Shown in pieces: positions 1-45,497 of a DNA stretch of 45,497 nt. The notes beneath the pieces are model-generated. The model worked only from the letters and a program-made list of their open reading frames with translations. It did not search any database and was not told where the DNA came from. Position 1 is the first letter of the stretch. Each line of letters starts with the position of its first letter. The translations under genes were made by a program, and so were the position numbers. Location of the stretch: the NCBI GenBank assembly GCA_028289565.1, contig JANQPE010000031.1, positions 1-45,497 of the forward strand, written 5' to 3'. This DNA comes from Parerythrobacter sp. GTDB taxonomy: Bacteria; Pseudomonadota; Alphaproteobacteria; Sphingomonadales; Sphingomonadaceae.

Positions 1-53
1 AAGTGGGTATGCTGTTGTTGCCCGTTCAGCCCGGGCACGTCATACGGGCAGGC

Positions 54-2954
54 ATGAAGTCAATCATGTTCGCGCCGCTGGCGTTTTCCCTCGCTTTCAT
101 TACCCCGCTTGCCGCCCAGAATGCGGATGGAGCCAAGCCGCCAGCCGCCGCTGAAGAAACCGCCGATCGCACCGCGATCGAACCGACGCGCGGCTGGGAT
201 CCGGGCGACTGGAATCTCGAGGACAGCGAATTCACACCCGAAGCCGGTTGGGTGTTCGGCAAGCTCGATAACGGGCTACGGTATATTATCCGCAGAAACG
301 ACAGGCCGGAAGGCACAGGGCTGGTGCGAATGGAAATCGCCGCCGGCTCGATCGACGAGCGCGACGGCGAGCGCGGTTATGCGCACTATGTCGAACATAT
401 GGCTTTCAACGGTTCGACCAACGTGCCCGAAGGCGAGATGGTCAAGCTCCTCGAACGGCTCGGATTGGCTTTTGGCGCGGATACCAACGCCTCGACAAGT
501 TTCGACCGCACACAATACAGGTTGAACCTACCCAAAAACGATCTCGAACTGCTCGACACGGCACTCATGCTGATGCGCGAGACTGTTAGCGAGCTGAATT
601 TCGACGAGGAAGCTGTCCAACGCGAAAAGGGTGTGATCCTGTCCGAGCGACGCGTTCGCAACAATTACCTGCTCAAGAACATCGTCGATTCACTCGAGTT
701 CGCCTTTCCCGGCTCGCTGGTGTCGCAGCGCCTGCCGATTGGCACCGTCGAAACGCTCGAATCCGCTAATTCGGACAAGCTGCGTGCTTTCTGGGAACGC
801 GAATATGTACCTGCCGACACGGTTCTGGTTGTCGTCGGCGACTTCGATCCGGCAACGGTTGAAGCGACCATCACCGAGCGTTTCGGAGACTGGGAGGCCC
901 GCACTTCTCCCGACCAGCCGGATGCCGGGCCGGTCGACCCCGATTATGCCGGCAAAACCGACATCTATCTCGATCCCGCCCTGACCGAGAGTATCGCCTT
1001 GATCAGGCATGAACCCTATGTCGAGCGACCTGACACTATCGAAGAGCGACGCAAGAGCCTGTTGCGCCGGGTCGGTTCGCAGATTCTCGGTCGCCGCTTC
1101 CAGCGCCTGCAGCGCAGCGAGGATCCTCCCTTTCGCGGCGTCAATATCTCCAACAGCAAGTTTTTCGAGGCGGCTCGCTCCACGCAACTTTCGGTCAGTA
1201 CCGAAGAAGGTGCCTGGGAGCGCGGTCTCCAGACAGCGATCGACGAGTATCGCAGGGTACTGACTTACGGTGTTACCGAAGCCGAAATCGCCGAACAGGT
1301 GAGCAATGGACGCAATGCGCTGGAGAATGCCGTCGCCAACGCGGCAACCCGTGGCAACGGACAGTTCGTGTCGCGCGCATTCGACATGGCACGCGGTGAA
1401 GGTGTACCGGACAGTCCCGCGGAGCGGCTTGCCCGGTTCGAGGCGACGGTACCCGAGATCACTCCGGCAGCCGTTCTGGAGGCCATGCGCGAGGATTTCA
1501 TCGGGCTCGATAACCCGCTTATCCGCTTCGCCGGCAAGACTGCGCCCGAAGGCGGGACCGAAGCCTTGCGGGCAGCCGTGCAAGCGGCTTTCGCGCGCGA
1601 AATCGCACCGCCGGAAGATACGGACACCGTCGAGTTCGCCTATACCAATTTCGGAACGCCTGGAGAGATTGTCGAGGACGCCCGGACAGAAAACCTGGGC
1701 ATTCGCAAGATTCGCTTCGCCAACGGTACAATGCTCAATCTAAAGCCGACCGAAATTGCAGATGACCGTATTTCGATCAGGATCGCAATAGATGGCGGGC
1801 GCATGCTGCGCGGCAAGGACGATCCGCTGGCGGTCGAACTCGCCAACCTGTTGACCTCCGGAGGCCTGGGCAAGCATAGTCGCGACGAATTGCAGTCCAT
1901 CCTTGCCGGGCGTTCGGTCGGTGGGTCTTTCGGCGCTGGCGCAGAGGTTTTCTCCGCTTCGCGCGGCACGACGCCGCGCGATTTCCGGCTGCAATTACAG
2001 TTGATGGCCGCCTATCTCTCCGATCCCGGCTACCGCCCCGAAGGACTCGGGCCATGGCGCAAGGGATTGGACGATTTCTTCGCCCGCCTCGGCAGGACAC
2101 CCGGCTCGGCATATGGCGAAGGTATCGGACCGATCCTGTCGGATGGTGACCCGCGATTCACCCGCCAGCCGATCGAGGCTTATCGTGAACTGGATTATGA
2201 CGGACTGCGGACGACCATTTCGGAGCGGTTGGAAAATGGTGCGATTGAAATCGGTATCGTCGGCGATTTCGACGAGGACCAGGCGATCCGCCACGTCGCC
2301 GAAACATTCGGCGCACTGCCGCAGCGCGAAAATGAGTTCCGGGCCTATGACAACGGCCGTCGCGACCGCACGTTCACCGACAAACGCGGACTCCATATTC
2401 TCACCCACGAAGGCGAGGCCGACCAGGCCATGATCCGCATGATCTGGCCGACCGACGACAACAAGGATTGGGAGCAGACTTCACGCTTCACCCTGTTGTC
2501 ACGCGTCGTGCGCCTGAAGCTGACAGAGAAATTGCGCGAAGAGCTGGGGCAGACCTACTCTCCATCCGCGAGCAGCAATCAGTCCTCGATCTATCGCGAT
2601 TACGGTACATTCTCCGTCGGTGCATCGGTGGATGTGAAACAACTTGATGCAACCAAGGCCGCTCTTGTCGCCACCATCGAGGGACTGATCGCCACGGCAC
2701 CCGACGACGATCTGATGCAGCGGGCACGCCAACCGATCCTCGAATCGGTCGAAAACCGGCTCAAGAGCAATGGCGGCTGGGCTGGGCTGGTCGATCGCGC
2801 CCAAAGCAAGCCCGAGGATATCGAACGCTACCTGACCGCTATCGACCGGTACAAGGCCATTACCGGCAAAGATCTGCAGGAACTCGCCCGGGCCTATCTC
2901 AATCCGGAGCAGGCGGTGGAAATTCGCGTCGTCCCTTCACAGACCACCGAATAG
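54..2954 (+). CDS. M16 family zinc metallopeptidase (pitrilysin-like), secreted
   Basis: Long ORF with N-terminal signal-like segment (MKSIMFAPLAFSLAFITPLAAQ) and inverted zinc motif HxxEH in YAHYVEHMAF; start at 54 preferred over upstream ATG at 9. Confidence 0.9.
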   Translation: MKSIMFAPLAFSLAFITPLAAQNADGAKPPAAAEETADRTAIEPTRGWDPGDWNLEDSEFTPEAGWVFGKLDNGLRYIIRRNDRPEGTGLVRMEIAAGSIDERDGERGYAHYVEHMAFNGSTNVPEGEMVKLLERLGLAFGADTNASTSFDRTQYRLNLPKNDLELLDTALMLMRETVSELNFDEEAVQREKGVILSERRVRNNYLLKNIVDSLEFAFPGSLVSQRLPIGTVETLESANSDKLRAFWEREYVPADTVLVVVGDFDPATVEATITERFGDWEARTSPDQPDAGPVDPDYAGKTDIYLDPALTESIALIRHEPYVERPDTIEERRKSLLRRVGSQILGRRFQRLQRSEDPPFRGVNISNSKFFEAARSTQLSVSTEEGAWERGLQTAIDEYRRVLTYGVTEAEIAEQVSNGRNALENAVANAATRGNGQFVSRAFDMARGEGVPDSPAERLARFEATVPEITPAAVLEAMREDFIGLDNPLIRFAGKTAPEGGTEALRAAVQAAFAREIAPPEDTDTVEFAYTNFGTPGEIVEDARTENLGIRKIRFANGTMLNLKPTEIADDRISIRIAIDGGRMLRGKDDPLAVELANLLTSGGLGKHSRDELQSILAGRSVGGSFGAGAEVFSASRGTTPRDFRLQLQLMAAYLSDPGYRPEGLGPWRKGLDDFFARLGRTPGSAYGEGIGPILSDGDPRFTRQPIEAYRELDYDGLRTTISERLENGAIEIGIVGDFDEDQAIRHVAETFGALPQRENEFRAYDNGRRDRTFTDKRGLHILTHEGEADQAMIRMIWPTDDNKDWEQTSRFTLLSRVVRLKLTEKLREELGQTYSPSASSNQSSIYRDYGTFSVGASVDVKQLDATKAALVATIEGLIATAPDDDLMQRARQPILESVENRLKSNGGWAGLVDRAQSKPEDIERYLTAIDRYKAITGKDLQELARAYLNPEQAVEIRVVPSQTTE

Positions 2955-3064
2955 ACAAGCGTCGAAACTGAGGAAGCAGGCGCGGCAACGCTTGCCCTTC
3001 CCTGTCACGGGCGGCATAGGCGCGCGCAAAGCAAGCAGGATGTCCCCGCGAAAGGCCGATAGAC

Positions 3065-3304
3065 ATGAAAGTCCGCGTCCATGTGAACCTCAAGCCCGGC
3101 GTGCTCGATCCCCAGGGAAGAGCCGTGCACCATGCGCTCGAGGGACTGGGCTTCAAAGGACTTGAGGATGTCAGGATCGGCCGGCTCGTCGAACTGGATG
3201 TGGCAGACGACACCAGCGACGAGGTACTCGATGAGATGTGCCGGAAGCTGCTCGCCAACATGGTGATCGAGAATTACAAGATAGAGAAGCCGGAAACAGT
3301 GTGA
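3065..3304 (+). CDS. purS: Phosphoribosylformylglycinamidine synthase subunit PurS
   Basis: 79 aa, [30 protein letters not shown], typical PurS; stop overlaps purQ start (TGATG). Confidence 0.95.
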
Positions 3305-3984
3305 TGGGGGGCTTTCGCGCGGCTGTCATTACCTTTCCGGGATCCAACTGCGACCGGGACATGGCGGTTGCGCTGGAAATGATTTCCGGCACTGCGCCGA
3401 TCCGCGTCTGGCACGGCGATGCCGATCTGCCCGACAGGCTCGACTTCATCGCCTTGCCCGGGGGGTTTTCCTATGGCGACTACCTCCGCTCTGGAGCGAT
3501 GGCGGCAAACAGCCCGATCATGCGCGCAGTCAAGAAGGCAGCCGAACGCGGAGTGCCGGTACTGGGCGTCTGCAATGGCTTCCAGATCCTGACCGAAAGC
3601 GGCATGTTGCCCGGCGCCTTGATGCGCAATCGCGGTCAGACCTTCATCTGTCGCACGGCTTCCCTTACGGTCGAGAACAACCAGACGCTTTTTACCTCGG
3701 GCTACGAGGCAGGGGCCGCGATTCATATTCCCGTGGCACATCACGATGGCAATTTCTTCGCCGACGAGGAAACGCTCGACCGGATCGAAGGCGATGGCAG
3801 GGTGGCATTCCGGTACAACGGGGCATGCAACGGTTCGCAGCGGGATATCGCAGGCGTACTGAACGCGGCCGGCAATGTTCTGGGCATGATGCCCCATCCC
3901 GAACGTGCGATCGATGCTGACCATGGCGGCGTCGACGGCAAGGCTCTGTTCGAAAGCGCTGTGAACACTTTTGTAGGAGCGTAA
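3304..3984 (+). CDS. purQ: Phosphoribosylformylglycinamidine synthase subunit PurQ
   Basis: [41 protein letters not shown] glutaminase motifs; start ATG 3304. Confidence 0.95.
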
Positions 3985-4002
3985 CCGGCGCACCGGCCGG
4001 AA

Positions 4003-6375
4003 TCAGGCAGTTATGCGCCCTGGGTCGTCGAACAGGCCGTGCACTTCATCCGAAGGCATTGGCCGACCAAAATAATATCCCTGAATCTTGGTGCAACCGA
4101 GGCTGCGGATCATCTCCGCTTCCTCAGCCGTTTCAACGCCTTCGGCAGTTGTGGCCATGCCCAGACTCTGCGCCATGGCAACCACTGCGCGGATGATCGC
4201 CAAGCTTTCCGCATGCTCGTTAGCCGCACCTTGTACGAAAGACCGATCGACCTTGATGGTCGAGAAGTGCAATTTGCGCAGATAGCCAAGCGAGGAATAT
4301 CCGGTACCAAAATCGTCAAGTGCGACACTGCATCCAAGCGCCATGATCTGCTCGAGGGCTGAGCGGGCAAGGCTTGCGTCGCGCAGGAAAATGCTCTCGG
4401 TCACCTCGATCTCGAGCCGATGCGCGGGCAAACCGCTGTTCGACAGGGCGCGCACGACTGTCGCGGCAAAATCCGGTTCGATCAATTGCTCGCCCGAAAC
4501 ATTTACAGCCACCCTGATGTGCTGGGGCCAATTCATCGCCTCACCACATGCCTGTTCGAGCACCCATTCACCGATCGGTACGATCAGCCTGGTATCCTCT
4601 GCCAGAGGAATGAACTTGCCCGGGCTGACAAATCCGTGCTCGCCGCTTTGCCAGCGAACGAGCGCTTCGAAACTCACGATACTCTCTTCATGCGCGTCGA
4701 CAACCGGCTGGAAATTCAACATCAACTCGTCGCGCTCAAGCGCACGGCGGAGCGAGAATTCGAGTTGTCGACGTTCTTCTGCAGATGCATGCAATGACGG
4801 TTCGTAAGGAAAGTGCGAACCGCCGCCCTCATCTTTTGCGCGATACAGCGCAAGGTCCGCATTGCGCATCAGCTTTTCGACGTCGTCGCCATCACGCGGT
4901 CCGAGAGCCGATCCAACGCTTGCCCCGACATAAAGTGTATGATGGTCGATCTCGTAGGGGTGCGAGAGCTTCTCGATCACCGTGCGCGCGACCTTATCGA
5001 CCAAGCCTTTTTCCGAAGCATCGCGAATCACGATCGCGAACTCATCGCCTCCCAGGCGACCGCATGTTTCATTCTCGGTCATCAAGCTCTTGAGGCGCTT
5101 GGAGACCTGCGCCAGCAACTGATCGCCAACAAGATGACCAAGGGAATCATTGACTGCCTTGAAGCGATCGAGATCGATCATCAGGAACGCACAGCGCGAG
5201 CGCCATTGGTTAGAATAACGCAAGGCATCGCCGAGCGCCTCGTTCAGCATCAGGCGATTGGGCAAGCCGGTCAATGTATCGTACCGCGCGAGATAAGCGA
5301 TCTTCTCGCTCGATTCACGCTGCTCGGTCACATCGGAGCCTACTCCGCGAAAACCGATATAAGTCCCACGTTCATCAAGCATCGGCGTACCGGAAAGCTC
5401 CCACCAGCGATTCTCGCGATCGATCGTGACCTTGACCATGAGATTGGAAAAGCTCTCGCGTCGTTTCAACCGCTCGGCGAGATCGTGAAGACTTGGAGGA
5501 AACTGGCCGGTTATCCAGTTGTCGCCTGCGATAAGCTCCACGAAAGACTTGCCTTCGATCTCTTCAGGCGCCTTGCCAAGGGCGTAGGAAAACCGCGGCG
5601 ACACCGCCCTGACGCGGCGATTTGTATCCACCTGCCACAACCAATCGGCCTGGTTTTCCTCGAATTCGCGCAACAGGAGCGACACCACCTCGTTTTTTTC
5701 GGCCATTCCCGCTTCGGCAATGCGCGAGAGAAGATAGGTCTTGCCCGATGTGAATGTTCCGGCAGTGATAATTCCAAGGAAGGCGAGCACAAGAAAAGCA
5801 GCCTCGTTGGCGCCCGTGTAAACCATGAACGCAGCACTTGCGAGCGAAGTGGTCCATGCGAAAATCAACGTGCCCAGCGGCGCCCCGGACAAGACCAGCG
5901 AGCATGCCACTATCATGACCGCGACGGTGTTCCACATGCCCAGTTGATCATCCACCGGAGCATAGGCAGCGAACAGAGTCAGCGGTATGCACCAGACAAG
6001 CGCGGCGACGAATGCGATCAGAGCATGGCGAAAGATATCGTTCGTTGAGACCTTGCGCCTGTCAGCATCGCGTTGCGCGCTGTTCCATCGCCCGCCCAGA
6101 AAAAGAAACCCGGCCAGCAAGAGGAGCCAGCCACTGAGCAGGGCCGGCGGAACGTCGTCGTGGAAGAGCCAAATCGCAATTCCTGCTGCAACCACGTCAC
6201 CGAAAATAAGTGCCCTTGCCATTTGCCCCAGGCGCGTAAGCTGGAGCCCGCGCAGATAGGCGCGATGATCGTCCGCCGGCCCGAACAGGCCGAGGAAGCT
6301 TTTCGCCGTTATCCTGCCCGGAGCAGGAAGTTGCTTGGATCCTGTCTCGCTCACCCTTGTGCGCGTAGCGTACAA
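4003..6375 (-). CDS. Membrane-anchored PAS-GGDEF-EAL cyclic-di-GMP signalling protein
   Basis: N-terminal hydrophobic segments, PAS region, intact GGDEF (GRLGGDEFAIVI) and EAL (FEALVRW) with DDFGTGYSS. Confidence 0.93.
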   Translation of the reverse strand: MYATRTRVSETGSKQLPAPGRITAKSFLGLFGPADDHRAYLRGLQLTRLGQMARALIFGDVVAAGIAIWLFHDDVPPALLSGWLLLLAGFLFLGGRWNSAQRDADRRKVSTNDIFRHALIAFVAALVWCIPLTLFAAYAPVDDQLGMWNTVAVMIVACSLVLSGAPLGTLIFAWTTSLASAAFMVYTGANEAAFLVLAFLGIITAGTFTSGKTYLLSRIAEAGMAEKNEVVSLLLREFEENQADWLWQVDTNRRVRAVSPRFSYALGKAPEEIEGKSFVELIAGDNWITGQFPPSLHDLAERLKRRESFSNLMVKVTIDRENRWWELSGTPMLDERGTYIGFRGVGSDVTEQRESSEKIAYLARYDTLTGLPNRLMLNEALGDALRYSNQWRSRCAFLMIDLDRFKAVNDSLGHLVGDQLLAQVSKRLKSLMTENETCGRLGGDEFAIVIRDASEKGLVDKVARTVIEKLSHPYEIDHHTLYVGASVGSALGPRDGDDVEKLMRNADLALYRAKDEGGGSHFPYEPSLHASAEERRQLEFSLRRALERDELMLNFQPVVDAHEESIVSFEALVRWQSGEHGFVSPGKFIPLAEDTRLIVPIGEWVLEQACGEAMNWPQHIRVAVNVSGEQLIEPDFAATVVRALSNSGLPAHRLEIEVTESIFLRDASLARSALEQIMALGCSVALDDFGTGYSSLGYLRKLHFSTIKVDRSFVQGAANEHAESLAIIRAVVAMAQSLGMATTAEGVETAEEAEMIRSLGCTKIQGYYFGRPMPSDEVHGLFDDPGRITA

Positions 6376-6450
6376 AGGTTAGTGGCCGGTAAAGCATGCG
6401 ACACCGGATCGCTGTCGATACCCTGAGTATTGTATTTGTTTCGCAATGGG

Positions 6451-6822
6451 TTACTCGGAGAGTGCTTTTCGCGCCTCTTCCCAATTTCGACCGTCGTAAT
6501 CAACTTTGTGCACATCCCTGTCGGGAGGATTGTCGAGGCAGCGAAAATTCACGCTCCACGCGTCGGGATGCGAACGTGGTCGATAGAAGCTCTTGATACC
6601 GCAATGCCGGCAGAAGAGGTGGTCGGCCTGCTCCGTCCCGAAGCGATAGGTGGACAAGTCGTCCCTGCCGCGCTCGATTTCGAAATGCTCATGCGGAACG
6701 ATCAGGTGCAGATAGCCCGTCCGGGAACAGATCGAGCAATTGCAATCAAGCAGCTTGAATGGTGGTTCTGCCTCCAGAGCAAAGCGAACCGCCCCGCAGT
6801 GGCAGCCGCCGGCCAACTTCAT
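6451..6822 (-). CDS. GFA/CENP-V family zinc-binding protein
   Basis: GGCHCGAVRFALE, CNCSICSRTGYLHLIV, FCRHCGIKSFY cysteine pattern. Confidence 0.9.
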   Translation of the reverse strand: MKLAGGCHCGAVRFALEAEPPFKLLDCNCSICSRTGYLHLIVPHEHFEIERGRDDLSTYRFGTEQADHLFCRHCGIKSFYRPRSHPDAWSVNFRCLDNPPDRDVHKVDYDGRNWEEARKALSE

Positions 6823-8642
6823 TCGACAGTTACCGACTTGGCCAGGTTACGCGGCTGATCGACATCCGTGCCCTTCACACATGCCACGTGATAGGCGAGC
6901 AGTTGCACGGGTACCGCATAAACCAGCGGAGCGATCAGCGGATGGACTTTCGGCATTTCGATCGTGGCAATGCATCCCTCGCCCGCCTCCCGCAATCCGT
7001 CGGCATCGGAGATCAGCACGATCTGTCCTCCACGTGCGCGCACTTCCTGCATGTTGGACACGGTCTTTTCGAAAAGCGGGCCGGAAGGCGCAAGCACGAT
7101 CACCGGCACCGCTTCGTCGATCAATGCGATCGGACCGTGTTTCATCTCGCCCGAAGCGTATCCTTCAGCATGGATATAGCTGATTTCCTTGAGCTTCAGC
7201 GCGCCTTCCAGCGCAAGCGGGTAGTCGGGCCCGCGGCCCAGATACAGCACGTCACGCGCCGGGGCGATCACATGCGCCATCGCCGCGATATCGTCATCAT
7301 GGTCGAGTGCGGCATTGAGGCAGGCGGGCGCTTCGAGCAGGTGGCGAACGATGTCTTCCTCGCCCGCGCGATCGACCAGTCCCCTCACCACCGCCATATG
7401 TGCCGCAAGGGCAGCGAGCACAGCAAGTTGGCAGGTAAAGGCCTTGGTCGACGCGACACCGATTTCCGGCCCGGCATGCGTCGGGAGCAGCAGGTCTGCT
7501 TCACGGGCCATCGAACTGGTCGGGACGTTGACGACGACGCCAATGGTCTGGCCCGCTTCCTTGCAGTGGCGCAGCGCCGCCAGCGTATCCGCCGTCTCGC
7601 CGCTTTGCGAGATGAACAGCGAAAGCCCGCCATCCTCCAGCACAGGCTCGCGATAGCGGAACTCGCTCGCCACATCGATATCAACCGGTACGCGGGCAAA
7701 TTGCTCGAACCAGTATTTTGCGACCATCCCGGCGTAATAGGATGTGCCGCAAGCAACGATCGTCACCCGGTTTATGGCGGAAAGATCGAAGTCGATCTGG
7801 GGCAGCGCGACACTGTTGTCCGACCGGCGCAGATATGAACCAAGCGTCTGCGCGACTACTGTCGGCTGTTCGAAAATCTCTTTCTGCATGAAGTGGCGGT
7901 AATTGCCTTTTTCGACAGCGGCCGCAGATGCGCCGGAAGTTGTAACTTCGCGCTCCACAAGATTGTTTTCACTGTCAAAAATTCGCACTTCATCATGCGT
8001 AACGATAACCCAGTCGCCCTCTTCGAGATAGGTGATCTTCTGAGTCAGCGGGGCCAGGGCCAGAGCATCGGAGCCCAGATACATCTCGCCGTCACCGTAA
8101 CCAACGACCAATGGCGAACCGAGCCGGGCGCCGGCCAGCAGGCCGGGGTGATCGCGGAAAGCGACCGCCAGTGCAAAGGCACCGCGCAAGCGGGGTAACA
8201 CCGCCTTGATCGCTTCTTCCGGAGAGGCCCCCTTCTCGACTTCCGCCGATACGAGATGCGCCACGACTTCGGTATCGGTTTCGCTTTCCAATATGCGCCC
8301 GGCTTCGACCAGTTCGTCGCGCAGCGGCTTGAAGTTTTCGATAATCCCGTTGTGCACCAGGGCCACCTCGCCCGTGGCATGCGGATGTGCATTGCTTTCC
8401 GTCGGTGCGCCATGCGTCGCCCAGCGGGTATGCGCAATTCCTATATCGCCGCTGGCCGGGCTGCGTTCCAGTTCGACCACAAGGTTCTGCAACTTTCCCT
8501 CGGCCCGGCGACGGACGAGTGCGCCATCGTCGATGGTGCAAATCCCCGCGCTGTCATAACCGCGATATTCCATGCGGCGCAGGCCGTCGACCAGCCGCTG
8601 CGCAACCGGTTCGGTTCCCACTATGCCGATAATTCCGCACAT
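6819..8642 (-). CDS. glmS: Glutamine--fructose-6-phosphate aminotransferase
   Basis: MCGIIGIVGTEPVAQRLVDGLRRMEYRGYDSAG, two SIS domains, C-terminal DVDQPRNLAKSVTVE. Confidence 0.97.
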   Translation of the reverse strand: MCGIIGIVGTEPVAQRLVDGLRRMEYRGYDSAGICTIDDGALVRRRAEGKLQNLVVELERSPASGDIGIAHTRWATHGAPTESNAHPHATGEVALVHNGIIENFKPLRDELVEAGRILESETDTEVVAHLVSAEVEKGASPEEAIKAVLPRLRGAFALAVAFRDHPGLLAGARLGSPLVVGYGDGEMYLGSDALALAPLTQKITYLEEGDWVIVTHDEVRIFDSENNLVEREVTTSGASAAAVEKGNYRHFMQKEIFEQPTVVAQTLGSYLRRSDNSVALPQIDFDLSAINRVTIVACGTSYYAGMVAKYWFEQFARVPVDIDVASEFRYREPVLEDGGLSLFISQSGETADTLAALRHCKEAGQTIGVVVNVPTSSMAREADLLLPTHAGPEIGVASTKAFTCQLAVLAALAAHMAVVRGLVDRAGEEDIVRHLLEAPACLNAALDHDDDIAAMAHVIAPARDVLYLGRGPDYPLALEGALKLKEISYIHAEGYASGEMKHGPIALIDEAVPVIVLAPSGPLFEKTVSNMQEVRARGGQIVLISDADGLREAGEGCIATIEMPKVHPLIAPLVYAVPVQLLAYHVACVKGTDVDQPRNLAKSVTVE

Positions 8643-8724
8643 ATACAGATTGCCTTCGTCGAGTATCCGGCGGGCTACTTAGCCGCCAAGGGTTGCTGTC
8701 CGTGTAACGAATGCAGCGCCGGGT

Positions 8725-9624
8725 TCAATGGCGGTTTGGCGCACTCGCCGGCCGGCCCTGCCACCACAAGGCAAGCCCGGCGCCGATAATGATGGTCGCG
8801 CCAAGCAGGGTCGTCACGTCGGGAATGTCCGAAAACAATAGCCAGCCCAGGATAATCGCGACAAGCAATTGGACATAGCTCATCGGCGAAACCAATGCCG
8901 CGCCAGCCTTCGACGTACCGAGAAAGATCAGCCAATGCGCGATACTGGCAGTAACGGCCACCGCGGCGCACCGCGCAACGATCGTCCAGTCGGGCCAATC
9001 GACAGCCAGTGCCGTACTGCCGCTCAAATGCCCGGCCAACGCCGCGGCAACCAACAATGGAGCGGCAATACCTGCCATATAGACCTGCATCGACAAGGCG
9101 CTGCCCTGCCCTGCACTTGCACGGTTGGCGATCACCATCAGACTGAACAGCAGCGCCGCCCCCAGCGGGAGAAAGGCAACCCAGCCGAGTTCCGCGACAT
9201 TGGGCCGCAGGATCAGCAACACTCCACCGAAAGCGATCACCGAAGCGATCCATGTCAGCGGGCGAACCTTTTCGCCCAGCAGCGGGCCGCTAAGCAAGGC
9301 TGTGAAAATCGGTGCAAGAAAGACCAGCGCGGTCGCCTCGGCCAGTGGCATGGCAAACAGGGCCGCGAAGAAGAACATCGTCGAACCCGCCAGGCTCGCA
9401 CCTCTGGCAACCTGAATCCATGGACGCCTCGGTCGAAAAGCGCTTGGCCCCTCTTTCAACCCCAAAAGGGCGGCCAATCCCACCGCCCCGATGACGAAGC
9501 GCAAGGCGGCAACGGCAATCGGCGACCATTCGCCCGCCAACGTCTTGATGATCGCATCGCCGCAGGTGAGTACGGCAAAACCCGCCAGCGCCAACAACAA
9601 TCCCTGGCGTTCGTCCTGTTTCAT
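8725..9624 (-). CDS. DMT/EamA family transporter
   Basis: About ten hydrophobic segments, EamA-like; start MKQDERQGLLLALAGF at 9624 chosen within a longer ORF. Confidence 0.85.
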   Translation of the reverse strand: MKQDERQGLLLALAGFAVLTCGDAIIKTLAGEWSPIAVAALRFVIGAVGLAALLGLKEGPSAFRPRRPWIQVARGASLAGSTMFFFAALFAMPLAEATALVFLAPIFTALLSGPLLGEKVRPLTWIASVIAFGGVLLILRPNVAELGWVAFLPLGAALLFSLMVIANRASAGQGSALSMQVYMAGIAAPLLVAAALAGHLSGSTALAVDWPDWTIVARCAAVAVTASIAHWLIFLGTSKAGAALVSPMSYVQLLVAIILGWLLFSDIPDVTTLLGATIIIGAGLALWWQGRPASAPNRH

Positions 9625-9831
9625 GCACACCCTTCCAGCCAAAAGCGGGCGCATAGGAGTGATAGTGCATGGGGGGAAGGCCTGTTTTTTCGCATGTTCC
9701 GGGTCCGCGGTCTGAAAGTATGGCCCAAACCTTTCGCAGCGTGGTTTACGCTTCCTTAAGCCTTGAGCGGGATACCGGCTCTCAAGCGCGTGCGCAGGGG
9801 GCGTGCAAGGAAGCACGATCAGGGGCCGGGA

Positions 9832-10839
9832 ATGACCAAGCTGATAATCCAGATACCGTGTCTGAACGAGGCGCAGACATTACCCGATACCCTGGCAGCA
9901 CTTCCACGATCGATCCCGGGCGTGGACGCGATCGAATATTGCGTAATCGACGACGGCAGCGATGACGATACATCAGGGGTCGCTCGCCGCTGGGGCGTCC
10001 ACCACATCGTCCGCCACCGCCGTAATCGCGGGCTGGCCGAAGCTTTCCGCAGTGGCGTGGACAAGGCTTTGGCCGAGGGAGCCGATATCATCGTCAACAC
10101 CGATGCAGACGGACAATATGCCGGCGAGGATATCGCCACGATCGTCGCTCCGGTACTGGCAGGCGAAGCGGATATCTGCGTCGGCGACCGCGGCGTGGCC
10201 AGCAATCGCCATTTCGGGCCTTTCAAACGCCTCCTCCAGCGCTTCGGCAGCGCAGTGGTCCGCAAGCTTTCGGGTGCGTCGATCACCGATGCGGTAAGCG
10301 GGTTCCGCGCGATCAGCCGCGAGGCGGCGCAGCGGATCAATATCACCACCGATTTCAGCTATACGACCGACATGCTGATCCAGGCGGGCCGCAAGCGACT
10401 CGCGATTGTATCCGTACCGATCCGTACCAATGCGGCCACTCGTCCCTCGCGCTTGTTCCGCTCGATCCCGCGTTTCATCATGCAGACGGGAGTAACGATC
10501 ACGCGGGCATATACGACGTTCAACTCCCTGCGTGTTTTCGTCGGCCTCGGTACATTGCTGGCCTTCATCGGACTGCTTCCCATCGGGCGTTTCCTGTGGT
10601 TCGCATTCAACGGTGCCGGCGATGGGCATATCCAGTCACTCGTGCTCGGCGGTGCATTGCTTATCCTGGGCGCACTTGTCGGAACGCTCGGTATCCTTGC
10701 CGACCTGATCGCCACCAATCGCAAGCTGCTCGAGACCACGCTCTTCAAGATGCGGAGCCTTGAAGAACGCCTCGACGGCAATCAGGCCGACAAACCCTCC
10801 GAAGAAAACGCCGATAGCGGGATGTCCGACGCCGCATGA
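9832..10839 (+). CDS. Glycosyltransferase family 2 with C-terminal TM segments (polyprenyl-phosphate GT type)
   Basis: IPCLNEAQTLPDTLAALP, DDGSDDDTS, NTDADGQY motifs; start MTKLIIQ; ATGA overlap with next gene. Confidence 0.9.
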   Translation: MTKLIIQIPCLNEAQTLPDTLAALPRSIPGVDAIEYCVIDDGSDDDTSGVARRWGVHHIVRHRRNRGLAEAFRSGVDKALAEGADIIVNTDADGQYAGEDIATIVAPVLAGEADICVGDRGVASNRHFGPFKRLLQRFGSAVVRKLSGASITDAVSGFRAISREAAQRINITTDFSYTTDMLIQAGRKRLAIVSVPIRTNAATRPSRLFRSIPRFIMQTGVTITRAYTTFNSLRVFVGLGTLLAFIGLLPIGRFLWFAFNGAGDGHIQSLVLGGALLILGALVGTLGILADLIATNRKLLETTLFKMRSLEERLDGNQADKPSEENADSGMSDAA

Positions 10840-12482
10840 CCACGCTCGCTCCCTCGTCCCCAATACGGCAGGCAATCCCGCGAATCCCGGCCAAGGCACT
10901 GGGCTTGGTCGTTCTCGGCCTGATCGTGCTGCTCCAGTTGGATCTGATCTTCGCCAAGAGCATAAACTGGGACGAATTCTTCCATTTCAGCCAGATCCAC
11001 CAGAGCCTGCGCGGCGAACAGGTACAGTGGTTGCAGACGCCCTATGTCCACCTGTTCGGCTGGGTTCCGTCGCTTCCCGGCGGGCCGATCGATCATATCC
11101 AGACGATCCGGACGATGATGCTCGGGTTCGAGCTGGTTGTGCTTGTCATCATCTACGACCTTGCGCGCCATTTCGGCACCCGGCGGGCCGCGCTGGTCTG
11201 TACTCTCGCTTTCGCTACAGGCGGATACGCCTTCCTGCATGCTTTCGCCCTGCGCGCCGACATCATCGCCGCTGCGTTGGCGATGTCGGCCTTGTGGCTT
11301 GGCATCCGCAAGCCACTTACCCTGCCAGTACTCGCCGGCATCGCCATTCTGCTGGGGCTTGGCTGCATAGCCACTCTCAAGACCGTTCTTTACACACCTG
11401 TCTTTGGTGCCGCCCTCTACCTGCGCCGCGGCGAGATTGTCCGCTCCGGCTGGTCGGTGGTCGGCTTTGCCGGGTTCGTGCTCGTCGCCATTGTCGGTAT
11501 CGTCCTGTTTGGCGGGGCTGCCGCGGACAGTCTCAGCGGTCTCGCGAAATCCTCATGGGAACGCATGTTCGATGGCGGATTGTTCCCGCAGGCACGCTAC
11601 CTAATGCGTCAACTGACGATCGCGCCGTTTTTCACCGTGCTTGTTGTAATGACGGTATGGTGGCTGATCAAATCCAGCGCCTCGCACGAGCGCAAGATTG
11701 TTCTTACCCTGCTCATGGCGCCGCTGCTTTCGGTGGCCGTCTATCGCAACGCCTTTCCTTATTTCTACGCCTTCATCCTGCCGCCGGTCGCGATCGCCCT
11801 CGTTCCCGCGGCCGAGATCGCGCTGAAACGATACGGCAAGCTCGCGGTCTTCGTCGCACTCTTCACCAACGCCCTTGTATTGTGGTGGGTCGAACCGCGC
11901 GACATCCTACCAACGCAGCGTGCATTGCAGGCCGATGTTCGCACGGCATTCCCGGCACCCGTCACCTATATCGACGAAAGCGGTATGATCGGCGATTACC
12001 CGCGAGCCGTACCGCATTTCGCCTCCGGCTGGGCATTGGGCAACTATTGGACCAAGGGCCACCCGGAATACGCGCAAGCGACGGAAAAAGCGGCTGTGCC
12101 GTTATTGATCGCCAACAGCCATGCGCTAGCCAACGTGTTTGCGGATCAACCGGTCGGCGACCGCCTCCTGCCCGAAGACGAGGCATTGCTTCGCGCCAAT
12201 TTCGTACCGCATGGTGGGATGGTATTCGTCGCGGGCAAGCGGATTCCGGCCCGTTCCGTGTTATCAGGCGAATATCTCGCGACACCGGGAAGCTATCGGG
12301 TGGAGGATGCCGCCGTTGCGATCGATGGTATCCGGCACGAAGCCGGAGCGACCGTGTCGCTCGACCGCGGCAACCATCGGTTCGAAAATCCGTCTGATAC
12401 GCCCGCCACCCTGCGCTGGGCGGCGGCAGGCGAGGCGAAGCCCGGCATGTTGACCCTGCAACAGCTTTTCACGGACTACTGA
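10836..12482 (+). CDS. Multi-TM GT-C/GT39-like glycosyltransferase
   Basis: Many TM segments and NWDEFFHFSQ acidic motif in first periplasmic loop; 4-nt overlap with preceding GT2. Confidence 0.7.
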   Translation: MTTLAPSSPIRQAIPRIPAKALGLVVLGLIVLLQLDLIFAKSINWDEFFHFSQIHQSLRGEQVQWLQTPYVHLFGWVPSLPGGPIDHIQTIRTMMLGFELVVLVIIYDLARHFGTRRAALVCTLAFATGGYAFLHAFALRADIIAAALAMSALWLGIRKPLTLPVLAGIAILLGLGCIATLKTVLYTPVFGAALYLRRGEIVRSGWSVVGFAGFVLVAIVGIVLFGGAAADSLSGLAKSSWERMFDGGLFPQARYLMRQLTIAPFFTVLVVMTVWWLIKSSASHERKIVLTLLMAPLLSVAVYRNAFPYFYAFILPPVAIALVPAAEIALKRYGKLAVFVALFTNALVLWWVEPRDILPTQRALQADVRTAFPAPVTYIDESGMIGDYPRAVPHFASGWALGNYWTKGHPEYAQATEKAAVPLLIANSHALANVFADQPVGDRLLPEDEALLRANFVPHGGMVFVAGKRIPARSVLSGEYLATPGSYRVEDAAVAIDGIRHEAGATVSLDRGNHRFENPSDTPATLRWAAAGEAKPGMLTLQQLFTDY

Positions 12483-12484
12483 TC

Positions 12485-13594
12485 GTGGAACGGCTCGATC
12501 ATGCCACTCTGCTCAACGCTGCACCGGCACCGCCCCGTGTATGGTTCATTACCCGCAAATGGGGGCCCGCGATGGGCGGGATGGAAACCTATTGCGAACG
12601 CCTGACCAAAGAACTCGGCCGGATGACCCCGCTCGAAGTGATCGCTCTGCCTGGCCGTGCAGACGGATCGCCACCGCATTGGTGTGCGCTCATGCTGTTC
12701 CCCATGATGGTCTTGCGTCGCTGGCTGGCGCGCGAAACCACGCCAGACATCCTGCATCTGGGCGATATGGCAATCTGGCCGCTGGGTTTGCTCACCAAAA
12801 TATCGCGACAACCTGTCCGCGCGATCCTCTCAGCGCACGGTACAGATGTCGGCTATCATCGCAGGGGTGGCCTGAAAGGGCGGCTCTACGGCTTCTATCT
12901 CAAGCTCGGCGCGCGCTTGCTGCGTGATGCCACGGTGATAGCGAACTCGGCAGCCACCGCAGCCGCCGCATGCGAGACAGGCTGGAGGAAAGCCGAGATC
13001 GTTTCTCTCGCAACCGATATGCCAACGCCGAAGGCAGGCGTCGCACAACACGATACGATCCTGTTCGCCGGGAGGCTGGTCGAACGAAAAGGCTGTGGCT
13101 GGTTTATTCGTAACGTCCTGCCGCTCTTGCCCGAGTATCTGACGCTCGAAGTTGCGGGCACGGTATGGGATGAAAGCGAGAATGCCGCACTCGATCACCC
13201 TCGCATCCGCTTCCTCGGACCACTGCCGCCCGGTGAATTGGCCGAGCGCTATGCCCGGTCCCTGTGCGTCATTGTACCGAATATCGCTGTCACCAATGGC
13301 GAATTCGAGGGTTTCGGCCTCGTTGCCTGCGAGGCCGCGGTCGCGGGCGGTGTAGTCCTTGCCGCACATCGCGATGGTTTGCGCGAGGCCGTGATCAACG
13401 GCGAAACCGGTTATCATCTGACCAGCGGCGATGCACGATCATGGGCAGACCGGATTCACGATGTCACAACCTGGTCGCCTGATCGCCGCGAACGGTTCAT
13501 CGCCGGAGCCAAGGCGGCTGCGAAGTATCACTATTCCTGGCCTCGTGTCGCACGCGAGACGCTCGACGCCTATCGGCTGGAGACGGTGCGATGA
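12485..13594 (+). CDS. Glycosyltransferase family 4 (GT-B)
   Basis: MGGMETYCERLTKEL, FAGRLVERKG, EGFGLVACEAAVAGGVVLA; 4-nt overlap with next gene. Confidence 0.9.
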   Translation: MERLDHATLLNAAPAPPRVWFITRKWGPAMGGMETYCERLTKELGRMTPLEVIALPGRADGSPPHWCALMLFPMMVLRRWLARETTPDILHLGDMAIWPLGLLTKISRQPVRAILSAHGTDVGYHRRGGLKGRLYGFYLKLGARLLRDATVIANSAATAAAACETGWRKAEIVSLATDMPTPKAGVAQHDTILFAGRLVERKGCGWFIRNVLPLLPEYLTLEVAGTVWDESENAALDHPRIRFLGPLPPGELAERYARSLCVIVPNIAVTNGEFEGFGLVACEAAVAGGVVLAAHRDGLREAVINGETGYHLTSGDARSWADRIHDVTTWSPDRRERFIAGAKAAAKYHYSWPRVARETLDAYRLETVR

Positions 13595-14940
13595 ATTTCG
13601 AGAGGCTGGCAAAAGCCGGCCGGATACTGGATGGGCCGATTGCCCGGGGCTCCATGACCAGCCTTGCCATACGGATCACCGGGCTCGGACTGGTCTATCT
13701 TCAGGCTGTCCTGGCCGCACGATTACTCGGCGTGGAAAGTTACGGGATCGTGTCGGTTGCCCTGGCGGTCATCAATATCGCGGCGATAATTGCCGTGTCG
13801 GGATACCAATCGCTAGCCATACGCGAGGTTGCGCGAAACATATCCAGCGAAAACAAAACCCTGCTCCCGCCTTTCATCGATCTGGCCAAAGGGCTGGTCA
13901 CACGCCATGCAATCGCAATCGCTGCTGTCGTGGCCTGTATTGCCATAGCTGCGAAGCCGATAGTGTATCCTTACGACAATGCCATCATTCTGGCGGCAAT
14001 TTCCATTCCCGCAATGGCCACGATTCACCTCTGGCGTGGGATCTCCCAAGGATTCGGCGATGTCGCCGCCGCGCAATGGCCGGGCGAACTCCTGCGTCCC
14101 GCGATTACCATTACCGGGACAGTAGCGCTCTTCGTGTTCAACGGAAATCTCGGACCGCTCGACTTTCTTGCAGCCGTACTCGCAAGCTCCCTGCTCGTAG
14201 CGGTGACGGGGCAAAATCTTGTCCATCACAAGCTACGGACATATTCGACCGATGCTGTTCCGCAGGATATGCGGCGCAATTGGCGAGCCCAGGCACGCCC
14301 CTTTGCCGCGATAGCCGCGATCGCCATCCTTCAGGGCGAATTGGCAGTCCTCTTGCTGGCCCTCTTCGCATCGCCCGAGGAAGCCGGTCTTTATCAACCG
14401 ATCGCACGCATCGCGCCACTGGTAACCCTGCCCGTCCAGGCCGCAGCCATGCGTTATACACCACGCCTCGCCGAAACATGGGAAAGCGGCCAAGCCCGGC
14501 TTGCGCTTCGTCTTACCGACCTTTTCACCTTGGTTACATTCGGATTGAGCTTGGTTCTATCGCTGGCTCTCATAGTGGCGGGTCCGTTCATATTCGCACT
14601 GTTCGGGGAAGAATTCGTGCCGATGGCCTCTATTCTATGGATTGCATTCCTGGGACCATTGGTCAGCGCTGCATGCGGGCCTGCGGGAGCCATAGTGACC
14701 ATGATAGGCCGCCCCGTACTGGCAACCTATTCTCTCGCCGCGGGATTGATGGTGCAGATTGTTCTCGGAGCAGCTCTCGTCCCCGCATATGGTGTCGCAG
14801 GCGCGGTCACCGCCATGTCCGCAGGAACAGCATTCGCCTGGCTGATCCTGCTCTACAACGCCTCCAGAACGGCAGGTTTCAATCCGTCGTTGATTGCCGC
14901 GACAGGTCGATTGCTCGCTCTGAGGTACTCAGCTAGCTAG
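13591..14940 (+). CDS. Oligosaccharide flippase (Wzx/MOP superfamily)
   Basis: About 12 hydrophobic segments, AARLLGVESYGIVSVALAVINIAAI, C-terminal GVAGAVTAMSAGTAFAW. Confidence 0.85.
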   Translation: MNFERLAKAGRILDGPIARGSMTSLAIRITGLGLVYLQAVLAARLLGVESYGIVSVALAVINIAAIIAVSGYQSLAIREVARNISSENKTLLPPFIDLAKGLVTRHAIAIAAVVACIAIAAKPIVYPYDNAIILAAISIPAMATIHLWRGISQGFGDVAAAQWPGELLRPAITITGTVALFVFNGNLGPLDFLAAVLASSLLVAVTGQNLVHHKLRTYSTDAVPQDMRRNWRAQARPFAAIAAIAILQGELAVLLLALFASPEEAGLYQPIARIAPLVTLPVQAAAMRYTPRLAETWESGQARLALRLTDLFTLVTFGLSLVLSLALIVAGPFIFALFGEEFVPMASILWIAFLGPLVSAACGPAGAIVTMIGRPVLATYSLAAGLMVQIVLGAALVPAYGVAGAVTAMSAGTAFAWLILLYNASRTAGFNPSLIAATGRLLALRYSAS

Positions 14941-14950
14941 CGGAGCGAAC

Positions 14951-15712
14951 ATGGCCGACACCGTAACTGAATTCTATGACGATTTTCTCGAAAAGACGAT
15001 GGTGCGCTACCGCATCGTCGGCAATGCGCGGCTCGATGCCGCGATCGAGCTCGTCGCCAAGTATCTTCGCCCTGGCATAACCGTCGCTGACATCGGTTGC
15101 GGGATCGGTATTGTGAGCGAAGCGCTAGCTCGAAAGCAGCGCGGTGCCGACATTATCGGACTCGATCTCTCGCCCCAAAATATCCGTTACGCGCAGGCGA
15201 CGGTGGACGAGCCGAATGCACGTTTCATCGCTTCGAGCATTACCGAGCAGTTCGATGCGCTGAGACGTACAGCGAAGCGTCCGGTTGACCTGGTGTGCAT
15301 GATCGATGTCCTCGAACATATCCCTGAAGCCGACCGGCGACAATTGTTCAGCGATATCGCGGATATCTGCTCGAACGAAGCGATCTTCGTGCTGACCTAT
15401 CCAACTCCGGAGTTCCAGCGCTATCGCGCCGAACACGATCCCGAGATCCTGCAGGTGATCGACAACGTCGTTGAATTCGATGACCTGTATTCCGAATTCC
15501 GGGAAAGCGGCTGGCATTTGGCGAGAATGGATTATCGTGGCATTTGGGTGGAAGACGAATATGTCTACCTGGTGTTGCGCCGCAAAACCCCGGACGAGTT
15601 TCCACAGCGCAAGGAACCCTTCCTGGCCTCGCTCCGACGGCGCGCGGGAAGGCTGGCGATTCGCCCCTATCTGCGTTGGAAGTACGAGAAACGCCCCTTT
15701 CGTGAGCGGTAG
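14951..15712 (+). CDS. Class I SAM-dependent methyltransferase
   Basis: VADIGCGIGIVSEALA, IGLDLSPQNIRYA, DLVCMIDVLEHIPEADR. Confidence 0.9.
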   Translation: MADTVTEFYDDFLEKTMVRYRIVGNARLDAAIELVAKYLRPGITVADIGCGIGIVSEALARKQRGADIIGLDLSPQNIRYAQATVDEPNARFIASSITEQFDALRRTAKRPVDLVCMIDVLEHIPEADRRQLFSDIADICSNEAIFVLTYPTPEFQRYRAEHDPEILQVIDNVVEFDDLYSEFRESGWHLARMDYRGIWVEDEYVYLVLRRKTPDEFPQRKEPFLASLRRRAGRLAIRPYLRWKYEKRPFRER

Positions 15713-16922
15713 TCCGTCCATCCGGATCGCGCATATCTCGACAAGCGCCCTGCCCCGCTCGGTCGGTGGTTTGCAGATAGCGGTCGACAGCCTGATCGGA
15801 GCGCAGAGGCGGCTTGGCCACGATGCCCGCTTGATTACGCGGTGGCGGCAGGCACAAGCCGCAAGCCATGCGCAGATGGGTTATCCGGTCCATGCCTTGC
15901 TTCCCAATCCGACACGGGCCGGCAACGACTTCCGTTCCGGTAGATTGCGGATGCCGACGGAACTTTCCCTGGCGTGGCACCAATTTCGCAATCGCTTCGA
16001 CATCATCCATGCGCATTGGCTCTATCCGACTGGCTGGCTGGTCGAACGGGCTTGCCGCAAGCTGGGATTGCCGCTCGTGGTAACATCGCACGGCGCGGAT
16101 CTGCAGCAGGAACACGGGACAGGCTACGGATACCGTCAGTTTCCCAAAAACGAACTGCGCCTGCGCGCGCTCGTGCCGCACATAGATGCCGCTGTGGCGA
16201 TTTCCGACACGCTGCGCGACCACATGCTCGAAATCGGAATTCCAGCGGAAAAGATCCATCGCATCGGCAACGGGATCGACGCCGCGCGTTTTTCGACGGC
16301 CAGGGGCCGGCGCGACGAGGTACGAGGCAGGCTCGGGATTGGCAAGCGACAGACATTGCTCCTTTGCGTCGGGCGCAACCAACCATCCAAAGGCCTGACG
16401 GCGTTCTCAGACATATTGACAGGATTGCGCGCCGACGGACGCGATGTGGTCGCTTGCCTGGTAGGACCGGGCACGACCGATCTTGCCGGATTCTTCGCCG
16501 AAGCCGGGTTGAGCGACAGGACCATCCTATTGGATGCCATCGCATCGGAAGAAACACCTCCGCTATTCCCGCCCGACGGTCTCGTCGACCTGTACGGCGC
16601 AGCGGATATCTTCGTCTTCCCATCGCTTAGCGAGGGTGCCCCGCTCGTGCTTCTCGAAGCTATGGCGGCAGGCCTGCCTGTTATCGGCAATCGGGTCCAG
16701 GGCATCCGCGATACGATCGAACACGAACGGACCGGCCTGCTGGTGGAACCTCGCTCCGCGAACGCCATGATCCAGGCTATCGCGCGACTGTGCGACGAGC
16801 CGGAGCTGTACCGGCAATTGGTACAGGCGGGTCAAGAGGACGCCAATCGGCACAGTTGGGGCGCCATCGCCGCGCGTCATGGTGAAATCTATGCGCAGCT
16901 CTTGCGGGAAAAGCGAGCATGA
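15702..16922 (+). CDS. Glycosyltransferase family 4 (GT-B)
   Basis: GTG start at 15702 (VSGSPSIRIAHISTSALPRSVGGLQIAVDSL); FVFPSLSEGAPLVLLEAMAAGLPVIGN; overlaps upstream stop and downstream start. Confidence 0.85.
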   Translation: MSGSPSIRIAHISTSALPRSVGGLQIAVDSLIGAQRRLGHDARLITRWRQAQAASHAQMGYPVHALLPNPTRAGNDFRSGRLRMPTELSLAWHQFRNRFDIIHAHWLYPTGWLVERACRKLGLPLVVTSHGADLQQEHGTGYGYRQFPKNELRLRALVPHIDAAVAISDTLRDHMLEIGIPAEKIHRIGNGIDAARFSTARGRRDEVRGRLGIGKRQTLLLCVGRNQPSKGLTAFSDILTGLRADGRDVVACLVGPGTTDLAGFFAEAGLSDRTILLDAIASEETPPLFPPDGLVDLYGAADIFVFPSLSEGAPLVLLEAMAAGLPVIGNRVQGIRDTIEHERTGLLVEPRSANAMIQAIARLCDEPELYRQLVQAGQEDANRHSWGAIAARHGEIYAQLLREKRA

Positions 16923-17935
16923 ACACGAAAATCACTGTCCTGATGACCGCGTATAACGCCGAACGCTATCTCGAGGCCGCACTCGACAGCGTGCTTGCAC
17001 AGACAATGACCGATTTCGAATTACTGGTCATCGACGATGCTTCGTGCGATGCGACACCATCGATACTGAACGAATATGCCGGGCGCGATGGCCGGCTGCG
17101 GATCATCCGCAACGAGACGAATCTCGGACCTTACCCGAGCGCCAATCGGGGCCTTTCCGAAGCGGTCGCGCCAATCATTGCGCGACTCGATGCCGACGAT
17201 ATCTGCGAGCCAAGCCGGCTAGCGGCACAACTCGCCTATCTCGATACCCATCCTCGCTGTCTGCTGGTCGGAAGTGGCTATCGTTCGATCGACACCGAAG
17301 GGAATACCCGCTTCGTAAAACCCAACCCGATGGATCCGCAGACTGCTGCATTCGTCGCCCGGTTGCGTATGCCGATGGTCCATCCGTCCTTTTGTTTCCG
17401 CGCGGCGCTGCCCGATGGGGAGCCGGTCCGCTATGACGAGAATGTACCGATCGCCGGTGATTATGCACTAGCGACCACGCTAGCCGCGACCGGCGAGATC
17501 GCTGCACTGGATGCCATCCTCGTCAATTACCGCATGCACGCAGACAACATTTCAAACACCAGGCTGGACCGTCAACGCCACTATGCGCACCGTATCGCCA
17601 GCGCGGCAGTCGCACAGCACTATCCGGTCGAAATCGCACTCGACCTGCAAGCCTTGATCGATGTGTACTACCGGCGCTCAAGACCTTCTGCCGCAAGCTT
17701 GTCACAAGCCGTGCGCGGCCTCGATGCGGCATCGGATGCGGAGAACAATGCGCCTCGCGCAATTCGCGAACGCGCCGCCGGCATCCTCGCCGAAGCCTTT
17801 ATCGGTGGATCGTCTGCCAAATTTCCCATGGCCGCCGGACTGGTGTTGCATGCCCCGCGCTACGTGCCTCCCCTGCTTCGCCGCTTCGCGCAGACACGCG
17901 GATGGCTTGTCCATCCGTCCATGCATGAGGCCTGA
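16919..17935 (+). CDS. Glycosyltransferase family 2
   Basis: MTAYNAERYLEAALDSVLAQTMTDFELLVIDDAS, ARLDADDICEP. Confidence 0.92.
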   Translation: MNTKITVLMTAYNAERYLEAALDSVLAQTMTDFELLVIDDASCDATPSILNEYAGRDGRLRIIRNETNLGPYPSANRGLSEAVAPIIARLDADDICEPSRLAAQLAYLDTHPRCLLVGSGYRSIDTEGNTRFVKPNPMDPQTAAFVARLRMPMVHPSFCFRAALPDGEPVRYDENVPIAGDYALATTLAATGEIAALDAILVNYRMHADNISNTRLDRQRHYAHRIASAAVAQHYPVEIALDLQALIDVYYRRSRPSAASLSQAVRGLDAASDAENNAPRAIRERAAGILAEAFIGGSSAKFPMAAGLVLHAPRYVPPLLRRFAQTRGWLVHPSMHEA

Positions 17936-17938
17936 CTC

Positions 17939-18787
17939 TCAGCGAGCGAATTTGCCCCATAACCAGCCAAGCGCATAAGGAGGCAGATAAAGCGGTATGA
18001 ACAACCAGTCGGCCCAGTTAGGCGGAGCAGAAGGATTGGGTGCCCCGCCCTGCCGCGCGCGTCCGTAGCCGGCATAGATCATGCGCTTCAGAATCCAGCC
18101 GAGCCGTAATCTCTCGGGTGGGACGAGATGCGTGACCTGTGCCGTCCCGGCATAAACAACCTTCAGTCCCAATTCGCATGCACGATAACAAAAATCGCTC
18201 TCTTCACCGCCAAACAGCCGCCCATCACGGCGGCCCAGCGCCTCATCGAAGACAAATCCGACCGGCAGCTTCGCCGTGTCGATGCCGAAGCCGGCCCCGA
18301 CCACGCGCCCTACTTCCATCGTGTCCTCGCCCAGTTCGAGCATCGAGTACTGATCTCGCAGGACACGGGCACGTGTATATGCCGGGGGATCGAAGGGCCA
18401 ACCCGGCTCGATCCGGCTCCCTGCGATCGCAACCTTGTCCTGCTCCAGTGCTTTGGCGAGAGCGACCGCCCAACCGGGTGCCGCCAATGCATCTGCATCA
18501 AGAAACAGGATCAGCGGATGACGAGCCTCGGCGAGTGCAAGATTGCGGGCTGCGGACAGACCCGGAAGGCGTTTGCGCAAGAGCCGGAAATCCAGAGCCT
18601 TGCCCGCAAAATCGCTCTCCTTGATCGTGCCATTCGCGGATTGATCGACAAACAACACTTCGCCGCTGACGCCTTCCTGCGTTACCGCATGCGCGATGAC
18701 CCGGCGAAGCAGCTCGTCGTCCTCCGCATAGCGGGTCATGGTGATGGTAACCGGTCGCGGCACTCTGACTCCCCGGCAATGCGGCAA
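17939..18787 (-). CDS. Glycosyltransferase family 2
   Basis: LPGLSAARNLALAEARHPLILFLDADALAAPGW, GGEESDFCYRACELG; convergent with preceding GT, 3-nt gap. Confidence 0.85.
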   Translation of the reverse strand: MPHCRGVRVPRPVTITMTRYAEDDELLRRVIAHAVTQEGVSGEVLFVDQSANGTIKESDFAGKALDFRLLRKRLPGLSAARNLALAEARHPLILFLDADALAAPGWAVALAKALEQDKVAIAGSRIEPGWPFDPPAYTRARVLRDQYSMLELGEDTMEVGRVVGAGFGIDTAKLPVGFVFDEALGRRDGRLFGGEESDFCYRACELGLKVVYAGTAQVTHLVPPERLRLGWILKRMIYAGYGRARQGGAPNPSAPPNWADWLFIPLYLPPYALGWLWGKFAR

Positions 18788-18954
18788 TCCGTGCCGCGTC
18801 TCCTGTAGGGGATCGCTAGCGAAAAGCAGGCCCGGTTCCCATCCCGCCCTTAGGAAAAAAATAAGGTTTCCGACTTATTCACCAATTTTCCGAAGGCCTT
18901 CTTCGCCATATTGTGTCGATGCCTTCAGCAGAAACGGATCTTTTGGGGGCGAGA

Positions 18955-20490
18955 ATGAGCGCATTCGGACGCAAGAATGGACCGGGGGGGATGAAACCCG
19001 GTGCCCGACCGTCCTTTGGCGTCGCCAAGCCCATGCGAGGCGGCAACAAGAAGGCTTCCGACGATGCCGTGCCTCCTCCCGGCGGCGAACAATTCCCGCC
19101 CTTGCCCAATGAGGAACCCGCAACAGAAGCAGCTACTTCCGACACATCCCAGCCCAACAAGGCGGATGCCATGACCCGTCTCGCCGATCGCGCCAACATG
19201 GTGCACGAACAGGCGGAGGTCAGCGGGTTCGAGGCCAGCGTCCACAAGATCAAGGAACAGGTGCTTCCCCGCCTGCTCGAACGCGTCGATCCCGAAGCAG
19301 CCGCAACGCTGACCAAGGAAGAGCTTTCCGAAGAATTCCGCCCGATCATCATGGAAGTGCTGGCCGAGCTGAAAGTCACATTGAACCGGCGTGAGCAGTT
19401 CGCGCTCGAAAAGGTACTGATCGACGAACTGCTCGGCTTCGGTCCGCTCGAAGAACTTCTCAGCGACCCCGATGTCTCGGACATCATGGTCAACGGGCCG
19501 CAGCAAACCTACATCGAAAAGAAGGGCAAGTTGCAACTTGCCCCGATCCAGTTCCGCGACGAACAGCATCTGTTCCAGATCGCCCAGCGGATCGTGAACC
19601 AGGTTGGCCGTCGTGTCGACCAGACCACGCCGCTGGCCGACGCCCGGCTCAAGGACGGCAGCCGCGTCAACGTGATCGTACCGCCTCTGTCGCTGCGCGG
19701 AACGGCGATCTCGATCCGTAAGTTCTCCGAGAAACCCATTACCCTGGACATGCTCAAGGAATGGGATTCGATGAACGACAAGATGTGCACGGCGCTGAAA
19801 ATCGCCGGCGCATGCCGGATGAACGTCGTCATTTCCGGCGGCACGGGCTCGGGCAAGACGACCATGCTCAACTCGCTGTCGAAGATGATCGATCCGGGCG
19901 AGCGCGTACTGACCATCGAGGACGCCGCGGAACTTCGCTTGCAACAGCCGCACTGGCTGCCGCTCGAAACCCGTCCGCCAAACCTAGAGGGTCAAGGCGC
20001 CATTACCATCGGCGACCTGGTCAAGAACGCCTTGCGTATGCGCCCAGACCGGATCATCCTGGGCGAGATTCGCGGCGCCGAGTGCTTTGACCTCCTTGCA
20101 GCCATGAACACCGGCCATGACGGTTCGATGTGCACGCTGCACGCCAACAGCCCTCGCGAATGCCTGGGACGCATGGAAAACATGATCATGATGGGCGACA
20201 TCAAGATTCCGAAGGAAGCCATCTCGCGCCAGATCGCTGAATCGGTCGATCTGATCGTGCAGGTGAAGCGCCTGCGTGACGGTTCGCGTCGGACTACCAA
20301 TATCACCGAGGTAATCGGAATGGAAGGCGACGTGATCGTGACTCAGGAACTGTTCAAGTTCGAATATCTGGATGAAAGCGAAGACGGCAAGATCATGGGT
20401 GAATTCCGCAGCCAGGGACTGCGTCCCTACACGCTGGAAAAGGCGCGCCAGTTCGGATTCGACCAGGCATATCTCGAAGCCTGCCTGTAG
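18955..20490 (+). CDS. cpaF: CpaF/TadA-type secretion ATPase
   Basis: MSAFGRKNGPGG start; DPDVSDIMVNGP, GGTGSGKTTMLN Walker A, RPDRIILGEIRGAE, TGHDGSMCTLHANSPRECL. Confidence 0.95.
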   Translation: MSAFGRKNGPGGMKPGARPSFGVAKPMRGGNKKASDDAVPPPGGEQFPPLPNEEPATEAATSDTSQPNKADAMTRLADRANMVHEQAEVSGFEASVHKIKEQVLPRLLERVDPEAAATLTKEELSEEFRPIIMEVLAELKVTLNRREQFALEKVLIDELLGFGPLEELLSDPDVSDIMVNGPQQTYIEKKGKLQLAPIQFRDEQHLFQIAQRIVNQVGRRVDQTTPLADARLKDGSRVNVIVPPLSLRGTAISIRKFSEKPITLDMLKEWDSMNDKMCTALKIAGACRMNVVISGGTGSGKTTMLNSLSKMIDPGERVLTIEDAAELRLQQPHWLPLETRPPNLEGQGAITIGDLVKNALRMRPDRIILGEIRGAECFDLLAAMNTGHDGSMCTLHANSPRECLGRMENMIMMGDIKIPKEAISRQIAESVDLIVQVKRLRDGSRRTTNITEVIGMEGDVIVTQELFKFEYLDESEDGKIMGEFRSQGLRPYTLEKARQFGFDQAYLEACL

Positions 20491-20500
20491 GCTTTTTCTT
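20477..20500 (+). terminator. Rho-independent terminator overlapping the end of cpaF
   Basis: AAGCCT-GCCTGT-AGGCTT hairpin followed by TTTCTT; 3' arm begins inside the stop codon. Confidence 0.5.
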
Positions 20501-20616
20501 ATATGGCACCGGCCCGCTTCCCCGCCCAACCAGCCGATACAGTAGCGGGGCATGATCGGGTGATTGGCGAGGGAGCGAGCCGGTGCCGTTTCAATATCAA
20601 TACGAGTTCGACAAAT

Positions 20617-20847
20617 TTATCCGGCAGCGATCCCTTTCATCGCCAGCGTCAACAAGCCCGCGCCGATAATCGCACTGGCCAGAAATATCGCTCGCCAGGG
20701 CACCCACCCAACGCCGTCGATACGCGCCCGCTTCATACGCCGGTTTTCGGCAAATGTCGCAAAAAGCGCAAGCAATACGAAAAACGCGCCCCACAGGCCA
20801 ACGATCTCCGCGTCGCTGGCAAAGATCAGGAAACGCTGCACAGTCAC
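20617..20847 (-). CDS. Small two-TM hypothetical protein
   Basis: 76 aa ORF with hydrophobic segments; overlaps the DUF938 stop by 4 nt. Confidence 0.6.
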   Translation of the reverse strand: MTVQRFLIFASDAEIVGLWGAFFVLLALFATFAENRRMKRARIDGVGWVPWRAIFLASAIIGAGLLTLAMKGIAAG

Positions 20848-21437
20848 GGCTTGCGATAAACGAGGGTGAGGTTGTTCGCGGGCATTTCATGCCGGGCGGT
20901 TCTGGCGAAACCGGACGATACGCCCAATGCATCCACTCGATCAACATTGCGCAGGCCCCATTCCGGATTCCTGCGACGCAGATCGGCATCGAACGCATTG
21001 TTGGACGGAGCCGTCTCTACTTCGTCTTCGAAAAACGGTCCGTAAACGATCAGTGGTGCACCGGGTGGAAGCAGATGTGTCGCATTGCGAAACAGTCCCT
21101 CGGTCGCATCCCATTGGCTGATATGGATCATGTTCACGCATAACAGCGCATCGGCGCTTTCGATCGGCCATCGATCAGATGCCGCATCCAGCACGAACGG
21201 TTCGCACAGATTGGCCAGTCCGGCTTCCTCGCGCCAGGCCGCGACCGAATCCAGCGCCCTGCCATCCAGGTCGCTCGGCTGCCACGTCAGCCGAGGAAAG
21301 TGCCGCGCCATGAATACCGCGTGCTCGCCGGAACCGCTGGCCACTTCCAACACCAGTCCGGTGCCTGGCAGCTCCTGGTCCAATATTTTCGCCAGCGGCT
21401 CGCTATTGCGTGCTGTTGCCGGTGCATGACGCTTCAT
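20844..21437 (-). CDS. DUF938 family SAM-dependent methyltransferase-like protein
   Basis: MKRHAPATARNSEPLAKILDQELPGTGLVLEVASGSGEHAVFMA, typical DUF938. Confidence 0.9.
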   Translation of the reverse strand: MKRHAPATARNSEPLAKILDQELPGTGLVLEVASGSGEHAVFMARHFPRLTWQPSDLDGRALDSVAAWREEAGLANLCEPFVLDAASDRWPIESADALLCVNMIHISQWDATEGLFRNATHLLPPGAPLIVYGPFFEDEVETAPSNNAFDADLRRRNPEWGLRNVDRVDALGVSSGFARTARHEMPANNLTLVYRKP

Positions 21438-21444
21438 CTTACCG

Positions 21445-21897
21445 CTATTCCCAACGCCCCTGCTTGCGCGCACGTGCTTCGCGGATGATCAACCACACGA
21501 ACAAGCCAACCGGGCCAGCCATGAACGTTGCTAGAAGAATGGGTACCTGCAGGAGGCGCGAGAAACCCTTGCTATCCGCATCGCGTGCGATCCACAGGCC
21601 GACAAACAGGTCGAAGGCAAGGTAATGCGTCCATCCGATCACCGTTCCGCCTTGCGAGGCGAAGATCGACTGCACACCTTCCAGCGTGGTAAAATCGACT
21701 TGCGCGTCTCCCGGGCCGACAGCATCGAACATGCCCGTCATCAGACCGGTTATCCCGACCGTATAGACCAGGCACAGTAAACCGATACCGAGATAGAGGA
21801 CGAGGCTGAGCAGGAAGGGTTTGCGCGGAAGCAGGATCAATACTGCCCATGCCACCATTGCCAGCAGGTTTACCGCTCCGAATACCGTCTCCCACAT
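21445..21897 (-). CDS. ABA4-like (DUF4281) membrane protein
   Basis: GWTHYLAFDLFVGLWIARDADSKG plus PVGLFVWLIIREARARK, recognised as ABA4-like family. Confidence 0.8.
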   Translation of the reverse strand: MWETVFGAVNLLAMVAWAVLILLPRKPFLLSLVLYLGIGLLCLVYTVGITGLMTGMFDAVGPGDAQVDFTTLEGVQSIFASQGGTVIGWTHYLAFDLFVGLWIARDADSKGFSRLLQVPILLATFMAGPVGLFVWLIIREARARKQGRWE

Positions 21898-21912
21898 AGT
21901 ACACCCTTTGAT

Positions 21913-22611
21913 TCAATCCTGTTCTATCGGCTGCGGCAGACTGTTAGCTGCGCGCCTGATCGCATCGTAGTCGTGCTTGAAACGCCCACCCGCCTTGCGC
22001 ATCGCCAATGCGAGAATGGCATCGGCAATCCGGGTTACGGAAACCGAGCGGTAGCGGCGCCATGAGCCGTGGAGCAGCATATCCACTATCGGGCTGGCCA
22101 TGATTGCCAACCTCTCGCCGAACCGCCTGTCATCTTTCCGCGCGCCCCTCAACAGGCCGGGTTGCATGATGTCGAGCCGCTTGAAACCGATCTTGACAAG
22201 ATCGCGCTCGGCCTCTCCCTTGACGCGAAGGTAGAAGTTCTTCGCCATCGCGTCGGCTCCGACCGAACTGACGGCAATCATCCGCTCGACGCCCAGTTCC
22301 TGGGCCGCGCGGGCCGTATCGAGTACAAGGTCGTGATCCACGGCGCGAAAAGCGGCTTCGTCCTGTCCCGCCTTTTTCCAGGTCGTCCCGAGCGCACAGA
22401 CCAGGACATCGGGGCGGACAGCTTCGATCACTTCGCCCCATTTGGCCGGTTCGGCGACGAACATCTCCATACGCGCGCCACGGGGCAGCCTGCTTTCGCG
22501 CCGCGCGATGCCGACCAGCCGGACATCCTCCCGCCCGATAACGGCTTCGATCAGGGTTCGCCCGATCAATCCGGTCGCACCGACCAGGGCTATCCTCACC
22601 GGATCAGACAT
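21913..22611 (-). CDS. NAD(P)-binding Rossmann-fold protein (HTATIP2-like)
   Basis: IALVGATGLIGRTLIEAVI; central ISSVGAD-like region (MIAVSSVGADAMAKNFYLRVKGEAERDL). Confidence 0.85.
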   Translation of the reverse strand: MSDPVRIALVGATGLIGRTLIEAVIGREDVRLVGIARRESRLPRGARMEMFVAEPAKWGEVIEAVRPDVLVCALGTTWKKAGQDEAAFRAVDHDLVLDTARAAQELGVERMIAVSSVGADAMAKNFYLRVKGEAERDLVKIGFKRLDIMQPGLLRGARKDDRRFGERLAIMASPIVDMLLHGSWRRYRSVSVTRIADAILALAMRKAGGRFKHDYDAIRRAANSLPQPIEQD

Positions 22612-23767
22612 TGCTCAGCCGGTCCGGGGCCCGGCCATAGATACGGGTGCATTCGCGCATTGCATAACGGTCCGTCATGCCCGCGATGAAATCCGCGATG
22701 TGACGGCTGCGGGCCGGCTCTTCCGCCGGAAGCTTGTCTTGCCAGTCCCCAGGCAAAATGGTGTCGTCTTGTTCGTAAGCGGCGAACAACCTCGCCACGA
22801 CATCGCGGGCGCGATCGGCAGTCTCGAGCTGCTCCGGGTGGTAATAGAGTTTATCGTACATGAAACGCTTCAGCGTGCGTTCGTCGGCCTGCATTGCCGG
22901 CGAAAAACCGGCTGACATGCGATCCGCGGCACGCACTTCGTCGACCGAACCCATCCCGTTTGTCGCTCTACGCGCCTGTTCGATCACATCGTTCACCATC
23001 AAGCCGATCTGTCCGCGCACCAATTCGCGCAACTGGCGTTCACGTTCGGCATGGGGAAAGCTTTTTTCGACCTCACGCCACTGGCTTGCGACGAAATCTA
23101 GCGTCAGCAGCTCATCGAGTTCGAGAAAACCCGCTCGCAACCCGTCATCGATATCGTGGTTGTCGTAAGCGATATCGTCCGCAACCGCTGCAACCTGCGC
23201 CTCTAGCGAAGGGTATCTGTCCAGAGCGAGAGGAAACTCGGCATCGAGTTCTGCAAGAGCCCAATTGGGATCGGCAACCGGCCCGTTATGCTTGGCTAGG
23301 CCTTCGAGCGTGTCCCATGTCAGGTTCAATCCATCATGGTCGCAATACGGACTTTCGAGGCGCATCAGGATGCGCAGCGACTGCGCGTTGTGGTCGAAGC
23401 CCCCATACCGTTCCATTGCTTGTGCCAGTGCCTTTTCACCAGCATGGCCGAAGGGTGGATGACCAAGATCATGGGCAAGGCACAGCGCTTCGGTCAGGTC
23501 TTCGTCCAGTCCCAAGGCGCGGGCGATGACACGGCCGATCTGCGCGACTTCGAGGCTGTGCGTAAGCCTGGTACGATAATGATCGCCATCGGGCGCGATA
23601 AAGACCTGCGTCTTGGAACGCAGCCGGCGAAAGGCGATCGAGTGGATCACACGATCGCGGTCGCGTTGAAATTCGCTGCGCGGTCCGCGCGTACCATCCC
23701 GATTTTCATGAAATTCGCGCCCATGCGATATGGCGGAATCGGCAGCAAAGGCAGCACGGGTCATCAC
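22604..23767 (-). CDS. dgt: Deoxyguanosinetriphosphate triphosphohydrolase-like HD protein
   Basis: FRRLRSKTQVF, TRLTHSLEVAQIGR, LAHDLGHPPFGHAGEKAL, DDIAYDNHDIDDGLRAG. Confidence 0.93.
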   Translation of the reverse strand: MMTRAAFAADSAISHGREFHENRDGTRGPRSEFQRDRDRVIHSIAFRRLRSKTQVFIAPDGDHYRTRLTHSLEVAQIGRVIARALGLDEDLTEALCLAHDLGHPPFGHAGEKALAQAMERYGGFDHNAQSLRILMRLESPYCDHDGLNLTWDTLEGLAKHNGPVADPNWALAELDAEFPLALDRYPSLEAQVAAVADDIAYDNHDIDDGLRAGFLELDELLTLDFVASQWREVEKSFPHAERERQLRELVRGQIGLMVNDVIEQARRATNGMGSVDEVRAADRMSAGFSPAMQADERTLKRFMYDKLYYHPEQLETADRARDVVARLFAAYEQDDTILPGDWQDKLPAEEPARSRHIADFIAGMTDRYAMRECTRIYGRAPDRLSNV

Positions 23768-23803
23768 GCGCGCGGCTTAGGTGCTGTGTCTGTAAACCAC
23801 AAC

Positions 23804-24499
23804 CTAGGCGTCGCCGAAAATCCACTCCACCGCAGCCTCGCAATGGATCCGGGTGGAGTCGAAGATCGGCAGGACGTTGGCGTCGACATCGACCACCATG
23901 TCCAGCTCGGTGCAGGCGAGCACGATCGCCTTGGCCCCGTCTTGTTCCTTGCGGGTAATGATCGTCTTGAGTGCGCGCTGCGCATCGCGCGTCGCCTTGC
24001 CGACCATCAGCTCGTCGTAGATGATTGTGTCGAGCAACTCGACATTGACCATGTCCGGCGGAAACAGATCCACGCCGTGAGCCACCAGACGCTGACGGTA
24101 GAAATTCTCGGTCATGATATTGCGCGTACCAAGGAGCGCAGCGGTCTTCACACCCTTCTCCTTCATGCGTTCGCCAACGCATTCGGCGATATGCAGGATC
24201 GGAATATCGACCGCTTCCGCGACCTCGTCATAGACCTTGTGCATCGAATTGGCGCCGATAATCAACGCACCCGCACCGGCATCTTCAAGCCGCTTGGCGG
24301 AACGGGAAAGCACGCCTGCCGCACGTTGCCAGTCGTCATTCTCGCGCAAACCGTACAGCTCGCGGAAATCGAGGCTTTCGATAAGCATCGGGGCGCTCGC
24401 CATCGGGGCCGAACGCTTCTGCACATAGCGATTGATGCATTCGTAATAGGTCAGGGTCGAGGCCCAGCTCATCCCTCCTATCAACCCCAGCTTGCGCAC
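23804..24499 (-). CDS. Aspartate/glutamate racemase family protein
   Basis: MRKLGLIGGMSWASTLTYYE, IIGANSMHKVYDEV, VLACTELDMVVDVD. Confidence 0.9.
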   Translation of the reverse strand: MRKLGLIGGMSWASTLTYYECINRYVQKRSAPMASAPMLIESLDFRELYGLRENDDWQRAAGVLSRSAKRLEDAGAGALIIGANSMHKVYDEVAEAVDIPILHIAECVGERMKEKGVKTAALLGTRNIMTENFYRQRLVAHGVDLFPPDMVNVELLDTIIYDELMVGKATRDAQRALKTIITRKEQDGAKAIVLACTELDMVVDVDANVLPIFDSTRIHCEAAVEWIFGDA

Positions 24500-24572
24500 A
24501 TCAGCCCCCGCTCCGTTGGGACGCGAATCCCGTGCCGCATCCGCGACAGCCTTAGCACAATGTATGAAGAAT

Positions 24573-25538
24573 CTAGCCTGTTCCGCTGCTTAACGGCAAT
24601 TCGTCGAGCCAATCGCGCAAATCGGCCACACTGCGGTCAGGCGCCTCTTCCATCGGAAGATGGCCGATGCCCGGATAGGAAATCAGGGTCGCTTGAGGCA
24701 GTACGTCTGCATACCACCGCGCGGCCTCAAGCGGAACGAGCGCATCCTCCTCACCCCACATCAGCAATGTCGGGACGCTCAAATTTCCCATCACCTCCTT
24801 AGAATAGACGACACGCGGCGTATTGAAGCGATCCACTGTCGCCCTGCGATTGCCCGGATAGCGGAGCAATTCCCAATAGCGATCCACGGTTTCTTCGGTG
24901 ACTATCGCCCGGTTCGAAACGCTTTGCTCGTAACTACGCTTGACGAGCGAGCGCGGTGTAATCTGCGTGATGAGAGTGTTGAGCACCGGCGTTGCAGCGA
25001 TCGTGAAACCGATATTGCCGCCCCCGTTTTCACGCCGGATCGGCGCCCCGCTGGCATCGACGAGCACCAACCCAGCCAGCCTTTCCGGATGTTCGAGCGC
25101 ATATCCGGCCGAAATCCAGCCCCCCATCGAGTTGCCAGCCAGCACGAAACGCTCCAACTTGAGCGTGTCGGCCACCTGATCGACCATCTCGACGAAGCTC
25201 GCGAGTTCGTAATTCGCGTCAAGTGCCGGGCCTGTCAGCCCATGGCCAATCTGATCGTAGCGAATGACACGATATTCGCCGCGCAGCCGCTCGGCCCAGG
25301 CTTCCCAGGTGTGCAGGTCGCTGCTCGACCCATGCAGCAGGACGATCGCGGGCGCATCACGCGGGCCTTCGTCGCGCAGATGAACGGTGAGACCGTCATC
25401 CAGTTCGACGAATTGCGACGGCGCAACCCCATATTTTGCACGCATTTCTTCCGGATCGGTATCGGGGGTGCGGAATACCAGGAAAGCGATAATCGCCAGC
25501 GTCGCGACAACGGCCAGGACCTTCGCCAAGCGCTTCAT
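24573..25538 (-). CDS. Alpha/beta hydrolase, membrane-anchored or exported
   Basis: N-terminal hydrophobic anchor MKRLAKVLAVVATLAIIAFLVF; VLLHGSSSDLHTW, LAGNSMGGW nucleophile elbow, PGIGHLPMEEAP. Confidence 0.9.
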   Translation of the reverse strand: MKRLAKVLAVVATLAIIAFLVFRTPDTDPEEMRAKYGVAPSQFVELDDGLTVHLRDEGPRDAPAIVLLHGSSSDLHTWEAWAERLRGEYRVIRYDQIGHGLTGPALDANYELASFVEMVDQVADTLKLERFVLAGNSMGGWISAGYALEHPERLAGLVLVDASGAPIRRENGGGNIGFTIAATPVLNTLITQITPRSLVKRSYEQSVSNRAIVTEETVDRYWELLRYPGNRRATVDRFNTPRVVYSKEVMGNLSVPTLLMWGEEDALVPLEAARWYADVLPQATLISYPGIGHLPMEEAPDRSVADLRDWLDELPLSSGTG

Positions 25539-26557
25539 CGATCCATCCCGGCAATCCACCGCTCGACCGCTGCAACACCATCCTTGTCAACCGTTGCCTT
25601 GCCCAGTTCAGGCATCGCGACACCGGATTCTATGCTGTTCATCCGATGCACCATGATCGAATTGTCCGGGTCGCCGGGTACGATGCTGAATTCCAGCCCG
25701 CCCGAGCCGCGCCCGGCCGCAACCGGGCGCTTGAGCACTCCGATCGCAATCGGGTCGGTCTGCTCCCATCGCAGGTCGAGTCCGCTATTGGAGGCCATTG
25801 CGCCCGGTCGGTGGCAATGCGCGCAATTGACGTCGAGATAAGCTCGCGCCGCAGCCTCGATATCGGTATGTTCCCGATCCGCCCAGACCGGCAGCCGTTC
25901 GGCAAGTCCTGGCGCTGCGTCGAGCCAGCCGCGTTCCGCAAAACCGGCTAGCCATTCGGCGGACAGGTTGCGCGCCCTGGGGCCGAGCAGCACGACTTCA
26001 TCATCGAGTCCGTGGCATTCCTTGCATTGGTTCTTGTTCGGAATGCGATAGGAGATTTCCTCGCCGCCGGGCGTGGTTATCGGCAGGCGCGCACCGGCAA
26101 TGGCCAACAGGGCATCGGTCTGTTCCTTATTCCACTTGTACGGCAACGCGATCCAGCCATCGGCACGGTGGAGCAGCACGCGCGTTTCGATCAATCGCCG
26201 CTTGTCGCCCTCACCGAAGGCGAAGGTCTTGATCAGGGCCGAGCCGACCGGAAATTTCAGTAATCCCTCGCCGTTGGCCTCCGCCTTGGTGCCTTCCGGC
26301 ATGTAGATGAAACGCAGCTTTTCCGCGCCATCGGAATAGAGCGGCGTGTTCAATTCGTAGGGGTGTACGCCCCACGCGGGAGTCTGCACCGCCGGATCGA
26401 GGAAGAAACCGAATTCGCCGAGTGTGCGCGGCAGGCGATCCTCGATAATCGCCTGATCGTTGACTTTCAACTCATCGAGCACCGTCGCCTGGACGGCAAT
26501 CGCGCTACCGAGTGCCAGTGCCGCTCCGAGCAACCAGGAAATGCCGCCCTGCTTCAT
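25535..26557 (-). CDS. Diheme c-type cytochrome, SO2930/HNE_0200-like
   Basis: Signal-like N-terminus; two heme motifs CKECH and CAHCH; ATGA overlaps on both sides. Confidence 0.85.
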   Translation of the reverse strand: MKQGGISWLLGAALALGSAIAVQATVLDELKVNDQAIIEDRLPRTLGEFGFFLDPAVQTPAWGVHPYELNTPLYSDGAEKLRFIYMPEGTKAEANGEGLLKFPVGSALIKTFAFGEGDKRRLIETRVLLHRADGWIALPYKWNKEQTDALLAIAGARLPITTPGGEEISYRIPNKNQCKECHGLDDEVVLLGPRARNLSAEWLAGFAERGWLDAAPGLAERLPVWADREHTDIEAAARAYLDVNCAHCHRPGAMASNSGLDLRWEQTDPIAIGVLKRPVAAGRGSGGLEFSIVPGDPDNSIMVHRMNSIESGVAMPELGKATVDKDGVAAVERWIAGMDR

Positions 26558-27756
26558 TGCTTGACGACCGCCTCCATCGCCTCGGGCAGCACGATCGGCT
26601 CGAGAATAGGTTTCCTGCTGCCATCTCCGGACAGATCGACGATCCCCGGTCTCGCTTCCGTGAACGGTTGCGCAGGCCTGGTGAAACCGAGCGAAAGGAC
26701 CGGCACCTCGTCCTGTACCACGATATCCGTCCCGTTGCCGTCATGGGTGACCGGCGGGATCGTCCCGCCCATGGCCGCTGCCAGCAGCTCCGCCCCATCG
26801 AAGGCCGGGTTGTAGCCCGCGCGCCCCTGGATGTTTCGCGTGATCAGCACGTTGACAGGCAACGGGTTGTAGTCCTCGTCGCTCGTCTCATTGGGATAGC
26901 CGACGATCAGGATGTTGCCGGTCGCATTCTCGGCGAAGACGTTCTCGAACACCTCGACATTGTAATGGCTCATGACCATCACGCCCATGCCGGTCGGCAC
27001 TTCGGCAACGATATTGCCCTCCGGCGCGAAATTGGGCGTGTTGTTGTCGACCACGATATTCCGGAACACGCGGACATCGCGCCCGCCCTGCTTGGGAATA
27101 TCGGGCAGGTCGAATACCAGGATGCCTCCGGTATTGTTGACCGCCAGGTTGTTGTAGACGTCCGCGCCGTAGCTGTTCTCGATCTCGATCCCGGCGACAT
27201 TGTATTTCGCCACCGAATTGCGGACGATGATGTTTTCCGACTGGCCGACATAGATACCGGCATCCGACGAACCGATCGTCGTGACAGTGTCGACCAGAAC
27301 ATTCGTGCTTTCGACCGGATAGATCGCATAGGCGCCGTTTTCGGGATGCGGTCCACGGGTCCATTCCACTCGAATCTTGTAATAGACGATATTGTCGGCA
27401 CCCTTGGACTTGATCCCGTCGCCCTTGCTGTCCTCGACCCCGAATTCGCGCAGCACGACATTGTCGCTGGTGACCAGCAGGCCTTCGCCCGCATCCATCT
27501 GGTTCGAGAAGTCGAGCACCGTCTGATCCATCCCGGCCCCGCGCACGGTTACGCCATCGACATCGAGGCTGAGCCCGTCGGTCAGCTCGAACCGGCCGGC
27601 ACCGAGCACGATCTCGTCGCCCGGCTCGGCCAGGATCAGCGCTTCCTGCAACCGCTCCTGCGCACCCCCGCCCGGTGCGACGGTATGCGTTTCGGCAGCA
27701 AGCGGCATGGCAGCGGCAATCAGCGCAGTCGCACAGAGCAGGTTCAGTTTGGTCAT
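26554..27756 (-). CDS. Secreted parallel beta-helix repeat protein
   Basis: Start MTKLNLLCATALIAAAMPLAAETHTV; repeated N-I-x-V-R-N-type coils (ENIIVRNSVAKYNVAGIEIENSYGADVYNNLAVNNTGGILVFD). Confidence 0.85.
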   Translation of the reverse strand: MTKLNLLCATALIAAAMPLAAETHTVAPGGGAQERLQEALILAEPGDEIVLGAGRFELTDGLSLDVDGVTVRGAGMDQTVLDFSNQMDAGEGLLVTSDNVVLREFGVEDSKGDGIKSKGADNIVYYKIRVEWTRGPHPENGAYAIYPVESTNVLVDTVTTIGSSDAGIYVGQSENIIVRNSVAKYNVAGIEIENSYGADVYNNLAVNNTGGILVFDLPDIPKQGGRDVRVFRNIVVDNNTPNFAPEGNIVAEVPTGMGVMVMSHYNVEVFENVFAENATGNILIVGYPNETSDEDYNPLPVNVLITRNIQGRAGYNPAFDGAELLAAAMGGTIPPVTHDGNGTDIVVQDEVPVLSLGFTRPAQPFTEARPGIVDLSGDGSRKPILEPIVLPEAMEAVVKQ

Positions 27757-27856
27757 GGCATAGTCTCCCTCTTGCCTTCCATTGTGCGTCAATATCAATT
27801 TGAAACCAAGTGCGGTATTCATGCGAACAAGGAAGGGAAACGATGAGAGGACCTTC

Positions 27857-28276
27857 ATGCGATTTCCAATATTCACCCTAGCTGCCGTCACGACCGCCGC
27901 CATGATGGCCGCACCTGCGACCGCCGCGCCTGCCTCAATCGCCGGCAAGTGGAAAACCGACGACGGCAAGTCGATCATCAGCATATACAAATGCGGAACT
28001 GCCATGTGCGGCAAGATCGACCGCTTCCTGGTCCCGGAGCCGGTCGGCGGTGCCCGCGATACGGAAAACCCCGACAAGGCCAAGCGCAGTCGCAAATTGC
28101 TCGGCCTGCGTATCTTCTGGAACCTGAAACCCGACCGCAACAGCTTCGAAGGCAAGGGCTACAGCCCCGAGGACGGTCGCTATTTCAACGCCGATATCCG
28201 GCGCGAAGGAAACAGATTGAAGGTGAAAGGCTGCGTTTTGGTGTTCTGCCGCTCGGTCTATTTCACCAGGGCGTAG
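27857..28276 (+). CDS. DUF2147 domain secreted protein
   Basis: Signal peptide MRFPIFTLAAVTTAAMMAAPATAAPA; GKWKTDDGKSIISIYKCGTAMCGKI; GYSPEDGRYFNADI. Confidence 0.88.
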   Translation: MRFPIFTLAAVTTAAMMAAPATAAPASIAGKWKTDDGKSIISIYKCGTAMCGKIDRFLVPEPVGGARDTENPDKAKRSRKLLGLRIFWNLKPDRNSFEGKGYSPEDGRYFNADIRREGNRLKVKGCVLVFCRSVYFTRA

Positions 28277-28282
28277 GCAGAC

Positions 28283-28600
28283 CTAGCCCAGCCCGACGGC
28301 GCATAGTCCGGCCGAACTTGCCGTGACCGCGATCGCTTCGGCATCGCCGACGCGGCGCACGCGCTCGACATATTCGTGCAAGGTCACTGGCTTGTCTCGT
28401 TCCCCCTCGCGCGCCTTCAACCCTTCGAGCTTGCGCAACTGGGCAATGGTCAGGCGGTCGACCATCCGTTCGGCCATGCATCTCGCATTGCGCTCCGACA
28501 GGCCGGCATCGAGCAATGCGGATTCGACCCGGCTTTCGGCAATCCGTTCGATGCATCCGGCAAACAGGAACGCCAGCAGCAGCGGCAGGGCAACACGCAT
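28283..28600 (-). CDS. Small putative lipoprotein
   Basis: MRVALPLLLAFLFAGCIER with lipobox FAGC; 105 aa. Confidence 0.65.
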   Translation of the reverse strand: MRVALPLLLAFLFAGCIERIAESRVESALLDAGLSERNARCMAERMVDRLTIAQLRKLEGLKAREGERDKPVTLHEYVERVRRVGDAEAIAVTASSAGLCAVGLG

Positions 28601-28612
28601 CGGCCGAGCACC

Positions 28613-30178
28613 CTAGTCCAGCGCTTTCACGATCTCCTCAACCATCTTCTTGGCATCGGAGAGCAGCATCATGGTCTGGTCCATGTAGAACACGTCGTTA
28701 TCAACGCCCGCATAGCCCACGCCGCCCATGCTACGTTTGATGAAGAAGACCTGCTTGGCCTTGTCGACATCGAACACGGGCATGCCGTAGATCGGGCTGG
28801 TCTTGTCGGTCTTCGCCGCCGGGTTCACCACGTCGTTCGCGCCGATGATGAAAGCCACATCGGCCTGCGCGAATTCGCCGTTGATGTCCTCCAGTTCGAA
28901 CACCTTGTCGTAAGGCACGTTCGCCTCGGCCAGCAGCACGTTCATATGGCCAGGCATGCGGCCCGCGACCGGGTGGATCGCGAATTTCACATCCACACCC
29001 TTTTCCTCGAGCAGCTCGGTCATCTCGCGCAGCGCATGCTGCGCCTGCGCCACCGCCATGCCGTAGCCGGGAATGACGATGACCTTCTCGGCCTGTTCGA
29101 GCATGAAGGCGGCATCGTCAGCACTGCCCTGCTTGTAGGGGCGCTGCTCGCCACCTCCGCCGCCGGTTGTCGCGTCGTCCGCGCCAAAGCCGCCGGCAAT
29201 CACCGAAATGAAGCTGCGGTTCATCGCCCGGCACATGATGTAGCTGAGGATCGCACCCGACGCGCCGACCAACGCGCCGGTGATGATCATCGCGGTGTTG
29301 CCGAGCGTGAAGCCCATCGCCGCCGCGGCCCAGCCGGAATAGGAATTCAGCATCGACACCACCACCGGCATGTCCGCCCCGCCGATCGGGATGATGAGCA
29401 GGAAACCGATGACGAAGGCTGCTACGACAATGGCCCAGAACAGCCACCCCTCGCCCGGCCCGCCTTCGGGTGACAGCGCATAGGCCGCTGTCCCGATCAG
29501 GATCGCCGCGAGTGTCCCCAGATTGATGACATGGCGTGCCGGTAGCAGGATCGGCGCGCCCGACATATTGCCGTTGAGCTTGGCGAAGGCGATCACCGAA
29601 CCCGAGAAGGTGATCGCACCGATCGCCGCGCCCAGCGCCATCTCCACCCTGCTGACGGTGAGAATCTGCCCCGCCGCATCGAGAATCCCGAACGCGCCGG
29701 GATTGAGGAAGGCTGCAAGCGCGACCAGCACAGCGGCCATGCCGACCAACGAATGAAACGCCGCCACCAATTGTGGCATGGCGGTCATCGCGATACGGCG
29801 GGCGATAGTGAAACCGATCAAACCACCGATGACGATTGCAATTCCTATCTCCGGCAGACTCGCGACATCGTGCGTCACCAGCGTCGTCACCACCGCGATC
29901 AGCATGCCCAGCATGCCGAAGCGGTTGCCCGCGCGGCTCGTGGTCGGACTCGACAGCCCGCGCAGAGCAAGGATGAAGCAGACGCCCGCCACGAGATAAG
30001 CGAGAGCGACCCACGGGTTTACCGCTTCGCCTGCAGCGGCATGGGCAGGTACCGCCCACATCGTCATCCCAGCGAAAACCGGGATCGCTGTCCACCTGGC
30101 TCGGAGCGTGTCGAGAACGGCCCCAGCTTTCGCTGGGATGACGATACTGGCTAAGACGAGAGAGAGAAGCGAGCCCAT
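28613..30178 (-). CDS. pntB: NAD(P) transhydrogenase subunit beta
   Basis: GYGMAVAQAQHALREMTELLEEKGVDVKFAIHPVAGRMPGHMNVLLAEANVPYDKVFELEDIN; start at 30178 overlaps the preceding stop (ATGA); alternative starts at 30067 and 30061. Confidence 0.95.
   Translation of the reverse strand: MGSLLSLVLASIVIPAKAGAVLDTLRARWTAIPVFAGMTMWAVPAHAAAGEAVNPWVALAYLVAGVCFILALRGLSSPTTSRAGNRFGMLGMLIAVVTTLVTHDVASLPEIGIAIVIGGLIGFTIARRIAMTAMPQLVAAFHSLVGMAAVLVALAAFLNPGAFGILDAAGQILTVSRVEMALGAAIGAITFSGSVIAFAKLNGNMSGAPILLPARHVINLGTLAAILIGTAAYALSPEGGPGEGWLFWAIVVAAFVIGFLLIIPIGGADMPVVVSMLNSYSGWAAAAMGFTLGNTAMIITGALVGASGAILSYIMCRAMNRSFISVIAGGFGADDATTGGGGGEQRPYKQGSADDAAFMLEQAEKVIVIPGYGMAVAQAQHALREMTELLEEKGVDVKFAIHPVAGRMPGHMNVLLAEANVPYDKVFELEDINGEFAQADVAFIIGANDVVNPAAKTDKTSPIYGMPVFDVDKAKQVFFIKRSMGGVGYAGVDNDVFYMDQTMMLLSDAKKMVEEIVKALD
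30060..30145. repeat. Palindromic REP-like element at the 5' end of pntB
   Basis: Perfect 18-nt inverted arms ATCGTCATCCCAGCGAAA (30060-30077) and TTTCGCTGGGATGACGAT (30128-30145). Confidence 0.85.
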
Positions 30179-30462
30179 CACTTCTTCTCCTTCTTCTTGT
30201 ACATCGCCAGCATCCGCTCGGTGACCGCGAAACCGCCGAAGATATTGACGCTTGCGAGCACCACTCCGGCAAGCCCGAGCCACTTCGCCGCCGGGCTCCC
30301 CGCCTCCGCCGCCGCGATCAGCGCACCGACGATAATCACCGAGGAAATCGCATTGGTCACCGCCATCAACGGCGTATGCAGCGCCGGCGTGACCGACCAC
30401 ACGACATAATAGCCGACGAAACAGGCCAGCACGAAAATCGAGAGGATGCTGATGAAGTCCAT
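30178..30462 (-). CDS. pntAB: NAD(P) transhydrogenase subunit alpha, membrane part
   Basis: MDFISILSIFVLACFVGYYVVWSVTPALHTPLMAVTNAISSVIIVGAL. Confidence 0.95.
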   Translation of the reverse strand: MDFISILSIFVLACFVGYYVVWSVTPALHTPLMAVTNAISSVIIVGALIAAAEAGSPAAKWLGLAGVVLASVNIFGGFAVTERMLAMYKKKEKK

Positions 30463-30465
30463 GAT

Positions 30466-31593
30466 CTACCCTTTCAGCCTCTCGTTCACCACTTCTCCGC
30501 CCCGCGTCAGCCGCACCGCATCGCCGATTTCCTCGTCGAGCACCGGTCGGCCTGCTTCCTCGTCCCAGAAGGCGGAGAGGAAATTGTAGTGGTTGCGGGC
30601 GAACAGCGCGCTGGCGTCGGCGGCGAGATGCGCAGCGGTATTGGCATAGCCCATGATCTTGACGCGGTGCCGTTCGACCACCTGATTGGCCTGCGATCCC
30701 TCGACATTGCCACCCTGCGCTACGGCGAGATCGAAGACCACACTACCCGGCTTCATGGTTGCGATCTGGGCATCGCTGATGAGCCGCGGCGCCGCGCGCC
30801 CCGGGATCAACGCGGTGGTGATCACAATGTCCTGCTTTGCGATATGATTCGAGACGAGTTCGGCCTGCTTGGCCTTCTGTTCGTCGGTCAGTTCCGCAGC
30901 GTAGCCACCCTCGCCTGCTGCCGACAGTTCATCGTCGAAAACCGGCTTCGCGCCCAGGCTGGTGATCTGCTCGGCAGTTTCCGGCCGGACATCGGTGGCC
31001 GAGACCTGCGCACCGAGCCGTTTCGCCGTAGCGATCGCCTGCAGGCCCGCAACGCCGACCCCCATCACGAACACCCGCGCGGCCTGCACGGTGCCGGCAG
31101 CGGTCATCATCATCGGGAATGCTCGGCCGTAAGTATCCGCCGCCGCCAGCACCGCCTTGTAGCCGGCAAGGTTGGACTGGCTGGAAAGCACGTCCATGCT
31201 TTGTGCACGGGTGATGCGCGGCATGAATTCCATGGCCAGCGCCTCAAAACCGGCGTTGGCGTAGGTTTCCACCCGCTCGCGCCCTTTCTCGGGAGTGGGC
31301 CCGAACGGATCGAAGATCGCCGCCACCCAGGCCCCGTCTTTCGCCCCGGCCAAGGCCGCTACATCCGGTGCCTGCACGCCAAGCACGATATCCGCGCCTT
31401 TCACGGCATCGGCACCGGAAAGCACGTCCGCTCCAGCCTCTTCATAGGCCGCATCGGAAACAGAGGCACCTTCTCCCGCGCCGGTTTCTACGGCAAGGGT
31501 GGCGCCGAGCGCGGCGAATTTCTTCACCGTTTCGGGCGTGGCGGCAACGCGCGTTTCCCCGTCCGCGCGTTCCTTGAGGATCGCTATACGCAA
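30466..31593 (-). CDS. pntAA: NAD(P) transhydrogenase subunit alpha, NAD-binding part
   Basis: MRIAILKERADGETRVAATPETVKKFAALGA; VFVMGVGVAGLQAIATAKRLGAQV. Confidence 0.95.
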   Translation of the reverse strand: MRIAILKERADGETRVAATPETVKKFAALGATLAVETGAGEGASVSDAAYEEAGADVLSGADAVKGADIVLGVQAPDVAALAGAKDGAWVAAIFDPFGPTPEKGRERVETYANAGFEALAMEFMPRITRAQSMDVLSSQSNLAGYKAVLAAADTYGRAFPMMMTAAGTVQAARVFVMGVGVAGLQAIATAKRLGAQVSATDVRPETAEQITSLGAKPVFDDELSAAGEGGYAAELTDEQKAKQAELVSNHIAKQDIVITTALIPGRAAPRLISDAQIATMKPGSVVFDLAVAQGGNVEGSQANQVVERHRVKIMGYANTAAHLAADASALFARNHYNFLSAFWDEEAGRPVLDEEIGDAVRLTRGGEVVNERLKG

Positions 31594-31603
31594 GGTATCG
31601 GCG

Positions 31604-31729
31604 TCAGTTCGCGATCAGGATGACGACGATAAGCGTAATGATCGCAATCACCGGGACAGACCATTTTATGAGCCCGATGAACGAACCATAGGTCTTTTCC
31701 GCCGCCTTCATGTCATTTGCCGATGCCAT
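31604..31729 (-). CDS. Bacterial aa3-type cytochrome c oxidase subunit IV-like peptide (COX4_pro_2-like), absent from the ORF track
   Basis: Reverse-complement reading: MASANDMKAAEKTYGSFIGLIKWSVPVIAIITLIVVILIAN (41 aa), EKTY-F motif followed by one TM helix. Confidence 0.75.
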   Translation of the reverse strand: MASANDMKAAEKTYGSFIGLIKWSVPVIAIITLIVVILIAN

Positions 31730-31890
31730 ATTCGTGATTCCCCAAATATCGAAAACCTGTCCGGCGCGGTCTATCGTGCGCGGCGAATTGCATCAAGCCC
31801 GCCGAAAGCCGGCTCGATAGCCTTAATCGGACCTTTACTCCTCTCCTCTATTTCGTCGACCTGTACCACGATGGGACGGTTTGGAGACCG

Positions 31891-33309
31891 ATGGCAACCG
31901 ACGAATCACGTCTTTTGATGCTGATCGACGACGAACCGGCACAGAGCCGGTTGATCAGTGCACTCGCTGCGCGCGAGGGATGGCGCACACTCGTGGTTAC
32001 CGATTCCGAAACCGCCATCGCCACTCTCGGCACTCGCCAGGGCATGCAGTTGTCGGCAATAATCCTCGACCAATGGGTCCCGGGCGACGATGCTTGCACT
32101 CTGATCAAAGAACTCAAGAGCCGCCGTCCTGCCTTACCGGTCCTGATGCTGACCACCAGCGCCAGCCCGCTGCTGGCCGTCGAAGCCATGCGAGCCGGGG
32201 CAACCGACTACCTGATCAAGCCCGTCGCTCCCGACCGGCTGATGCAGGCGCTGAAAAGTACCACCAGGCACGAAGCCTCCAAGGACGAACTCCAGCCTCT
32301 GACTGAAAAGATACCCGCAGTGCTCGATTTCGACGCGATGATCGGCACGGCCCCGGCATTCCGCACTGCACTGGCTCAGGCGGCCAAGGCCGCGCGCGGG
32401 CACGGCTCCGTCCTGATCGAGGGCGAGAGCGGTACGGGCAAGGAAATGCTGATGCGCGCGATGCATGCCGCATCACCGCGCGCCAAAGCGGCATTCCGCA
32501 TGATCAATATCGGCGGGATTCCCGCCAACTCGATCGAATCGGTCCTGTTCGGGCACGAACAGAACGCTTTCCCCGGCGCCTTCGATCGCCAGATCGGCGC
32601 GATGCAGCATTGCGACGGCGGAACGCTCGTGCTTGACGAGATCGACCGGCTCGATCCGATATTGCAGGGCAAGCTGGCAGAAACGCTGTCGACGGGCATT
32701 GTCCGACCGGTGGGTGCCAAACACGGCTTCAGGGTTGATGTCCGCCTGCTGAGCGCGAGCAACCTGGCCCTGGCCGACCTTGTCGAAACGGACCATTTCG
32801 AATCGGACCTGCTCGAAGCGGTTTCCGCCACCCAGATACTCCTTCCTCCCTTGCGCGAGCGCCAGGGTGATATTCCCGCGCTGACGCGCCATTTCCTCAG
32901 CCGGATCGCCGACCAGCCGGGTCTTCGCGCACTCTCGATTTCCGACAGCGCGCTTTCGCTTCTCACCGCTTTCGACTGGCCGGGCAATGTTCGCCAGCTT
33001 CAGTCCGTCCTGTTCCGCGCTGCGGTCTATTGCGAGGAAGGAACGCTCACTGCCGAGAGCTTCCCGCAGCTTTCCGAAATGCTCGGCGACAGCGACCAAC
33101 TCGACAGCCCCCTGCAAGAGAGCATCGGGGTTTTGCTGTACACGCAAGACGGCAATCTTCGCCCGCTCGAAGAGATCGAGGCGGATGTGATCCGCCTCGC
33201 TATCGGCCATTATCGCGGCCGCATGACCGAAGTCGCCCGCCGCCTCGGCATCGGGCGTTCGACGCTCTACCGCAAGCTCAGCGACCTCGGCATCGACAAC
33301 GCAGCCTAG
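31891..33309 (+). CDS. NtrC-type response regulator: receiver, AAA+ and Fis-type HTH, with degenerate GAFTGA
   Basis: LIDDE, ILDQWVPG, LIKPV receiver signature; GESGTGKE Walker A; FGHEQNAFPGAF in place of FGHEKGAFTGA; EVARRLGIGRSTLYRKL HTH. Confidence 0.9.
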   Translation: MATDESRLLMLIDDEPAQSRLISALAAREGWRTLVVTDSETAIATLGTRQGMQLSAIILDQWVPGDDACTLIKELKSRRPALPVLMLTTSASPLLAVEAMRAGATDYLIKPVAPDRLMQALKSTTRHEASKDELQPLTEKIPAVLDFDAMIGTAPAFRTALAQAAKAARGHGSVLIEGESGTGKEMLMRAMHAASPRAKAAFRMINIGGIPANSIESVLFGHEQNAFPGAFDRQIGAMQHCDGGTLVLDEIDRLDPILQGKLAETLSTGIVRPVGAKHGFRVDVRLLSASNLALADLVETDHFESDLLEAVSATQILLPPLRERQGDIPALTRHFLSRIADQPGLRALSISDSALSLLTAFDWPGNVRQLQSVLFRAAVYCEEGTLTAESFPQLSEMLGDSDQLDSPLQESIGVLLYTQDGNLRPLEEIEADVIRLAIGHYRGRMTEVARRLGIGRSTLYRKLSDLGIDNAA

Positions 33310-33337
33310 GTGCGAGCGGCATGATGGACAGCCGCCG

Positions 33338-33925
33338 CTACTCGCTCAGCAATCCGTAACGCGCTATCTCTTCCGCCGACATTTCATGGATCCCGTCCGC
33401 CGGCGCGGCATAGATCGTGAACCAGTAGAAATCGTCGCTTCCGAGCATGTCTTCGATGTATTTCCTGTTCTGCTCGTGCTCAGGGGCATCGCGGGGGTAA
33501 TCGGCCGCATCGCGATCTCCGTCCGACCAGGAATGCACGCCGATAACCGCGCCCTCCTCCATCGTGCGTTTCGTGCCGGCAAGGAACAGGTCAACCGCGC
33601 CCGAGTAGATCTTGCTCGAAGCCGTGAGGTGCGTGTTCAGGCCCAGTTCGCGGACACGATATGCCAGCGGGATCATCGTATCGTCATCGAGCGATCCCGG
33701 CACATCCAGCTCGACGAGGGGCGTTATATGGGGATTATCGCGATAGACCTCTTCGAACTGCTTGAGGGTCCGGCTGTTGATCTCGCCGCGCATCAGCAGG
33801 TTCTCGCCTTCCACGCGAAACTCCGTGGTCTGGGTCATGTTCATGACGGAGATCACCAGCATGTCGCACGCCGGAAGCGTGACGAGGAAAAGCAGTGCGA
33901 CCGCCACCCTCAAACCGTTTTTCAC
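33338..33925 (-). CDS. Putative lipoprotein with ClpP/crotonase-like fold
   Basis: GTG start, VKNGLRVAVALLFLVTLPACD lipobox; SSKIYSGAVDLFLAGTKRTMEEGAVIGVHSW and EMSAEEIARYGLLSE resemble ClpP active-site and C-terminal motifs. Confidence 0.65.
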   Translation of the reverse strand: MKNGLRVAVALLFLVTLPACDMLVISVMNMTQTTEFRVEGENLLMRGEINSRTLKQFEEVYRDNPHITPLVELDVPGSLDDDTMIPLAYRVRELGLNTHLTASSKIYSGAVDLFLAGTKRTMEEGAVIGVHSWSDGDRDAADYPRDAPEHEQNRKYIEDMLGSDDFYWFTIYAAPADGIHEMSAEEIARYGLLSE

Positions 33926-34377
33926 GAAAGCTCCTCCTTGCGGACAAGCAAATGCGCCGGGCAGGCGCGGCAATCGCTACTACCAAACCCGCGCATGGGC
34001 ACATGGAACTTGTTCGACTGCATCAAACGCTCGACGATCGCGCATTCCGATCCGTCGGGGATCGCCAGAGCCAACATGGTATCCGCAACCGCGGTTATCT
34101 GGTCGACATGCCAGTGGATCGGCTTGTCCTTACGGAAATGCCGCCCCAGCCGGGCCCGGATCCCGCCTCCGCCACGCGCACTGCCCGCATAGACATACCG
34201 GCCCGGGGCCAACATGCCGCTCATTCCCGGTCTCTCGACAGGCAGCGGGCGGGCAAGCCGCAGGACGAGCGCATAAGCCCCTGGAGCCGCGACGATGTCT
34301 TTGACAGGGCCAGGCCGCACGAGCACGCTGCCGGGAAAATGGTGCCCGAACCAGGATAGAAGCGAGGCTTCGTCCAT
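33922..34377 (-). CDS. DUF123 / GIY-YIG-related protein
   Basis: GRYVYAGSARGGGGIRARLGRHFRKDKPIHWHVDQIT. Confidence 0.88.
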   Translation of the reverse strand: MDEASLLSWFGHHFPGSVLVRPGPVKDIVAAPGAYALVLRLARPLPVERPGMSGMLAPGRYVYAGSARGGGGIRARLGRHFRKDKPIHWHVDQITAVADTMLALAIPDGSECAIVERLMQSNKFHVPMRGFGSSDCRACPAHLLVRKEELS

Positions 34378-34386
34378 CTCGATCCG

Positions 34387-35514
34387 CTAGGTCCCCGGCA
34401 AGCCACCGAAATCGGTCAACGCCGCATCGCGCATCCCGCGCCAGACATTGCGTGCCTGGACCGTCTCGAACACATCGTGGACGCGCAGGAACTGAACGCC
34501 CGCATCCAAGCCCGTGACGGCCAGCGCGACACTGCCGCCCACCCGTTCGTGTGCCGGCACTTCGTTGCTGAGCGCGCCGATCATTCGCTTGCGGCTCGCC
34601 CCGAGCAGCAGCGGCTGACCAAGCGCGTGGAATAGTGGCAGGGCATTGAGCAAGGCGAGATTGTCGGCCAGCGACTTGCCGAACCCGATGCCAGGATCGA
34701 GCACGATGTTCTCACGCGTGACACCCGCCTCCACCGCCGCATCGCGCCGCGCCCGCAGCCAGTCGAACACGTCGAACACGACATTGGTATAGCCGGCATC
34801 GGCATGGAGGTCATCGCCTTCGCTCCCTTGTTTTCCTGGCGCATGCATCAGTACGACCGGACAGCCGCGCGCAGCCACCAGGTCGAGGCTGCGCGGATCG
34901 TGGCGCAGCGCCGAGACATCGTTGATCACATGCGCACCTGCATCAAGCGCCGCTTCCATCACTGCCGGACGGCGCGTATCGACGCTGATCGCGGCGCCCA
35001 TCGCAGCGCAGTATTCGACCGCTGGGATGACCCGCTCCAATTCGTCACCCTCCCATACGGCGGGCGCCCCAGGACGCGTGCTCTCGCCACCGATATCGAC
35101 CAGTGCGGCACCGGCTTCGAGCATGGCCGCGGCATGTTCACGCCCGTCTTCGGGCCGGTCGAGGAACTTGCCTCCATCGGAGAAGCTGTCAGGCGTGACG
35201 TTGAGGATGCCCACCACCTGCGGCTGGTCGAGCCGCACGGTCCGCTGGCCCAGTTCCAGCGGCGGGTGCACGCGCGCAAGGTCGGCCCATTGCGCCTGCG
35301 CCTCCACCACGCATTCCTCCGACAGATTCGCCAGCACCTCGTCGATGGTATCGGTCGAGGCAAGCCATCGCTCGACCACCATGCCATCGCGCCGCAGGAT
35401 CACCGCAAACCGGCTCGCATAGATCATCCCGCCCGCAATGCGGATCGCGTTCCCGTGCTCGCTTTGCGGCGCGGGAGCGAAACCGATCGGGCAGATGTAG
35501 ACGCGGTCAGTCAT
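34387..35514 (-). CDS. folP: Dihydropteroate synthase
   Basis: VVGILNVTPDSFSDGGKF, DIGGESTRPGA, NDVSALRHDP, DPGIGFGKSLADNLALL. Confidence 0.95.
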   Translation of the reverse strand: MTDRVYICPIGFAPAPQSEHGNAIRIAGGMIYASRFAVILRRDGMVVERWLASTDTIDEVLANLSEECVVEAQAQWADLARVHPPLELGQRTVRLDQPQVVGILNVTPDSFSDGGKFLDRPEDGREHAAAMLEAGAALVDIGGESTRPGAPAVWEGDELERVIPAVEYCAAMGAAISVDTRRPAVMEAALDAGAHVINDVSALRHDPRSLDLVAARGCPVVLMHAPGKQGSEGDDLHADAGYTNVVFDVFDWLRARRDAAVEAGVTRENIVLDPGIGFGKSLADNLALLNALPLFHALGQPLLLGASRKRMIGALSNEVPAHERVGGSVALAVTGLDAGVQFLRVHDVFETVQARNVWRGMRDAALTDFGGLPGT

Positions 35515-35767
35515 CGAGCTTCACCTGCGACGTGACAATGAGACATGGACCACGGTCCAGAAGGAAAAAATTTGGCGGGCTACCGGTCCGACGAGGCAAG
35601 AGACAATTCGCGGTCATCCGCACCGCCTAGCGCGTGATCGCGATGTAGGACAGTGTTGGCCTCAAACTTTCCCATAAGCATCCTTCCCGTGGCTCATCTA
35701 ACAAGACGGCCCGAACCAATCTGCTCGATATCCGGTTGATCTCAAGCGATTTTCGCATACACTCCCT

Positions 35768-38403
<2,636 letters not shown>

Positions 38404-38602
38404 TCATTCCCCCGTCTCTACTTATCCACAGGGTGAGTCCAAGAGGACTCCGCGTCAAGGAATGAATCATCGGCGATCATGGTTAACACCACCCTAATCG
38501 TGAAAGAACGAAAAGAGTCCCCCACAAGATATTGAGACTCGCCCATTTTGTGGACTCAATATGATGCGGTGTTGCGCGAAGGACTCGGAGTTGCGCCGAT
38601 CG
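38404..38602. promoter_or_regulatory. ccrM upstream region with GANTC cluster, DnaA box and CtrA-like box
   Basis: GANTC at 38435, 38446, 38464, 38515, 38536, 38553 and 38582; TTATCCACA at 38422-38430; TTAA-N7-CTAA at 38483-38497; 8-bp inverted repeat ATATTGAG/CTCAATAT at 38529-38562. Confidence 0.75.
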
Positions 38603-39526
38603 TCAGGCGAACAGCACTGCGACATAGGCCGCGAACGTGGCGACCAGCACGATACCGATGATCCGGCCGATACGCTTCGCCCGCCACAGCACCAGGGCCA
38701 GCACCGATGCCGCCAGGACCAGCAGCGGCAATTCGAAATCGGTCAACTCCGTTGGCAATGGACCCGGTGCGATCACCATCGTCGTGCCACCGATCAGCAA
38801 TATGTTGTAGATGTTCGATCCAACGACATTACCCAACGCGAGTCCCGGCTTCCCGCGGAATGCGGCCGCGATCGACGCTGCGAGTTCGGGCAGCGAGGTT
38901 CCCACGGCGACGACCGTGAGGCCAATCACCGTCTCGCTCACGCCGGCAAGCCGCGCAAGGTCGATCGCGCCCGTGACAAGCGCCTGACCGCCGACAACCA
39001 GCGCCGCGAGCCCGGCCAGGAATGCCAGCATCGCAAGCCCGATATGCAGCGGCGGAGAGCCGTCCGCTTCGCCCTCTTCCTGTGCACGGGGGTGATTGTA
39101 TCGCCAATAGACATAGGCGACGATCGCCAGCAGCAGTGCGATGCCGGTCCACGTTCCAGAAAGTTGCAACCATGCCAGCATCGCCAGAATCACGGTCGCC
39201 ACCAATGCGACATTGGCATCGCGGCGGCCGAGGCCCGTCAGTGCGATCGGCATCACCACGGCTGTCACGCCAAGGATCAGCAATGAGTTCGACAGGTTCG
39301 AACCGACGATATTGCCCCAGGCGATACCCGGGGAGCCGAGCAGCGCCGCTTCGACGCTTGCCACCATTTCCGGCATCGATGTCGCAAAACCGACGATGAC
39401 CAATCCCGTCACCAGGTTGGATACGCCGAGCCGCCGGGCGATGCCGACCGAACCCCGGACCAGGAAGTCACCGCCCAGGGCGAGCCCGAAAAGGCCCGCC
39501 AGGACCAGCAATATCGCACTTTCCAT
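38603..39526 (-). CDS. Calcium/sodium antiporter (CaCA family, YrbG-like)
   Basis: GFATSMPEMVASVEAALLGSPGIAWGNIVGSNLSN and VGTSLPELAASIAAAFRGKPGLALGNVVGSNIYNI alpha repeats. Confidence 0.93.
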   Translation of the reverse strand: MESAILLVLAGLFGLALGGDFLVRGSVGIARRLGVSNLVTGLVIVGFATSMPEMVASVEAALLGSPGIAWGNIVGSNLSNSLLILGVTAVVMPIALTGLGRRDANVALVATVILAMLAWLQLSGTWTGIALLLAIVAYVYWRYNHPRAQEEGEADGSPPLHIGLAMLAFLAGLAALVVGGQALVTGAIDLARLAGVSETVIGLTVVAVGTSLPELAASIAAAFRGKPGLALGNVVGSNIYNILLIGGTTMVIAPGPLPTELTDFELPLLVLAASVLALVLWRAKRIGRIIGIVLVATFAAYVAVLFA

Positions 39527-40710
39527 CAGGCGGGCTTACCCGCCGCGCGCAAGATGGCAACCCCGGCCATTGCGGCGACCAGCGAGCCGCTGAGCACGCC
39601 CAGTTTGACCGCGTCGATCTGCTCGGGCGAGGCAAAGGCGAGATTACCGATGAACAGGCTCATGGTGAAGCCGATACCGGCAATCAGCGACAGGCCCCAG
39701 ATCTGGCGCCAGCCGATCGCTTCGGGCATGCTCGAGATCCCGGTCTTGACGGCAAGCCAGGCAAACCCGGCGATGCCGAGCTGCTTGCCGATCAACAGGC
39801 CGAGCGCGATACCGAGCGGCAGCGGCGCGACCAGCGCCGAGGGTTCGAGTCCGGTCAGGGTCACCCCGGCATTGGCCAGGGCGAAGATCGGCACCACCAG
39901 GAATGCTACCCACGGGTGAAGCGCGTGCTCCATATGCTCAAGCACGGCCTCGCCCCTGCGGTCGACAACAGGCACGGTCATCGCCAGCGCGACACCAGCC
40001 AGCGTCGCATGGACACCCGATTTGAGCACGAAAAACCACAATACGATGCCAAGCATGACATAGGGCATCGACGAGCCGACCCGCGCCCGTCCGATCAGGG
40101 CAAGCAAGGTCAGCACGGCTCCACCGGCGGCCAGCATCCCCAGCTCGACCCCCGGGGTGTAGAACAGCGCAATAATCGCGATCGCGCCGATGTCGTCGAT
40201 CACGGCGATCGCCAGCAACAGCGCCTTGAGCGCCACAGGCACGCGGCTGCCGAGCAGCGCCAGAATGCCCAGCGCGAAGGCGATATCGGTAGCCGCCGGA
40301 ATCGCCCAGCCATTCAGGTTTTCCGGCGTGTTCCAGTTGACCACCAGAAACACTAGCGCCGGCATCGCCATCCCGCCGAGCGCGGCGAAAAGCGGCAGCG
40401 AGGACTGCTTCCAGCTCGAAAGCTGCCCGGTCAGCATTTCGCGTTTTACTTCGAGGCCGATGAGAAAGAAAAACAGCGCCATCAGCCCGTCATTGATCCA
40501 CAGCAAGGCCGGCTTTTCGATCCCCGCTCCGCCTACGGTAATGGCGATTTCGGTATTCAGCGCCGCGAAATAGGCTCCGGATAGCGGGCTATTGGCCAGA
40601 AGCAGGGCCAGCATCGCAGCGGCCATCAGCACGAGACCGCCCGCACTTTCCTGTTTGAGGAAATCGCGCAACGCCTGAGTAGCGGCAACTGCGATACGAG
40701 GCGGATTCAT
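39526..40710 (-). CDS. nhaA: Na+/H+ antiporter NhaA
   Basis: LWINDGLMALFFFLIGLEVKREMLTGQLS; AIPAATDIAFALGILALLG; ATG/TGA overlap with the downstream antiporter. Confidence 0.96.
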   Translation of the reverse strand: MNPPRIAVAATQALRDFLKQESAGGLVLMAAAMLALLLANSPLSGAYFAALNTEIAITVGGAGIEKPALLWINDGLMALFFFLIGLEVKREMLTGQLSSWKQSSLPLFAALGGMAMPALVFLVVNWNTPENLNGWAIPAATDIAFALGILALLGSRVPVALKALLLAIAVIDDIGAIAIIALFYTPGVELGMLAAGGAVLTLLALIGRARVGSSMPYVMLGIVLWFFVLKSGVHATLAGVALAMTVPVVDRRGEAVLEHMEHALHPWVAFLVVPIFALANAGVTLTGLEPSALVAPLPLGIALGLLIGKQLGIAGFAWLAVKTGISSMPEAIGWRQIWGLSLIAGIGFTMSLFIGNLAFASPEQIDAVKLGVLSGSLVAAMAGVAILRAAGKPA

Positions 40711-40771
40711 TATGGTTCTTCCTCAATTGACCGAGGTTGCCGGCCGTTTTTGTCAAAAATCATTGTTCCTG

Positions 40772-40847
40772 TCCCCTTCGGGCAAGGACACACTGCCACG
40801 GCCTCCCCCGCGAGGAGGGGAGTGGAACAGCCCTTGCCCGGAAGGGA
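40772..40847. repeat. Composite REP-like nested palindrome
   Basis: Imperfect outer arms TCCCCTTCGGGCAAGG (40772-40787) / CCTTGCCCGGAAGGGA (40832-40847) and inner CTCCCC (40803-40808) / GGGGAG (40817-40822). Confidence 0.6.
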
Positions 40848-40878
40848 TGAACTCCAAAAAATCTCCTGACCTCTTGGC

Positions 40879-40932
40879 GGCGGCGACACCCGGCTGTGTG
40901 ATGGGAGGGGAGGCAATCCGCGTGTCGCCGCC
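40879..40932. repeat. Inverted repeat downstream of the DUF465-like gene
   Basis: Perfect 11-nt arms GGCGGCGACAC (40879-40889) and GTGTCGCCGCC (40922-40932), 32-nt spacer. Confidence 0.7.
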
Positions 40933-40937
40933 TTCGA

Positions 40938-41111
40938 TCAGCGCGCCATGTCGGGATCGCGTCGCTGAAGTTGCGCGATCCGGTCCTTGAGGCGAAGCCG
41001 GATGCGCTTGAGAAGCTTGAGGCCTTCCTGCCGTCCGGCCGCTTTGCTGGTGTCAATCAGACGGTCGATGCGCCGATGACGGCGGCGGAGATTGTCGAGA
41101 TGCGTGCTCAT
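40938..41111 (-). CDS. DUF465/YdcH-like small protein, absent from the ORF track
   Basis: Reverse-complement reading: MSTHLDNLRRRHRRIDRLIDTSKAAGRQEGLKLLKRIRLRLKDRIAQLQRRDPDMAR (57 aa). Confidence 0.82.
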   Translation of the reverse strand: MSTHLDNLRRRHRRIDRLIDTSKAAGRQEGLKLLKRIRLRLKDRIAQLQRRDPDMAR

Positions 41112-41205
41112 ACCCGTTTCCCTTCACGAAGAACTGTATCCCTGTTGGCCAGGGATATGAGGCATCCAGAACGATAACTCCAATTGAAAGATGAGTAAGA
41201 ATTCG

Positions 41206-41220
41206 ATAGATATTATCTAT
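41206..41220 (+). promoter_or_regulatory. OxyR/LysR-type half site ATAGNTNNNANCTAT
   Basis: ATAGATATTATCTAT, matching ATAGNTNNNANCTAT exactly, 1 bp before the regulator ATG. Confidence 0.65.
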
Positions 41221-41221
41221 C

Positions 41222-42121
41222 ATGCCGTCGCTTCGTCAGTTGGAATATCTGGTCGCTCTCGCCGACACGCTGCATTTCCGGCGTGCGGCGGATCAGGCAA
41301 ACGTCACCCAGCCGACCCTGAGCCAGCAACTGAAGGAATTGGAAGCGCGTCTCGGTGTCACCTTGGTTGAGCGCAGCCGCCCTGTGCAGTTGACTCCCGC
41401 CGGCCGCGACATCGCCGAACGGGCCCGGCGCGTACTGGTCGGTGTGCTGGAACTGAAGCAGGCGGCGGAACGCAGCCGGGAGGCCTTTGCCGGAACCATC
41501 CGGCTAGGCGTGACACCGACACTCGGCCCCTATCTCATGCCCCCGGCGATCACCCGCCTGCACCGCGACCACCCTGATCTGCGCCTCTATATTCGCGAAG
41601 GAATTCCCGACGACCAATTCGCCGAATTGCAAAGTGGAACACTGGATATGATTATCGCTCCACTACCCGTACCAGGTGCGGAACTGGACATCGAACCGCT
41701 GTTTTGCGAACCGCTTCAACTGGTCGGTGCACCCGACGATACACGATTTTCCAAGATCAGGCAGAGCAAGAGCGATTTCGCCGGCGCTCCGATTCTTTCG
41801 CTTGATCGGCGCCATCACTTCCATCGCCAGGCTGAAGCGATTTGTGCCGAACTGGGCGCGGAATTGCTGCGCGACTACGAGGGAACCAGTCTCGACAGCC
41901 TGCGACAGATGGCCGGTTCGGGACTCGGGCTGGCCTTGCTGCCCGAACTCTATCTGCGCTCCGAGACCGGTGGCGAGGAAATGGTATCGCGTTTCCGGAT
42001 AGAAGGCTGGTCCGCCACGCGCTCCATCGCCGCCTGCTGGCGCAGGGGTGCAGCCTACGCCGGCACTTACCGAAAGATAGCCGAAGCAGTTGCCATCGAA
42101 GCTCGCGAGCAGCTCGCCTAG
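41222..42121 (+). CDS. LysR family regulator, OxyR-like
   Basis: MPSLRQLEYLVALADTLHFRRAADQANVTQPTLSQQLKELEARLGVTLVER; TSLDSLRQMAGSGLGLALLPELYL effector domain. Confidence 0.9.
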   Translation: MPSLRQLEYLVALADTLHFRRAADQANVTQPTLSQQLKELEARLGVTLVERSRPVQLTPAGRDIAERARRVLVGVLELKQAAERSREAFAGTIRLGVTPTLGPYLMPPAITRLHRDHPDLRLYIREGIPDDQFAELQSGTLDMIIAPLPVPGAELDIEPLFCEPLQLVGAPDDTRFSKIRQSKSDFAGAPILSLDRRHHFHRQAEAICAELGAELLRDYEGTSLDSLRQMAGSGLGLALLPELYLRSETGGEEMVSRFRIEGWSATRSIAACWRRGAAYAGTYRKIAEAVAIEAREQLA

Positions 42122-42747
42122 AGCAGCTCCAACTGCGCGACCGGTGCGAAACTGCGCCGGTGCAGGGGTGTCGGCCCGTTGATGCGCAAGGCTTCCATAT
42201 GCTCGCGCGTGCCATAACCCTTGTTACGTTCCCAGCCATAGTGGGGGTGTTCCCGTGCAGCCTCGCACATCAACCGGTCGCGCCATTCCTTAGCTACGAT
42301 CGAAGCGGCGGAGATGGCGGGTTCGAGGGCATCGCCGCCAATGATGGCGCGGGCAGGCCAATGCCATCCGTCGCAGCGACCATCCGGCGTCATATTGCCG
42401 TCGATCAGGACCATTTCGGGTCCGACCCCCATTCGTTCGCACAAAGCGCCAACGGCACGCGTCATCGCCAGCATGGTCGCAGCGAAGACATTGATCCGAT
42501 CGATTTCGGCGGGTTCGACCAGGGCGACGGCCCAAGAGCACGAGGCGCGAATCTCCGCGTCGAGCCGGGCGCGGCGTTTGGCCGAAATCCTCTTGGAATC
42601 GTCCAATCCTTGCGGACATGGCTTGCATAGCACCACCGCTGCGGCCACAACGGGGCCGGCCAACGGGCCGCGCCCAGCCTCGTCCACTCCGACGACAAGC
42701 GGCGCTTCACACAAACCAGTTTCGGGAGTTGCAGACCAGATGGACAC
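42118..42747 (-). CDS. rnhB: Ribonuclease HII
   Basis: VVGVDEAGRGPLAGPVVAAAVVL, DSKRISAKRRARL, SIVAKEWRDRLM; GTG start at 42747 proposed, start uncertain. Confidence 0.9.
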   Translation of the reverse strand: MSIWSATPETGLCEAPLVVGVDEAGRGPLAGPVVAAAVVLCKPCPQGLDDSKRISAKRRARLDAEIRASCSWAVALVEPAEIDRINVFAATMLAMTRAVGALCERMGVGPEMVLIDGNMTPDGRCDGWHWPARAIIGGDALEPAISAASIVAKEWRDRLMCEAAREHPHYGWERNKGYGTREHMEALRINGPTPLHRRSFAPVAQLELL

Positions 42748-43900
42748 CAAGAGAACCCTCGCTACCTTCCTATCGCCGCTTGTCCTCGTGCTCGCAAGCT
42801 GTGGGACCGACGGATATGGGGACAGCGCCAATGCGACCGTCGTAGCCGGTACGCCTGCCGGAACGGTCGGCCCGTTCGCCGTGGCCGAGCATGGTACGTT
42901 CGACGAGCCCTGGGCAGCGGCTTTCGAGCCCGACACCGGGATACTCTTCGTCACCGAAAAAGAGGGTACGATAAAGTTCTACCGGACCATGGACGGCAAG
43001 CTCGGTTCCGTTTCCGGCGTACCCGAAGTGGACTATGGTGGTCAGGGTGGCCTCGGCGACATCGCCTTTGCACCGGATTACGCGAACACCAAGGCAATCT
43101 ATCTGAGCTGGGCCGAAGCTGGCGAAGACGATACCCGCGGTGCCGCGGTCGGCCGTGGGACGCTGGCCTGCGAAACCGACGACACGTGCGAAATCCGGGA
43201 CCTGGAAGTCATCTGGCGACAGGCTCCGAAAGTAACCGGGCGCGGCCATTATTCGCACCGCATCGCCTTCTCGCCGGACGGACAATATCTGTACGTCTCA
43301 AGCGGCGATCGGCAGAAGATGGACCCGGCGCAGGATACGTCGAACACACTCGGCACAATCGTTCGCCTCAACCTCGACGGGACGCCTGCAGAGGGCAATC
43401 CGGTCGCAGCCAACCAGGAAATCTGGTCCTACGGCCACCGCAATGTCCTGGGTATCGGTTTCGATGCGGAAGGGCGGCTGTGGGATGTCGAACACGGTCC
43501 CGCGGGTGGCGACGAATTCAACCTCGTTCGGGCTGGCGCGAATTACGGCTGGCCAGTCGTGTCGGACGGCAATCACTATGACGGCGACAATATCCCCGAC
43601 AATGCGACCCGGCCCGACCTCGCCCAATCGGCCCTCACCTGGACACCGGTTATCGCGCCGGGCGGCATGACCTTCTATCGCGGCGACCTGTTTGCCGACT
43701 GGAAGGGAACCGCGTTGATCGCGGGCATGGCAAGCAATGCGCTGGTCCATGTCGCGGTGGACGGCGAGACGGCTCGCGAGACGGCTCGCTACGAGTTCGA
43801 CAACCGGATCCGTGCTGTCACAGAGGCCAGCGACGGCGCGTTATGGGTACTCGAGGACGGCGAGGATGGCCGCTTGCTGCGCCTGACCCCGGCAAGCTGA
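42740..43900 (+). CDS. PQQ-dependent glucose/sorbosone dehydrogenase-like lipoprotein
   Basis: Start MDTKRTLATFLSPLVLVLASCG lipobox; GHRNVLGIGFDAEGRLWDVEHGPAGGDEFNLVRAGANYGWP. Confidence 0.92.
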   Translation: MDTKRTLATFLSPLVLVLASCGTDGYGDSANATVVAGTPAGTVGPFAVAEHGTFDEPWAAAFEPDTGILFVTEKEGTIKFYRTMDGKLGSVSGVPEVDYGGQGGLGDIAFAPDYANTKAIYLSWAEAGEDDTRGAAVGRGTLACETDDTCEIRDLEVIWRQAPKVTGRGHYSHRIAFSPDGQYLYVSSGDRQKMDPAQDTSNTLGTIVRLNLDGTPAEGNPVAANQEIWSYGHRNVLGIGFDAEGRLWDVEHGPAGGDEFNLVRAGANYGWPVVSDGNHYDGDNIPDNATRPDLAQSALTWTPVIAPGGMTFYRGDLFADWKGTALIAGMASNALVHVAVDGETARETARYEFDNRIRAVTEASDGALWVLEDGEDGRLLRLTPAS

Positions 43901-43964
43901 ACGCGCCTTCGCCCAAGGCAAATTTGATCGACAGCGCCTTGTCCCGCGCCTAACCGCGCCTGTC

Positions 43965-44474
43965 ATGGCAAAGCTGATCCCCCTTGCCCAGGTAGAGGCC
44001 GAGCTGGTCGAACAGTTACTCGACCGTGCCTTCGGGCCGGATCGCCACGCACGCACTGCCTATCGCATACGCGATGGCATGGAATGGCTGCCCGCGCTCA
44101 GCTTCGCGGCGCTCGACGATGACGGCTACCTTGCTGGCACCATTCAGCTATGGCCGGTCGCCCTGACCAATCCCGAAGGCCGCGCGCATCCCCTACTGAT
44201 GGTCGGCCCGGTTGCGGTATTGCCCGAGCAGCAAGGCGAAGGGTTCGGCAAGGCATTGATGCTTGCCGCGCTTGGCGCACTCGAACAGGATGGCGTGCTG
44301 CCACAAGTGATGATCGGTGATCCGGATTATTACGGACGCTTCTTCGGCTTCAGCGCCGCGTCGACCGGCAAGTGGCATTGCCCCGGTCCATTCGAGCGCG
44401 AGCGCCTGCTGGTGCGGTGCGACAATCCAGCGATCCTGCCGGAAGAAGGCATGCTGGGACCCTGGATAGCGTAA
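43965..44474 (+). CDS. GNAT family N-acetyltransferase (YhbS-like)
   Basis: LMVGPVAVLPEQQGEGFGKALMLAAL, MIGDPDYYGRFFGFSAA. Confidence 0.88.
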   Translation: MAKLIPLAQVEAELVEQLLDRAFGPDRHARTAYRIRDGMEWLPALSFAALDDDGYLAGTIQLWPVALTNPEGRAHPLLMVGPVAVLPEQQGEGFGKALMLAALGALEQDGVLPQVMIGDPDYYGRFFGFSAASTGKWHCPGPFERERLLVRCDNPAILPEEGMLGPWIA

Positions 44475-44530
44475 ACCGCCCGTACGCGGGGAGGATTGAG
44501 TTACTCCCGTATCTCTGCCACCTCCCGACC

Positions 44531-45079
44531 ATGCCATACGATCCGCCACCCGAACTGGCTGAACTGTCGCTCGCCGAAATTGCCGAACAGGTGGCCGCGC
44601 GCAAATTGCCGCCGGTCGAAGGCTGGGCTCCGGAGCGTGTCGGTGACAGCGAGATGCGGATTGCCGCCGACGGGAACTGGTATCATCAGGGCAGCCCAAT
44701 AACCCGGCAAGCCATGGCACGCGCCTTTTCCGGATTGCTGACCCGCGACGAAAACGACCGGCACTGGCTTGTCACCCCGTTCGAGAAACTGACTGTCGAA
44801 GTCGAGGACGCGGCTTTCATCGCCACTGATGTTGCAAGAGTGGATGAAGGTCTCGGCTTCCGTCTCAATACAGACGAACTGGTCGTTGCAGGTTCCGACA
44901 ACAGGCTTGTCGCGCGCGGCGACGCGCATACTCCGGCCCTCTATCTCCATGTCCGACGCGGCTGCGAAGCGCGGCTCAATCGCAGCACCTATCAGCAACT
45001 CGCCGATATCGCACTGGCCGAAAACAGAGACTGGACGGTCGAAAGCCTGGGCGAACGCTTCTCGCTGGTGCCTGGATGA
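44531..45079 (+). CDS. DUF1285 domain protein
   Basis: MPYDPPPELAELSLAEIAEQ; MRIAADGNWYHQGSPITRQAMARAFSGLLTRDENDRHWLVTPFEKL. Confidence 0.9.
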   Translation: MPYDPPPELAELSLAEIAEQVAARKLPPVEGWAPERVGDSEMRIAADGNWYHQGSPITRQAMARAFSGLLTRDENDRHWLVTPFEKLTVEVEDAAFIATDVARVDEGLGFRLNTDELVVAGSDNRLVARGDAHTPALYLHVRRGCEARLNRSTYQQLADIALAENRDWTVESLGERFSLVPG

Positions 45080-45497
45080 GCACGCTATTCGATCGATTGA
45101 GCACGTTGTTCGAGGCGGGCCATGGCAAAGACGTAACCGGCCTGCTCAGTGATGCGCGCTTCGCCGATGCCGATCGCACCGCTAATGCCGCGGTCCTCAT
45201 CGCGGTAACCGATCGGCCGGAAAACAAGGGCGGGCCGGGCCTGATCCTGACCCAGCGTCCGCAAGACATGCGCGATCATCCCGGACAGGTCGCTTTTCCC
45301 GGCGGCAAGATCGACGAAGGCGAGGACGCCATCGAAGCGGCACTGCGCGAAGCCCATGAAGAACTGGCAATGAACCCGGCCGATGTCCGCATTGTCGGAA
45401 CCACCGATCGCTACCAGACCGGAACTGGTTTCGATATAACGCCCGTACTCGGTACAGTACCGCCCGACCTGGCGCTAACGCCTAACCCGGGCGAAGT
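45076..45497 (+). CDS. NUDIX hydrolase, CoA pyrophosphatase-like, truncated by the window end
   Basis: Reading from ATG 45076 (overlaps previous stop): LTQRPQDMRDHPGQVAFPGGKIDEGEDAIEAALREAHEELAM NUDIX box; no stop before 45497. Confidence 0.9.
   Translation, partial: MSTLFDRLSTLFEAGHGKDVTGLLSDARFADADRTANAAVLIAVTDRPENKGGPGLILTQRPQDMRDHPGQVAFPGGKIDEGEDAIEAALREAHEELAMNPADVRIVGTTDRYQTGTGFDITPVLGTVPPDLALTPNPGE

Follow-up and report, generated by a model that had tools for sequence, protein, structure and literature searches.

The seven GANTC sites upstream of the methyltransferase gene ccrM in a Parerythrobacter genome are best read, with a probability of about 0.55, as parts of a composite methylation-sensing promoter, one that would be licensed by hemimethylation and would accept repressor inputs. 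By its sequence the array is composite, made up of a core promoter, a single site upstream of the -35 element and a distal module with NrdR-like boxes. This promoter architecture is firm at the level of sequence, and from it we infer each of the regulatory steps set out below. The first-pass annotation of this DNA had suggested that the sites form a strong methylation feedback switch for ccrM. A regulatory role is indeed very likely, given the fixed positions of the sites, their recurrence across the class and the locking of one of them to the promoter, but the idea of many sites acting as one switch holds only in part, since the seven GANTC split into at least three modules. Only the proximal pair appears to be placed where it could gate RNA polymerase directly; the number of sites is high because most of them belong to a distal, family-level module.

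Position and density of the GANTC sites

The array fills the 199-bp gap that separates ccrM, whose start codon is at 38401-38403 on the minus strand, from the end of the next gene upstream, a Na/Ca exchanger (Table 1). All seven sites lie within 152 bp (38435-38586), and a recount placed each of them exactly where it had first been annotated. The methyltransferase downstream of the array is, judging by its sequence, CcrM: the product has a Pfam N6_N4_Mtase domain (8.8e-65) and a C-terminal RAMA domain (1.2e-21) and is similar to the Caulobacter CcrM structure 6pbd (E = 1.7e-151), which bears out the gene identity originally assigned. Its score against the NCBIfam CcrM model is 608 bits, under that model's cut-off of 830 bits. 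The exchanger gene is present at just 24 of 80 ccrM loci, yet the array is retained; since the adjoining upstream gene varies between genomes, the GANTC block belongs to ccrM.

Table 1. Features of the ccrM upstream region and its flanking genes, in order from ccrM outwards. Retention is given for the 79 aligned sequences, distances in the core are relative to the predicted start point or to TTGAC.
Feature	Position	Strand	GANTC retained (n = 79)	Remarks
ccrM, adenine-N6 methyltransferase of GANTC, 374 aa	37279-38403	-		N6_N4_Mtase and RAMA domains
DnaA box TTATCCACA, perfect	38422-38430	+		overlaps last -10 base and predicted start point
Predicted weak -10 element CACCCT	38430-38435	-		-11A and -7T retained
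Locked GANTC (GACTC), -16 to -12	38435-38439	-	78	final C is first base of the -10
Spacer GANTC (GAGTC), between -35 and -10	38446-38450	-	69, within about 8 columns	floats +7 to +10
-35 element TTGACG	38453-38458	-		from alignment; TTGAC anchor in 80/81 close relatives
GANTC (GATTC) just upstream of -35	38464-38468	-	7	
CtrA half-site-like TTAACCAT	38479-38486	-		putative
Distal GANTC (GACTC), outer 3' site of module	38515-38519	-	55, exact column	
NrdR-like box B TCTCAATATCTTGTGG	38522-38537	-		from motif enrichment
Distal GANTC (GAGTC), inner edge of box B	38536-38540	-	74, slightly shifted	2-bp shift in the window
Distal GANTC (GAGTC), inner edge of box A	38553-38557	-	73	
Weaker NrdR-like box A ACTCAATATGATGCGG	38554-38569	+		32 bp from box B
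Distal GANTC (GAGTC), outer 5' site	38582-38586	-	78	edge of conserved block
Na/Ca exchanger gene, upstream neighbour	38603-39526	-		its end bounds the intergenic region

The real background of GANTC is lower than the one site per 256 bp assumed at first. The window, that is, the whole 45,497-bp stretch of DNA analysed, holds 84 GANTC against 231 expected from dinucleotide shuffles, so that some 0.28 sites are expected per 152 bp; the Poisson chance of at least seven in a given stretch of this length is about 2e-8. The host genome is a draft of 148 contigs, 85% complete, and a direct count over 324 kb of it gave 692 sites, with the ccrM-upstream array as the densest 152-bp stretch. The runner-up holds six GANTC (contig C69) and all remaining stretches in the 324 kb hold four or fewer. 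This ranking is conservative because 12 of the sampled contigs were preselected for holding GANTC triplets. The local excess claimed in the first-pass annotation therefore stands, the flanking regions being without comparable density and the array ranking first in the sampled host DNA. A genome-wide search of the host for three closely spaced GANTC returned 29 triplets, three of them at the ccrM locus.

The six-site cluster of the runner-up (L202:6491-6640) lies downstream of a guaB-like gene. An Rfam search of the ccrM upstream region gave no match, and no structural element is claimed for it, the single-stranded DNA fold of the region being only mildly stable (z -1.77).

Conservation in close relatives and across the class

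The close-relative set consists of 80 ccrM loci of other genomes, mostly from Erythrobacteraceae genera, and of 81 with the window; the alignment holds 79 Erythrobacteraceae-type sequences, window included. The GANTC sites are retained in these relatives, not lost, and typically lie at -187, -158, -138, -119, -50 and -39 from the start codon. The bases of the GANTC sites are more conserved than the rest of the block (0.851 against 0.679). The conserved block begins at the distal-most GANTC and ends near the DnaA box, with conservation at background level farther upstream. Each of 67 genomes of the family has a single copy of a 19-mer taken from the gene-proximal end of the block; outside the family this 19-mer has a single match, with two mismatches, in another family.

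A CcrM homologue is found in 110 of 153 genomes of the class and in 106 of 111 genomes of the order, and 80 ccrM upstream stretches from class and order were retrieved for comparison. GANTC clusters precede ccrM in most of these, throughout the Alphaproteobacteria. Per 250 bp upstream of ccrM there are 3.92 sites in the class, 5.47 in the order and 5.83 in the close relatives, compared with 0.34, 0.33 and 0.29, respectively, in the flanks. Because most sites hold fixed positions in the 79 aligned sequences and the clustering recurs class-wide, the array is not a product of chance. The densest array seen, at locus L175 (genome G124), has 11 GANTC in about 150 bp, from about -263 to -116 relative to the ccrM match.

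The core promoter and its locked GANTC

The core reads as a sigma70-type promoter, with a TTGAC -35 element, a 17-bp spacer and a weak -10 of the form CANNNT. The two proximal GANTC sites belong to this core, which takes the motif form TTGAC-N14-GANTC-A-N3-T, and GANTC is thus placed within a core promoter, as in methylation-regulated promoters of the CcrM/GcrA type. Counted from the first T of TTGAC, the ‘locked’ GANTC is at exactly +19 in 24 of 25 promoters from the class, 26 of 28 from the order and all 80 from the close-relative set, and every one of the 24 anchored class genomes has an A at +24 and a T at +28. Class and order promoters often have a GANTC at -13 to -21 from TTGAC, though the corresponding site in the window, just upstream of the -35, is seldom shared by its relatives.

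The full core motif is present at ccrM in 24 of 40 class genomes, 21 of 40 order genomes and 72 of the 81 close relatives, and it occurs once in the pooled flanks that served as control (1.14 Mb, both strands counted). A genome-wide search with the double-GANTC pattern gave 37 matches directly upstream of ccrM in 80 genomes (compared by hand). The core motif is missing in 14-16 of the 40 class genomes, and some ccrM promoters are nearly without GANTC; the class counts are slightly low because one stretch (G402), whose core promoter is visible in the double-site search, was retrieved 1 kb off. In two class genomes (L115 in G308 and L145 in G351) the ccrM promoter keeps GANTC-A-N3-T but has a CtrA-type TTAACC pair where the TTGAC -35 would be, which suggests an activator swap on a conserved -10.

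DnaA, CtrA and the Caulobacter promoter

The DnaA box that overlaps the predicted start point, which is placed at about 38422-38424, is present in 76 of the 81 sequences of the close-relative set and in none of 81 control windows. The putative CtrA half-site is found in 39 of 81 close relatives, in 9 of 40 order genomes and in no control window, and the full CtrA site, TTAA-N7-TTAA, occurs in none of the 81 sequences of the close-relative set, window included. Brilli et al. (PMC2877005) noted that DnaA motifs accompany ccrM chiefly in the absence of CtrA sites, without concluding anything about methylation. A replication origin, as might be read from a DnaA box beside dense methylation sites, was considered for the region and dropped, since the core is the class-wide ccrM promoter.

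A methylation-gated ccrM promoter is already known or inferred in Caulobacter, where, in the published account, expression of ccrM requires hemimethylated DNA and the production of CcrM ceases upon methylation (PMC2217572), and where the methylation state of GANTC most probably affects ccrM (PMC3973325). The CtrA-activated promoter of Caulobacter crescentus, known here by description, drives the same gene, contains promoter GANTC and is thought to be methylation-dependent in its expression, and the class genome nearest to Caulobacter CcrM (74% identity) has GANTC-A-N3-T. In the promoter described here, in contrast, a TTGAC -35 replaces the full CtrA site, the GANTC sites number seven, a DnaA box lies over the predicted start and a paired-box module is found distally.

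The distal module and its NrdR-like boxes

NrdR is the dATP-sensing repressor of ribonucleotide reductase genes, and its box has the consensus acaCwAtATaTwGtgt. The spacings of the distal GANTC, about 29-20-19, recur across the family around ATATTGAGTC...GACTCAATATCTTGTG, a sequence that resembles this consensus; box A matches the consensus at 12 of 16 positions when scored by hand. An NrdR-like motif is enriched upstream of ccrM in the class and the order, where it beats all 100 permuted motifs, and pairs of boxes 30-34 bp apart occur in 13 of 40 order genomes against a mean of 0.40. In the close-relative set, as shared ancestry would lead one to expect, one permuted motif equalled the real motif when the lower threshold was used. 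Second boxes in the relatives peak at 32-33 bp, a spacing near the geometry published for NrdR, in which 15-16 bp separate the boxes (PMC12051234).

Elsewhere, the motif is found upstream of nrdA in two genomes and of nrdJ in one, and the nrdA promoters of the window's own family carry box-like pairs 32-34 bp apart, with a centre different from that of the ccrM boxes. Of eight family genomes searched for the distal box, the host and five relatives had it at ccrM; the readable matches elsewhere in these eight genomes fell mostly in coding sequence and none was seen at a ribonucleotide reductase gene. The NrdR reading therefore rests on other families and on the spacing, and with these we lean towards regarding the distal boxes as NrdR boxes. 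In an NrdR-regulated promoter two boxes are expected about 31-33 bp apart from centre to centre; the spacing and the enrichment at ccrM agree with this, but box A of the window is weak and the nrdA boxes of the family have another centre. Ribonucleotide reductase promoters under NrdR control have, like the ccrM block, paired palindromic ACACAATATCTTGTGT-like boxes about three helical turns apart, but the ccrM block lies upstream of a DNA methyltransferase gene and has GANTC on the inner edges of its boxes. No report of a link between NrdR and CcrM was found in the open-access literature searched.

NrdR-like boxes were also seen, in one genome each, upstream of a gene for a type IIA topoisomerase A subunit (L283) and of a gyrB-like gene (L277). 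These may widen the NrdR regulon in the Alphaproteobacteria.

GcrA and other explanations for the array

The array could in principle be chiefly a target of GcrA, which together with sigma70 would read methylated GANTC and activate ccrM, giving positive feedback by CcrM. We think this unlikely. GcrA is encoded in the host (contig C77) and is found in 72 of the 80 surveyed ccrM genomes, it has been described as working together with sigma70 at promoters that are methylated (PMC7987155), and the double-GANTC layout is common to ftsB and the ftsK-like gene. However, in eight ccrM-bearing genomes from eight families GcrA was found neither with Pfam at E up to 10, where nothing passed the cut-off, nor with a custom profile that strongly recovers both positive controls. 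GcrA is likely to be absent from these drafts (95-99% complete), and five of them retain the locked GANTC (G347, G362, G395, G415 and G417, the others being G334, G432 and G436). The sign of the effect also speaks against an activating role, since in the Caulobacter model methylation switches ccrM off. GcrA/CcrM-dependent sigma70 promoters of the ctrA P1, ftsZ and mipZ type do share GANTC between or beside the -35 and -10 and a replication-coupled methylation logic, but here the target is ccrM itself, one GANTC is held at a fixed distance class-wide, and the layout persists in the five genomes without detectable GcrA.

Less probable still is that the distal GANTC exist only as a consequence of the sites at which other proteins bind (NrdR-like ACTCAATAT, DnaA), so that their methylation would be irrelevant and only the core pair would matter. 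The overlap of the inner distal GANTC with palindromic boxes is what such an origin would produce, as is the box without GANTC found in some class genomes, but the two outer distal GANTC lie outside the boxes, and one of these is the site kept in all but one of the aligned sequences. That the sites cluster by chance, or that GANTC is simply commoner wherever intergenic DNA is AT-richer, is contradicted by the conservation and can be given almost no weight. The stretch upstream of ccrM is AT-richer (51% GC) and the intergenic regions of Alphaproteobacteria hold more GANTC than expected (PMC3973325), but the positions are fixed in nearly all relatives and the array recurs class-wide, whilst each of seven other reverse-palindromic pentamer classes occurs only 0-1 times in the region.

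A proposed hemimethylation-licensed promoter

In the composite methylation-sensing promoter that we favour, passage of the replication fork through ccrM would leave the core GANTC hemimethylated, a state in which RNA polymerase could use the weak promoter. CcrM would then restore full methylation and the promoter would close, a negative feedback that could limit the cell to one burst of CcrM per replication round. We take the direction of this effect from the Caulobacter model, and so from a model and one other species. The upstream edge of the melting bubble falls on the locked GANTC, and thus a methylation-sensitive opening or a contact between a methylation reader and sigma is plausible: methylation may act directly at this edge, or a reader such as GcrA may contact sigma70 there.

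To judge from its boxes, the distal module is most likely a binding site for NrdR, and DnaA is probably a repressor that covers the start point. Each of these proteins may compete with CcrM where GANTC overlaps or lies near its binding site. Proteins bound over GANTC can block CcrM locally, as described for MucR (PMC5172544), and this suggests a way in which an interaction of NrdR or DnaA with the array could work. Overall, the array is consistent with a gene that can sense its own methylation and keep it in check. A bolder proposal, which as a single joint claim we hold to be speculative and rather doubtful, is that ccrM belongs, so far unrecognised, to the NrdR regulon of many Alphaproteobacteria, that NrdR and CcrM compete at the inner-edge GANTC so that dATP and methylation are read jointly, and that the GANTC abutting the -10 acts on sigma70 opening without GcrA.

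It is the timing of CcrM that sets the methylation clock in the cell cycle of Alphaproteobacteria, and to our knowledge most work on the ccrM promoter itself has been done in Caulobacter. Three features appear to be new, namely the exact distance at which GANTC is locked to the -10, the retention of this lock in five genomes where no GcrA was detected, and the NrdR-like module. No report of the class-wide locked position or of the sphingomonad array was found in the open-access literature searched, and the novelty is provisional because that literature omits most subscription journals. With the class-wide GANTC locked to the -10, one can ask at the level of single bases whether adenine methylation gates sigma70 promoters by itself or needs GcrA to do so, and the genomes apparently lacking GcrA provide natural controls for direct versus GcrA-mediated gating. 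The NrdR-like module, if it is one, would tie the timing of methylation to nucleotide supply.

The layout of the ccrM core is also seen at other genes. At sixteen of the loci retrieved, the promoter of ftsB (DivIC family) has TTGAC and two GANTC, the second of them within an extended -10-like TGTGATTC, which makes it a second class-wide case; it is also the second recurrent match of the genome-wide search with the double-GANTC pattern. The double-GANTC layout likewise occurs upstream of an ftsK-like gene, identified by eye, in the host (contig C91) and in one relative.
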